Source of the DNA: Balneolaceae bacterium
Lineage (GTDB): Bacteria > Bacteroidota > Rhodothermia > Balneolales > Balneolaceae
Assembly (NCBI GenBank): GCA_007132385.1
Contig: SLOU01000118.1
Coordinates: 1 to 51,446, forward strand
Reading direction: 5' to 3'
Length of the DNA: 51,446 nucleotides
How positions within the stretch are numbered: the first letter of the stretch is position 1; the number at the start of each line of letters is the position of its first letter. Under the pieces are notes generated by a model, which saw only the letters and a list, made by a program, of their open reading frames with translations, had not been told where the DNA came from and did not search any database. Made by a program: the position numbers and the translations under genes. Positions 1-51,446 of the stretch are shown here, in pieces.

Positions 1-1349
1 ATAAACAGCGCCCCGCCCGCCAGCGCGACCTTCGCGGCAAGCGGCGGAACCTTTCGCCCGAGTATGCCCACCACAACCACAGCAAAGATCGGAATAAAGT
101 AGATGCCGTTCATCTGCTGCAGGTACTGGAAGATGCTTTCCTGGCCTATCAGCAGCGGAGCGATCGTCATCGAAGCCAGCGCCACGATCCAGCCGAACCA
201 TTTGCCCGACTTCACGATCTCCTCGTCGGTAGCATCTTTTTTCCAGACCGCCTTGTAAAAACCGTATCCAAAAAGCGTTGCCGTTGCGTTCAGCGCAGAG
301 TTGAAGGAACTGAGGATCGCTCCCACCATCACGCCCGCAAACAGGCCGGTCAGGGGTGCCGGAAGTACATCGCGCACCAGTACGCCATAAGCATTGTCGG
401 CGCTAATCCCGGTATCGGCATACAAGTAAAAAGCGATGATCCCGGGAAGAACCAGGTAGAACGGGCCGAGAAGCTTAAGCAACCCGGTCAGCAGCACCCC
501 TTTCTGGCCCTCGGCCAGGCTGCTCGCCCCGAAAGTGCGCTGGATGATCTGCTGGTTGGTACACCAGTAGAAGAGGTTCAGGAGCAGAACCCCGGTAAAG
601 AGCGTGGAAAACGGCACGGACTGATCGGGTCCGCCGATCGAGTTAAACCGTTCCGGGTTGGCATCCCGCAGGGTTTCCCATCCGGCCATCACGCCCTCCC
701 CTCCGCTGACGGCCTGCAGGCCGAAGTAGGTGATCACAAAACCGCCGATCAGCAGCCCGATTCCGTTCAACAGATCGGAGACTGCAATCGAACTCAAGCC
801 ACCGAACAGGGCGTAACAGGCGCCGATCAGCCCGACAATCCAGACGGTCAGCCACATGATGCCAACGTACGAATCGATGTCCGTCAAATCCTGCAGGTCG
901 AGCATCCCGATGAGGGCGGTCGCCCCCGTATAAAGGATGATCGGCAGTAAAATAGCGATATAGGCGCCCAGGAATATGAGGTTACAGATCACCTGGGTAC
1001 CGTGATCAAACCGGATGCCGAGGAACTGGGGGACGGTAGCGATCCCGCTCTTCAGAAATTTGGGCAGGAAGAAAAGCGCCATCGCAACAAGGGCCAGCAC
1101 GGCCAGCACCTCCCAGGCCATCACGCTGAGCCCGTCGATAAAGGCGGCGCCATTTAGCCCGACCATCTGCTCGGTGGAGAGGTTGGTCAGGAGCAGCGAG
1201 CCGGCGATCAGCGGAAAACTGAGCCTGCGGCCGGCCAGGAAATAACCGTCGAGGCTGCTGGTATCCTGCTTGCGTACCCACCACCAGGTGAACAAAGCCA
1301 CAAAACCGATAAATGCCAGAAAAGAGGTGAGCGTCAGAACATGCTCCAT
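1..1349 (-). CDS. Sodium/solute symporter (SSS, SGLT-like), C-terminus cut by window edge
   Basis: This gene is absent from the ORF track because its stop lies outside the window. Reading the minus strand from ATG at 1349 gives about 449 residues without a stop, starting [13 protein letters not shown] and full of hydrophobic helices. The stretch [14 protein letters not shown] near residue 60 matches the conserved early helix of SGLT-type members of the solute:sodium symporter family, and [17 protein letters not shown] is typical of a later core helix. The protein should couple sodium entry to uptake of a small organic solute across the inner membrane. The substrate cannot be told from sequence; sugar-type substrates are a guess from the SGLT resemblance. 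It is transcribed divergently from the ECF sigma operon, and a good sigma-70-like promoter lies about 100 bases upstream. Confidence 0.9.
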
Positions 1350-1729
1350 GAGATCCCGTTTTTTTGGTTAGAAATATTTGTGGATACCGGATACAGGCCT
1401 TCCCTGAAAACCCTGATTGCAGATTGTACCAGACCTGCAACGTGAGATTATATTTATTGATAAGCTGAAAGTCCAATGTTATTCTTTTTTGGCCGGTTTG
1501 CGATCACCGGCCTTGACTCCCCGTCCGATACCGGACACCTGGCCGTGTCCAGACGGTCACATCAGAACCATACAATCGATCGCTGCAATCACTTTGGGAA
1601 TCACATCCCGCGTAAACTTCGACACTGATCGAAAGAAGTTGCTAGGCCTGCCTGAAAAAAAATCACGGATCGATATAAAACTTTTTCTCTTCGGCTGACG
1701 TCTAACATGCACAACAGGGAAATTCCGGA
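1350..1729. other. Divergent intergenic region with small inverted repeats, no gene
   Basis: This 380-base stretch separates the symporter (minus) from the ECF sigma gene (plus). Besides the minus-strand promoter it holds two adjoining inverted repeats, GTCCG-ATAC-CGGAC (1523-1536) and GGACAC-CTGGCC-GTGTCC (1533-1550), which share bases and could be alternative hairpins or a protein-binding site. ORFs listed here (1417-1698 plus, 1557-1817 minus) have no recognisable family features and no good ribosome-binding site. An autoregulated ECF promoter would be expected here, but I could not recognise its motif with confidence. Confidence 0.4.
1447..1475 (-). promoter_or_regulatory. Candidate sigma-70-type promoter of the symporter gene
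   Basis: On the minus strand TGGACT (4 of 6 to the -35 consensus) is followed after 17 bases by a perfect TATAAT. This would start transcription near 1440 and leave a leader of about 90 bases before the symporter ATG. It is pattern-based only. Housekeeping promoters in Bacteroidota often differ from this form, so the match may be fortuitous. Confidence 0.4.
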
Positions 1730-2341
1730 ATGAAAACTGTACCAGACCAGGATACATACAAACAGATGAACGACGCTGATTTAATCGATCAGTTCCACAA
1801 CGGGAATGCCGATGCATTCGACGTTTTGATGGAACGCTGGCAAAAGCCAGTTCACCGGTTTGCTTACCGGTACTTTGCCGATCGGGATGATGCGGCAGAA
1901 ATTACCCAGAAAACTTTTATCAAAGCGTATCATAACTTGAAAACCCTGAATCAAGCAGACAAATTCGGTTCCTGGATCTACCGGATCGCCAACAATCTCT
2001 GTATTGATGAGATGAGGCGGAACGGCCGGCGAAAGAGTACCTCCCTGGAAAACTGGCTCGACAAAAAGGAGATGTCGACCGCCCGCACACCGGCAACCCG
2101 GCTGGAACGAGGTGAACTCGGGGAGATCATGCAAAAAGCCCTGCTCACCATTCCGGACGAGCAGCGTACGGTTGTCATCCTGAAAGAGTATGAAGGTTTC
2201 AAGTTTCGCGAAATCGCAGACATCCTGCAAGAGCCGGAAAATACGGTGAAATCACGCATGTACTATGGGCTCAAAGCCCTCCGGAATATTTTTGAAAAAT
2301 GGAATATCGAAAAAGAGGCCCTATATGATGGACAAGAATGA
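1730..2341 (+). CDS. ECF-type RNA polymerase sigma factor
   Basis: The 203-residue protein has the two-domain layout of extracytoplasmic-function sigma factors. Region 2 spans roughly residues 13-90: the DLIDQFHNGNADAF start, then DAAEITQKTFIKAYHNL and FGSWIYRIANNLCIDEMRR, which form the -10 recognition and core-binding helices. Region 4 lies at about 125-190, with LLTIPDEQRTVVILKEYEG and the helix-turn-helix FREIADILQEPENTVKSRM. An AGGGA ribosome-binding site 9 bases ahead of ATG 1730 supports this start; a second ATG at codon 13 is the alternative. It overlaps the next gene by 17 bases, which suggests translational coupling to a cognate anti-sigma factor. It should direct polymerase to envelope or stress promoters; its regulon is unknown. 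Confidence 0.95.
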   Translation: MKTVPDQDTYKQMNDADLIDQFHNGNADAFDVLMERWQKPVHRFAYRYFADRDDAAEITQKTFIKAYHNLKTLNQADKFGSWIYRIANNLCIDEMRRNGRRKSTSLENWLDKKEMSTARTPATRLERGELGEIMQKALLTIPDEQRTVVILKEYEGFKFREIADILQEPENTVKSRMYYGLKALRNIFEKWNIEKEALYDGQE

Positions 2342-3005
2342 CAAACACGCTCTCCTGATGGATTATCTTTATGGAGAGATCGACGAGGATCGAAGGAAGG
2401 AACTGGAGCAGCAAATAAAGGATGATCCGGATCTGCACCGGGAACTGGAAGAGCTTCAGCAAACCCGCATGATGATGCTGAAGATCCCAATGCGGGAACC
2501 GGCCCGGAAACGTCTGACTGTACGAACGGAAGAGCAGGGGTTTAACCGATGGCTGCAAGATGTACGGCGGGTCTTCCTGCCTCATTCCACTGCCGGGCGC
2601 ACTGCCATTGCCATCGCAGCCCTCTTTCTGATGACATTTTTCCTGGCTTCCGTTGCCAAACTCCAGGTTTCAGCCCACGAAAACGGCTGGGCGGTCACTT
2701 TCGGGTCCGAACCGCCGGTGATCCAGCAGGGAGTCGACACCGAGATGCTCGACGAGATTATAGTCTTGCTCAGGCAGGAAAACCTGGCGCTGGCCTCTAC
2801 CATTATGGAGGAAAACCGCCAGCAAAACGAAATCTATCAGCAGGAAACGGTAGACGAAATCCTGCGCTACATGGATCAGCAACGGCGCAACGACCTTCAA
2901 CTGGTTGCACGTGAACTGGCCCAGATGGAAGAAGATAGCTACTACCGGTACCTGCAGACAAATGAGACGATCGGCGAATTGCTCTACGTAATCCAACAGG
3001 AATAA
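2325..3005 (+). CDS. Membrane-anchored anti-sigma-like protein with periplasmic coiled coil
   Basis: I trim the ORF-track start (2265) to ATG 2325 because AGAGG lies 6 bases upstream and the extra residues only read through the sigma gene. The 226-residue product has a short acidic helical N-terminus (LLMDYLYGEIDEDRRKELE) like anti-sigma domains, but without the Cys/His zinc-binding motif of the ZAS type. One membrane segment follows at about residues 92-111 (TAIAIAALFLMTFFLASVAK). A periplasmic part, about 135-226, is rich in Gln/Glu and predicted to be coiled coil. Position directly behind and overlapping an ECF sigma gene makes an anti-sigma role likely; that role is inferred from context and topology, not from a firm family match. 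The coiled coil may sense or bind the partner encoded next. Confidence 0.75.
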   Translation: MMDKNDKHALLMDYLYGEIDEDRRKELEQQIKDDPDLHRELEELQQTRMMMLKIPMREPARKRLTVRTEEQGFNRWLQDVRRVFLPHSTAGRTAIAIAALFLMTFFLASVAKLQVSAHENGWAVTFGSEPPVIQQGVDTEMLDEIIVLLRQENLALASTIMEENRQQNEIYQQETVDEILRYMDQQRRNDLQLVARELAQMEEDSYYRYLQTNETIGELLYVIQQE

Positions 3006-3103
3006 GAGCTATGAAAAAGATGAAATCAATCAAATGAACCAAATATCGGGCGGATTTTCCGGACACGACTCCACTGCCCACCAGATTGGAATCCATGCTC
3101 CCT

Positions 3104-3120
3104 GGATGGGAATCCCATCC
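3104..3120 (+). promoter_or_regulatory. 17-base palindrome ahead of the third gene of the sigma operon
   Basis: GGATGGGA-A-TCCCATCC is a perfect 8+1+8 inverted repeat in the 196-base gap between the anti-sigma-like gene and the duplicated secreted protein. As RNA it would fold as a 7-bp stem with an AAT loop. No T-run follows, so a terminator is unlikely. It could be an operator, an attenuating hairpin or an RNA-processing site. Confidence 0.35.
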
Positions 3121-3201
3121 CGATGCGTATTTCAATCCAAATACTTCGGGATTTTACACCCCGCTCCGGATCCCCAAAAACGAGAACAATGAGGTCACAC
3201 A

Positions 3202-4644
3202 ATGAACCGAGCTTTTTTAATACATGGAATATTAAGTATACTTTTGGCCCTGCTGGTAGCTCTATGGTCGATTCAGCCTGCATTTGGTCAGGACAATATC
3301 GACCGGCAACGCATGGACCGGGATATCCGGATTATGGAAAGTGCCCTGGATGAATTGTTCAAAACCGGAACCCGGGGCAATACCTTTCAGTTCAGCCCTC
3401 GCAGTTCCATATCCGGTTCCTGGCTTCCGGGCTTTGGCGTCATCTTCACTATCCCCGACCGCACGCCTCCGGGCATATTCGGATTTCATGCCGGCAGCGG
3501 GGAAAGGTCTTCCCATCGGTTTACAAATCCGTTGGGCGATGATGGCGGAGAAATCACCGAGGAGTCAGTCCAGAACCGGATCACCGAATTTCTGGTTAGC
3601 TACGCCCCCTCAATCGGACAATTAAGCCCGGACGACAAAGTGCTTGTGATCTACGGAGACCAGTTTTCGGGAGGCGGCAGAGCAGCCTTTTTCGGGGGCG
3701 GAATCACGATTCACACCGAAGATCGCAGACGACGCGGTGGCGATGCCGAGGCCGAAGATGCCGAACGCCTGCCGGCTATCTCCATGGCCGTCACCCGGCA
3801 GGATCTGGATGACCTGAGATCCGGACGTATCAACCCGGAGGAATTCACGAACAGGATCAGCACAGCGGTTCAGCACAGGGATGGGGAAAGCCGGAAAATG
3901 GATCTTCAGGTGTTTGCAAGCGTCCTCGAAACCGGGCTGAATGAGAACCGGGATGAGGTTTTGCGGCTGATCGGCAAACCCTCCCATCTCTATCTCGACA
4001 ACTTCGGGGCGATCTATCAGTTCAACCTGAGGGCGTCAGGCGGTAATGTCCTTCGAAATTTCAATATCCGCCTCCGGGAAAATATATTCGACGGGCTGGA
4101 TCACCTCAACAACCTTCATTTTGAGCTTCCGCCTCTGCCGGACGGCCCTGACAGCCTTCACTTCAGTTTCGACCTCGGTGCGCTGAGCGACTCCGAGGAG
4201 CTTCGTGAGGCTCGGGAACAGATTCGCGTGGAGATGGAAAGTGCCCGGCGGCAGATTGAACAGGCCCGGGAAGCCTACCGGGATCAATTGCCCGAAATAC
4301 AGCGTCAGCAGGAAGAAGCGCGCCGGGAGCTGCGTGAAAAACATCGCGAAATGGGCGAAGAGATGGAGCGTAAACGCGAAGAGATGATGTCGCCCGAAGA
4401 AATCCGGGAATCACTCGAAAACCAGTTGCAGGTTATCCGGGAATTGATGGTCGACTACGGGCGGACGCTCTCCTCACTGGGTGAGGATCATTCCCTGTTC
4501 CTGATCGTTCAACTGCAGCATTCGGAGGAAGAACTCCCGCGGCGTGTCGACCTTCGCATTGGCAAGAACGACCTGATGCAGCTCGAACGCGGGCAAATCA
4601 CACGCGAACAGGCGATGGACCGGATCACGGAGAGGCGATTTTAA
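3202..4644 (+). CDS. Secreted protein of unknown function, internal duplication with coiled-coil insert
   Basis: The 480-residue protein starts with a signal peptide (about 1-29, cleavage near AFG-Q). I recognise no named family. Reading it against itself shows two related halves. IMESALDELF... ending GFGVIFTIP (41-85) resembles VFASVLETGL... ending NFGAIYQFNL (235-276). EFLVSYAPSIGQLSPDDKVL (129-148) resembles ELMVDYGRTLSSLGEDHSLF (414-433). VTRQDLDDLRSGRINPEEFT (198-217) resembles IGKNDLMQLERGQITREQAM (453-472). The second half carries an insert of about 70 residues (330-400), strongly helical and charged, likely coiled coil. A Gly/Arg-rich segment (155-185) interrupts the first half. It lies behind the ECF sigma and anti-sigma-like genes, so it may be a periplasmic sensor or effector of that system; this is inference. 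Confidence 0.8.
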   Translation: MNRAFLIHGILSILLALLVALWSIQPAFGQDNIDRQRMDRDIRIMESALDELFKTGTRGNTFQFSPRSSISGSWLPGFGVIFTIPDRTPPGIFGFHAGSGERSSHRFTNPLGDDGGEITEESVQNRITEFLVSYAPSIGQLSPDDKVLVIYGDQFSGGGRAAFFGGGITIHTEDRRRRGGDAEAEDAERLPAISMAVTRQDLDDLRSGRINPEEFTNRISTAVQHRDGESRKMDLQVFASVLETGLNENRDEVLRLIGKPSHLYLDNFGAIYQFNLRASGGNVLRNFNIRLRENIFDGLDHLNNLHFELPPLPDGPDSLHFSFDLGALSDSEELREAREQIRVEMESARRQIEQAREAYRDQLPEIQRQQEEARRELREKHREMGEEMERKREEMMSPEEIRESLENQLQVIRELMVDYGRTLSSLGEDHSLFLIVQLQHSEEELPRRVDLRIGKNDLMQLERGQITREQAMDRITERRF

Positions 4645-4900
4645 TAGCGGACTTTGCACCCACGAATGCGTTGCATTTGGTGTGCCATCTACATGTAACT
4701 GTACACAGCGTATCGAATGCCAGTAACGCTGATTTGAGATCTGTTTTAGAAGGCACCGGGTGAATCTGACTTCGTCTGGCGCAGAACAACCGGTACTCAT
4801 CGCAGAATTGTGTGTCCGGCTCTCCGACGCTTGTTTACTCCATTCTTTAGTCTGAAATAGTTTGTATTTTGAAGGCTGAAGTTTAATCTTAAACCTGTTC

Positions 4901-5896
4901 ATGGATCCATTAACACACGGACTAGTCGGCGCGGCGGCAACCCAGTCCATTGCCGGCGGGAAGACCTACAGGGCGGCAGCATTCACCGGTTTTGTTTCGG
5001 CGATGCTGGCGGATCTCGATTTTTTCATCCACAACCCGGCCGATCCGCTGCTCAATATCGAAATCCATCGTCAGTTTACCCATTCGCTGATCTTTATTCC
5101 GACCGGTGCACTCATCGCCTGCGGGATCCTCTGGTGGGTGATGCGCAAACACCTCTCCTTCCGTGAGCTCTATCTCTACTGCCTGGTTTCGTACGGTACG
5201 GCCGGGCTGATGGATGCCGCAACCAGCTACGGAACCATGCTACTTTGGCCGTTCGATACGACCCGGTACGCCTGGAACCTCATTTCGGTTGTCGATCCGG
5301 TTTTTACAGCCGGTCTTCTGGTATTTGCCGGTATCTCTTTTTTTAAAAAAGAGAAACGTATTGCCCGCCTGGCCTGGGCCTGGCTTTTTCTCTACCTGGC
5401 GATCGGCCTTGTCCAGCGCGAACGCGCTACATCATCGGCGCATGAACTGGCTGAACAGCGGGGACACACAATCGAACGTATCGACGTCAAACCGACGATC
5501 GGCAATTTGCTTTTGTGGCGCAGCACCTACGAATATGACGACCGCTTTTATGCCGACGGCATCCAGGTCGGCCCGTTTTCCGCCCCGTTGATCTACCAGG
5601 GCGAGTCGGCTGACCGCGTACACCCGGCCGAGGTGTTCGACCCGTACATGGCGTCGGTAATGTATCACGATATCATGCGTTTCTCACGACTCTCGGAGGA
5701 GTACCTGGTCTTTCATCCCGAACGGCCCGATGTGATCGGGGATGCCCGCTACTCCATGCTGCCCACCTCGCTCACCCCGCTATGGGGAATCCGGGTGGAT
5801 ACGGACGAGCCGGAAGAACATGTCGATTTTCTCTATTTCCGGGATACCGCCCCGGAAGTGCGCCGCCGCTTTCTCCATATGCTGCTGGGACGCTGA
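4901..5896 (+). CDS. YdjM-like membrane-bound metal-dependent hydrolase family protein
   Basis: The 331-residue product opens with MDPLTHGLVGAA and carries RQFTHSLIFIPTG near residue 50, the His-containing signatures of the DUF457/YdjM family of inner-membrane proteins annotated as putative metal-dependent hydrolases. Several membrane helices fill the first 170 residues, followed by a soluble C-terminal part of about 160 residues rich in aromatic residues. The reaction and substrate are not known for the family; Escherichia coli YdjM is LexA-regulated. The ATG at 4901 starts exactly at the family N-terminus. A 256-base gap without a gene precedes it. It converges on the Omp85-type gene with only 14 bases between stops, and no terminator is visible there. 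Confidence 0.85.
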   Translation: MDPLTHGLVGAAATQSIAGGKTYRAAAFTGFVSAMLADLDFFIHNPADPLLNIEIHRQFTHSLIFIPTGALIACGILWWVMRKHLSFRELYLYCLVSYGTAGLMDAATSYGTMLLWPFDTTRYAWNLISVVDPVFTAGLLVFAGISFFKKEKRIARLAWAWLFLYLAIGLVQRERATSSAHELAEQRGHTIERIDVKPTIGNLLLWRSTYEYDDRFYADGIQVGPFSAPLIYQGESADRVHPAEVFDPYMASVMYHDIMRFSRLSEEYLVFHPERPDVIGDARYSMLPTSLTPLWGIRVDTDEPEEHVDFLYFRDTAPEVRRRFLHMLLGR

Positions 5897-5910
5897 GTCA
5901 AAATCGTTTC

Positions 5911-7065
5911 TTAAAACACATATCCTATGCCGAAATAGAGCCGGCTGATCTCCTCGGAAAAGGCGATTTCGCCCCGAAGGATAAAATCGGGATTCAGGAT
6001 CGATACGGCGCCTCCAACCCCGAACGTCTGTTTCAGTCCGGAAACCAGGCTGCTGATGCTCTCGCCCTTCGGAAAAACCCTCCCCGTATCCATAAAACCG
6101 TGAAGGCCCAGGCGGATTTTTTCATCCATAAACTCAAGCAGCCACATTCTGAGTTCCAGGATATGAAGAATCGAATTATCATCCCGGAAACGGTTCGATA
6201 CGTACCCTCTCAGCCCCTCTTCATGTCCGAGCATCGGCAGTTCCCAGAACGGGGTTTCACCCCGGGCACGCAGGTACTGCAGTTTTTGCGCAATCACCAG
6301 GTTTCTGAAGGGAGAATAATATCCGGATGCTTCGGCGGTCATACGCGTGAATGTAAAATCGCTTGCCGTCAGGCTTCCGGCCGTCTCAACTTTCCATTCA
6401 AACCGGTACCCTTCCGACGGATCCACATCGCCCACCCTGTGATCCACGATCATGCCTACTCCCGCCATGTTCACCCAACCGCCACGGGATCCGGTCGGCC
6501 TCGTTTCTCCAAAAACCGTACCACTTCCATTTGAAGCCGGCCTGCTGAAAGACACCGACGTCAGAAACTGCCCGTCTATTTTCCCCTCGCTTCCGTAGAT
6601 CGTGATCTCCCTGCGGGCCTGAAAATCAAACCGGGTGGAACGGTCCTTGTAATAGTAGTCGCCCGCTTCGTAGGCCGTATTCGAAAAGTCCGAATCATTC
6701 CCGATCGCAAAAAACGGCTTGTTCACCAGTCGTGCGGCTTCCATGCGAAACCGGCTCCGGATGTCGGCCCCGAAACTTCGCATCCGTTCATGGTCGACAG
6801 AACCGGCAAAGTTCCCCTCGGTTGAGGCGGTCACTTCGAAAGAGGACTGATTGCTGAAGGGGCGGATTCCGATTCCGTAATCGGTCCGTTCCAGGATGCC
6901 CCCTCCATACAAACCAACGTCTGAACTAAATCCGAACGTCGGCAATATGGAATACCGGACTCCTTCGGAGTCGTCATTCAGCCCGATCTGTGCTTGCAGG
7001 GAAGTGATACCGGCCATTCCGGCCAGCAGGGCGGCAACAGTGAACCTGAAGAACCGTTTACACAT
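5911..7065 (-). CDS. Omp85-superfamily outer-membrane beta-barrel without POTRA domains
   Basis: The 384-residue protein has a signal peptide (about 1-25, SLQAQ) and goes almost at once into amphipathic beta strands, ending in IGYVF with the C-terminal Phe typical of barrels folded by BamA. The segment GLRGYVSNRFRDDNS near residue 280 matches the conserved L/VRGY...RFRD motif of the Omp85 (surface antigen D15) family. There is no room for POTRA repeats, so this is a stand-alone barrel like those annotated as BamA/TamA-family surface antigens in this phylum. A role in protein or lipid translocation at the outer membrane is possible but cannot be assigned. It lies downstream of aat on the same strand with a 126-base gap, so it may have its own promoter. 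Confidence 0.85.
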   Translation of the reverse strand: MCKRFFRFTVAALLAGMAGITSLQAQIGLNDDSEGVRYSILPTFGFSSDVGLYGGGILERTDYGIGIRPFSNQSSFEVTASTEGNFAGSVDHERMRSFGADIRSRFRMEAARLVNKPFFAIGNDSDFSNTAYEAGDYYYKDRSTRFDFQARREITIYGSEGKIDGQFLTSVSFSRPASNGSGTVFGETRPTGSRGGWVNMAGVGMIVDHRVGDVDPSEGYRFEWKVETAGSLTASDFTFTRMTAEASGYYSPFRNLVIAQKLQYLRARGETPFWELPMLGHEEGLRGYVSNRFRDDNSILHILELRMWLLEFMDEKIRLGLHGFMDTGRVFPKGESISSLVSGLKQTFGVGGAVSILNPDFILRGEIAFSEEISRLYFGIGYVF

Positions 7066-7191
7066 GCTGAATCCTCACTAAATGGTTATTACCGGATCTT
7101 CAGGAAGATATACAATGATAAATTACAGATCACCGTGCGGGCCATCACGAACAAGAGGAAAGAAACAAACGTGATATCTGAATATCAGGTT

Positions 7192-7794
7192 CTACTCCTT
7201 AAAAACGGCTTCTTTTCGCAACGCCCTTTCCAGCTTCTCCCGGTATTCTTCGGATGTAATCTCGACACAACCGAACTGAGCCAAATGTTCAGTATAATAC
7301 TGTGTATCCCATAGTTCAAATTCATTCTTTTGTAAAATTTTATGGCAGTGCCAGAGAGCAACCTTGTCGGCTTCCTTCTCTTTTTTGAACATCGACTCAC
7401 CAAAAAACACCGCTCCCAATGAAACTCCGTACAGGCCGCCGGCCAGGCTGCCGTCCCTGTTAACCATTTCCACCGAATGCGCAAACCCCATCTCATGCAG
7501 CACCTGATAGGAATCGATGAGCAGATCTGATATCCAGGTTGATTCCCGGTCAGCGCACAACTCCATGACCCTCCTGAAATTCCGGTTGATCCGGGGCCGG
7601 TATCTCTCTTGGCGTATCATTCGCCTGACGTTTCCGGAAACCCTGAATCGGTCGAGGGGTATGATTCCCCTCCGGCGGGCTGTAAACCACTGATAGCCGG
7701 GATCCTGCCTCGACTCGCTCATCGGGAAAATCCCGCGTGCGTAGCCTGTCAGAAGGGTTTCCGGCGGTATGATCCTGGCTGGGTTATCGTTCAT
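7192..7794 (-). CDS. aat: Leucyl/phenylalanyl-tRNA--protein transferase
   Basis: The 200-residue protein carries the Aat signatures: LLTGYARGIFPM at the N-terminus, WFTARRRGIIPLDRF, and GGLYGVSLGAVFFGESMF in the catalytic core. Aat transfers Leu or Phe from tRNA to N-terminal Lys or Arg of proteins, making primary N-degrons read by ClpS and degraded by ClpAP-type proteases in the cytoplasm. It is shorter than the E. coli enzyme (about 234 residues) because the N-terminal extension is small; the catalytic part is complete. A ClpS-like gene lies at 49686-50021 in the same window, so both the writer and the reader of the pathway are present. The gene is followed by the Omp85-type barrel on the same strand. 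Confidence 0.95.
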   Translation of the reverse strand: MNDNPARIIPPETLLTGYARGIFPMSESRQDPGYQWFTARRRGIIPLDRFRVSGNVRRMIRQERYRPRINRNFRRVMELCADRESTWISDLLIDSYQVLHEMGFAHSVEMVNRDGSLAGGLYGVSLGAVFFGESMFKKEKEADKVALWHCHKILQKNEFELWDTQYYTEHLAQFGCVEITSEEYREKLERALRKEAVFKE

Positions 7795-7975
7795 TCGGTC
7801 TAACTTGTTTAACGTTCATTCCTGCTCAGGCAGATGTCGATTTGTCCATACCCTGTCCGTTAATCCAACCCGATCCTTTCAGGCTGATCGGGATCCGGGG
7901 ATATTCCCCATGACCTGTGTATGGACTCTGCATGGAGCTATTAAATTGAAAGGTACTGAAGAGTCATGTACAGAC

Positions 7976-8011
7976 AAAAAAAATGCCCCCCCGACGGTAT
8001 CGGAGGAGCAT
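7976..8011 (-). terminator. Intrinsic terminator of the fasciclin-domain gene
   Basis: On the minus strand ATGCTCCTCCGA - TACCG - TCGGGGGGGCAT forms a 12-bp stem (two G-U pairs) with a 5-base loop, followed directly by eight T. It lies 60 bases after the stop of the fasciclin-domain gene and is the clearest Rho-independent terminator in the window. It separates that gene from aat downstream. Confidence 0.9.
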
Positions 8012-8071
8012 CATCGCTGCTCTAAATTTTTAACCATTCAGAGTAGCATAAATCTACATCATCAGTGATGA

Positions 8072-8503
8072 TTACTGTTCAAGCAATACTTCTTCGATGC
8101 TGTGAACAACTCCGTTAGCGGCTTCAATATCACCATCCGCGACTGCCACGCCGAAATTGGTTTCTACTTCCTCAGAAGAAGCTTCACCCTGAAACAGGTG
8201 ATTAATCAGCACGTTTTGAAGCTGCTGCGGATCGTTTCTCATCTCGTTTATTTCATCCAGAATCGGTTCAAATGCATCATCAGATGGTGCCAAAACGGTA
8301 AATGGCCCCGGTTGCTCCAAAGTCTCTGTTAACTGAGCTTCAGCTATCAGTTCAGACATAATGGTATGATTATCGCTGTTATTGATAACGTCAACCACAT
8401 TTTCGCCCGGCATGTCCTGGGCGTGAACATCGGTAGTGGCAAATGCAAAAGTGGATGCGATAGCAAAAATTCCAGCGAGCAGGATATTACTTAGAAGTTT
8501 CAT
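8072..8503 (-). CDS. Secreted fasciclin (FAS1) domain protein
   Basis: I start the gene at the second ATG (8503), not the ORF-track 8515, because GGAG sits 6 bases upstream of it and it gives a clean signal peptide (MKLLSNILLAGIFAIA..., cleavage near VHAQ). The 143-residue product is one FAS1 domain: NVVDVINNSDNHTIMSELIA at the start, the hallmark FTVLAPSDDAFEPI in the middle and GVVHSIEEVLL at the end. FAS1 domains mediate adhesion or matrix contacts outside the cell. The segment between the two conserved boxes is short. It is a single-gene unit with its own strong terminator and a possible promoter (TTGAAA, 18 bases, GATAAA) between 8574 and 8603. Confidence 0.92.
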   Translation of the reverse strand: MKLLSNILLAGIFAIASTFAFATTDVHAQDMPGENVVDVINNSDNHTIMSELIAEAQLTETLEQPGPFTVLAPSDDAFEPILDEINEMRNDPQQLQNVLINHLFQGEASSEEVETNFGVAVADGDIEAANGVVHSIEEVLLEQ

Positions 8504-8853
8504 TGTTGACTCCATTTATTTTCGATTACTTACTTCACCAATCCTAACCCGTTTATTAAGATAGATGTTTCCATTTATCCTGCCATATAACAATTTTTTT
8601 CAATTAAAATCGCTATTAACATCGTTTTACAGGGTGCACGGCTTCGCAATACCTGCAAGTTGGTACCTTGCTGCACTTTTCCAGATAGTATGTCTACACA
8701 ATCGATGAATAACTGCCCAGTTCCATCAATACAGACAATAAAATACATAAATGAAGTGCTGCCCATAATTGAGCCTGCCAGAGAGTTCGCACACAATGGG
8801 TATCTACGGGTACAGATATACGATAAGCCCGTACATGGGCAAACAGTTTTTAT
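8504..8853. other. Intergenic stretch, no gene
   Basis: About 350 bases lie between the methyltransferase stop and the FAS1 gene. Apart from the possible minus-strand promoter of the FAS1 gene (TTGAAA at 8598-8603, GATAAA at 8574-8579) and a small GCCC-GTACAT-GGGC inverted repeat near 8829, nothing is seen. ORFs listed on both strands (8575-8796 minus, 8660-8884 plus) look like chance reading frames. Confidence 0.5.
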
Positions 8854-9417
8854 TCAAGAGGCCCCGTTTTTTATGACCTCGTAAATGACATAGGGTGGAA
8901 TATTGAGCATTTCCCGTTTGGTCTGAACATTCCCGAACACATGTTTTACCGGTTTTTTGAGGTGTCCGCTCGTCTGGTAGGCAAGAAACTTTCCTCCCTC
9001 CCTGAGAATTGTCTTGGTAGATTCGAGCACTTTCACTTTTCGGATCGGCTTGAGGAAGGAAAACGGTATTCCGGAAATCACGTAATCGATGTTCCCGATA
9101 TCTTCCGGCTTCAGGATTTCGATTACATCGCCGGCAAGCACATTGTGGACTTCGGCCCTGGAATCATTGATCGAATCGCGGAGAAAATCGGAAAAATTCT
9201 TATTGGCTTCCACCATGATGATCCGGGATCCCGCCGTCATTTTGTCCAGCAGGTATCTTGCAAAAACCCCGTCGCCCGGGCCGTATTCCACGATGGTAAT
9301 ATCCTTTGAAAAGTCGATATGGTTACAGACTTTTTTGACACAACGTGTGGAGGTTGGTGTGATGGAAGCAACATCCCGGTCTTTGATAAAATTCTTAATA
9401 AATTGAATCGTACTCAT
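8854..9417 (-). CDS. Class I SAM-dependent methyltransferase, PmtA/KsgA-like
   Basis: The 187-residue protein has a Rossmann-type SAM-binding core: VEYGPGDGVFARYLL (motif I, about residue 43), an acidic end of strand 2 in IIMVEANKNF, and DYVISGIPFSF (motif IV, about 110). The opening FIKNFIKDRDVASITPTSTRC and the overall length resemble bacterial phospholipid N-methyltransferases and the related rRNA adenine dimethylase group. The IPF at motif IV, where the rRNA enzymes have NxPF/Y, fits a small-molecule or lipid substrate better, but the true substrate is open. It starts 16 bases after uvrB on the same strand and is probably co-transcribed with it. Confidence 0.8.
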   Translation of the reverse strand: MSTIQFIKNFIKDRDVASITPTSTRCVKKVCNHIDFSKDITIVEYGPGDGVFARYLLDKMTAGSRIIMVEANKNFSDFLRDSINDSRAEVHNVLAGDVIEILKPEDIGNIDYVISGIPFSFLKPIRKVKVLESTKTILREGGKFLAYQTSGHLKKPVKHVFGNVQTKREMLNIPPYVIYEVIKNGAS

Positions 9418-9433
9418 AGTATTTAGCAGGCCT

Positions 9434-11479
9434 TCAGATTTCTTTTTCGATTTTTTCTATTTGATCCCGAATACGCGCAGCTTCCTCAAACTCCATATTT
9501 TTAGCAGCTTGCATCATGGAATTACGCAAATATTCGACAAATTTTTCCTTGCTTTCAAATGTAACTTCTTTCATGGCCGGATTGGGCTGATAAATAACAC
9601 CTTCTTCGGCTACTTTTACCACTTCAAGATACTCATTTTGAGAATCATCGCCCTCCAGGTCAAATCCTTTCGTTGAAATCAGGGAAGGATCCACTAGCGG
9701 TTTAAGGGCCTTTTTTACGGTCTGTGGTTCAATACCGTGCTCTTCGTTATACTTCTTTTGCAGCTTCCGGCGGCGATTCGTCTCTCCCACGACCTTTCGG
9801 ATACTGCGGGTCATTTTATCCGCGTATAGGATCGCCTTGCCACCTACGTTCCGGGCTGCCCGTCCGACAATCTGGAATAGCGAAGTCTCGGAACGGAGAA
9901 ACCCTTCCTTGTCAGCATCCAGAATGGCGACCAGAGTCAATTCGGGAATATCGATGCCTTCCCTGAGCAGATTTATCCCGACAAGTACGCTAAAATCGCC
10001 CCGCCTGAACTTATAGAGTACTTCGATTCGCTGAAGGGCGTCCAGTTCACTGTGCATGTAGGCAGCACTTACACCGAGATCTTTCAAATACTCACTCAAT
10101 TCCTCACTTAACCTCTTCGTTAGTGTGATACACAAAACCCGTTCATTATTCCGGACTCGTTTGCGTATTTCGTCGATCAGGTCATCGACCTGATTTTTAA
10201 GTGGCCTGACTTCGATTTCCGGCTCCATCAGCCCGGTCGGCCTTATAATCTGTTCTACGACGACTCCTCCCGATTGTTCCAGTTCATAGTCGCTCGGAGT
10301 AGCGCTGACAAATATACATTGGTTGATCATCCCTTCCCATTCCTCGAATTTCAGAGGCCGGTTATCCATAGCCGAGGGCAGCCGGAACCCGTGTTCCACC
10401 AGCTCGGTTTTGCGTGAGCGGTCACCACCGTACATCGCCCCGATTTGAGGGACGGTCTGATGGCTCTCATCCACCACAAGCAAAAAATCATCCGGAAAAT
10501 AGTCGATCAGGCAATAAGGCCTTTCACCTGGTTTCCGCTGACTGAGGTACCGGGAGTAGTTTTCTATCCCTGAACAGTAACCGATTTCTTGCATCATCTC
10601 GATATCAAAAAGGGTCCGCTGTTCAAGCCGCTTGGCTTCCAGAAATTTTTCTTCATCCCGCAGCACATCCACCCGGTGGTGCATCTCCTCGCGAATCTGT
10701 CCAATCGCCTCATCCAGCCGCCCTTTGGTCGTTACATAGTGAGAAGCCGGATAGATCCGGAACTCGTCCACATCTCCGATTACATTCCCCGTTTCCGGGT
10801 CAAACAGCTCAAGGTGTTCCACCTCGTCAGCCCAAAAACTGATTCTCAACGCTTCGTCCGAATAGGCTGGAAACAGGTCAACAACATCTCCCCGGACACG
10901 GAAGGTTCCCCGGCGAAACTCATAGTCGTCGCGACGGTAATGAAGGTCAACCAGATCGTACAACAACCGGTCTCGGCCATACGCTTTTTCTTTTTGCAGG
11001 TGAATTATGAGCCGTTCATATTCCGATGGTGAACCGATTCCGTAGATACAACTGACCGAAGAGACAATGATCACGTCCCTGCGACCGGACAGCAGGGAAC
11101 TGGTAGCACGAAGGCGAAGCCGCTGAATCTCTTCATTGATCGATAAATCCTTCTCGATGTATTTGTCCTGGGCAGAAAGATAGGCTTCCGGCTGATAGTA
11201 GTCGTAATAGGAGATAAAAAATTCAACCCGGTTTTCAGGGAAAAAATCGCTCAGCTCCCGGTAAAGCTGGGCAGCCAGGGTTTTGTTATGGCTCATCACC
11301 AGTGTTGGCTTCCGGACATTCTCAATCACACCAGCAATTGTCCGCGTCTTTCCCGAACCTGTAATTCCGAGCAGCGTCTGGAATTTGTCCCCGTGCTCAA
11401 TACCTTCTGTTAATTCATGTATTGCCTCGGGTTGATCACCGGCCGGAAGCCAGGGAGAATGTAACTTAAAATTGGACAT
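9434..11479 (-). CDS. uvrB: Excinuclease ABC subunit B
   Basis: The 681-residue protein is a full-length UvrB. The N-terminal Walker A GITGSGKTRTIAGV, the damage-probing beta-hairpin region around YYDYYQPEAYLSAQDKYIEK, the helicase motifs including VDESHQTVPQ and IVGRAARN, and a C-terminal UVR motif (about residues 640-681, EFEEAARIRDQIEKIEKEI) are all present. UvrB verifies bulky DNA lesions delivered by UvrA and recruits UvrC for incision. It heads a two-gene unit with the small methyltransferase and is divergent from tyrA across 127 bases. Confidence 0.98.
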   Translation of the reverse strand: MSNFKLHSPWLPAGDQPEAIHELTEGIEHGDKFQTLLGITGSGKTRTIAGVIENVRKPTLVMSHNKTLAAQLYRELSDFFPENRVEFFISYYDYYQPEAYLSAQDKYIEKDLSINEEIQRLRLRATSSLLSGRRDVIIVSSVSCIYGIGSPSEYERLIIHLQKEKAYGRDRLLYDLVDLHYRRDDYEFRRGTFRVRGDVVDLFPAYSDEALRISFWADEVEHLELFDPETGNVIGDVDEFRIYPASHYVTTKGRLDEAIGQIREEMHHRVDVLRDEEKFLEAKRLEQRTLFDIEMMQEIGYCSGIENYSRYLSQRKPGERPYCLIDYFPDDFLLVVDESHQTVPQIGAMYGGDRSRKTELVEHGFRLPSAMDNRPLKFEEWEGMINQCIFVSATPSDYELEQSGGVVVEQIIRPTGLMEPEIEVRPLKNQVDDLIDEIRKRVRNNERVLCITLTKRLSEELSEYLKDLGVSAAYMHSELDALQRIEVLYKFRRGDFSVLVGINLLREGIDIPELTLVAILDADKEGFLRSETSLFQIVGRAARNVGGKAILYADKMTRSIRKVVGETNRRRKLQKKYNEEHGIEPQTVKKALKPLVDPSLISTKGFDLEGDDSQNEYLEVVKVAEEGVIYQPNPAMKEVTFESKEKFVEYLRNSMMQAAKNMEFEEAARIRDQIEKIEKEI

Positions 11480-11567
11480 AAGAAGTAAAATACAGAGAGT
11501 TAGCGTTCATTAAAAAGATTTCCTTGCGAAAACTTTCCGGTATTCTACATTTTTCCCGGTTTTACAA

Positions 11568-11575
11568 TACCTTTG
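11568..11575 (+). promoter_or_regulatory. Candidate Bacteroidota-type -7 box ahead of tyrA
   Basis: TACCTTTG matches the Bacteroidota -7 consensus TAnnTTTG and lies 31 bases before the tyrA ATG. The matching TTTG at -33 is not clear, so confidence is low. Confidence 0.25.
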
Positions 11576-11606
11576 AAGGTTAAAGACATGACAACCAGAT
11601 ATTCAG

Positions 11607-12740
11607 ATGAAAGAAAAAGACCAGCTTAAAGTACAGCGACAACAAATTGACGCTATCGACAGCAAAATCCTGGACCTGCTCAAGGAGCGGAACGAGGTTT
11701 CGCAGGATGTAGTCAAAAAAAAGATCCGGAGCCAGCTACCTATTTTTGTTGCCAGCCGGGAACAGGAAAAAACCGGAAAATTCAGAAAAATGGCCGAAGA
11801 ACGGGACCTGGACCCCGACTGGGCTGAGGATTTTCTCAGAATGATCATGTCATCCTCCAGGGCGAGTCAGTCCAACGCAACCTTCCCGATGGCCACCTCC
11901 GAGCCAAAACATATCCTGTTTGTAGGGGGTGAGGGTGGAATGGGTCGGCTCTACAGGTCGATCGCCGGCCGCACAGGGCACCATACCTACAGCATTGACA
12001 AGGGGAACTGGTATGAACTCGAATCGATCGCCCCAAAATTGGATATGGCTGTTGTAACGGTCCCGATTAATATTACCGAGCAGGTGATCGAACGGCTGGC
12101 CTCCATGTTAAACAAGGAAACGATCCTTGCCGATTTTACAAGCAACAAGGTAAAGCCGCTCAATGCGATGATTCAGAATCATCCGGGGCCGGTTGTAGGC
12201 CTCCATCCCATGCACGGTCCGGATGTGCCGAACCTCTCCAAACAGCTTATGGTCGTTTGTCAGGGCCGCGAACCGGAAAAAACGAAATGGTTTGTAGAAC
12301 AGTGCAAGTTATGGGGCATGAGGATTAAAATCGTGGAGCCGGAAAAACACGACCACGTAATGCACCTGGTACAGGGTCTGCGGCACTATGTAGCCCTCCT
12401 TCACGGCTCCTTCATGAAAGAACATGACCTGAACCCGGGCGATATGCTTGATTATTCCAGCCCTATTTACCGCGCTGAGCTGATGATGACCGGGCGTATA
12501 TTTGCCCAGGATGCCGAATTGTATGCCGACATCGTCTTTGCAGACGAAAAGAGAAGGCTATTGCTCCTCGATTTCTTTCACCATCACCAGGAACTGGCCA
12601 AAATGATCGAAAAGGATGACAAAGCGGGCTTTATCCGTGAATTTGAAAGTGTAACCGATTTTTTCGGCAGTTTTGCCTTCCAGGCCCTCAAAGAAAGCGG
12701 ATACCTGATCAACCGGCTTTCCGACCGGTTTTCAAACTAA
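11607..12740 (+). CDS. tyrA: Bifunctional chorismate mutase / prephenate dehydrogenase (T-protein)
   Basis: The 377-residue protein joins a type II chorismate mutase (about residues 5-90: RQQIDAIDSKILDLLKERN, then PIFVASREQ with the conserved Arg-Glu) to a prephenate dehydrogenase (about 98-377). The dehydrogenase shows VGGEGGMGRLY, GLHPMHGPD with the catalytic His, LRHYVALLHGSFM and SSPIYRAELMMTGRIFAQD. Together they convert chorismate through prephenate to 4-hydroxyphenylpyruvate for tyrosine. Length and motif order match the enterobacterial T-protein closely (E. coli TyrA is 373 residues), and no C-terminal ACT domain is present. This architecture is characteristic of Gammaproteobacteria, so transfer is possible. 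It stands alone, divergent from uvrB, with no other aromatic pathway gene in the window. Confidence 0.95.
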   Translation: MKEKDQLKVQRQQIDAIDSKILDLLKERNEVSQDVVKKKIRSQLPIFVASREQEKTGKFRKMAEERDLDPDWAEDFLRMIMSSSRASQSNATFPMATSEPKHILFVGGEGGMGRLYRSIAGRTGHHTYSIDKGNWYELESIAPKLDMAVVTVPINITEQVIERLASMLNKETILADFTSNKVKPLNAMIQNHPGPVVGLHPMHGPDVPNLSKQLMVVCQGREPEKTKWFVEQCKLWGMRIKIVEPEKHDHVMHLVQGLRHYVALLHGSFMKEHDLNPGDMLDYSSPIYRAELMMTGRIFAQDAELYADIVFADEKRRLLLLDFFHHHQELAKMIEKDDKAGFIREFESVTDFFGSFAFQALKESGYLINRLSDRFSN

Positions 12741-12772
12741 ACGAAATAAATCGTACTCCCGTTACGTAATAT

Positions 12773-12896
12773 AATATTGTAAAGACCTTTTGAACGGTTT
12801 CGGCTTCTCAGCCGGTTAAGTATATTGTTTCAGAATATATCGGGCCGGTTGCACAGTCTGAGCGTGGCACTGTTTTACAATAAAATATTGTAGAGA
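12773..12896. repeat. Pair of AT-rich repeats AATATTGTARAGA, one inside a palindrome
   Basis: AATATTGTAAAGA (12773-12785) recurs as AATATTGTAGAGA (12884-12896), 111 bases apart, in the 198-base gap between tyrA and the lipoprotein gene. The second copy overlaps the palindrome TACAATA-AAA-TATTGTA (12876-12892). The first contains the symmetric AATATAATATT. The pair sits 43-166 bases ahead of the lipoprotein ATG and may be operator sites for it. Confidence 0.4.
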
Positions 12897-12938
12897 ACTC
12901 ACGTAATAATCTTTGGATAAAATCGATTTAGCCTGCAG

Positions 12939-13544
12939 ATGAAGAATATTGTTACCCTCTGTATCAGCTTACTTTTGTTTCCGCTGCTTATAGCATGCGA
13001 TAACAACCTGTTATCGGGCACCGACCCTGATACCCCCGAAGTAAAAGAACCGATACGTGGTGAAGGAATCGACCTTTCTGAACTCGGTACTACCGAAATT
13101 TTTGAATATGCAGCCCAAGCCAACAGCTTGTTTCTTCCCACAGAGATACCGGCAGTTGTATCGGAAAATCTTGTCCATGAATCGGTCATCGGGTTTACCT
13201 ATCTCGAGTTTAATGATACCGCCTGGAACCTGGATGGGCTTCAGATGAACGATCAGATCTCTCTGGATCTGCCGGATGATATCCGGATCGAAGCCACCGT
13301 TCTGCGTCAACAGGAGACGCTTCCATCGGTAACTGCGGTCACAGCTCAGCTAAATGATCCGCATGAGGGAACGGTCACACTGACCCAAGTCGGCCAGAAA
13401 ACCATTAGCGATATCAAGCTGGAAAGCGAGAATCGGCATTTCCAGGTTCGTTACGATCCCAATGACGGGTCACACTACCTGATGGAGATCGATCCTGCGC
13501 AGTCCGCAACGCTGCCAGGCGCCCAGCCGCTCCGTGTGGAGTGA
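12939..13544 (+). CDS. Putative lipoprotein of unknown function
   Basis: The 201-residue protein has a lipoprotein signal peptide, MKNIVTLCISLLLFPLLIAC, with the lipobox ending at Cys20, followed by DNN. An Asp directly after the lipid-bearing Cys favours inner-membrane retention under the E. coli rule, but Bacteroidota sorting differs. The mature part is mixed alpha/beta in appearance, rich in Asp, Glu and Thr, and has no motif I recognise. It converges on the HemD-like gene with 20 bases between stops. An AT-rich repeat pair precedes it and may control it. Confidence 0.7.
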   Translation: MKNIVTLCISLLLFPLLIACDNNLLSGTDPDTPEVKEPIRGEGIDLSELGTTEIFEYAAQANSLFLPTEIPAVVSENLVHESVIGFTYLEFNDTAWNLDGLQMNDQISLDLPDDIRIEATVLRQQETLPSVTAVTAQLNDPHEGTVTLTQVGQKTISDIKLESENRHFQVRYDPNDGSHYLMEIDPAQSATLPGAQPLRVE

Positions 13545-13564
13545 CAGAAGCTGCCGTGTGAACG

Positions 13565-14404
13565 TTATACAGCTAAATTGGGAAAGTGAAGGCTCAATTC
13601 TTTGATAAACACACCGAGCTTGGGACGCGTCGGTTCAAAATCGACATGAATGCCCTGACTCTCAAGTCCTTTCGTACAAACTGGCCCGACGGACGCTACA
13701 AAGGTTTTATTGAGTGCTTCCCGAAACTTTTCGACAACGTTGTCAGCGGCAGCCATCTCCATAACATGATGGATCTGGGTTTTACTGGTAAAAACCGAAA
13801 TTTCCACTTCTCCGTCCAGCACGGCTCGGAGCCCTTTTTTCAGCGGTTCAGTATCATCCGGCAGAGCCCAGCGGTAAACCGGGACCTGTACGACTTCTGC
13901 CCCTCGTTCCCTGAGTGAATCCATCAGTGGTTCGTTGGTTTCCCCGTACTCCTGGACGGCCACAGTCTTACCGGCAAGATCCCGGGTTTTCGGGTGATTG
14001 TTCATCGCTTCAAGCAGTTCTTCCCAAGTATTGGGTTCCGGGGCATTGACATGATAGCTGACCCCCAGTTCTTTCAATACCGTCACCGGCTTGGGACCGC
14101 GTACAACAATCGTAAGCCCGGTCAACGCCATAAGAATCTTGTCCATTTCATGACGTGTCCGGAGTGTATCGATCATCATTCTGGTACCCACGCCTGTCAT
14201 GCAAACAAGTACATCCACGTCCCCGCCAAATAAAAGATCTCCAAATTCAAAAACCTCCCCGTGCTCTTCCAGCGGGACTTCCTGCATGGAAGGAGCGCTG
14301 ATTACATCGGTTCCGTATTTCTCAAGCATCAAAGCAGCAGAATCAGATAACCGGCTTTCAAAACAGATCGCTTTTGTTCCGGAAAGTGGTTTTTCGGTCT
14401 TCAT
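13565..14404 (-). CDS. Uroporphyrinogen-III synthase (HemD)-like protein of the nitrate cluster
   Basis: I move the start to ATG 14404 (279 residues): AAGGAG lies 11 bases upstream, and the ORF-track extension overlaps the previous gene. The protein has the two-lobed HemD plan: lobe one around KAICFESRLSDSAALMLEKYG with GGDVDVLVCMTGVGTRMM, lobe two with LAGKTVAVQEYGETNEPLMD, VPVYRWALPDD and ISVFTSKTQIHHVMEMA. HemD closes hydroxymethylbilane to uroporphyrinogen III, the precursor of siroheme. Being the last gene of a cluster that encodes siroheme-dependent nitrite reductase, it may boost siroheme supply. HemD-like domains are also found in regulators, so a sensory role cannot be excluded. No methyltransferase or ferrochelatase for siroheme is in the window. 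Confidence 0.8.
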   Translation of the reverse strand: MKTEKPLSGTKAICFESRLSDSAALMLEKYGTDVISAPSMQEVPLEEHGEVFEFGDLLFGGDVDVLVCMTGVGTRMMIDTLRTRHEMDKILMALTGLTIVVRGPKPVTVLKELGVSYHVNAPEPNTWEELLEAMNNHPKTRDLAGKTVAVQEYGETNEPLMDSLRERGAEVVQVPVYRWALPDDTEPLKKGLRAVLDGEVEISVFTSKTQIHHVMEMAAADNVVEKFREALNKTFVASVGPVCTKGLESQGIHVDFEPTRPKLGVFIKELSLHFPNLAV

Positions 14405-14423
14405 ATGCCGTTTGTCTCCTTGT

Positions 14424-15893
14424 TTAATATTCCTCGACAGGAATAAATGACGTTTTGGGTGTTGTACATACTGAACATACGTAATTTCCGGGCAGATTCT
14501 CAAAAAGAGTTCCCTCTTTTATGCCAGCTTGGGGATCTCCGTACTCACTGTCATAGATCGTCATGCAGTTTCTGCACTGGTAGCTCGAATAGACAGGCTT
14601 CTCTTCGTTTTCTACGGCTGTCCGGTGGCTACCGGGTTCAAAGCCGGATTCCAGTTCGTTGAAGTAGGTTTTGCTAAGATCGATCAACAGTGTCGGGAGA
14701 TCGGTTTTCATCACTTTTTCGTCAAAGGTGAGGTATTCCGAGCTGTTCGGATTGAAATTTCGAGCATAAAGAATATTATATAACAGTTCTCCTTCGGGAC
14801 CTTTTTCCCCGAAATCCCTTTCGATGACAACCGATGTGAAAAGGAGCATATCGGGATCGGTTTTCACCGTAAACGTCAGCCCGTGCGTGCTGATGTCCTT
14901 TTGGTCGAGTTCACGTACCAGGTACGTCTTCAGTTCCAGGGCTTCCTCATCCATCACCGGCAAGTGCCAGTTCAGCTCCAGGGACGAGTGGCGCAGGTTG
15001 ATGCCGTACCGGCCCATAAGTTTTTCCCACAAAATGCGATCATCCGAACGGATTCCCTTGATGATGAATGATTTCCAGGGAGTGATGCTGATTTTCCCCA
15101 CCCGGGTCTGCTGGCATAATCGACAGGCTTCACTTAAAAATTCGATACCAAACCGATTATTCCGCCAGTAGAGCCCAAGCCATAGATCGTTGTTCTGCAT
15201 CGTATTCAACCCTTCATAATAGGGAAATAGGGAGGTCGGTTTTGAGGGTTTTTCATCTGATGCAACCGAATGGAGTTTCACTTCAGAGTCCACTTTTTTA
15301 TACAGCTCTCTGTGACTCAGCCCGGGTGATTCCTGCAGGACCTGCTCGATGTGTTTCGCAGCGGCCGCAATATCATTTTCGTGGATCAGGTCGGGCCAGG
15401 GGATCAGGGTGCTACTGTTTTCACTGGAATTCCGGCGTATATACAGATGCCAGTAGTGCTCCTGCCTGGAAGCAACAAAGTTGAAATGGCCCGTAAACAG
15501 GGGGACAAGGCTTTGAATCGGATCGATAATATTCACTTTGAACACAGGCTGATAGTCAAACCGGTCGAGGATGTAGTGGTAGACATCTTCCTTTAACCAC
15601 CAGGTACTGTCGGTTACATTAACCGATACGTAAGAACTCACTATATTTTCCTGTTTGAACGGCTTTTTCAGCCGGCCGGATTCGGTAATGTGATACGCCA
15701 GGCCGGTCTGATCCAGGAGAACGCCTGCTTTTGCGCTTTTTACCGGTTCCACCGGAAAGAGAATATCCTGCCGGGAACCGAACATAATATAGCCGTTGCC
15801 AGCTTCCCGCGACGCTTTCATCACCTGCAGCAGTTCTGCCGGAGAGATCAACCCTCCTTTTACAAATACCCGTATAATCGGAATGTCTTTCAT
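14424..15893 (-). CDS. NiR/SiR-like two-half-domain protein fused to rubredoxin, siroheme-binding cysteines absent
   Basis: The 489-residue protein ends in a complete rubredoxin (about 435-489) with YQCRNC and YVCSVC as the four iron ligands. The rest has the pseudo-twofold plan of nitrite/sulfite reductases. The first ferredoxin-like half lies at 5-50 (KGGLISPAELLQVMKASREA, YIMFGSRQDILFPV). The second is at about 235-290 (WRNNRFGIEFLSEACRLCQQ, VGKISITPWKSFIIKGI). Outside the rubredoxin the only cysteines are the single CRLC pair, so the four-Cys [4Fe-4S]-siroheme site cannot form. It is probably not a reductase but an electron-transfer or docking partner. It lies directly behind the nitrate reductase fusion with AAAGGA ahead of the ATG, which suggests it serves nitrate or nitrite reduction. 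Confidence 0.8.
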   Translation of the reverse strand: MKDIPIIRVFVKGGLISPAELLQVMKASREAGNGYIMFGSRQDILFPVEPVKSAKAGVLLDQTGLAYHITESGRLKKPFKQENIVSSYVSVNVTDSTWWLKEDVYHYILDRFDYQPVFKVNIIDPIQSLVPLFTGHFNFVASRQEHYWHLYIRRNSSENSSTLIPWPDLIHENDIAAAAKHIEQVLQESPGLSHRELYKKVDSEVKLHSVASDEKPSKPTSLFPYYEGLNTMQNNDLWLGLYWRNNRFGIEFLSEACRLCQQTRVGKISITPWKSFIIKGIRSDDRILWEKLMGRYGINLRHSSLELNWHLPVMDEEALELKTYLVRELDQKDISTHGLTFTVKTDPDMLLFTSVVIERDFGEKGPEGELLYNILYARNFNPNSSEYLTFDEKVMKTDLPTLLIDLSKTYFNELESGFEPGSHRTAVENEEKPVYSSYQCRNCMTIYDSEYGDPQAGIKEGTLFENLPGNYVCSVCTTPKTSFIPVEEY

Positions 15894-16054
15894 CGATTTA
15901 CATCCTTTTTATTGTTTTTATGCGGCTTATTTACCTGGTTTTTTCCTGGCGTGCTGTTTACCTGATTGATTTGCAAACTGTGTATTGGATACTGTCTGCA
16001 GTGTATAATCATTTGCGCAACTCTTTGTCCAGATGAGAATCCCTGTCTAGCGGC

Positions 16055-19000
16055 CTATACCGCCGGAACCAGTTTTTCATCCAGGATCTGTCTGACTTCC
16101 GGCTTGCAACTCCCGCACCCGAGGCCTGCGCCTGATTTTTTGCACAGTTCCCTGAAATCGTCGCATCCGGTTTCGATTAACTTTTCGATATTCCCCCTGC
16201 CTACGTGATTACAGGAGCAGACCGTTTTACCCAACACCGGCTCACGGGCCTGTCCCGACCGTAACAGTGTCTTCCTCATATTGGAGAGTTCCATTTTTGA
16301 CTCGATCAAGTCTTTGAATTCGGCAAATTCGTTTTTATCCCCCATCAGGATCGCTCCAACCAGCCGGTCGTCTTTGATGATGCACTTTTTGTAATACCGT
16401 TCCGATTTGTCGATAAACAGGATCTCTTCATACCCTTCTTCCCCGCTGGGTACTACGGGCATGCCGATCGAACAGAGATCCAGATCGGAGAACTTCAGGA
16501 TATTCATACTGACTGAACCCTCATACATCGCCAGGGAATCACCCGTAAGGTTTCTGGCAATGATATCAGCCTGTTGTTCGGCCGCTGCCGTAATCCCGTT
16601 CAGTTTGCCCCGGTGTTCGGCGATCTCACCCATTGCGAAGATCGAAGGATCGGATGTTTGCAGGCTATCGTCTACAAGCACACCCCGGCCGCACTCCACC
16701 TTTGCTTCCTTCAGAATTTCTACATTCGGCCGTGTTCCGATCGCGTATACCACCGCATCGCAATTGAGTTTTTTTCCACTCTTGAGGATTGCACCGATTC
16801 CCTTATCCCGCTCATAGCCGGGGTGTCCTTCGGTTTGGAGCTGCTTTACCTGGTCGTTGATATGAACGCTGATTCCCTTCTCCCCGACAAACTCCATGAG
16901 CAGCTCGGCCGACAAGGCGTCGAGCTGACGTTCCATCAGGCGGGATGCAAGCTGGACGATCGTGATATCCAGATCAATTTCGTTGAGCGCTGCGGCCAAC
17001 TCCAGTCCCAGCAGGCCTCCTCCGATAATCAGCACGTGGGCGTCCCTGCCGAGGTGCGATTTAAGCGCATCGGCATCGGCGCGGGTTCGCATGGTAAAAA
17101 CACCCGGCTCACCGATCGGTTCCCCGGGTGGAACAAAAGCCCGGCTTCCGGTTCCCACAATCAGCTTGTCGTAGGTGTGAACCTCTCCCGTGTCGTCGAC
17201 AACGATTTTATTCTTCCGGTCGATCTGTTTAATCGCTGTCGAAGCATGAAGCCGGATATTCAGTTTTTCTATCTCATTTTCCTTGAATTTGAGCAGGGAT
17301 TCCCAGCTTAAATGTTCATTGACATATTCTGGCAGCAACACACGGTTATAAAAGGGATGCGGTTCTTTTGAAAAGACATGGAGTTCATCTTCCCGGTTCT
17401 GTTCCCGGTAGCTGTTCACAAACCGGTAGGCCGACGCGCCGGCACCGACTACAACAATTTTTTCCCGTTTCTTGAACACTTTTTCGACCTGTACGGCACT
17501 ATACTTGAAATCGGGTTCTTTCGAGATTGGGTCGACCAGGTTCAGGGTCAGGTTATTGGCCCGGGCCACCGGTTTACCATTCACTTTACTCCAGTGCATC
17601 GGCAGAAAAACAAGCCCCCTGCGCACTCTGTCGGTGATGCGTGCGTGGACTTTTACCTCGCCCCGATTGTTCAGGATACGGACGGTTTGACCCTCTTCGA
17701 TCCCTCTTCGGGCCGCATCCTCCGGATGGATCTCCAGGAACGGTTTGGAAATATGCTGTTTGAGCCGGTTGACCTTCCCTGTCTTGGTCATCGTATGCCA
17801 CTGGTCGCGGATCCGACCGGTCGTAAGTACCAACGGAAATTCATCTGAGGTCTTCTCCGAGGTGTTTTCCGGCATATCGAGTGGAAAAAGTCTTGCCCTG
17901 CCGTTCTCCGTATAAAACCGGTGATTGGTAAACAGGCGCCGTGTTCCGTTGCTGTGGATGTTATTCAACGGCCACTGAACCGTATTTTTCTCCTGCAGAA
18001 TCTCATAACGCAACCCGGAAATATTGATATTTGTTCCGGCGGTCATCCGGCTGTACTCTTCAAAAATCTCTCCGGTATTTTTGAAATCAAAGCCACGGTA
18101 TCCCATCGCTTTGGCAAAACGGATCAGGATTTCGGCATCCGGCAAGGCTTCCCCCGGTGGTTCAATCACTTTTTCCAGGTGGCTGATCCGCCGTTCGGAA
18201 TTGGTCATTGTCCCCTCTTTTTCCATATGTCCGGCAGCCGGCAGCACCATATCCGCAAACTGCACTGTATCCGACTTTTCAGAGATATCCTGGACAACGA
18301 CGAATTTTGCTTTTTCCAGGGCCTGTTCTGCCTTGTTGACATCCGGGAGGCTGACCATCGGATTTGTGGCGATAATCCAGACCGCTTTCAGTTTACCTTC
18401 ATCCAGTGCATCAAACATTTCGGTTGCCGTATACCCCGGTTGTTCCCGGATTTCGGGTACTCCCCAGAAATCAGCGACTTCCTGCCGATGCTGCGGATTA
18501 GCCAGGTCGCGGTGAGCGGCCAGCAGCGATGCCATTCCGCCGACTTCCCGCCCGCCCATGGCGTTCGGCTGACCCGTAAGCGAGAAGGGGCCGGAGCCCG
18601 GTTTGCCGATCTGTCCCGTGATCAGGTTGAGACTGATCAGCGAAAAATTCTTTTTCACCCCGATCACACTTTGATTCAGACCCATCGCCCACATGGTGAT
18701 AAACCCGTCGGCATCCCCGATCCAGGCAGCGGCCTGGCGAATCTGGCCGGCTTCCAACCCGCAAATAGCAGCCGCCTCATCGACATTCAGGCTGAAAACG
18801 GATTCCCTGTAATCCTCAAATCCGTCGACATGGTTTTGGATAAATTCCGCGTCCGCATCTCCGTTTTCAATCAGGATCCTTGCCATCGCATTGCACAGAT
18901 AGATATCGGTGCCCGGATTGAGTGGAAGGTGCAAGTCTGCCTGAGCGCAGGTCTCGGTTTTACGAGGGTCAGCAACAATAATTTTGACATCCGGGTTTTC

Positions 19001-19585
19001 CTCCTTGTGCTTCTCAATTCGCCTGAAGAGGATCGGATGGCACCAGGCCGGATTGGCGCCGGAAATAAAAAAACAATCCGCCTTTTCGATGTCATCATAA
19101 CAGATCGGAACAGCATCCTCACCCAGCATTTTTGTATAAGCTGCCACAGCCGAGCTCATACATAACCGGCTGTTGGTATCGATATTATTGGTTCCGATAT
19201 ACCCTTTGACCAACTTGTTGGCCAGATAATACTCTTCGGTCAGGCACTGGCCGGAGACGTAAAATCCGACACTGTCGGGCCCGTGCTTTTCAATGATCGA
19301 TGCGAAAACTGCCGCAGTTCTCTTCATGGCGGTATCCCAGTCAACCCGCTGAATGGGATGCGCTTTGCTCCACCTCATTTCCGGATATAACAACCGGTCG
19401 CTCTGGTCCTGTACCGTATAATTCAGGTTCATTCCCTTTGAGCAAAGCATCCCTTTATTCACCGGGTGGTCCGGGTCTCCCTCTACACGGATATTTCCTT
19501 TATGGTCTTTTTTGACGAGTATACCACAGCCAACCCCGCAATAGGAGCAGGTCGTCTTGTGGCACCCGGCTTGATTCGCAGACAT
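16055..19585 (-). CDS. nasA: Assimilatory nitrate reductase fused to FAD/NAD(P)H reductase and BFD [2Fe-2S] domain
   Basis: The 1176-residue protein carries a whole assimilatory nitrate reductase. Residues 1-740 are the molybdopterin enzyme: [4Fe-4S] ligands C13, C16, C20 and C48, the molybdenum-ligand region NSRLCMSSAVAAY near 140, and a C-terminal cofactor-binding lobe with FPLVLTTGRIRDQWHTMT. Residues about 745-1100 are an FAD- and NAD(P)H-binding module like NasC/NirB (VVVGAGASAYRFV, LIIGGGLLGLELA, AMGEIAEHRG). Residues 1115-1176 are a BFD-type [2Fe-2S] domain with CSC and GCGSC ligands. It should reduce nitrate to nitrite in the cytoplasm with NAD(P)H as donor. It follows the transporter gene after 181 bases and precedes the rubredoxin fusion. 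No NapB-type cytochrome or Tat signal is present, in keeping with an assimilatory role. Confidence 0.95.
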   Translation of the reverse strand: MSANQAGCHKTTCSYCGVGCGILVKKDHKGNIRVEGDPDHPVNKGMLCSKGMNLNYTVQDQSDRLLYPEMRWSKAHPIQRVDWDTAMKRTAAVFASIIEKHGPDSVGFYVSGQCLTEEYYLANKLVKGYIGTNNIDTNSRLCMSSAVAAYTKMLGEDAVPICYDDIEKADCFFISGANPAWCHPILFRRIEKHKEENPDVKIIVADPRKTETCAQADLHLPLNPGTDIYLCNAMARILIENGDADAEFIQNHVDGFEDYRESVFSLNVDEAAAICGLEAGQIRQAAAWIGDADGFITMWAMGLNQSVIGVKKNFSLISLNLITGQIGKPGSGPFSLTGQPNAMGGREVGGMASLLAAHRDLANPQHRQEVADFWGVPEIREQPGYTATEMFDALDEGKLKAVWIIATNPMVSLPDVNKAEQALEKAKFVVVQDISEKSDTVQFADMVLPAAGHMEKEGTMTNSERRISHLEKVIEPPGEALPDAEILIRFAKAMGYRGFDFKNTGEIFEEYSRMTAGTNINISGLRYEILQEKNTVQWPLNNIHSNGTRRLFTNHRFYTENGRARLFPLDMPENTSEKTSDEFPLVLTTGRIRDQWHTMTKTGKVNRLKQHISKPFLEIHPEDAARRGIEEGQTVRILNNRGEVKVHARITDRVRRGLVFLPMHWSKVNGKPVARANNLTLNLVDPISKEPDFKYSAVQVEKVFKKREKIVVVGAGASAYRFVNSYREQNREDELHVFSKEPHPFYNRVLLPEYVNEHLSWESLLKFKENEIEKLNIRLHASTAIKQIDRKNKIVVDDTGEVHTYDKLIVGTGSRAFVPPGEPIGEPGVFTMRTRADADALKSHLGRDAHVLIIGGGLLGLELAAALNEIDLDITIVQLASRLMERQLDALSAELLMEFVGEKGISVHINDQVKQLQTEGHPGYERDKGIGAILKSGKKLNCDAVVYAIGTRPNVEILKEAKVECGRGVLVDDSLQTSDPSIFAMGEIAEHRGKLNGITAAAEQQADIIARNLTGDSLAMYEGSVSMNILKFSDLDLCSIGMPVVPSGEEGYEEILFIDKSERYYKKCIIKDDRLVGAILMGDKNEFAEFKDLIESKMELSNMRKTLLRSGQAREPVLGKTVCSCNHVGRGNIEKLIETGCDDFRELCKKSGAGLGCGSCKPEVRQILDEKLVPAV

Positions 19586-19611
19586 CGTCGGTTTCGTTAC
19601 TTTCTTCAGGT

Positions 19612-19772
19612 TATGTTTTACGGCTTACTGTACTCTATAAAGCCCATCATCAGGATAAGGACAGGCCTGGTTATGGTTTGCAAATTTTTTTTGGTTTCGA
19701 ATTGATTATCCCATTTGTCGGATTTCAATGATCGGCTGAGCTGGTTGCAATATGTCCCGGTATGTTTTACGG
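19612..19772. repeat. 12-base direct repeat flanking the transporter-nasA gap
   Basis: TATGTTTTACGG occurs at 19612-19623, 26 bases upstream of the nasA start, and again at 19761-19772 over the last codons of the transporter gene. The two copies bracket the intergenic gap. They could be binding sites for an internal nasA promoter or a chance pair. Confidence 0.3.
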
Positions 19773-21176
19773 ATTGACCGGCTCCGGATCGGGTTGTGGT
19801 TTCTCCTTGAGTGCAGCTGCTTTCCTCTGTTCTTCCTCCACAAATGCCTGTTGCGAGTCAATCGACTCGTTCAATTCCACCCGGGCTACAACCTCTTCAC
19901 GTGCCGAAAACCGGACGAAAAAGGCGGAAAACGAACAAACCGCAACGATACAACCAAGGATAAAGAGGGCGTCCGCATAGGGAATCGACTCATAACGAAA
20001 CAGGAACCCGGCTGCGACAGCTCCGGCGTTACCGCCTGCCCCTACTATCCCCGATACGGCTCCAATCGCTTTCTTGTTGACGAATGGCACGACCGAATAG
20101 GTGGCTCCTTCCGACATCTGCACCAGCAGGCTGAACAAAATCATAACGGCAATGGCGAGCGGCAAAACGGTCATACGTGAGAACAGCATCAGCACCAGAC
20201 CGGAAAACAGGAGCACAACGAACAGAAACATCACCCGTCCTTTCAGGCCGAACCGGACACCGAACATATCGCCGAAATAGCCACCCATGGAACGGGCAAA
20301 AATATTCATCAGCCCGAAAAGTCCAGCGATCAATCCGGCTGCTCTCAAACTCAGATCAAAGTTATCCCGGTAATAGATCGCAGCGATATTATTGATGGTC
20401 AGTTCGATCCCGAAACAGGCACCGTAAATGAGAAACAGGGCCCAGACCCGATAGTCCCTGACAGCCTCCATGAATGCGCTCTCTTTCCAGGACTGTTTTT
20501 TTTCGGCTTCCCGCTGGTTTTTTTTCAGCTCAGAGAAATTTCCCTCGGGAACGTCTGTCGTAAATTTCAGGTAGACGATACCCATGATCATCATCGCAAC
20601 ACCCGGAACCACCATTGCCCAGCGCCAGGCTTGTCCGTCGGATAGTCCGAGAAACAAAAATCCTGAAAAAATCAGCGGCATCACCATCTGTGTCACTCCC
20701 CCTCCCAGGTTGCCCCAACCCGCGGTGGTCGCATTTGCGGTTCCCACCACATTGTGGGCAAACATGACCGATGTATGGTACTGTGTGATCACAAAGGACG
20801 CACCGATCACCCCGATCAGCAGACGGCAGATCAGGAAACTTTCATAGCTGTTGCTTAGTCCGATTGAGATTACGGGGAGGCTGCCTAAAATCAGCAGCCC
20901 ACTGTAGGTGATCCTGGGGCCGATTCTGTCGCACATCCATCCGATCAGCAGCCGTGCAAAAATAGTGATGAACACCGAAGCGATGATGATGTTCCCCACT
21001 TGGGTTTGTGAAAGGCCGAGTTCATCCCGGACAACGACCATCAATGGTGCGATTCCGAACCAACCGAAAAAACAGAGAAAAAACGCCATCCACGATAGGT
21101 GGAAAGTACGCATATGCGGCGCTTCGAAACTGAAAAGTTTTATTTGGGTGGCTTTACCATTCCCTGAAGCATTCAT
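19767..21176 (-). CDS. MFS nitrate/nitrite transporter (NNP family)
   Basis: The 469-residue protein has 12 hydrophobic segments and the two nitrate signatures of the nitrate/nitrite porter family: TAGWGNLGGGVTQMVMP near residue 150 and SGIVGAGGNAGAVAAG near 375. It should bring nitrate in, and possibly move nitrite, across the inner membrane to feed the assimilatory reductases. Its start codon overlaps the nirD stop by 4 bases (ATGA), so the two are translationally coupled. The first 20 residues are a polar extension; the C-terminal tail of about 40 residues is Glu/Ala-rich and cytoplasmic. A fused double NarK is excluded by length. Confidence 0.93.
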   Translation of the reverse strand: MNASGNGKATQIKLFSFEAPHMRTFHLSWMAFFLCFFGWFGIAPLMVVVRDELGLSQTQVGNIIIASVFITIFARLLIGWMCDRIGPRITYSGLLILGSLPVISIGLSNSYESFLICRLLIGVIGASFVITQYHTSVMFAHNVVGTANATTAGWGNLGGGVTQMVMPLIFSGFLFLGLSDGQAWRWAMVVPGVAMMIMGIVYLKFTTDVPEGNFSELKKNQREAEKKQSWKESAFMEAVRDYRVWALFLIYGACFGIELTINNIAAIYYRDNFDLSLRAAGLIAGLFGLMNIFARSMGGYFGDMFGVRFGLKGRVMFLFVVLLFSGLVLMLFSRMTVLPLAIAVMILFSLLVQMSEGATYSVVPFVNKKAIGAVSGIVGAGGNAGAVAAGFLFRYESIPYADALFILGCIVAVCSFSAFFVRFSAREEVVARVELNESIDSQQAFVEEEQRKAAALKEKPQPDPEPVNP

Positions 21177-21538
21177 GCCGGCAGCCCCACATAGACGTGC
21201 TGGTTCTCAACTTTAACCGGAAACGTGGTTAACTTGTAATCTTCGCCATCCAGGTTTTCTCCCGTTTCCAGAGAGAAGGTTTTCTTGTGAAACGGGCAGG
21301 CAACTTTCGGGATACCATTTTTATCCCCGATCATACCTCTTGAGAGGATCATCTGCATTTTATGAGGACACAGATTCTGGCAGGCGTACCATTGATCACG
21401 GGACGTAAAATTAAATACGGCAATTTGAAGATTGTCCAGTTTTATACAGACGCCCCCGTTTCTGGGAAAATCCTCGACATGGGCAACTTTGTACCATTCG
21501 GCTTTATACCACTGTTTAATTTCTTCTACGGAATTCAT
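21173..21538 (-). CDS. nirD: Nitrite reductase [NAD(P)H] small subunit, Rieske-type
   Basis: The 121-residue protein is the NirD partner of NirB. It keeps all four Rieske ligands, in CPHKM (Cys, His) and CPFHKKTFSL (Cys, His), so it should bind a [2Fe-2S] cluster, whereas some NirD proteins have lost these residues. The C-terminal beta strands TTFPVKVENQHVYVGLP are typical. It acts in the cytoplasm with NirB in six-electron reduction of nitrite to ammonium. It lies 157 bases after nirB, a gap holding a 14-base palindrome, and overlaps the transporter gene by 4 bases. Confidence 0.95.
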   Translation of the reverse strand: MNSVEEIKQWYKAEWYKVAHVEDFPRNGGVCIKLDNLQIAVFNFTSRDQWYACQNLCPHKMQMILSRGMIGDKNGIPKVACPFHKKTFSLETGENLDGEDYKLTTFPVKVENQHVYVGLPA

Positions 21539-21576
21539 TGTGTCGTTATCAGTTACTGGGTTTTTGTAAAGGTTCT

Positions 21577-21590
21577 TGATTTTAAAATCA
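21577..21590. promoter_or_regulatory. 14-base perfect palindrome in the nirB-nirD gap
   Basis: TGATTTTAAAATCA is fully self-complementary and sits about 40 bases upstream of the nirD start. It loosely recalls FNR/CRP-type half sites (TGAT...ATCA) but the spacing is not theirs. Further upstream AGTGAAAA (21616-21623) and TTTTCACT (21672-21679) form a second inverted pair. Together they suggest a regulated internal promoter for nirD, the transporter and nasA. Confidence 0.35.
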
Positions 21591-21695
21591 GGAGTGTTTT
21601 CTTACTTAATTGAAAAGTGAAAAGCAGGTCAGCTTTTTGCATTGTAGGTGCCTAAAACAGGTTGACATAAATTTTCACTCTTTACTTTTACCTTT

Positions 21696-24218
21696 TCAGC
21701 TTCCCCATCCGTCGGGCACCTTTTGACCTCGATAGTCCCTGAATTTCAGGCTGGGATCGGGTTCGTCGGAGTTGACGAAATGGCGGAATTTTTTCTGAAG
21801 GTCTGTGTTGTCGACCACTTCTTTCCACTCGCACCGGTACGCGTCGACCAGTTTTTGCATCTCTTCTTCCAGACCAGCGCCGATCCCGAGAGAATCGTCA
21901 ACGATAACCGTTTTGAGGTAATCCAGTCCGCCGTCCATTTTGTTGATCCATGTGGATGTCCGGTTCAGGGGTTCAGCCGTTTTAATGTAGAACATCAGGT
22001 AGCGGTCAAGGTAACGGATGCAGGTTTCCTCGTCGATGTCGGAAGCAAGCAACATGGCATGCTGGGGTTTGGAACCCCCATTGCCGCCGACGTACAGGTT
22101 CCATCCCTTTTCTGTGGCGATGATTCCGAAGTCTTTTCCCCTGGCTTCGGCACATTCACGGATACAGCCCGAAACACCTCCCTTCAGCTTGTGAGGAGCT
22201 CTCAACCCCCGGTATCTTTTCTCCAACCGGAGAGCAAAGGAGACTGAATCGTGCAGCCCATACCGGCACCAGGTTGAACCCACACAGCTTTTCACGGTCC
22301 GCAGCGCCTTTCCGTAGGCGTGCCCGCTTTCAAAACCGGCTTCAACCAGCTCCTGCCAGATGTCGGGAAGCTGATCGACCCGGGCGCCCAACATATCGAT
22401 GCGTTGTCCACCTGTGATTTTGGTATAGAGCCCGTATTTTTTAGCAATTTCCCCGATGACAATCAATTTATCGGGTGTGATTTCCCCGCCCGGCACTCTC
22501 GGGATTACCGAATAGGTTCCACCCCGCTGGATATTGGCCAGGAAACGGTCGTTGGTATCCTGGATGGTATCCTGTTTGATTACCAGGTCGTTCCAGGCGC
22601 TCGCCAAAATCGAAGCAACGGCCGGCTTGCAAACTTCACAGCCGTCTCCCTTGCCATACTCATCCAAAAGATCATCAAAGGTGGTAATATTCTGCACCTT
22701 GATGATTGAGTAGAGCTCCTGGCGGGTATATTCAAAGTGCTCGCAAAGGGTTTTCTTCACGGACTTCCCCAGTCGTTCCAGGGTATGGTTCAGCAGATCT
22801 TTAACCAGCGGCGTGCATCCTCCGCAGCCAGTGCAGGCTTTTGTCTCATTCCGGATTTCACCGAGCTCCGTGAGCTCATTGTCCTCGATCAGCCCGACGA
22901 TATCCCCTTTGGAGACATTCTCACAGGAACAGATCTGAGCTTCATCAGGAAGATTTTCAACACCGTCACCTTCCGCAGCGTCTCCCCTTGCGCCCAGAAC
23001 AAGAACTTCTGGATTTTCCGGGCAGTCAATGTCATTTAAAAAACGTTGATGCAACGAATTATAGGACTCGGCATCCCCTACCAACATTCCACCCAGCAGT
23101 TTTTTACCATCATCAGAGACTACAATTTTTTTGTAAATCCCTTTCAATTTGTCTTCGTAAACAATCGGGATACCATGATCCTTCGTAAAGGGATTTCCGA
23201 AACTTGCCACGTCCACGCCGATCAGTTTGAGTTTGGTCGACATATCAAACCCGGTAAACGTCTTATCCCTTTCTCTGACAATTTGAGAAGCGGCAACTTC
23301 GGCCATCTCATACCCAGGGGCAACCAGTCCGTATATCATATTTTGATGCAGGGCTGACTCGCCGATTGCATAAATATTTTCGTCACTGGTTTTCAGGCAA
23401 TCGTCTACAATTATACCGCCACGTTCACCTGTTTTCAACCCGCACGCTTTAGCCAGTTCATCTCTTGGGCGGATTCCTGCTGAGATCACCAGCATATCGA
23501 CGTCCAGGTCCGTCTTGTCGGAGAACCTCAGCGATTTCACCGACCCGTTTCCGGTAATTTCCTCAGTCTGCCTGCCCGTGTACACCTCAAGCCCGAGCTT
23601 TTCAAGTTTGTGCTGAAGGATTGCCGCCCCGTTTTTATCCAGTTGGCGAGGCATCAACCGGGGTATGAATTCTATAACTGAAGCCTTCAGGCCCATGTCC
23701 ATCAACGCTTTAGCCGCCTCCAGGCCCAACAATCCTCCTCCTAGAACGGCTGCCCGCTTGCATTTTCTTCCATATTGCTCGATCGCCTGAAGGTCTTCAA
23801 TGGTGCGATATACGAAGACACCTTCTTTTTCGGTGCCTTTGATAGGGGGGACAAACGCCCTCGAACCGGTTGCCAGGATCAGCTTGTCATACAGATCCCG
23901 GTTGCCCTTGTGCGTGAGAATACACCGATTTTCCCGGTCAATATGAGTAACCAGTTGAGACATGTGGAGGGTAATCTCATTTTCTTCATACCAAGAGCGG
24001 GGAGCCATCATCAAGTCCTCGCTCCCCTTCCCATTAAAATATTCACTCAAATGAACCCTGTCGTACGCCGGACGGGGCTCTTCACCATACACAGTGATCT
24101 CCAGTCGGTCCGGACCCGCTTTTGCCCGCAATTTTTCACAAAATTTGTATCCGACCATCCCATTGCCGACAACGATCACCTTTTTCGTTTTTCCCGATTC
24201 TGACTTCTTGCAAGTCAT
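21696..24218 (-). CDS. nirB: Nitrite reductase [NAD(P)H] large subunit
   Basis: The 840-residue protein is a full NirB. Residues 12-330 are the FAD/NAD(P)H reductase part (VIVVGNGMVGYKF, AAVLGGGLLGLEAAKALM). Two BFD-like [2Fe-2S] segments follow, the first with CSCEN and CTGCGGC near 430-465 and the second around GDGCEVCKPA near 525. The C-terminal half is the siroheme reductase: CVGSTWCRYG and GVSGCIRECAEARGKDFG provide the four cysteines of the [4Fe-4S]-siroheme centre. It reduces nitrite to ammonium with NirD, using NAD(P)H. It is the first gene of the nas run, preceded by a 268-base region rich in palindromes that is the likely control region. Confidence 0.97.
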   Translation of the reverse strand: MTCKKSESGKTKKVIVVGNGMVGYKFCEKLRAKAGPDRLEITVYGEEPRPAYDRVHLSEYFNGKGSEDLMMAPRSWYEENEITLHMSQLVTHIDRENRCILTHKGNRDLYDKLILATGSRAFVPPIKGTEKEGVFVYRTIEDLQAIEQYGRKCKRAAVLGGGLLGLEAAKALMDMGLKASVIEFIPRLMPRQLDKNGAAILQHKLEKLGLEVYTGRQTEEITGNGSVKSLRFSDKTDLDVDMLVISAGIRPRDELAKACGLKTGERGGIIVDDCLKTSDENIYAIGESALHQNMIYGLVAPGYEMAEVAASQIVRERDKTFTGFDMSTKLKLIGVDVASFGNPFTKDHGIPIVYEDKLKGIYKKIVVSDDGKKLLGGMLVGDAESYNSLHQRFLNDIDCPENPEVLVLGARGDAAEGDGVENLPDEAQICSCENVSKGDIVGLIEDNELTELGEIRNETKACTGCGGCTPLVKDLLNHTLERLGKSVKKTLCEHFEYTRQELYSIIKVQNITTFDDLLDEYGKGDGCEVCKPAVASILASAWNDLVIKQDTIQDTNDRFLANIQRGGTYSVIPRVPGGEITPDKLIVIGEIAKKYGLYTKITGGQRIDMLGARVDQLPDIWQELVEAGFESGHAYGKALRTVKSCVGSTWCRYGLHDSVSFALRLEKRYRGLRAPHKLKGGVSGCIRECAEARGKDFGIIATEKGWNLYVGGNGGSKPQHAMLLASDIDEETCIRYLDRYLMFYIKTAEPLNRTSTWINKMDGGLDYLKTVIVDDSLGIGAGLEEEMQKLVDAYRCEWKEVVDNTDLQKKFRHFVNSDEPDPSLKFRDYRGQKVPDGWGS

Positions 24219-24274
24219 TGTGCTTTTGGAATAATAAGTTAGTTAAAGAATATTATTTGCCTTAAATGATAAGG

Positions 24275-24405
24275 CTGTTTTATCAAAACAGTCAAAATAA
24301 TTATGTTGAAATGCAGAATAAACTTTTCCACTGTGATAAAACAAATTGGAAAAGCGCTTTTCATTCACAAAAAAGAAAGAAGGGCTGACTGGATAGAAGC
24401 GCTTC
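24275..24405 (-). promoter_or_regulatory. Palindrome-rich control region upstream of nirB
   Basis: Four symmetric elements lie 57 to 187 bases ahead of nirB. CTGTTTT-ATC-AAAACAG (24275-24291) is a perfect 7+3+7 palindrome. Its core TGTTTTATCA recurs inverted as TGATAAAACA at 24334-24343. GAAAAGCGCTTTTC (24349-24362) and GAAGCGCTTC (24396-24405) share the core AAGCGCTT, 45 bases apart centre to centre. A further palindrome TTCAAGCTTGAA sits at 24424-24435. Such paired sites are what a dimeric nitrogen- or nitrite-responsive regulator would bind. No regulator gene is in the cluster, so its identity is unknown. The AAGCGCTT core looks LacI-like. Confidence 0.5.
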
Positions 24406-24486
24406 GACCGGGGGAAAGAAAAGTTCAAGCTTGAATTACCCGGCCAGTTTTGTGCGAGAGTCTCTGTTTTTTACAGTTTAAGAGGG

Positions 24487-25638
24487 TCAGGACGGCCTAA
24501 ACTTGATGTCAACTTTCGGAGTTTGATCCTGCTCGCGGTTGCGTACGATCAGGGCCTGTTCCACGCGATTGGAGATCCGGATAAACGACTCTGCGGCTTC
24601 CGATGCCGGTTCCGATACAACGATAGGAACACCCCGGTCGCTTGATTTCATTATGGGTTCACGCAGGGGAATTTCCCCAAGGAACGGTACGTCCAGCCTG
24701 GACGCCAGGTTGCGGGCTCCGTGTTTGCCAAAGATGTAGTATTTCTTCTCGGGCATATCTTCTGGCACGAAATAAGACATATTTTCGATGACACCCAGCA
24801 CCGGAACGTTCACTTTCTTGAACATTGCCACACCTTTTCTCACATCGTCGAGTGCCACAATCTGCGGTGTCGATACAATAACAGCCCCGGTCAGAGGAAC
24901 CGTCTGAACGATCGTGAGTTGAATATCCCCTGTACCCGGCGGAAGGTCGAGAACCATATAGTCGAGTTCTCCCCACTGCACTTCCTGCATAAACTGCTTC
25001 ACAGCACTGGTCACCATTGGGCCTCTCCAGATCATCGCCTGATCGGTATCCACCAGGAATCCCATCGATACAAGATGAACGCCGTGTTTCTCGATCGGTA
25101 CAAGTTTTTTATCGGTCGTAATGTTCGGGCGTTCGGAAACCCCGAACAGAGTCGGGATACTCGGCCCGTAGATATCGGTGTCGAGCAGGGCTGTTTTTGC
25201 GCCCGACCGGGCCAGGGCAACCGCCAGGTTTGCAGCGACGGTGGATTTACCCACACCTCCTTTCCCGGAAGCCACGGCTATGATATTCTTTACACCAGGC
25301 AGTATCGGTTCCTGTTTCGGCTGTTGTTTCTGCCCGGATATGCTTTGTTCAGCCTGGGTTTCGGACTCTTCCATTTTTCGTTTCCTGGAAAGATTCACCC
25401 CGGTGGTAATATCTACCACAGCATCCTTATCGACAAACTTGTGTATGGTGTCCGTACATTTTTGTTTGAGATCATGAGCCAATTTATCATCCTTCCCGGG
25501 AAATTCGATCGTGAATGAAATGTATTTGTCCTGTACAATGATATCCTGAATCATGCCGAGGGTTACCAGATCGGTATTTTCCTGCGGATGAAGAACGTGT
25601 GCCAAAGCGGTCCTTACCTGCTCTTTATTGATAGACAT
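24487..25638 (-). CDS. Mrp/NBP35-family P-loop ATPase, iron-sulfur carrier
   Basis: The 383-residue protein opens with a MIP18/DUF59 domain (about 5-85, VRTALAHVLHPQENTDLVTL), followed by a charged Gln-rich linker and the Mrp/ApbC ATPase with the deviant Walker A GKGGVGKSTVAANLA near residue 125 and LDTDIYGPSIPTLFG. The CxxC often found near the C-terminus of cluster carriers is not seen. The family carries or inserts iron-sulfur clusters in the cytoplasm. Lying just upstream of a run encoding several Fe-S enzymes, it may help mature them, but the 268-base gap with separate control elements means it could be independently expressed. Confidence 0.93.
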   Translation of the reverse strand: MSINKEQVRTALAHVLHPQENTDLVTLGMIQDIIVQDKYISFTIEFPGKDDKLAHDLKQKCTDTIHKFVDKDAVVDITTGVNLSRKRKMEESETQAEQSISGQKQQPKQEPILPGVKNIIAVASGKGGVGKSTVAANLAVALARSGAKTALLDTDIYGPSIPTLFGVSERPNITTDKKLVPIEKHGVHLVSMGFLVDTDQAMIWRGPMVTSAVKQFMQEVQWGELDYMVLDLPPGTGDIQLTIVQTVPLTGAVIVSTPQIVALDDVRKGVAMFKKVNVPVLGVIENMSYFVPEDMPEKKYYIFGKHGARNLASRLDVPFLGEIPLREPIMKSSDRGVPIVVSEPASEAAESFIRISNRVEQALIVRNREQDQTPKVDIKFRPS

Positions 25639-25834
25639 AGTTTTTTTCCAAAAATCTGTAAATCATAATTACTGCGTATATAGCCTAAAGATACGAATTC
25701 GGCTTTTGATTCTTAAACGGAAGGATAAAAACTTGAACGGTTTCATTTTTCAATTCGGGACAGAGAAATTATTATATTGACCCCTGTATCAATGCCCTGT
25801 TACCGATCAAACCCCCGAGACCAATTCATTCTCA

Positions 25835-26932
25835 ATGGGTAAGAGAACTCCATTATATGACAAACACGTAAGGCTCGACGCCAAAATTATCGATTTCGGC
25901 GGTTTCGATATGCCTGTACAATACAAGGGAATCAAACAGGAACACCATGCGGTTCGTAATTCCGCCGGGCTATTTGACGTCTCGCATATGGGTGAATTCA
26001 TTCTGGAAGGCCCGGAGGCCCTGGAACTGATCCAGTACGTAACCATCAACGACGCTTCCACGTTAAAACCGGGGAAAGCTCAATATACAGCCATGTGTTA
26101 TAAAGACGGCGGGATAGTCGATGACCTGCTTGTTTACATGCTGGCACCCGAAACCTATATGCTGGTCGTTAATGCAGCCAATATTGAGAAAGACCGGGAG
26201 TGGATCGAATCCCACAACAGGTTCGACGCTGTTCTTCGCGACCGGTCTGGTCACATCGCATTGCTTGCACTCCAAGGTCCATCTTCTCACGATATCCTGC
26301 GGCCAGTTTCGAACCTTGATCCCGGCCGGATCCCGTTCTACTCTTTCGAAATAGGCCATGTCGCGGATCAGCAAGACGTAATCGTTTCGGCTACCGGATA
26401 CACGGGAGAACAGGGATTTGAATTATACATCGACACAGAAAAAGCTGATCCAGGAGTGATCTGGGACAGATTGATGGAAGCTGGTGCCGAACAAGGACTC
26501 GAACCAGCCGGCTTGGGTGCCAGGGATACTCTGCGGCTTGAAATGGGATTCGCCCTGTATGGCAATGATATCACCAAAGATACCACCCCACTGGAAGGGC
26601 GCCTCGGGTGGCTGACGAAACTGGATAAAGGAGAATTTATCGGTTCTCAGGCTCTTAAATATCAAAAAGAAAAAGGCCTGGAAAAAAAACTTGTCGGTTT
26701 CAGGATCGACGGTTCACGGCAAATACCTCGGGCCGGATACGACATTTTTAATGTAGATGATATTAAAACAGGTTATGTGACCAGCGGCACGCAATCGGTT
26801 ACACTTGGTACGGGAATCGGAATGGGTTATGTTGATATCGATGAAGCCCGTGACAACAACCGGATATGGATTCAAATTAGAAAAAAAAAGGTTGCTGCCG
26901 TAATACAATCACCCCCTTTTATTAAAAAATGA
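25835..26932 (+). CDS. gcvT: Aminomethyltransferase, glycine cleavage system T protein
   Basis: The 365-residue protein starts MGKRTPLYDKHVRLDAK and contains FDVSHMGEF, QYTAMCYKDGGIVDDLLVY and VSATGYTGEQGFELY, all hallmarks of GcvT, plus the C-terminal barrel ending VAAVIQSPPFIKK. It takes the aminomethyl group from lipoylated H protein, releasing ammonia and forming methylene-tetrahydrofolate. Length matches the family (about 360). No gcvH or gcvP lies nearby, and the 196-base upstream region shows no glycine riboswitch that I can recognise. It points the same way as the comB-ftsK run but is separated from it by 129 bases. Confidence 0.97.
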   Translation: MGKRTPLYDKHVRLDAKIIDFGGFDMPVQYKGIKQEHHAVRNSAGLFDVSHMGEFILEGPEALELIQYVTINDASTLKPGKAQYTAMCYKDGGIVDDLLVYMLAPETYMLVVNAANIEKDREWIESHNRFDAVLRDRSGHIALLALQGPSSHDILRPVSNLDPGRIPFYSFEIGHVADQQDVIVSATGYTGEQGFELYIDTEKADPGVIWDRLMEAGAEQGLEPAGLGARDTLRLEMGFALYGNDITKDTTPLEGRLGWLTKLDKGEFIGSQALKYQKEKGLEKKLVGFRIDGSRQIPRAGYDIFNVDDIKTGYVTSGTQSVTLGTGIGMGYVDIDEARDNNRIWIQIRKKKVAAVIQSPPFIKK

Positions 26933-27061
26933 AGAAATAAAGTTTCTGCACGTTGATCTTTGTAAATTGAATTTGGGACCGATACAACCCATGTATTCAC
27001 CCCGTTTGTCATTTGAAAATTATAGAAAACCCGCAACATTTTAGCAGACCAGATCTAACTC

Positions 27062-27811
27062 ATGCCATCATTAAATCAAATCGATGTCTATTTTTCCGCT
27101 CAAACCTGTCAGGATGAGCAACTTCGCGATAAAACGGTTGTCGTTGTTGATGTTCTCAGAGCCACCTCGACCATCGTCACCGCGATTGCTAACGGTGCCA
27201 AAGGGGTGATTCCGGTTGGTGATATGGGTGAAGCCAGCAAAATATCCCAGAATATAGACTCTGAGGATCATCTGCTTTGCGGTGAAAAGGACGGGGTCAA
27301 GATTCAGGGTTATGATCTTGGTAATTCTCCGCTGGAATATACCCGTGAACTGGTAAGTGGGAAAACATTAATTTTCAATACCACAAACGGAACCAAAGCG
27401 ATAAAAAAATCGCTGGGCGCAAAGGAATTGCTGATTGCAGCTTTTCTGAATATCGATATGGTTGTCGAAACCCTGCGGTTCCTTGATAACGAAATCGTCA
27501 TTGTTTGTTCGGGCTGGAAAGGCCGGTTATGCATGGAAGACCTGATGCTTGCCGGTAATATCATCTACAACCTGTCTGATGGCCAGATGCATCCCGAAAC
27601 CCCGGATGGCGCCAAGGTAGCGTTTAGTATCTATGAAAAATTTGGGAATGACCTGGAATCTGTCATCTTTAACTCCAACCATGCGGTTCGGCTCAAAGAG
27701 ATCGCCGGTACCGAGGATGTCAGCTACAGCTGCCGGAAAAACACAACCCGGGTTCTTCCTGTACTAAAAGAAGGTATCATCACTAACAGACATGTCGAAA
27801 AAACGGAATAA
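27062..27811 (+). CDS. comB: 2-phosphosulfolactate phosphatase (ComB) family protein
   Basis: The 249-residue protein has the ComB signatures VVVDVLRATSTIVTAI near residue 30, LCGEKDGVKIQGYDLGNSP near 72-90 and TNGTKAI near 110. The family is named for dephosphorylating 2-phosphosulfolactate to sulfolactate in coenzyme M synthesis. Most bacterial members, including those in this phylum, lack that pathway and their substrate is uncertain. It is the first gene of the envelope/division run and its last 20 bases overlap the start of ftsK, indicating coupled translation. No sulfonate gene is in the window, so the name reflects family, not proven function. Confidence 0.88.
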   Translation: MPSLNQIDVYFSAQTCQDEQLRDKTVVVVDVLRATSTIVTAIANGAKGVIPVGDMGEASKISQNIDSEDHLLCGEKDGVKIQGYDLGNSPLEYTRELVSGKTLIFNTTNGTKAIKKSLGAKELLIAAFLNIDMVVETLRFLDNEIVIVCSGWKGRLCMEDLMLAGNIIYNLSDGQMHPETPDGAKVAFSIYEKFGNDLESVIFNSNHAVRLKEIAGTEDVSYSCRKNTTRVLPVLKEGIITNRHVEKTE

Positions 27812-30275
27812 AGGCGGCTTTCTCAGCGGCTTAACCTATACGCGAAAGGTTGAAATAACAGGCATACTGATTATGGCTGTTTCGGTTTTACTCCTGTTAT
27901 GCATTGCAACCTATCACCCGAACGACTACGGGATTGTTAAAAGCATCCCATCCAGCTCCATCTTTTCTCTGGACCACTCTCCGTCTATGCAGGTGGAAAA
28001 CTGGCTGGGCGTGATCGGTGCTTACATCTCATTTATGTTTGTCGATCTTATGTTCGGTTATTCCAGCCTTATCATCCCCCTGCTCCTTTTTTCACTCGGT
28101 TGGTTTGTCTTCCGCGGGAAGAATCTGAGCCGGCTGAACTGGCCGGCGGCTTATGGAATCTGGAGTATGGTGTTAATTTCTACCACACTCGGTTGGTTCT
28201 ACAACCATTACGACTGGTATTCGTCTGTCTGGAGTGGAAATTCGGGAGTTGCCCTTGCACAGATTCTGCACAACATCACTGGCACTGGTTCTATCGCCAT
28301 TCTCTCGGTACTCCTGCTTGTGACTTTACTGATCCTGCTCGACCGTGACCTGCAAAAAACGGTGGATGTGTTTAAAAACGGGATCAATCGCTATAAAGAA
28401 CGGCGGGAAGCCCGCAGGGAAAGACGCCGGCTGCGAAAAGAGGAAAGAACCAGGAACAAACAGAAGGGGAAGGCTGAAAAACAGGATTTACAAGAACTGA
28501 AAGATCCCGGAAGAAAGGGTCAGGTTGAGCCTGAACTAGAATCTTCCTCAATCGATGAGATCGTCAGAAAATCCAGCCGGGAAGACCTTGAACGTCAAAA
28601 ACAGGAAGAGGAAGAACTTCAGGGGATCCATCAGAAAACCCGGGCTGTTCTTGACAAAAATAACGACTCAGCCAGCGGCGATAATGATGATGATGACGAT
28701 GTAGAGATCTCGGTGTTTGTTGGCGAGGGCGATGAAGAAGCCGAAGACAAGGCTCTCGACCGCCAGAACAAGGACAAGGCCCGGGATGTGCCTGTCATCA
28801 AGTACAAATTTCCCGGTATCAATCTGCTGGATGCTCCTCCCGCCGAAGGAAATGAAGTGGACCTGGAAGAGATCAAGGAAAACAAGCGGATTATCCTGGA
28901 CAAACTCCGGCGTCACAAAATCGAGATATTGGGAATCAACGCGATCGTGGGACCCACCGTAACCCTGTATGAGCTCGAACCTGCACCGGATGTCAAGATC
29001 AGTAAAATTCAAAGTTATGCCAACGACCTGAAGATGGCAACAGCAGCACATGGCCTCCGGATCATAGCACCGATCCCGGGACGGTCGGCCGTTGGGATCG
29101 AAATCCCAAATAATTCCAGGGAAACAGTCTATATCCGCTCGGTTATCAATACCAGAAAATTTGTCGAAACCGATTTTGAATTGCCCATTGCATTTGGAAA
29201 AACGATCGAAAACGAAGTCTTCATGATCGATCTTACCCGAATGCCACACCTGTTGATGGCAGGTGCCACCGGGTCGGGAAAATCAGTCGGAATCAACACC
29301 ATCATCACCTGTTTGCTCTATAAATGCCATCCGGATGATCTAAAATTTGTGATGATCGACCCCAAAAAGATCGAATTATCTCTCTATCGTAATATTCAGC
29401 ATCACTTCCTTGCTGTACTTCCCGGGTCCGAGGAGCCGATCGTCACCGACACCTCCAGGGCGCTCGAAACACTTCAAAGTGTCTGTAAAGAGATGGATGA
29501 GCGGTATGAGCTGCTGAAAATGGCCCTTGTCCGCGACATCCGCGCCTATAACAACAAATACAGGAACGGTGAGCTGGACGAAGAACTGGGCCACCGGCAC
29601 CTGCCCTACATCGTAGTTATTATCGACGAGCTGGCCGACCTGATGATGACAGCCGGCAAGCAGATAGAAGAACCGATTGCGCGCATTGCACAGCTTGCAC
29701 GGGCAATCGGCATTCATCTTGTTGTAGCGACCCAGCGTCCGTCGGTCAATGTGATCACCGGTACAATCAAAGCTAATTTCCCGGCGCGTATTGCCTACCA
29801 GGTGGCCTCCAAGGTCGACTCGCGAACGATTCTCGATGTTGGTGGAGCCGATCAGCTTGTAGGACGGGGCGACCTTTTATTTACCAACGGAGGCGGAATG
29901 ACACGGCTGCAAAACGCATTTGTTTCCACCAGGGAAGTGGAGCAGATCACCTCCTTTATCGGAAACCAGACAGGCTACAAGCAACCTTTTAAGCTTCCCG
30001 TAGTACAAGATGATACAGGCGACATCCCCGATCCCCTTGATGATATCGACGAATATTTTGAGGCGGCTGCCAAACTGGTCGTATTGCATCAACAAGGATC
30101 GGTATCGCTCTTGCAGCGCAAACTGAAAATCGGTTATAACCGGGCGGGACGAATAATCGATCAGCTTTTTAATGCCGGTGTCGTCGGTTCATACCAGGGC
30201 AGTTCGGCCAGGGATGTGCTTGTTCAAACCGAAGAAGAACTTCAGGAGTTACTCGATGAACTTGATCTCACTTAA
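27792..30275 (+). CDS. ftsK: DNA translocase FtsK/SpoIIIE
   Basis: The 827-residue protein has four or five N-terminal membrane helices (about 20-190), a basic then acidic linker (about 195-340) rich in Arg, Lys, Glu and an Asp run, and the motor domain. The motor shows the Walker A GATGSGKSVGINTI near residue 490, VVIIDELADLMM (Walker B) and HLVVATQRPSVNVITG. The C-terminal winged-helix gamma domain (about 755-827, LQRKLKIGYNRAGRIIDQL) reads KOPS-type orienting sequences. FtsK pumps chromosome termini through the closing septum and activates XerCD. Its linker is short compared with E. coli FtsK (1329 residues). It overlaps both comB and lolA by 20 bases. Confidence 0.97.
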   Translation: MSKKRNKGGFLSGLTYTRKVEITGILIMAVSVLLLLCIATYHPNDYGIVKSIPSSSIFSLDHSPSMQVENWLGVIGAYISFMFVDLMFGYSSLIIPLLLFSLGWFVFRGKNLSRLNWPAAYGIWSMVLISTTLGWFYNHYDWYSSVWSGNSGVALAQILHNITGTGSIAILSVLLLVTLLILLDRDLQKTVDVFKNGINRYKERREARRERRRLRKEERTRNKQKGKAEKQDLQELKDPGRKGQVEPELESSSIDEIVRKSSREDLERQKQEEEELQGIHQKTRAVLDKNNDSASGDNDDDDDVEISVFVGEGDEEAEDKALDRQNKDKARDVPVIKYKFPGINLLDAPPAEGNEVDLEEIKENKRIILDKLRRHKIEILGINAIVGPTVTLYELEPAPDVKISKIQSYANDLKMATAAHGLRIIAPIPGRSAVGIEIPNNSRETVYIRSVINTRKFVETDFELPIAFGKTIENEVFMIDLTRMPHLLMAGATGSGKSVGINTIITCLLYKCHPDDLKFVMIDPKKIELSLYRNIQHHFLAVLPGSEEPIVTDTSRALETLQSVCKEMDERYELLKMALVRDIRAYNNKYRNGELDEELGHRHLPYIVVIIDELADLMMTAGKQIEEPIARIAQLARAIGIHLVVATQRPSVNVITGTIKANFPARIAYQVASKVDSRTILDVGGADQLVGRGDLLFTNGGGMTRLQNAFVSTREVEQITSFIGNQTGYKQPFKLPVVQDDTGDIPDPLDDIDEYFEAAAKLVVLHQQGSVSLLQRKLKIGYNRAGRIIDQLFNAGVVGSYQGSSARDVLVQTEEELQELLDELDLT

Positions 30276-30993
30276 TATATTCAGATGGAGAAAACGCCAG
30301 CTAGGGGCTGCGATACCCTTGATAAATTCAGTGATTTTTTTTTCACTGAAAAAGGCGCTTGCGTTAAAGTATTCCAGTCTTACAGGATTTTCCCTGTGTC
30401 TGTTGTTTTCCTGGGTTATACTGGCCGCAGGCAGCACCGCAAATGCTCAAACTCCCGTCTTTGACGAACTCAAACAACAGTTTGAAAGCGGAATGATCTT
30501 TCACGCGGAATTCATTCATGAATACCAGGATTCCTATACGGGAGAGGAATCGCGTACCCAGGGTGAGATCTGGATCGGAAAGGAACATTACAGGGTAGAA
30601 AGCGATGAACAGGTTATGATTGTAGACGGGGAGTTATCAAGAGTTTTCGACCCTGTTCGTAACCGTGTGCTGATCAGTGATTATATCGAAGAGGAAGACG
30701 ACTTTGCACCATCGAGAATGCTTCAGGGGGTGGATGATACCTACGAAGTACAGGAAGACAGCGAGTCCTCCGAAACCGTTATCACACTCACCTCCAGCGA
30801 TCCGTTTGCCATTTTTACCGTTGTTGAAATACAAATCGATCCGCAGGGAATTCCGAAAGGTATCGAAGCGATCGACCAGGTAGACAACATTCTGTTTATA
30901 CGATTCGAAAACGGTGAATTTATACAGCAGCCGCAAGATTTATTTCAAATGGATGTTCCGGATGACGTGGAACAGATCGATCTACGACATTAA
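30256..30993 (+). CDS. lolA: LolA-family outer-membrane lipoprotein carrier
   Basis: I start the gene at ATG 30256, where AGGAG lies 7 bases upstream, rather than the ORF-track 30172; this gives 245 residues and a 20-base overlap with ftsK. An unusually long N-terminal stretch (about 1-65) with two hydrophobic parts precedes a cleavage-like site AGSTANAQ. The mature part has the LolA fold pattern: FDELKQQFESGMIFHAEFIH, YTGEESRTQGEIWIGKEHYR and a late IRFENGEFI. LolA ferries lipoproteins across the periplasm from LolCDE to the outer membrane. FtsK-LolA adjacency recurs in Bacteroidota. The early hydrophobic segment LINSVIFFSLKKALALKY may belong to a long signal; a start further in, around MIF or later, cannot be excluded. 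Confidence 0.88.
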   Translation: MNLISLNIFRWRKRQLGAAIPLINSVIFFSLKKALALKYSSLTGFSLCLLFSWVILAAGSTANAQTPVFDELKQQFESGMIFHAEFIHEYQDSYTGEESRTQGEIWIGKEHYRVESDEQVMIVDGELSRVFDPVRNRVLISDYIEEEDDFAPSRMLQGVDDTYEVQEDSESSETVITLTSSDPFAIFTVVEIQIDPQGIPKGIEAIDQVDNILFIRFENGEFIQQPQDLFQMDVPDDVEQIDLRH

Positions 30994-31001
30994 CCATTAT
31001 T

Positions 31002-32009
31002 ATGGCCAGTAAAGGTCTTAAAATTGTATTCTCACTGCTGATTGCCGCTCTCTTTCTGTGGTTTGCTTTCAGGGGTGTCCCTTTATCGGAATTATGGAAT
31101 CAGATCACTGAAATCAAACTTGGCTGGATTTTTCCCTTCACTATTGTGATGCTGCTGAGTCATTATCTACGTGCCGAACGATGGATGCTCTTATTGACCG
31201 ATCTGAAGATCAAACCATTGCGTTCGACCATGATGGCGGGAGTCATGCTTGGCTATATGGTCAACTATGCATTTCCCCGTCTTGGTGAGGTTTCAAGGCC
31301 GGTTTATGTCGCAAGAAAAAACGGGTTGAGCAGTGGTAAATTACTGGGTACGATCGTCCTTGAGCGAATCATTGATCTTGTCTGTCTGATCTTTTTCCTG
31401 CTCTTTATCAGTATCTATTTTATTGCCGACGAAGAGATACTGAGCCAGATATTCGGCACCGAAGGGTGGACAACCCGGGTATACCTGTTCATTCCCACTG
31501 TTCTGGCTCTACTGATCTTTTTTTCCTGGGCCGGTTTTCGTCTGCTCCGTTTTATTGAAACAAAATGGCAACTGGATAATCCTTTTTTGAAAAAGTTGGT
31601 GGAATTTATCGATATGTTCTGGAAAGGGATCGTATCGGTACGGAATGTAAACAACTGGCCTCTCTATATCCTCTATACGCTCGGCATCTGGGCTGGATAT
31701 ATCATGATGGCCTATCTTCCGTTCTGGATGCTCGACATGCACACAATTTACGATCTCGGAGCGATCGAAGCCATGGTGCTGACGATTATTTCTGCAGTCG
31801 GAATGGCCGTACCGACCCCCGGGGGCATCGGGAGCTATCACCTGTTTACTCAGCAAACATTGTGGTTAATTTTTTCAGTTCCCCTGGTTACTTCTTTGAC
31901 TTATGCAACTGTTAATCATGGAGTTACAATGATTATGGTACTTTTAACCGGGCCACTGATTTTGTGGTTTGACAAATATTACACACTCAAAAACAAAGTC
32001 GTACGTTGA
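31002..32009 (+). CDS. Lysylphosphatidylglycerol synthase-type transmembrane (UPF0104) protein
   Basis: The 335-residue protein is almost all membrane helices, eight or so, with the family motifs LRAERWMLLL near residue 60, AFPRLGEVSRPVYVARKNG near 90-108 and VPTPGGIGSYHLFTQQ near 272. These match the flippase-type transmembrane domain of MprF-like lysylphosphatidylglycerol synthases (UPF0104), here without the catalytic aminoacyl-transferase domain. Such free-standing members are thought to move or modify lipids, but the substrate here is unknown. It follows lolA by 8 bases and is probably in the same transcript. Confidence 0.88.
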   Translation: MASKGLKIVFSLLIAALFLWFAFRGVPLSELWNQITEIKLGWIFPFTIVMLLSHYLRAERWMLLLTDLKIKPLRSTMMAGVMLGYMVNYAFPRLGEVSRPVYVARKNGLSSGKLLGTIVLERIIDLVCLIFFLLFISIYFIADEEILSQIFGTEGWTTRVYLFIPTVLALLIFFSWAGFRLLRFIETKWQLDNPFLKKLVEFIDMFWKGIVSVRNVNNWPLYILYTLGIWAGYIMMAYLPFWMLDMHTIYDLGAIEAMVLTIISAVGMAVPTPGGIGSYHLFTQQTLWLIFSVPLVTSLTYATVNHGVTMIMVLLTGPLILWFDKYYTLKNKVVR

Positions 32010-32119
32010 CGGGATTGCCAAGGATGTTAAAAAATTTACAACTGGAATGCACTTCCATTCAATTGCTAAACAAAATTTCATACATTACAATATTACCATA
32101 CAAGCCTGAGTTACCCCGG

Positions 32120-33877
32120 ATGCGCAAATTATTACTTATCATACCTTTACTATTTGGATTTTGTCTGTTATCAGCCGAATCCATGTCGGGCCAGCAGGCT
32201 CAGGACGGAGAGGGCTCTCTTTTGCCCGATATCGATCCGCAGGATATTGAAATTCGAAGTCAATTCCGGGCTCGTTTCCCAGGACTGAGACGTCAGCCGA
32301 TACTCGGTTTCACCCCCGGATCCAGGGTGTTCCAGGTCGATCCCGACCGGATTCCGTTTCTGGAAGATCCTGAAAATATCGCCGCACAGATTCCCGTCGG
32401 AGAATTGGACAGGCCTGAAGAACCTGAACAGAGGCTCTTTCCTTATGCAGATGACCGTATCGCTTTCGGACGGCTCGGCCTAGGAAACAACACCTCCATC
32501 GAATCCGAATTTTACGCAAATGCTGAAGCCAGAGAAAATCACTGGTTCACAGCATCCATGCGCCACAATTCAACAAATGGACATCTCGATCATAAAAGTT
32601 CTTTCCGCTATTTTGATGTTGAATCTAGTTACCGCGGCAAAATCGGCCAGCGGACGATCGCCGGAGTTACGGCAGGTGTTCAGACCGACTTCAATTACAT
32701 GCCTGAACTGGATGTCGACCTGTCGGATGTCGAGTCTTCTGCCGAGAGCTTCAGATTAAATACAGGCCGGAAAGATTATACCAATTTTCACGGTGGCGTC
32801 AGGATACAGCACTATCAGAATGCCATCGAGCATCTTGATATCGGATTCAATTCCTATTTCAGTTCGATCCGGCTTGATGACGACAGCTTCGGTTTTACTT
32901 CCGATCTGTCTGACTGGGGAGTTTCTCTAGACGGCAGTTATACCTGGGCAGGAGCAAGTATCAACGAAACCTATGGCCTTTTCGGCGACATACAGGCGGG
33001 AGGATTTGAAATCGAACCGGCAGATGGAAACCAAACCTGGTTTATGGTGGGGGGCGGTGCCTATTACCAGCGATTGTTTAATTACAACACATTGCTGAGA
33101 GCTTCCCTGGGAGCTTACCTTGTTGAAGATGCTGCAGAAAATTCGACCTTCTATCTTGCCCCGGATATCCTCGCCGAACACTATATATCGAGCCGTATCA
33201 CTATATCTGGCAGCCTGAAAGGCAAACCGAGCCATGCCGGACATATGCAGTATCACGCAAACAACCGGTTTCTTCTGCCCGAAAATCAATTGGTCCACCA
33301 GTACAACCTGACGGCAAAGGGACAGCTTACCGTTGAACCCATTTCAAATAACAAGATCCGGGGAGGCTTCACCTTTCAAACCGGCAAGAATTATCCAGTC
33401 TATCAGCGAAGCCCGGATCTGGATCTGGACCTGACGCCTGGAGAAAACTTTCGAGGACATTACACACTCGGTTTTGAGGACGTCTATATACCCGGTTTCT
33501 TCGCCGGAATAAATGTGGATCTGATCCCGGAACGTCTCTGGTTTGATGCAGAGGCATATGCCAGGAATCCCAGGATCTCATCCGATCAAAAAATTCCCTT
33601 TGAAGAAAGTTATGGCTTGAACGGATCTATTACCGTCCGGCCATTTCAGAGACTGCTTATCGAGGGGTGGGGGGAATTTATCGGTTCAAGAGAAACATTT
33701 GACGAGATCAAACTTGATCCGTTTTTACAGCTTGGAACACGTCTGGAACTCCGACTTGCAAATCGCGTCGGTGCATATGGGAAAATTGTTAATCTTCTGA
33801 ATCAGGATTATGAAATCTGGGAAGGGTATAACGAACGGCCATTTCAGGTCTATGCCGGAATTACAATTAACCTCTAA
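32120..33877 (+). CDS. Plug-less TonB-dependent-receptor-like outer-membrane barrel
   Basis: I start at ATG 32120 (MRKLLLIIPLLFGFC...), the first methionine that gives a signal peptide (cleavage near MSGQQ); the ORF-track start at 32006 adds 38 non-matching residues. The 585-residue product is a beta-rich outer-membrane barrel with many aromatic-girdle strands. The late segment ELRLANRVGAYGKIVNLLNQ followed by EGYNERPFQVYAGITI is typical of the last strands of TonB-dependent receptors. No plug domain or TonB box is visible; a proline/acidic N-terminal region (about 25-120) replaces it. It lies in the run that ends with exbB-exbD-tonB, so it may be their client, though a plug-less barrel is not an obvious TonB substrate. 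Confidence 0.75.
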   Translation: MRKLLLIIPLLFGFCLLSAESMSGQQAQDGEGSLLPDIDPQDIEIRSQFRARFPGLRRQPILGFTPGSRVFQVDPDRIPFLEDPENIAAQIPVGELDRPEEPEQRLFPYADDRIAFGRLGLGNNTSIESEFYANAEARENHWFTASMRHNSTNGHLDHKSSFRYFDVESSYRGKIGQRTIAGVTAGVQTDFNYMPELDVDLSDVESSAESFRLNTGRKDYTNFHGGVRIQHYQNAIEHLDIGFNSYFSSIRLDDDSFGFTSDLSDWGVSLDGSYTWAGASINETYGLFGDIQAGGFEIEPADGNQTWFMVGGGAYYQRLFNYNTLLRASLGAYLVEDAAENSTFYLAPDILAEHYISSRITISGSLKGKPSHAGHMQYHANNRFLLPENQLVHQYNLTAKGQLTVEPISNNKIRGGFTFQTGKNYPVYQRSPDLDLDLTPGENFRGHYTLGFEDVYIPGFFAGINVDLIPERLWFDAEAYARNPRISSDQKIPFEESYGLNGSITVRPFQRLLIEGWGEFIGSRETFDEIKLDPFLQLGTRLELRLANRVGAYGKIVNLLNQDYEIWEGYNERPFQVYAGITINL

Positions 33878-33881
33878 GGAA

Positions 33882-34085
33882 ATGGACAAGACATTTATAA
33901 AAGCGTTCAGAGAAATCGTTCGCAAAGAGATAATCAAGAAGAATACCGTTGAAATATCGGGCTTTGGACGGTTTGAAGTTATACATCAAAAACAACATCA
34001 GAAAAAAAAGGAAAACGGGCAATTAGTGATGATGCCGCCCAGGGATTTCGTCGTATTTTCACCTGAAGATTCGGGGGATCAATGA
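33882..34085 (+). CDS. Miniature HU/IHF-like DNA-binding protein
   Basis: The ORF-track start at 33810 would overlap the barrel gene by 68 bases and adds residues unlike HU; ATG 33882 has AAGGA directly upstream and gives 67 residues. The core VEISGFGRFEVIHQKQHQKK and the ending RDFVVFSPED match the beta-sheet and arm region of HU-family proteins (compare IGFGxFEV and the FKPG-type strand). It is much shorter than normal HU (about 90). The first helix appears to be missing and the arm is short and basic. It overlaps the HU-SPOR gene by 4 bases (ATGA), which suggests the two HU-like proteins are made together and may pair. Confidence 0.75.
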   Translation: MDKTFIKAFREIVRKEIIKKNTVEISGFGRFEVIHQKQHQKKKENGQLVMMPPRDFVVFSPEDSGDQ

Positions 34086-35557
34086 AAATAGACAAACAGA
34101 AACTGATCGAACTCCTTGTTGAAAATACCGGCCTGGAACCGGATGCAGTTGAATCGCAACTCGAGCAGCTCATTACAAAAATCAGGGAGGCTGCTGAAAA
34201 AGGTAAAGCTCTTGAAATCAAGAGTTTCGGGATGTTTTACTATTCCCAACAGGGAGATTTGAAGTTCGACCCATCGGAAGATCTTGAAACAGAAGTAAAT
34301 CACAAATACGCCGGAATGGAACCGGTTGAAATAAAGAAACCAGAATCAACTGTCGACGACCCTCTGACCAGAGATCCCAAACCAACCGACGAAACCACTG
34401 ATGGAGAGGAAATCGATACGGACAGGAAACCTGCAGCAGATTGGAAAGAAGATGAAGACGGTGATTTTAAAAAAACCGCTGAAACGGATGAAACCGCACC
34501 TTCTGACGCACCGGAGATACCGCTAAAAGCGAGCGAGGAAAAGAAGAAGGAGAAACCGGAAGACGAAATCAAAGCGGAAGAAGACGATGCACCGGATAAA
34601 CAGGAGAAACCTGCAGATGAAGACAGCGTGTTAGCCAAAAAAGATGAGGAAAAATCAAATGAAAAAACGGATGATGAAGAGAAAGAAGCCGGGGATCAGG
34701 ACGACTTCAACCCCTTCAGTGAACTGGGCCGGATTTTAGGCGATCCGGACATGGCCGATCCCCAGAGTGAAAAGGAAAAAGCTCTGGAACGTGAAGAATC
34801 GATTAAAAGCTTATTTCCCGAACTCCCGGAACAGGAAAAGAAGAAAAAAGAGAAAGAATCAAAACTAAAAGACGAACAGAAATCAAAAAAACAGGACCGG
34901 AAACCTGATACGGATATTCCAGGTAAAAAGGATACATCAGTAAAAACAGATTCCGGGAAGAAACCCCTTGAAAAAAGTAAATCCAAAAAGAAATCCCCGA
35001 AGAAAAAAGAAAAAAGCCCGGTAACGATGATTTTGGTTTCAATCGTTGCAGCACTTGTGCTTATTGTCGGTGTTATCGTAGCGATGGATACGGGCCTTTT
35101 TGGCGATTCCGATACTGCGGATGACGTTGCCCAGTTTGAAACCGATCCACCGGGGGCTGCGGCTGAGCCGGATCCCGGTGACGCGCTGGAAGATGAACCG
35201 GAAGAGAATGGCGAAACAGAACTGGATCCGGCCGAACCTGAAGAAACCGGAATCGAAGAAGAAACTGAAGAGGATTCGCTCTATGGCCTTACGGGCAACT
35301 CCCGGGAAATAGACGCAAATTACTACAGTATTATCCTCCACTCCATGAGCAGTGAATCTAATGCCCAAAACATGCAGGAACAACTGCAGCAAGAAGGGTA
35401 CAGGACAGTCATAGCGTCTGTCAGTACCGAGGGGCAGGGTACAATGTGGAGAGTAGGGATCGGCCAATTCCCGACAATACCTGAAGCACAGGAAGCTGCC
35501 GGAGAATTGCCACAAAACTATCGTGAAAACAACTTTATAGGATTAATTCAACAATAA
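34082..35557 (+). CDS. Membrane protein with HU-like cytoplasmic domain and periplasmic SPOR domain
   Basis: The 491-residue protein has an HU-like N-terminus (about 1-80): KQKLIELLVENTGLEPDAVE, then ALEIKSFGMFYYSQQGDL where HU has its GFGxF turn. This resembles the HU-CCDC81 domains of Bacteroidota. A long Glu/Lys/Asp linker (about 85-312) with a basic end precedes one membrane helix (about 314-336, ILVSIVAALVLIVGVIVAMD), then an acidic periplasmic linker and a C-terminal SPOR domain (about 413-491, YYSIILHSMSSESNAQNMQE, MWRVGIGQFPTIPEAQEAA). SPOR binds denuded septal peptidoglycan. The layout would link nucleoid DNA to the division septum. It sits between a mini HU and exbB, in the same run as ftsK. 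Confidence 0.88.
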   Translation: MKIDKQKLIELLVENTGLEPDAVESQLEQLITKIREAAEKGKALEIKSFGMFYYSQQGDLKFDPSEDLETEVNHKYAGMEPVEIKKPESTVDDPLTRDPKPTDETTDGEEIDTDRKPAADWKEDEDGDFKKTAETDETAPSDAPEIPLKASEEKKKEKPEDEIKAEEDDAPDKQEKPADEDSVLAKKDEEKSNEKTDDEEKEAGDQDDFNPFSELGRILGDPDMADPQSEKEKALEREESIKSLFPELPEQEKKKKEKESKLKDEQKSKKQDRKPDTDIPGKKDTSVKTDSGKKPLEKSKSKKKSPKKKEKSPVTMILVSIVAALVLIVGVIVAMDTGLFGDSDTADDVAQFETDPPGAAAEPDPGDALEDEPEENGETELDPAEPEETGIEEETEEDSLYGLTGNSREIDANYYSIILHSMSSESNAQNMQEQLQQEGYRTVIASVSTEGQGTMWRVGIGQFPTIPEAQEAAGELPQNYRENNFIGLIQQ

Positions 35558-35572
35558 ATTCAGTACACACTA

Positions 35573-36298
35573 ATGATTACATTTTTGTTTCAAACTACAG
35601 ACGAAGCTTCTGCTGATACCCTTGCGGAGATGTTAGCTGAAGAATCAACCATGTCGTTCTTCGAAATACTTGCCCAGGGCGGCTTTATTATGATCCCACT
35701 GTTTATTCTGTCTATACTGGCTATCTATGTCATAGCTGAACGATGGCGGTTTCTTGACAACTCGAAGATGGAAATCGATCCATTTCTCAATAATATTGAA
35801 GCCCTTCTGAAGTCGGGCGATCAGACCAGGGCTCTTGAACACTGCGACAAATACAACAAACCGCTTGCCAGAATTCTGAAAAGCGGGATAAGACGACTGG
35901 GCCGGCCGATCCGGGATATCGAAGAAGCGATTCACAATGCCGGGAAAAAAGAGATGTATGGCCTTGAAAACCGGATGAACTGGCTTGCCACGATCGCTGG
36001 TGTAGCACCTCTTGTGGGTTTTACCGGTACGGTAACCGGTATGATTCGAGCATTTATGGACATCCAGGCACTCCAGGGAAATGTTAACCCGAGCGTTCTG
36101 GCCGGGGGTATCTGGGAAGCGTTGATTACAACCGCAACAGGATTGATCGTGGGAATTATAGCCTACGGTTTCTACAACTACCTGCTCGGAAAAATCAACC
36201 GAATGATATTTGAACTGGAAAATGCATCTGCCGATTTTATCGATATGCTGCAATCACCCACTCCCAAAAAGAAAAGGAGCGAGGTTAATGTATCATGA
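35573..36298 (+). CDS. exbB: ExbB/TolQ/MotA-family proton channel
   Basis: The 241-residue protein has three membrane helices: about 33-53 (GGFIMIPLFILSILAIYVIA), 135-160 (WLATIAGVAPLVGFTGTVTG) and 180-205. The family signature APLVGFTGTVTGMI and the later TTATGLIVGIIAYGFYN are clear. With ExbD it forms the proton-driven motor that energises TonB or Tol proteins. The start at 35573 gives a short acidic N-terminus; a later ATG (MSFFEILAQGG) is possible. It follows HU-SPOR by 15 bases and overlaps exbD by 4. Confidence 0.95.
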   Translation: MITFLFQTTDEASADTLAEMLAEESTMSFFEILAQGGFIMIPLFILSILAIYVIAERWRFLDNSKMEIDPFLNNIEALLKSGDQTRALEHCDKYNKPLARILKSGIRRLGRPIRDIEEAIHNAGKKEMYGLENRMNWLATIAGVAPLVGFTGTVTGMIRAFMDIQALQGNVNPSVLAGGIWEALITTATGLIVGIIAYGFYNYLLGKINRMIFELENASADFIDMLQSPTPKKKRSEVNVS

Positions 36299-36708
36299 TA
36301 GATTTTAGTAAAGATAAAAATCAGCTACAACCCCTGACACTGTTTTCTCAGTCGTCCCTGACGGATATTATCCTCCTTCTGCTGATCTTTTTTCTTTTGA
36401 CATCCTCTTTTGTAACGAATCTCGGTATCCGGGTCGAAATCCCCCGGGCTGAAGCCGGTACGACCACCGACGTGAATCATATTTCCGTCTCGATCACGGC
36501 CGACGGAAACTTTTTTGTTGACGGAAATCAGACAACCCGACCACAACTTGCGGATGCCATTCGGGAAGCACATCAGAATCGGCCGCAAGGTACGTTAGTA
36601 ATACGTGCGGATCGTGATTCGAGGGTGGATGATTCCGTTCGGATCATGAATATCGGACAGGCACTGAATATGAATATCGTAATGGCCACGGAGAGGTCAG
36701 ATCCCTGA
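36295..36708 (+). CDS. exbD: ExbD/TolR-family protein
   Basis: The 137-residue protein has one N-terminal membrane helix (about 18-38, LTDIILLLLIFFLLTSSFVT) carrying the conserved Asp needed for proton flow, followed by a periplasmic domain with NHISVSITADGNFFVDGNQT and ALNMNIVMAT. It works with ExbB as rotor or stator of the TonB/Tol motor. The ATGA overlap with exbB and the 1-base overlap with tonB show tight coupling. Confidence 0.95.
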   Translation: MIDFSKDKNQLQPLTLFSQSSLTDIILLLLIFFLLTSSFVTNLGIRVEIPRAEAGTTTDVNHISVSITADGNFFVDGNQTTRPQLADAIREAHQNRPQGTLVIRADRDSRVDDSVRIMNIGQALNMNIVMATERSDP

Positions 36709-37547
36709 TGTTAGATTGGATTAGTTCCAGACTCAATATTAATCTTAATGATGAAAACCGGTTCGGATGGTCGGTTACAGGTATTCTACACCTGTTGCTG
36801 ATAATCATTGCCATTTTCTATACGATTCATATGGATGCGGATGAGCGGCCGGCCTATATCGAGGTCACCCTGGGTGAATTTCAGACAGGCACCGTTGCCG
36901 AACAGGCCCAGGAAGAACCCGAAGAGGTGGCAACACGCCCCAACCCTGCTGAAGAACAACCGGAAGAACCGGAACCGGAACTTGAGGAACCGGAGGAAAC
37001 ACCCGAACAGGAACCCGAGGAAGTTGCCAGGCCTGTAGACCTTACCGAACAGATCGAAGAGATCGATGCGGATGTCATCGAAACCCCGGATACGGAAGAG
37101 ATTGACCCTGAAGTACAGCATGAAGAACAGCAGGAACAGATTGAATCGCCCCCTCAAGCGCAAGAAGATGAACAGATCGAGGAAGGCGAAGATACCAGCG
37201 GCCATGAAGAAGGGACCGTGGGTGAAATGAATGTCGAGCACGGAAGCGGCACCGATGAGGAACTTTCTTCCCCGTATGACCTTCGCTGGGAAGGTGACCT
37301 CGACCGCAGTCCGATGGTACAGCCGTTGCCTGAGAATACCGAAGATGTGGAAGCGGTTATCACGGTTCGCTTTCAGGTATTTCCTGACGGCTCAGTTGGA
37401 CAGGTCATCCCGCTCCGGAAAATGAACCCGGAACTCGAACGGCAGGTAATGAGCACCCTGCGAACCTGGCGTTTTTCACGCCTCCCGTCAGGGGTCCCCC
37501 AGGAACCCCAGTGGGGTACGATTACCTTCCGCTTCATATTAGATTAA
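36708..37547 (+). CDS. tonB: TonB-family energy transducer with all-acidic linker
   Basis: The 279-residue protein has an N-terminal membrane helix (about 20-42, WSVTGILHLLLIIIAIFYTI), a long Glu/Pro-rich linker (about 60-190) and a C-terminal TonB domain (about 205-279, VRFQVFPDGSVGQVIPLRKM, MSTLRTWRFSRLPSG). Canonical TonB linkers alternate Glu-Pro and Lys-Pro stretches; here the Lys-Pro part is missing and the linker is almost purely acidic. It should carry the ExbBD proton-motor force to an outer-membrane partner. The run also contains a barrel gene and HU-SPOR, so a Tol-like envelope role is possible besides nutrient uptake. It is the last gene of the run, ending 39 bases before a convergent gene. 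Confidence 0.92.
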   Translation: MLDWISSRLNINLNDENRFGWSVTGILHLLLIIIAIFYTIHMDADERPAYIEVTLGEFQTGTVAEQAQEEPEEVATRPNPAEEQPEEPEPELEEPEETPEQEPEEVARPVDLTEQIEEIDADVIETPDTEEIDPEVQHEEQQEQIESPPQAQEDEQIEEGEDTSGHEEGTVGEMNVEHGSGTDEELSSPYDLRWEGDLDRSPMVQPLPENTEDVEAVITVRFQVFPDGSVGQVIPLRKMNPELERQVMSTLRTWRFSRLPSGVPQEPQWGTITFRFILD

Positions 37548-37586
37548 ACCTGGCAGAACATTAACAGGATGCAAGAGGGTATTAAA

Positions 37587-38471
37587 TTAACCCCCGTTCA
37601 TCCGCTCCAAAACCTTGTAAAGTCCCTGGGTCCCCAGATTTTCGAATCCCATCGCCATTGCCGATGTATAGAATTGTTCGGCTAGAGCCAGTCCGGGCAA
37701 GGTAACTTCCATGCGCCTTGCCTCATCAAGGGCAATGCGCATATCCTTAACAAAATGCTTGATAAAGAATCCTGGGTCAAAATCCCCGCGAGCGATCCTC
37801 GGCCCCAGATTGTTGATCGACCAGGAGGATGCGGCTCCCTTGCCGATCACCGAGATCACCTTCTCCATATCCATCCCGGCCTTGTGTGCGTATAGCAGTG
37901 ACTCTACCACACCGATCATCGTTGATGCAATCAGTGTTTGATTACACATTTTGGTATGCTGGCCTTTTCCCGGCCCGCCCATCAGCTTGATATTCTCACC
38001 CATCAGTTCAAAATACGGCCTGACTCTTTCAAAGGCCTCCGGTTTGCCTCCCGCCATGATTGCCAACTTGCCTTCCCTGGCGCCGGTATCGCCTCCCGAA
38101 ACCGGAGCATCGATCGAATCGATCTCCATTTCCTGTGCTTTATTATGGATGTGTACAGCCAATGCCGGTGTGGACGTTGTCATATCCACAATACACGACC
38201 CTGCCTCAGCCTTGGATAAAATACCCGATTCACCCAGGAAAACCTGTCTGACATCTTTCGGATAACCGACAATCGAGAATATAATCCGGCTTTTTTCAGC
38301 CACATCAGCCGGCGTATCACACCATTCAGCTCCCATTTTTACCAGTGGTTCCGCTTTCGACCGGGTACGGTTAAATACAGCCACTTTATGGCCGTTATTG
38401 AGTAAATGCTGACACATGCTGCTGCCCATGACACCTGTTCCGATCCATCCTACCGTTTCTGTTTTTGTCAT
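37587..38471 (-). CDS. NAD(P)-dependent beta-hydroxyacid dehydrogenase (3-hydroxyisobutyrate dehydrogenase family)
   Basis: The 294-residue protein has the family hallmarks in order: the Rossmann motif VGWIGTGVMGSSMCQHLL at the N-terminus, the substrate-binding DAPVSGGDTGAREGKLAIMA near residue 120, the catalytic Lys region GKGQHTKMCNQ near 170 and a helical C-terminal domain. Members oxidise 3-hydroxyisobutyrate, tartronate semialdehyde or related 2- and 3-hydroxyacids, or reduce succinic semialdehyde. The exact substrate cannot be read from sequence. It is a single gene convergent with tonB. A TAAATTTG box (38482-38489, minus strand) lies only 10 bases before the ATG, so translation may start on a nearly leaderless message. 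Confidence 0.9.
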   Translation of the reverse strand: MTKTETVGWIGTGVMGSSMCQHLLNNGHKVAVFNRTRSKAEPLVKMGAEWCDTPADVAEKSRIIFSIVGYPKDVRQVFLGESGILSKAEAGSCIVDMTTSTPALAVHIHNKAQEMEIDSIDAPVSGGDTGAREGKLAIMAGGKPEAFERVRPYFELMGENIKLMGGPGKGQHTKMCNQTLIASTMIGVVESLLYAHKAGMDMEKVISVIGKGAASSWSINNLGPRIARGDFDPGFFIKHFVKDMRIALDEARRMEVTLPGLALAEQFYTSAMAMGFENLGTQGLYKVLERMNGG

Positions 38472-38700
38472 TCTTCCCGTACAAATTTATTTTTTCTGAT
38501 TTTTAATTTCAGCCTTTAATTAACCAACAAATTCCATTTTTTCGAAATTTTATCTCAATTATCTTCAAATTACTTGAAAGCTTTCGATCTATTGCTTTCC
38601 TTATTTGGCCTGTACTGCTGGAATTGTGAGCTTTTTCTGCTCTGCTGCACCTGCCGGTGTTACGGCAATTACCATTCCCATTATTAGCTTCTGATGACTT

Positions 38701-40527
38701 ATGACTTTATCAAGCGTTTTATATAAAATCCCGGTTTTTGTTTTTTCTCTCCTGTTATTTCTTTCAACCGGCTGTCAGGAGACGGACAGTGACCGGACTG
38801 TAACGTACACCATACCGGAACAACCTGAACTGGCAACCGGTTATAATCCTAAACCCGGATGGGAGATTTCCGAATTTGCTGTTGCAGCTGCAAATCCACT
38901 CGCTGCCGATGCCGGTTACCAGATTTTGAAGGCCGGTGGATCTGCCGTTGATGCAGCCATTGCCGTTCAAATGGTTTTGACTCTGGCTGAACCTCAGTCG
39001 AGCGGAATCGGTGGCGGCGCCTTTTTAATGCACTGGGATGGTACGGAATTGAAGGCTTACAATGGACGTGAAACGGCTCCTTCTTCAGCGGACGAAACTC
39101 TTTTCCTGGATAAAAACGGGGATCCCCTGGCCTTTTCCGACGCTGTTCACAGTGGTTTGGCTGTCGGTGTACCGGGAACACTTGCCATGCTAAAGGCAGC
39201 ACATGATGCCCATGGGCAGTTGCCTTGGGATGAACTGTTCCAACCGGCCATTACCCTTGCCGAAGAGGGTTTTTCCGTGAGTCACCGGCTGCATGAACAA
39301 CTGGCTGGAGAGGAACGGCTGACAGGGGATGATATCGCGAGGTCTCTTTATTTCGATGATAACGGAGATCCACATCCTGTTGGCTATAACTTGCAAAATC
39401 CGGCTCTCGCTCAAATTCTTCGAAATGTGTCTTCAGATGGAATTGATACTTTTTACGGTGGGGATGTTGCAGAGGATATCGTCGCACGGATTCAGAATCA
39501 TCCCCGTCCCGGTACGATGTCAGTGGAGGATATCCGGGATTATCCCGAACAGGACTTTGAAACCGATGCCATATGTACACCCTGGAACCGATATCGGATC
39601 TGCGGGTTCCCGCCTCCTTCTTCCGGGCATCTGACCATCATGCAGATTCTTGGCATTATGGAACACCTGGAATCACCGGCTATTCCCCTTCAGGATTTTG
39701 TACCGACGGCCGACTGGCTCCATCAGTTTCTGGAGACGTCCAAACTGGCATTTGCTGACCGGAACCGGTTTATTGCTGATCCGGGCTATGTGGATCCCCC
39801 TGGTGAGAGCTGGGAAAGTATGCTGGATTCCGAATACCTGGCCGAGCGTGCCTCCCTGGTCGGGGAATCTGCCACGGAACAGGCTGAACCTGGTAAACCG
39901 GGCCGATATGCAACGCTATTTGGCTCCCATCCGGCTCAAACCGAAAAAGGAACCAGCCACATCAGTATTGTTGATCGCGAGGGCAACGCTCTTTCCATGA
40001 CCAGTACCATTGAACAGGGGTTTGGCAGCCGTATCATGTCAGACGGTGGCACCGGATTGCCCGGAGGGTTTCACCTGAATAATGAATTGACCGATTTTTC
40101 CCGAATTCCAATTGACGAACATGGGCAACCGATCGCCAACCGCGTAGAACCCGGCAAACGACCGAGGTCGAGCATGAGTCCCACCCTGATTTTTAAAGGA
40201 GATACCGGTGAATTTGCCGCCAGTGTGGGTTCACCAGGCGGAGCGGCGATAATCCACTACACAGCCAAGACCATCATCGGCATGTACGACTGGGGGCTAA
40301 ATGCCCAGGAAGCGATCGATTTGCCCAATTTTGCCAATTATAATACACCTTCCTCCCTGCTCGAGGAAAGCCGGTTCCCGCAAGAAGTGATCGAAGCACT
40401 TCAGGAGATGGGGCATGAAATCAGTGAACGTGAATTGACAAGCGGTATCCAGGCGATTCAACGAATCGAAACCGGATTTTTCGGAGGTGCCGACCCGAGA
40501 AGAGAAGGAATAGTGATGGGAGATTGA
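38701..40527 (+). CDS. ggt: Gamma-glutamyltransferase, predicted lipoprotein
   Basis: The 608-residue protein starts with a lipoprotein-type signal (FVFSLLLFLSTGCQE, lipid Cys near residue 25). It then carries NPLAADAGYQILKAGGSAVD and QPQSSGIGGG-like residues of the large subunit. The autocatalytic cleavage site falls at Thr418 in KGTSHISIVDREGNALSMTS, which becomes the nucleophile of the small subunit. PRSSMSPTLIF and GSPGGAAI complete the active site. The enzyme hydrolyses glutathione and other gamma-glutamyl compounds in the periplasm or at the outer membrane. It is a single gene with 229 bases upstream and no visible terminator. Confidence 0.95.
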   Translation: MTLSSVLYKIPVFVFSLLLFLSTGCQETDSDRTVTYTIPEQPELATGYNPKPGWEISEFAVAAANPLAADAGYQILKAGGSAVDAAIAVQMVLTLAEPQSSGIGGGAFLMHWDGTELKAYNGRETAPSSADETLFLDKNGDPLAFSDAVHSGLAVGVPGTLAMLKAAHDAHGQLPWDELFQPAITLAEEGFSVSHRLHEQLAGEERLTGDDIARSLYFDDNGDPHPVGYNLQNPALAQILRNVSSDGIDTFYGGDVAEDIVARIQNHPRPGTMSVEDIRDYPEQDFETDAICTPWNRYRICGFPPPSSGHLTIMQILGIMEHLESPAIPLQDFVPTADWLHQFLETSKLAFADRNRFIADPGYVDPPGESWESMLDSEYLAERASLVGESATEQAEPGKPGRYATLFGSHPAQTEKGTSHISIVDREGNALSMTSTIEQGFGSRIMSDGGTGLPGGFHLNNELTDFSRIPIDEHGQPIANRVEPGKRPRSSMSPTLIFKGDTGEFAASVGSPGGAAIIHYTAKTIIGMYDWGLNAQEAIDLPNFANYNTPSSLLEESRFPQEVIEALQEMGHEISERELTSGIQAIQRIETGFFGGADPRREGIVMGD

Positions 40528-40648
40528 CTTAACAGACAAAAAGTGGCATAATATAAGATAATGGCAAATAATGGTTCCAATTTTTTGAAACAGAATGTGG
40601 ATCATCCAAGCAAAAAACAGTCACGATTCAGCATAAAATTCAGGTATA

Positions 40649-42610
40649 ATGGCATTTTCTGAAAGTGAAATTCGATATCTCAAACTTTTGTCGAATCAAT
40701 ACCCGACGATTCGGGCGGCTTCAACTGAAATTATCAATCTCTGTGCAATCCTCGAACTACCGAAAGGAACCGAACATTTTGTTTCGGATATTCACGGGGA
40801 ATACGAAGCGTTTAATCACGTACTACGGAACGGTTCGGGTTCAATAAAACGAAGAATAGACGAAATATTCGACTACACTCTGGATGAACAGGAGAAGAAA
40901 AACCTGGCTACCATTATCTACTACCCGGAGCAGAAACTCCCCCTGTTTCTTAAAAAGATTGATAATCCGAATGAATGGTTTCGAAAAATCCTCTTTCAAC
41001 TGATTAAACTTTGCAGGGTTTATTCTTCCAAATATACCCGAAGCAGAGTGCGCAAAATGCTACCCCTGGATTTCAACTATATCATCGAGGAACTACTCCA
41101 TGAACAGGAGAGTGACCGCAACCGCCAGGAATATTACAGCAGTATTATACACTCGATCATCAATACCGGACGGGCGGAAGCATTTATCACTGCCATGGCT
41201 CGGCTGATTCAACGGCTTATGGTTGCCCGGCTGCATGTCATCGGTGATGTTTACGACAGGGGACCGGGAGCCCATATCATCATGGATATGCTGATGAAAC
41301 ACCATGCTGTAGATTTCCAGTGGGGAAATCATGATATCGTCTGGATGGGAGCCGCTGCAGGCAGCGAAGCCTGTATCGCAAACGTGATTCGTGTGTCGCT
41401 CCGTTATGCCAACATGGAAACCCTTGAAAACGGCTATGCGATCAGCATGCTTCCACTGATGTCACTGGCAGTAGAAGTTTATGGGGATGATCCCTGCGAA
41501 CTTTTCCGCCCGAAGCAATCATCTGGCGAGTTTACCGAAAACGAACAATTGCTAATGGCCCGTATGCACAAAGCAATTACCATGATCCAGTTGAAACTTG
41601 AAAGCCAGATTATCCAGCGCCGCCCGCAGTATCAGATGAACGATCGCCTTTTTCTCGACAAAATCGATCCTGAAGATGGTACTGTTCAGATCGACGGGAA
41701 ACATTATCCGCTTATTGACTCTCATTTTCCGACTCTCGACACGGAAAATCCGTATGAACTATCCGGATATGAAAAATCGGTGATGGAAAAACTCAGGCTT
41801 TCCTTCAGTAACAGTGAACGTCTTCAGGATCATGTGCGGTTCCTCTTTTCAAAAGGAAGCATGTACCTTACGTTTAACGGGAACCTGCTTTACCACGGCT
41901 GTATTCCCATGACCCCTAATGGCAAGCTGCGCCATTTTACCCTGGACGGGATCGATTACAGCCCGAAAGAATTTATGGACCGGTTCGAACGGCTTGTGCG
42001 ACAAGGCTACTTTGTAAAAGACAACCCGGAAAAAAAACTTCACGGAATGGATACAATGTGGTATTTGTGGAGCGGCGCCCAGTCTCCCCTGTTCGGGAAG
42101 GAGAAAATGGCCACCTTTGAGCGCTATTTCATAGAAGATCCGGAAACGCATACCGAAGAGATGAATCCATATTACGACTTCCGCACCCGCGACGATGTGG
42201 CTGCAGAAATACTCAGGGAGTTCGGGCTGAATCCAGAAAACGGACATATCATCAACGGCCATGTCCCCGTGAAGGTAAAAAAAGGTGAGAACCCGGTAAA
42301 AGCCGGCGGCAAGCTGATCGTGATCGACGGCGGGTTTGCCAAAGCCTACCAGGCAAAAACGGGAATTGCCGGTTATACCCTGATCTATAACTCCTGGGGG
42401 CTTTTACTGGCCGCACATCAGCCATTTGAATCAACACAGAACGCCATCGAAAAAGAGATGGATATCCATTCCACGAACAAGATCCTCGAGCAGAATACCA
42501 AGCGAATCCGCGTTCGGGACACCGACAGTGGCCGGGAGATACAGCAGCAAATCGACGACCTGACAAACCTTCTGAATGCGTTTCGTTCCGGATTGATTAA
42601 GGAGACATAA
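40649..42610 (+). CDS. fbp: Class III fructose-1,6-bisphosphatase
   Basis: The 653-residue protein matches the Firmicute-type class III FBPase in length (Bacillus subtilis enzyme about 670) and motif content. It has a metallophosphatase core with HFVSDIHGEYEAFNHVLRNG near residue 42, VIGDVYDRGPGAHIIMDMLM near 196 and FQWGNHDIVWMGAAAG near 220, and the late GHIINGHVPVKVKKGENPVK with IVIDGGFAKAYQ. It dephosphorylates fructose 1,6-bisphosphate in gluconeogenesis. It is not related to class I enzymes. It converges on the LpxO-like gene with 11 bases between stops. Confidence 0.97.
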   Translation: MAFSESEIRYLKLLSNQYPTIRAASTEIINLCAILELPKGTEHFVSDIHGEYEAFNHVLRNGSGSIKRRIDEIFDYTLDEQEKKNLATIIYYPEQKLPLFLKKIDNPNEWFRKILFQLIKLCRVYSSKYTRSRVRKMLPLDFNYIIEELLHEQESDRNRQEYYSSIIHSIINTGRAEAFITAMARLIQRLMVARLHVIGDVYDRGPGAHIIMDMLMKHHAVDFQWGNHDIVWMGAAAGSEACIANVIRVSLRYANMETLENGYAISMLPLMSLAVEVYGDDPCELFRPKQSSGEFTENEQLLMARMHKAITMIQLKLESQIIQRRPQYQMNDRLFLDKIDPEDGTVQIDGKHYPLIDSHFPTLDTENPYELSGYEKSVMEKLRLSFSNSERLQDHVRFLFSKGSMYLTFNGNLLYHGCIPMTPNGKLRHFTLDGIDYSPKEFMDRFERLVRQGYFVKDNPEKKLHGMDTMWYLWSGAQSPLFGKEKMATFERYFIEDPETHTEEMNPYYDFRTRDDVAAEILREFGLNPENGHIINGHVPVKVKKGENPVKAGGKLIVIDGGFAKAYQAKTGIAGYTLIYNSWGLLLAAHQPFESTQNAIEKEMDIHSTNKILEQNTKRIRVRDTDSGREIQQQIDDLTNLLNAFRSGLIKET

Positions 42611-42621
42611 ACTCGAACAGA

Positions 42622-43407
42622 TTACTTCGGGCTTTCTACTTTATCTTTGGTAGCTCCCTGCCGGCCGTTTTCCTCAAATTTATCCTCCCACGCTTCCTGA
42701 TTTTTCTTGGCGTCCTGAATGAAGGATGATTTTTGTACGGCTTTGATCAGCAATGAGTTCAAAGCGGTTGCCGGGAATCTCAGTGGCCGGTCGATATCCA
42801 TGAAAAGCACAACTCTTTCCCCGTCGGTATCATTCCAGACTTCATGGTTGTAGGTATCGTCAAACATCATCACTTTTCCTTCTTCCCAGTGTGCAAATAC
42901 TTCGTGTACGCGAATTCGGCACTTTTCCTTTGGTTCAGGTACTTTGATTCCGAGATGGCATCGAATCACACCGTTGTATACACCCCGGTGGGCCGGAATA
43001 TGTTTACCAGGTGCCAGGATCGAGAAAAATGCTGTTTTCATACCCGGAATAGATTCAATAATTTTTGTCGTTTCCGGACAGCGCTCACAATTCTTTACCG
43101 CTTTATAACCAAATCCGTACAGAAAATAGGTCTTCCATTTGTCGTCAGTTGTAATCGATTTTTGATCTTTTGAAATATCCTGAAAACTGGGAATATTGTC
43201 TTTGTGCTCAAGAATCCGGTCAACTTCCGCCCGGATTATTTCCCAATTGCCCTCCAGGTCCTTTACCCAGTCAAACTGATAGGGATCCAGAAATGGAGTT
43301 GTCGGAACTTTAGATGACTTGGCAATAAATTTCTCAAATCCCCAGAGTAACTTACTCCCCAATCGTACAACCAGCCGTGATTTACCCTTCTTATTTTTAT
43401 CAGCCAT
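42622..43407 (-). CDS. Aspartyl/asparaginyl beta-hydroxylase family protein, LpxO-like
   Basis: The 261-residue protein carries HRGVYNGVIRCHLGIKVP and MMFDDTYNHEVWNDTDGERV followed by LFMDIDRPLRFP. These place the two iron-binding His and the 2-oxoglutarate-binding Arg of the aspartyl/asparaginyl hydroxylase fold. The arrangement is close to LpxO, which 2-hydroxylates lipid A acyl chains, but LpxO's membrane helices are not obvious here; only a weakly hydrophobic N-terminus is present. Hydroxylation of a lipid or peptide in the envelope is a reasonable guess. The N-terminus and a C-terminal tail of about 30 residues are Lys/Glu-rich. It is the last gene of a minus-strand series and follows the M28 peptidase by 68 bases. 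Confidence 0.82.
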   Translation of the reverse strand: MADKNKKGKSRLVVRLGSKLLWGFEKFIAKSSKVPTTPFLDPYQFDWVKDLEGNWEIIRAEVDRILEHKDNIPSFQDISKDQKSITTDDKWKTYFLYGFGYKAVKNCERCPETTKIIESIPGMKTAFFSILAPGKHIPAHRGVYNGVIRCHLGIKVPEPKEKCRIRVHEVFAHWEEGKVMMFDDTYNHEVWNDTDGERVVLFMDIDRPLRFPATALNSLLIKAVQKSSFIQDAKKNQEAWEDKFEENGRQGATKDKVESPK

Positions 43408-43475
43408 AGACTCAAAAGTTAGCTTGTTAACAAGTAAACAAAATATAATAATTTCATACTAATACATACTCATTT

Positions 43476-45053
43476 TTAATCCAGTCCACCGCTTCTGTTC
43501 GGGATACGCTGCTGCGGCCAGACCATCTGCCGCCCGGTCCGCGGGTTGACGGGCAGCACCCGTTTTTCCCGCGACATAAATTCGGGGTCTTCACTGGCCA
43601 TCAATGTCAATACCGCTGTCAGGATAACATTGTTGCGCACATCATCGAACACAATTTTATCATATGTATCCCGGTTTGTATGCCAGGTATAGTCCCAATA
43701 CGACCAGCTCAGAGAGCGTAGCATAAATCCAGGGGCACCGGCAGCCACAAACGAGGCATGATCGGTGCCGCCACTGCTTGGAAGTCCGGGAAAATCAGTT
43801 TCTATATGCTGCCGCACATCTTCAGGTACGGCAGCCAGCCATCTGGAAAAGAATTCATACGAGTGAAGAAAACCCTGTCCGTTAATCTCAACGACCCGGC
43901 CGGTCCCGTTATCCTGGTTGAAAAGGGCTTGCAGACCATCCACTATATCTGGGTGGTCCTCTACAAATGCCCGCGAACCGTTTAACCCTTGCTCTTCACT
44001 TCCCCACAAACCCACAAGAATAGTTCTCTTCGGATCAGGGTACACTTCCTTCAGTATTCGCGCTGTTTCCATCATCGTAATTGTACCGGTTCCATTGTCT
44101 GTGGCTCCGGTGCCTCCATCCCAGGAATCAAAATGAGCCGAAAGGATGATATACTCATCCGGCTTCTCCGTGCCGGGTATTTCGGCAATTGTATTAAATG
44201 TCGGGACAGCTCCCAGCTCTTCTGATTCTGCCCTGACCCGAATCTCGGGTTCTGCCCCGTTCATTACCATTCTGTATAACATCCCGTAATCTTCCAAAAG
44301 AATATCCACGGTCGGAATCTCATCGGTAAATGCCCCGAATATTCGATTAGTCCCAAACCCTTCACTCCAGTTCGACATAACGATGCCGGCCGCTCCGGCG
44401 TCCTCAAGTACCGAAGGCAAAGATTGCAATGTATTTCCGGTATTGGCTATCCGCTGCCTCCACGCACTTTCTTTTTGATCCCGCAGCTCTTTCATTTTCA
44501 TGAACGATTCTTCCGTGGCGTATTCTTCCCAGTTATATTCGGGCCTGCCGGTGGGTTGATGCATCGATATCATAACAAACTTTCCTTCCACATTCGGCAG
44601 CCAATCCCGGAATTCATCGGGATTATTGACCTCTGGAATAACAACGAGTCCGGCCGTAACCCCTTCGGACGGGGTCGACGGGCTCCAGGCCAATTGCATC
44701 GCTTCAAGACTGACAACACGTGGTGAAACGAGGTCGACATGAGTGATACCACGCTCCCAGCCTCGCCATTCGCCGAATTGTTCGTTTCTCGCTTCTATCC
44801 CCCACTTTTCAAATGTTTCTACAGCCCAATCGTGTGCGTGCTGCATCTGCGGAGTACCCACAAGCCTCGGCCCGATCACATCCATTAAATAGTGTCCGAG
44901 CTCTTCCAGATGAGAATTCTCTGAAGCTTCCTGAACAATCCGATGAATGATTTGATCGGTATCGATATCCGTTTCCGTTACCTGGGCAACGGAAAAGGTA
45001 GCAGTCCCCGATAAAAACAGACAAATGATGAGCAGTTGCAGTCGTTTTTTCAT
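43476..45053 (-). CDS. Secreted M28-family metallopeptidase (carboxypeptidase Q-like)
   Basis: The 525-residue protein has a signal peptide (about 1-23, SGTATFSVAQ). An N-terminal protease-associated-type insert follows (LEDAGAAGIVMSNWSEGFGT near residue 220). The M28 catalytic core comes next, with zinc ligands and catalytic acid in LSAHFDSWDGGTGATDNGTG, LWGSEEQGLNGSRAF and SSGGTDHASFVAAGAPGFM. It should remove amino acids or dipeptides from peptides in the periplasm or outside. Length and order resemble plasma glutamate carboxypeptidase-type M28 enzymes. It stands 99 bases after the methyltransferase gene. Confidence 0.93.
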   Translation of the reverse strand: MKKRLQLLIICLFLSGTATFSVAQVTETDIDTDQIIHRIVQEASENSHLEELGHYLMDVIGPRLVGTPQMQHAHDWAVETFEKWGIEARNEQFGEWRGWERGITHVDLVSPRVVSLEAMQLAWSPSTPSEGVTAGLVVIPEVNNPDEFRDWLPNVEGKFVMISMHQPTGRPEYNWEEYATEESFMKMKELRDQKESAWRQRIANTGNTLQSLPSVLEDAGAAGIVMSNWSEGFGTNRIFGAFTDEIPTVDILLEDYGMLYRMVMNGAEPEIRVRAESEELGAVPTFNTIAEIPGTEKPDEYIILSAHFDSWDGGTGATDNGTGTITMMETARILKEVYPDPKRTILVGLWGSEEQGLNGSRAFVEDHPDIVDGLQALFNQDNGTGRVVEINGQGFLHSYEFFSRWLAAVPEDVRQHIETDFPGLPSSGGTDHASFVAAGAPGFMLRSLSWSYWDYTWHTNRDTYDKIVFDDVRNNVILTAVLTLMASEDPEFMSREKRVLPVNPRTGRQMVWPQQRIPNRSGGLD

Positions 45054-45152
45054 GAAATCAGATCAACTCAGTTTAATATTGCGGCTTCGTGCATTGCGGT
45101 AAGATGCGAATATATCCATCCGATATTTAAATAAAAGTAAAAAACCAGACAA

Positions 45153-45950
45153 TTAAGCTGCTTTGAGCCGTGTAAAACACACAATTCCTTTCGAAAATTG
45201 CTCGGAAATATGGAATCCGGCCCTCTCGAAAAGCTGATTACTTTCATCCAAATCCCAAAATTTCAGTCCGCTCCATTCACTGGAATCCTGCAGTAAGCGC
45301 CCATACCAAGTGGAAGAACGCAGCAGATGCATCATAAAAAACACACCCTCATCCTTGATAACTCTTCTGCACTCAAACAGAACTTTAAGTTCGTCAGACA
45401 ATTCATTCAGGGTTCCACCCATTACCAGGCCATCAAATACTTTTCCGTAAAATGGCATATCACGCGCATCAGCCCGCAACAAAAAGAGATCGGCTTCATC
45501 TGCTTCCGATTTCATCCGTGCTTCATCCAGCATTTGCATCGACAAATCGAGGGCTACCACCCGGGCTTCCGGTTCCGCTTTCTTCAGAGCACGGGCATAA
45601 AGAGCTGTCGAACAACCCACATCAAGGTAGAGTCCACCCGCAGCAGGAGATACCCATTCCAACAGCAGTTCTTTTTCCTTGTCAATCGGAAATTCTTCGC
45701 CCGTTAAAATAGACAAAGACCTTTTACGCCAGATATCTTCATACAAAGCTGCCGTAACTTTCCAATGGTTACTGCTTTGTGCAAACGAAAATTCTTTCGG
45801 CTCACGAATCAGGTCGATAATATTGTTGACGACCGGGTACTCATCCCCTTCCCTGGAACACACCGTTCCATTAAACGGCTTTGACAGATGGCTGGCTTCT
45901 TCAGGTACTTCGATCGAAGCCCGTTCACTAACCGGTGATCTGAGTTCCAT
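45153..45950 (-). CDS. Class I SAM-dependent methyltransferase
   Basis: The 265-residue protein begins with a short Trm112-like segment (VCSREGDEYPVVNNIIDLIR, about 31-50) often seen ahead of UbiE/COQ5-type methyltransferases. The SAM domain follows with LYLDVGCSTALYARAL (motif I, near 125), VVALDLSMQML (acidic loop) and DGLVMGGTLNELSD. The substrate is unknown; a quinone, lipid or small metabolite is plausible. It lies between a SAM-cleaving family protein and a peptidase, with 178 bases upstream, and may have its own promoter. Confidence 0.88.
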   Translation of the reverse strand: MELRSPVSERASIEVPEEASHLSKPFNGTVCSREGDEYPVVNNIIDLIREPKEFSFAQSSNHWKVTAALYEDIWRKRSLSILTGEEFPIDKEKELLLEWVSPAAGGLYLDVGCSTALYARALKKAEPEARVVALDLSMQMLDEARMKSEADEADLFLLRADARDMPFYGKVFDGLVMGGTLNELSDELKVLFECRRVIKDEGVFFMMHLLRSSTWYGRLLQDSSEWSGLKFWDLDESNQLFERAGFHISEQFSKGIVCFTRLKAA

Positions 45951-46128
45951 ATATTTCCCGGTTGATTATTTGGAAGATTGATCTTCGTATCAGGTTTGGT
46001 TTCAATCTGCCGTCTCATGGCTTGTCCAGTAAAAATGTTTCTTTCCGGATCAAATCATGTCAGGCTGGCAACATCAATCCTGTAACTTCTGTCTGTAGTC
46101 TACGCAATAAAGCTACAGGTGTTGCAGG

Positions 46129-46917
46129 TTATTTTTGCACAACGATGGATATCTGTGCTCCCTTTTGAACACTGAGCATTTCACTGGCATTTCCTTTATT
46201 CACAGCAACTTCAAGCATCCCTGAGCTGCCGATATAGGCCACCGGTTCCCCATCTTCAACAAATCCATATGATCTATTGATTCCGTGCAAAATGGTATTG
46301 CCAACATAAATTTTAACACCTCTTCCTTTTATCGCTTCTTCAAGTAAATGATCCGGTATATTGGATACAAGATTACCGAAACGATCGATATGAAGGATCC
46401 AGCCCTGAATTCCGGCCTTGTCGGAAATCGGCGTAGCCCAGCGATAGGTTACCAGTTTCTTAACCGGTTCCCCAAGTTTTTCCAGCGGCACTCCGTTGGC
46501 AAGATGAGCTGCTACCGGTGCAAACAGATCTCTTCCGTGGAATGTAGCTGAGGTTTCCGGCCGCCAATAGGACGTTTTGGTCAAGTGGCACGCCCTGTAT
46601 GTCGTTTGGTCTGCAATAAGTGAAAATATGCCATTATCCGGGCCTACAAATAACTGGTTGCCCAGTTCCACGGCTACCGGATTCCTTTCGGTGCCCACAC
46701 CCGGGTCGACAACAACCAGGTGAACGGTTCCTTCCGGAAACAGCGTGGCTGTATTGCGCACAACCCAGGCACCTGCCATGACATCCTGCGGTGGGATCTC
46801 GTGAGAGATATCAATCATTCGGACATCCGGAGCGATTCCAAGTATCACAGCCTTCATGGCTGCGACGTAGTGATCCTTTTGACCAAAATCACTCGTCAGT
46901 GTTATAATTTGAGACAT
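46129..46917 (-). CDS. SAM hydroxide adenosyltransferase (DUF62) family protein
   Basis: The 262-residue protein starts MSQIITLTSDFGQKDHYVAA and carries MIDISHEIPPQDVMAGAW, HLVVVDPGVGTERNPVAV and FVGPDNGIFSLI, the hallmarks of the DUF62/duf-62 family. A C-terminal beta domain follows (IHIDRFGNL-type segment around LHIDRFGNLVSNIP). Family members split S-adenosylmethionine with water to adenosine and methionine; the related fluorinase and chlorinase use halide, but they need an extra loop not seen here. It follows dnaN by 21 bases, with GGAAAAGA before the ATG, and is likely co-transcribed with it. It could balance SAM pools used by nearby methyltransferases. Confidence 0.93.
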   Translation of the reverse strand: MSQIITLTSDFGQKDHYVAAMKAVILGIAPDVRMIDISHEIPPQDVMAGAWVVRNTATLFPEGTVHLVVVDPGVGTERNPVAVELGNQLFVGPDNGIFSLIADQTTYRACHLTKTSYWRPETSATFHGRDLFAPVAAHLANGVPLEKLGEPVKKLVTYRWATPISDKAGIQGWILHIDRFGNLVSNIPDHLLEEAIKGRGVKIYVGNTILHGINRSYGFVEDGEPVAYIGSSGMLEVAVNKGNASEMLSVQKGAQISIVVQK

Positions 46918-46938
46918 TCTTTTCCGGTCTGCAGAACC

Positions 46939-48057
46939 TTAGGATGAATAGCTGTTCAACATCACCGGCATCACCAGCATCAGTATCTGTTCACCATCCT
47001 CCTCTTCTGCCGGCTTGACAATACCTGCCCTGTTGGGGGTTGAAAATTCAAACCGTACATCCGATCCTTCTATATTGCTTAATACATCGGCCAGATACTT
47101 GGCATTAAATCCAATTTCCATCTCTTCATCGCTGTATTCACAGGCAACGGTCTCTTTCGCCTCACTGCTCATATCGAGATCTTCAGCCCGGATCAATATT
47201 TTATCAGGTTGAAGCTGAAGACGAATCTGCCGCGTCGTAGAACTGGAGAAAACCGATACACGCCGGACTGTTGCCAGCATCTGCTCTTTGGAAATATGCA
47301 ACTCCTTGTCATTGTCTCTGGGAATAACCGATTCATAATTCGGGTATTGTTCATTAATCAGCCGGGTAATCACAATGGTATCATCACTTTTAAACCGTGC
47401 GTGATCCCTGGAAACGATAATCTCACAGTCTTCCCCGTCCAGGGCCTTTACGACCAGGCTGAGTGCTTTATCCGGTACAATAAATTCGAGTGTTTCGTCA
47501 CTTGTCAGGTCTTTTTTGACCAGTTTGACAAGGCGATGACCGTCTGTTGCCACAAACTTACTCTCCTTCTTATCGATATGAAAGTAAACGCCCATCATGG
47601 CCGGACGCAAATCATCTGTCGAGACGGCAAATACAGTCTTTTGAATGGCACTTTGAATCAACTGGTTGGTAGTATTGAGTTTCACTCCTTCATTCATGGC
47701 CGGTGTTTCAGGAAATTCATCAGCTTCTTCACCTACAAGCTTGTAGGTCCCCTTGTCGGTTTTAAACTCTACATTTTGTTTATCATCAACTTCAAAGAAT
47801 ACCGGGATGTTCGGCAATTGCCTCAACGTATCCAGCAGCCTCCGAGCAGGAATGGCGACAGAACCTTTCTCTTCAATTTCGGCGTCAATATATTCAATGA
47901 TGGAAATTTCAAGGTCGGTTGCGGTCAGTTTTAATCTGCCGTCTTCCGACTTAAACAGAATTGTTTCAAGAATTGGCAGGGTTGCCTTGGTAGGAACCGC
48001 CCCGATAACTGCCGATAGCCCCTGATTCAAGTCGCTGCTGGTTACACTAAATTTCAT
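46939..48057 (-). CDS. dnaN: DNA polymerase III sliding clamp (beta subunit)
   Basis: The 372-residue protein is a normal-length beta clamp: three similar domains starting MKFSVTSSDLNQGLSAVIGA, with AIPARRLLDTLRQLP at the end of domain one, LRPAMMGVYFHID, DGHRLVKL in domain two and the C-terminal ILMLVMPVMLNSY. It encircles DNA and tethers the polymerase. It is not next to dnaA, recF or gyrB, and no DnaA-box cluster was seen nearby, so this is probably not the replication origin. It is divergent from miaA. Confidence 0.98.
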   Translation of the reverse strand: MKFSVTSSDLNQGLSAVIGAVPTKATLPILETILFKSEDGRLKLTATDLEISIIEYIDAEIEEKGSVAIPARRLLDTLRQLPNIPVFFEVDDKQNVEFKTDKGTYKLVGEEADEFPETPAMNEGVKLNTTNQLIQSAIQKTVFAVSTDDLRPAMMGVYFHIDKKESKFVATDGHRLVKLVKKDLTSDETLEFIVPDKALSLVVKALDGEDCEIIVSRDHARFKSDDTIVITRLINEQYPNYESVIPRDNDKELHISKEQMLATVRRVSVFSSSTTRQIRLQLQPDKILIRAEDLDMSSEAKETVACEYSDEEMEIGFNAKYLADVLSNIEGSDVRFEFSTPNRAGIVKPAEEEDGEQILMLVMPVMLNSYSS

Positions 48058-48094
48058 ATGGACAGATCGATTAGATGTACTTGCTAAAACAACG

Positions 48095-48123
48095 TTTTAC
48101 GGTTAAAAATGGTAATTTTACGG
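48095..48123 (-). repeat. Phased direct repeat TTTTACGG upstream of dnaN
   Basis: TTTTACGG occurs at 48095-48102 and 48116-48123 (as CCGTAAAA on the dnaN strand), 21 bases apart, about two helical turns, and 38-66 bases ahead of the dnaN ATG. The spacing and place fit a binding site for a regulator, but the motif is short. Confidence 0.25.
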
Positions 48124-48288
48124 ACAACTTATACTAAGAAATCCTTTCCCCTACCGCAACTCTGAAACTGCCTTATTTTACCAGTTTAATATAGGGAAGA
48201 AACAAACTTTATTTCCGTATCCATTGGTGTAATGGTCTATTCCTTTTACTTTGCAACAGTGAATTACCGGTCAATTAATAATCGTTCC

Positions 48289-49236
48289 ATGGTCAGTAAC
48301 CGTTCCGAGATCAAAAAAAAAAGAGTGATGATTCTGGGGCCGACAGCATCGGGTAAAACAGAACTTGCCCACAGGCTGGCTCTTGAATACGATAGTGATA
48401 TTATTTCGGTTGATTCGAGGCAGTGTTATAAGCGAATTGATATTGGCACGGCCAAACCCGGGCCTGATTTGCTGAATGAACGGCGCTATTTCAATATATC
48501 GATCCTGGAGCTGACCGAATCCGATTCGGTTGCCGATTTCCGTAAAAGAGCCGGTGCATGGGCAAAACAGATCAGGGCCTCAGGCCGCCCTGTTATCTAT
48601 GCCGGAGGCAGTACCCTTCATTTGCAAAGTATCATCGAACCGCTTGACCCGACCCCGCGATCGAATCCGGAGAATATTCGATATCTAGAACAAAAAGCCT
48701 CAAATGATGGGCTTGAATCTCTTTACAATGAACTGACCCGGGTAGATCCGGTTTACGCTGATGCCATGGATGGATTGAACAGGCAACGAATCCTGCGTGC
48801 GCTGGATGTCTGGATGCAGACCGGGAAACCGTTCAGCAGCTTTCACACGAAAAACACTCCGCAACCTGATGACGATTTACTGGTATTTGGGCTGGACTGG
48901 CCTCGAAAAATACTTCATGAACGGATCAACAACCGGGTCGACCGGATGATCCGGAAGGGATTGATTGAAGAAACCCGGCAAATTCTGGATGACGGATTTT
49001 CTGCCGGATTACAGTCCCTGCAGACAGTTGGTTACAGGGATGTGATCAGCTATTTTAACGGGAATGTGAATCGTACACAAATGATTGCTGATATAAAAAC
49101 CCAGACAAGACGTTATGCCAAACGGCAAATTACCTGGTTCCGCAAATGGCCATTCATCCACTGGATGGATGCACATGAAATGACACTGACGAAGATGCTG
49201 GAACAGATTCAAAAAATTCAACATCAACCCCGTTGA
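48289..49236 (+). CDS. miaA: tRNA dimethylallyltransferase
   Basis: The protein carries the P-loop MILGPTASGKTELAHRLA, DIISVDSRQCYKRIDIGTAK, VIYAGGSTLHLQ and the late YAKRQITWFRKW that define MiaA. It adds a dimethylallyl group to A37 of tRNAs reading UNN codons. I prefer ATG 48289 (315 residues, 12 before the P-loop strand) over the ORF-track start 48232 (334 residues), whose extra residues VYSFYFATVNYRS are unlike the family; neither start has a clear ribosome-binding site. It is divergent from dnaN and ends in a weak hairpin. Confidence 0.95.
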   Translation: MVSNRSEIKKKRVMILGPTASGKTELAHRLALEYDSDIISVDSRQCYKRIDIGTAKPGPDLLNERRYFNISILELTESDSVADFRKRAGAWAKQIRASGRPVIYAGGSTLHLQSIIEPLDPTPRSNPENIRYLEQKASNDGLESLYNELTRVDPVYADAMDGLNRQRILRALDVWMQTGKPFSSFHTKNTPQPDDDLLVFGLDWPRKILHERINNRVDRMIRKGLIEETRQILDDGFSAGLQSLQTVGYRDVISYFNGNVNRTQMIADIKTQTRRYAKRQITWFRKWPFIHWMDAHEMTLTKMLEQIQKIQHQPR

Positions 49237-49240
49237 TTTT
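49223..49240 (+). terminator. Weak hairpin at the end of miaA
   Basis: ATCAAC-CCC-GTTGAT forms a 6-bp stem with a 3-base loop over the miaA stop codon and is followed by only three further T. It may slow or end transcription but is weaker than a typical terminator. Confidence 0.3.
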
Positions 49241-49374
49241 GCATTCATTCAGGATACTGGCAACACTGCGTGTATTAGAGATGCTCGTGGCAGGATGCAG
49301 ATTCAAACAAAATATGGTAAGGCAGAATACAGACACCAATGCAGGGTAGCATATAACAGGCGGAAAAATAGAGG

Positions 49375-49406
49375 TTAGCAGCTGAGTCGAATAAACTTTA
49401 AATTTG
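49375..49406 (+). promoter_or_regulatory. Candidate Bacteroidota-type promoter of purS
   Basis: TAAATTTG (49399-49406) is a full match to the -7 consensus TAnnTTTG. TTAG (49375-49378), one base from TTTG, lies 20 bases upstream, the expected -33 spacing. The purS ATG follows 28 bases later. Confidence 0.4.
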
Positions 49407-49434
49407 GTATCTAGATAAAAATTCATAAAAACCC

Positions 49435-49689
49435 ATGTATAAAGCCAAAATACACGTTACGCTGCGCAAATCAATTCTCGACCCCAAGGGCAAGGCTACG
49501 CATCAAGCACTTCAAAACCTGGGATTGAACCAGATCAACAACGTCCGGATCGGAAAGCTTATTGAGCTCGACATTCATGCCGATAGCGAAGATAATGCCA
49601 GGGAACTTGCTGAAACCGCCTGCAATCAATTGCTGGCAAATGAGGTGATGGAAGACTATCAAATCGAAATTTCCGATAACAGCTCATGA
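49435..49689 (+). CDS. purS: Phosphoribosylformylglycinamidine synthase, PurS subunit
   Basis: The 84-residue protein matches PurS from end to end: MYKAKIHVTLRKSILDPKGK, ALQNLGLNQINNVRIGKLIE and LAETACNQLLANEVMEDYQI. PurS bridges PurL and PurQ in the fourth step of purine synthesis. Its stop overlaps the ATG of the clpS gene (ATGA), and purQ follows that gene; purL is not in the window. Confidence 0.96.
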   Translation: MYKAKIHVTLRKSILDPKGKATHQALQNLGLNQINNVRIGKLIELDIHADSEDNARELAETACNQLLANEVMEDYQIEISDNSS

Positions 49690-50021
49690 AGACTGTCAGG
49701 AACATCTGCAATTCACTCTCTATGCAGGAAAAAAAAGCTCTGCCAAAAATAGAGGTGGATGTTCTTGTAGAAGAGAAAACCGAAGAGAATCTTGATAATC
49801 CCTGGCGGCTGATTTTATATAACGATGAAGAACATACATTCGATGAAGTCATATTTCAACTTGTAAAAGCACTTGGATGCAGTGTCGGCCACGCCGAAGA
49901 GCTGGCATGGAAGGTACATAACGATGGCAAAGCGATCGTCTACGAAGGCACATTTGAAGAGTGTCTTAAAATCAACGGAGTATTACAGGAAATTGAATTG
50001 ATCACAGAAATTAAAGGATAA
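49686..50021 (+). CDS. clpS: ClpS-family N-degron adaptor
   Basis: The core (about residues 38-111) is ClpS: NPWRLILYNDEEHTFDEVIF, where Asn-Asp form part of the N-degron pocket, and ELAWKVHNDGKAIVYEG, with the conserved Val-His. ClpS delivers proteins with N-terminal Leu, Phe, Trp or Tyr to ClpA or ClpC. Where E. coli ClpS has Met40 this protein has Phe in HTFD, as is common in Bacteroidota. The gene overlaps purS by 4 bases and ends 4 bases before purQ, so it is embedded in a purine operon. A start at the second ATG (49722, MQEKKALPK) is also possible; the first is favoured only by the ATGA overlap. Confidence 0.9.
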   Translation: MKTVRNICNSLSMQEKKALPKIEVDVLVEEKTEENLDNPWRLILYNDEEHTFDEVIFQLVKALGCSVGHAEELAWKVHNDGKAIVYEGTFEECLKINGVLQEIELITEIKG

Positions 50022-50025
50022 TATT

Positions 50026-50727
50026 TTGTCTAAAACCATTGGTGTAATTGTCTTTCCGGGTTCCAATTGTGACCACGATGCATACCACGCCCTGAAACAT
50101 GTGATGGGTGCGGAAACCCGTTTTTTATGGCACAAGGATAACGATTTAAGCGGAATCGACCTGCTGGTCATACCCGGCGGGTTTTCCTATGGAGATTACC
50201 TTCGTTCTGGGGCGATCGCGCGTTTTTCACCGATTATGCAGGAGGTTATTCAATACTCCAAGCAGGGTAAACCGGTACTTGGAATCTGTAACGGTTTCCA
50301 GATCCTGCTCGAAGCCGGACTTCTGCCGGGTGCCATGCTCTATAATGAAAAACTGCGGTTTGTATGCAAAAATGTGTACATCCGGCTTGAGAATGAAGAC
50401 ACCCTTTTCACCCGGGGGCTCGAAAAAGGAGAACTACTCGATATTCCGGTTTCTCATGGAGAAGGAAATTACTTCATCGATCGTGATGGCCTTCGGGAGC
50501 TTCAAGACCAGAACCGCATTGTATTTCGTTACTGTAACAGTGAAGGATTCATATCAGCCGAATCCAATGTTAACGGGTCTGTCGATTCCATCGCCGGCAT
50601 ATGTAACCCAACAGGTAATATACTTGGCATGATGCCTCATCCGGAGCGTGCAGTTGAACCGCTGCTGGGATCCACTGACGGAAAAAAAATATTTGAAGCA
50701 GTGCTGGACAATCTCGCCGTCGCCTGA
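50026..50727 (+). CDS. purQ: Phosphoribosylformylglycinamidine synthase, PurQ glutaminase subunit
   Basis: The 233-residue protein is a class I glutamine amidotransferase of PurQ type: IGVIVFPGSNCDHDAYHALK, PGGFSYGDYLRSGAIARFSP, the nucleophile Cys in LGICNGFQILLEAGLLPGAM, and GMMPHPERAVE with the catalytic His-Glu. It supplies ammonia to PurL. Translation begins with TTG at 50026, 7 bases after AAAGGA, at the family N-terminus. It lies 4 bases after clpS. Confidence 0.97.
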   Translation: MSKTIGVIVFPGSNCDHDAYHALKHVMGAETRFLWHKDNDLSGIDLLVIPGGFSYGDYLRSGAIARFSPIMQEVIQYSKQGKPVLGICNGFQILLEAGLLPGAMLYNEKLRFVCKNVYIRLENEDTLFTRGLEKGELLDIPVSHGEGNYFIDRDGLRELQDQNRIVFRYCNSEGFISAESNVNGSVDSIAGICNPTGNILGMMPHPERAVEPLLGSTDGKKIFEAVLDNLAVA

Positions 50728-50767
50728 CAACCTTGAAACAGGCTGATGATACTGAACGAATAACCTG

Positions 50768-51446
50768 ATGGCCCTTAAAGAAGAACATATAGGCAACAAA
50801 CTGCTTCATTGCAAGAATCTGGTCAAACGTTACCGAAAACGGGTGGTCGTTGATCATGTTTCCATCAATGTTGAACAGGGAGAAATTGTGGGTTTATTAG
50901 GCCCGAATGGAGCAGGTAAAACTACAACATTTTATATGTTTGTCGGTTTGATACGTCCGAACAAAGGCCGGATATTCCTGGATGATAACAATATCACCCG
51001 AAAGCCGATGTTCAAACGAGCACGAATGGGTATTGGATACCTGTCTCAGGAAGCCAGCGTATTTCGGAATTTAACAGTGCGTGAAAACCTGGAATCAGTT
51101 ATGGAGTTTATTTCCATCCCCAGGAAAGAGATACGCAAAAGGGCTGATCAGCTCATTGAAGAATTCGGCCTGGAGAAGGTTGTAAACAACAAGGGATACA
51201 GTTTGTCAGGCGGTGAACGCCGACGTACTGAAATTGCAAGAGCATTGGTCAGAGACCCTAAATTTATACTTCTCGACGAGCCTTTTGCCGGAGTTGACCC
51301 GATCGCCGTTGAAGATATCCAGGAGATTGTATCTAAACTCAAATACCGGAATATCGGGATTTTCATTACCGATCATAATGTTCATGAGACGTTGGCAATT
51401 ACAGACCGAGCTTATTTGATGTTTGAAGGTAAAATTTTGAAAGAAG
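50768..51446 (+). CDS. lptB: LPS export ABC transporter ATP-binding protein LptB, cut by window edge
   Basis: This ORF is not in the track because it runs off the right edge. From ATG 50768 it gives 226 residues with Walker [15 protein letters not shown], the Q-loop [20 protein letters not shown], signature [15 protein letters not shown] and Walker [21 protein letters not shown], then [19 protein letters not shown]. The FAGVDPIAV and DHNVHETL segments are characteristic of LptB, the ATPase that with LptFG extracts lipopolysaccharide from the inner membrane. About 15 to 25 residues should remain outside the window. It starts 40 bases after purQ. Confidence 0.95.

Follow-up and report, generated by a model that had tools for sequence, protein, structure and literature searches.

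A rubredoxin-tailed, siroheme-less relative of sulfite/nitrite reductases as a probable dedicated partner of nitrate assimilation in Bacteroidota

INTRODUCTION

What can a siroheme reductase do in a nitrate assimilation cluster once it has lost its cofactor site and acquired a rubredoxin tail? The question is raised by a gene in the window, i.e. the whole 51,446-nucleotide stretch of a Balneolaceae bacterium contig analyzed here, which lies next to an assimilatory nitrate reductase fusion (hereafter NasA fusion) and encodes a core resembling sulfite/nitrite reductases (SiR/NiR) followed by a rubredoxin. A precedent for a dedicated redox protein in this pathway is the Rieske carrier NasG of Paracoccus, for which electron transfer to both NasC and NasB, starting at the NADH site of NasB and perhaps within a complex, was proposed, along with a role in balancing nitrite with nitrate reduction (PMC4724949, PMC6618116). 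No prior description of the rubredoxin-tailed family was found in the open-access literature searched. Here, its descent, cofactor site, gene context and distribution are analyzed, and the readings of its function that they allow are weighed.

RESULTS

Domain layout of the rubredoxin-tailed protein

The open reading frame reported by the initial annotation was recovered on the minus strand with a 489-aa product (Table 1). Pfam searches matched NIR_SIR_ferr in two stretches (E 3e-10, best at residues 7-48) and Rubredoxin (PF00301) at residues 438-483 (E 5e-14), each scoring above its curated cut-off, in line with the annotated pairing of two nitrite/sulfite-reductase half domains with a C-terminal rubredoxin. 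The second half domain holds the WLGLYWRNN, CxxC and TPWK motifs. All cysteines of the protein are accounted for by C257 and C260 (CRLC) and by C440, C443, C473 and C476 of the rubredoxin, that is, there is indeed a single CxxC outside the latter. Since it carries no strongly hydrophobic segment, the protein is probably cytoplasmic.

Table 1. Features of the rubredoxin-tailed protein gene and its neighbours in the window
Feature	Coordinates	Strand	Basis or remark
SiR/NiR-like core plus rubredoxin protein, 489 aa, ATG start	14424..15893	-	
Siroheme-less two-lobed SiR/NiR-like core, residues 1-422	14628..15893	-	Profile-profile alignment, ~400 collinear columns
First NIR_SIR_ferr half domain, residues 7-48, invariant G39, R41, Q42	15750..15875	-	Pfam and alignments
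Second ferredoxin-like half domain, residues ~236-298	15000..15188	-	Second Pfam stretch; boundaries from alignments
Invariant CxxC (C257-R-L-C260)	15114..15125	-	28/28 homologues
Rubredoxin domain, residues 438-483, CxxC-x29-CxxC	14445..14582	-	Pfam
Assimilatory nitrate reductase (Mo/4Fe-4S) fused to FAD/Rubredoxin_C/BFD [2Fe-2S] module	16055..19585	-	Conserved upstream neighbour
NarK-family nitrate/nitrite transporter	19767..21176	-	Just below curated cut-off
NirD, Rieske-type small subunit	21173..21538	-	
NirB, NADH nitrite reductase large subunit with siroheme domain	21696..24218	-	
Uroporphyrinogen-III synthase HemD (siroheme/haem branch)	13565..14404	-	

The core descends from two-lobed sulfite/nitrite reductases

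Homologues were gathered from 396 Bacteroidota genomes and Cyclobacterium contigs, yielding a core alignment of 28 sequences, all of which matched NIR_SIR_ferr. Aligned with a comparison profile of E. coli CysI and 12 relatives (sulfite/nitrite reductases), the 28-homologue profile was collinear over ~400 columns in local mode (score 89.1, P 97%, E 8e-11) and reached E ~1e-15 to 1e-16 in global mode, versus a best score of 24.8 among 21 decoys (20 column-shuffled profiles and one reversed profile) and 17.7 with the NasA fusion profile. This end-to-end alignment indicates that the whole core, beyond its two half domains, is derived from a two-lobed SiR/NiR protein, and it upholds the earlier idea of a degenerate SiR/NiR scaffold at the level of sequence profiles. 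It is on such profiles that the fold of the core rests, because an AlphaFold2 model built from four sequences (the window protein and three Cyclobacterium proteins) had a pLDDT of 46 and a pTM of 0.27, too poor for a fold search, which is probably due to the shallow alignment.

The NCBIfam models of CobG, CysI and NirA matched some family members weakly, and the best of them on the window protein lay far below its cut-off; for precorrin-3B synthase CobG (TIGR02435), 18-19 bits were obtained against an equivalog cut-off of 234.8 bits. An origin from the NirA of a sister operon type (described below) was not supported either, because the family profile lay closer to CysI, with a local score of 67 (E 6e-8) as against 39 (E 4e-4) for those NirA proteins, the profile of which was thin.

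The cofactor site is lost while a core CxxC is invariant

SiR residues are numbered as in E. coli CysI (locus L095), and their roles as cluster ligands and siroheme or active-site contacts we take to be those established for E. coli SiR. The [4Fe-4S]-siroheme ligands C434, C440, C479 and C483 align with L311, a gap, D346 and a gap, respectively, and are missing family-wide; the cysteine count in residues 295-350 never exceeded two in any homologue. With C257, C260 and the four rubredoxin residues as the sole cysteines, a four-Cys cluster site is impossible, and the alignment thus predicts, as the initial annotation did, that no SiR-like [4Fe-4S]-siroheme centre can form. Among the other contacts, the equivalent of Arg153 is replaced in all homologues (retained in 0/28), those of Gln121 and His123 are replaced in the family alignment, that of Lys215 is variable across the 28 homologues, and the loop around Lys303-Lys306 is deleted. 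The equivalents of Arg117 (R41, 28/28) and Asn154 (N83, invariant) are kept, as mostly are those of Lys217 (K119, K/R in 27/28) and Arg83 (R8, R/K in 27/28), and G39-x-R41-Q42 is invariant in the first half domain.

C257 and C260 are present in 28/28 homologues and H302 in 27/28. The core CxxC had been noticed before and regarded as a remnant; its presence is borne out, but it is a hallmark of the family, which that reading leaves unexplained. If it has a role, a second redox or metal site is possible.

These residues bear on whether the pocket was remodelled to bind another ligand, such as nitrite, NO or a cluster-less tetrapyrrole, with the CxxC as a thiol/disulfide or metal site, which would make the protein a redox sensor or a new enzyme. 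Such a pocket would account for the most conserved residues (G39-x-R41-Q42, N83, K119 and R8) falling in segments that line the siroheme site of SiR, and for the pairing of C257/C260 with a nearly invariant histidine. However, the conservation may have a structural cause, there is no predicted ligand, and the replacement of Arg153, Gln121 and His123, the variability of Lys215, the deleted loop and the loss of the cluster cysteines all weigh against it, so that we consider a remodelled pocket improbable.

The gene adjoins a nitrate reductase fusion

In the window, the rubredoxin gene starts 161 bp downstream of the NasA fusion gene, and the ATG of hemD lies 19 bp past its stop. The arrangement directly behind the nitrate reductase fusion, pointed out initially for this locus, recurs in 30/30 loci holding both genes (three of them in one genus), always downstream and on the same strand. 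In L061 an extra gene stands between the two, and in five loci they share an ATGA start-stop overlap, which suggests co-translation with nasA. The FAD plus Rubredoxin_C domain of the fusion is related to NADH:rubredoxin reductases such as NorW, and by its architecture the fusion would be a self-sufficient NADH nitrate reductase; the window fusion passed none of the NCBIfam nitrate reductase cut-offs. An ApbC/Mrp-type Fe-S carrier gene (24487-25638), which shares the minus strand with nirB, lies ~270 bp upstream of it and is possibly part of the same maturation context.

The neighbourhood could also be read as that of a protein that carries siroheme to NirB or helps to insert it, encoded together with the siroheme biosynthesis genes hemD and cobA. 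In agreement with this, hemD directly follows the family gene in the window, as cobA does in Hymenobacter, the family is confined to NirB genomes with the exception of G126, and the Arg117 and Asn154 equivalents of SiR are invariant. Yet few of the remaining siroheme contacts survive, siroheme genes turn up in nas clusters generally, and the gene adjoins the NasA fusion rather than NirB, which in several family-bearing genomes is 10-30 kb off or on another contig, making a carrier of this kind quite unlikely.

The family occurs in all sampled genomes that combine the NasA fusion with NirB

Of the 396 Bacteroidota genomes, 29 yielded the family, 33 the full NasA fusion and 28 NirB, with all three present in 28; a class-level sample added one genome with family, fusion and NirB and two with the fusion but without the family. 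Of the 36 sampled Bacteroidota genomes with the fusion, therefore, 29 carry the family and 7 do not. All 29 genomes with both fusion and NirB (28 of the phylum sample plus one) have retained the family gene without a loss, and all 7 fusion genomes without it also lack NirB: in the five inspected closely, NirA takes its place, accompanied where identified by a split CysJ-like flavodoxin plus flavoprotein, and in the remaining two a NIR_SIR protein of NirA size stands next to the fusion. Because the five family-less fusions placed in the tree form one supported clade, the link to NirB rather than NirA amounts to roughly one evolutionary event. Core distances track those of the NasA fusion (r = 0.94).

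The initial annotation had expected relatives in other Bacteroidota nas clusters, and they do adjoin the nitrate reductase fusion in genomes with NirB: 28 of the 29 family genomes in the 396-genome set hold an adjoining fusion, and homologues located mostly away from nitrate or nitrite reductases were not what emerged. The exception is a rubredoxin-less homologue at a contig edge (L062, G126:C4:273-1553), in a genome where neither NasA fusion nor NirB was detected. Phyla beyond Bacteroidota were covered via plasmid and viral sequences and through a single pattern scan over genome contigs; on plasmids of all phyla, matches occurred in Bacteroidota only, the annotated ones being labelled ‘rubredoxin’, and no homologues were found on viral contigs.

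The sister operon type (L063-L067) has the same NasA fusion, no rubredoxin gene, and NirA alongside a CysJ-like protein divided over a flavodoxin and a flavoprotein gene. In those loci that were read, NirA, flavodoxin and flavoprotein all start with a similar short FS/TPxQRxWLNGFLAG-like helix motif, which could be a docking tag. A structural cause for the partner-less fusions was sought and did not emerge: fusions with and without the partner alike keep the clusters, the Mo-ligand Cys and the [2Fe-2S] module, and the differences are confined to scattered non-ligand cysteines.

The loss of every cofactor cysteine, together with the rubredoxin-less L062 in a genome without fusion or NirB, might suggest a functionless pseudogene, the decaying remainder of an ancestral nitrite/sulfite reductase with a rubredoxin tail. 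The conservation pattern refutes this: 33 columns are invariant over 28 sequences with identity as low as 32%, the frames are intact, and the gene is retained in 29/29 genomes with fusion and NirB, which leaves decay with almost no probability.

The only rubredoxin found in the fusion genomes

With its two CxxC knuckles ~29 residues apart and its pass of the Pfam cut-off, the C-terminal domain is, by these sequence marks, a true rubredoxin, as had been claimed initially, and the CxxC-x28/29-CxxC spacing is kept in 25 of the 27 homologues possessing it. The loop is collapsed in the other two, L058 of G392 (CxxC-x8-CxxC) and L061 of G190 (CxxC-x15-CxxC), and L062 has no such domain. The collapsed versions look more like a zinc-ribbon knuckle and are useful natural variants on whether the redox function of the rubredoxin is needed.

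Across the 36 fusion genomes, PF00301 matched inside the family only, once per genome, in 27 of the 29 family-bearing genomes; the remaining two hold the collapsed versions and no other rubredoxin, and the 7 fusion genomes without the family gave no PF00301 match. No second rubredoxin was found in the genome of the window, the assembly of which is 71% complete, compared with >90% for the rest of the set. Hence, no general rubredoxin was detected for which the domain might substitute, and as the family rubredoxin is the only one found in its genome, its partner most likely lies inside the nitrate assimilation pathway.

DISCUSSION

The family, known in databases just as ‘rubredoxin’, probably serves nitrate assimilation as a dedicated partner, either relaying electrons or assisting assembly. 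Between these, both of which the initial annotation had suggested, we tentatively favour a docking and relay subunit, the rubredoxin of which would carry electrons between the flavin modules present in the NasA fusion and in NirB, although we would not put it at even odds. A two-lobed siroheme reductase would have turned into a pseudoenzyme and become a dedicated subunit of cytoplasmic nitrate assimilation; its siroheme-less core would probably provide a platform for docking on the NasA-FAD-BFD nitrate reductase and possibly bridge it to NirB too, and its tethered rubredoxin would probably be a one-electron relay exchanging electrons with the NADH-oxidizing FAD modules in the NasA fusion, in NirB or in both, holding nitrite reduction in step with nitrate reduction, as proposed for NasG. 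We infer complex formation, the direction of electron flow and the balancing role from three points that favour docking and relay, namely the rubredoxin-reductase-like module of the partner flavoprotein, a rubredoxin without another evident client, and the NasG precedent. The kept rubredoxin spacing, the constant order and strand relative to the fusion, the co-occurrence with NirB and the parallel distances of core and fusion also speak for this reading. A stronger form, in which the dead siroheme reductase would be an electron-distribution hub, its sole rubredoxin coupling the NasA fusion to NirB and the CxxC being a possible second redox or metal site, we hold to be somewhat less probable.

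Several observations count against a relay. The NasA fusion and NirB each own an NADH/FAD/[2Fe-2S] path, and NirD is present as well; with an NADH/FAD module in each of the two enzymes, it is not obvious that a shuttle is needed. The two collapsed rubredoxin loops (x8 and x15) point in the same direction, as does the homologue without the domain, although its genome, G126, also has neither fusion nor NirB, and the correlation with NirB versus NirA weighs as about one event.

The main rival, to which we give somewhat less credence than to docking and relay, is a maturation or assembly factor that would insert or protect metal cofactors during aerobic biosynthesis, either the Mo/4Fe-4S of the NasA fusion or the siroheme-4Fe-4S of NirB, its rubredoxin acting like HoxR/HupI. 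The rubredoxin HoxR matures the 4Fe-3S cluster of hydrogenase (PMC10583674), HupI/HoxR occur in aerobic species and a rubredoxin serves photosystem II accumulation (PMC3772215), and Paracoccus NasC requires the chaperone NarJ (PMC6618116). A NarJ/TorD-family protein was found in 0/29 family-bearing genomes versus 4/7 other fusion genomes, and the ATGA overlaps with nasA would suit an assembly partner. However, three fusion genomes without the family gene are without NarJ as well, and therefore some fusions manage without either; other molybdoenzymes may be the clients of the NarJ homologues found; and the core is not a known chaperone fold.

If the favoured docking and relay reading is true, the label ‘rubredoxin’ has concealed a missing component of Bacteroidota nitrate assimilation, a siroheme enzyme fold has been reused without its cofactor, and a rubredoxin has been devoted to one pathway, which offers a testable gene for nitrate/nitrite balance in organisms where no NarJ or free rubredoxin was found.

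Compared with known systems, the family shares with CysI, NirA and CobG the collinear two-lobed build, the two NIR_SIR_ferr half domains and the Arg117 and Asn154 equivalents, but it is without the [4Fe-4S] cysteines, has several siroheme contacts replaced and the Lys303-Lys306 loop deleted, and adds the C-terminal rubredoxin and the invariant CxxC in the second half domain. Its tail carries the Fe(Cys)4 signature CxxC-x29-CxxC of Rubredoxin (PF00301) and passes the Pfam cut-off as a predicted member, whereas it is tethered to a large core and has no Gly after the first knuckle. Like the Rieske carriers NasG and NirD, it would be a dedicated redox protein encoded with nitrate and nitrite reductases, but a rubredoxin replaces the Rieske cluster (the 489-aa protein gave no Pfam match to a Rieske [2Fe-2S] domain) and NirD is present besides. 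HoxR and HupI are small proteins and, like the family, accessory rubredoxins encoded with a metalloenzyme; theirs are hydrogenase operons, whereas the family resides in a nitrate assimilation cluster wherever the context is readable, and it is by gene context, not by sequence, that the two are set apart.
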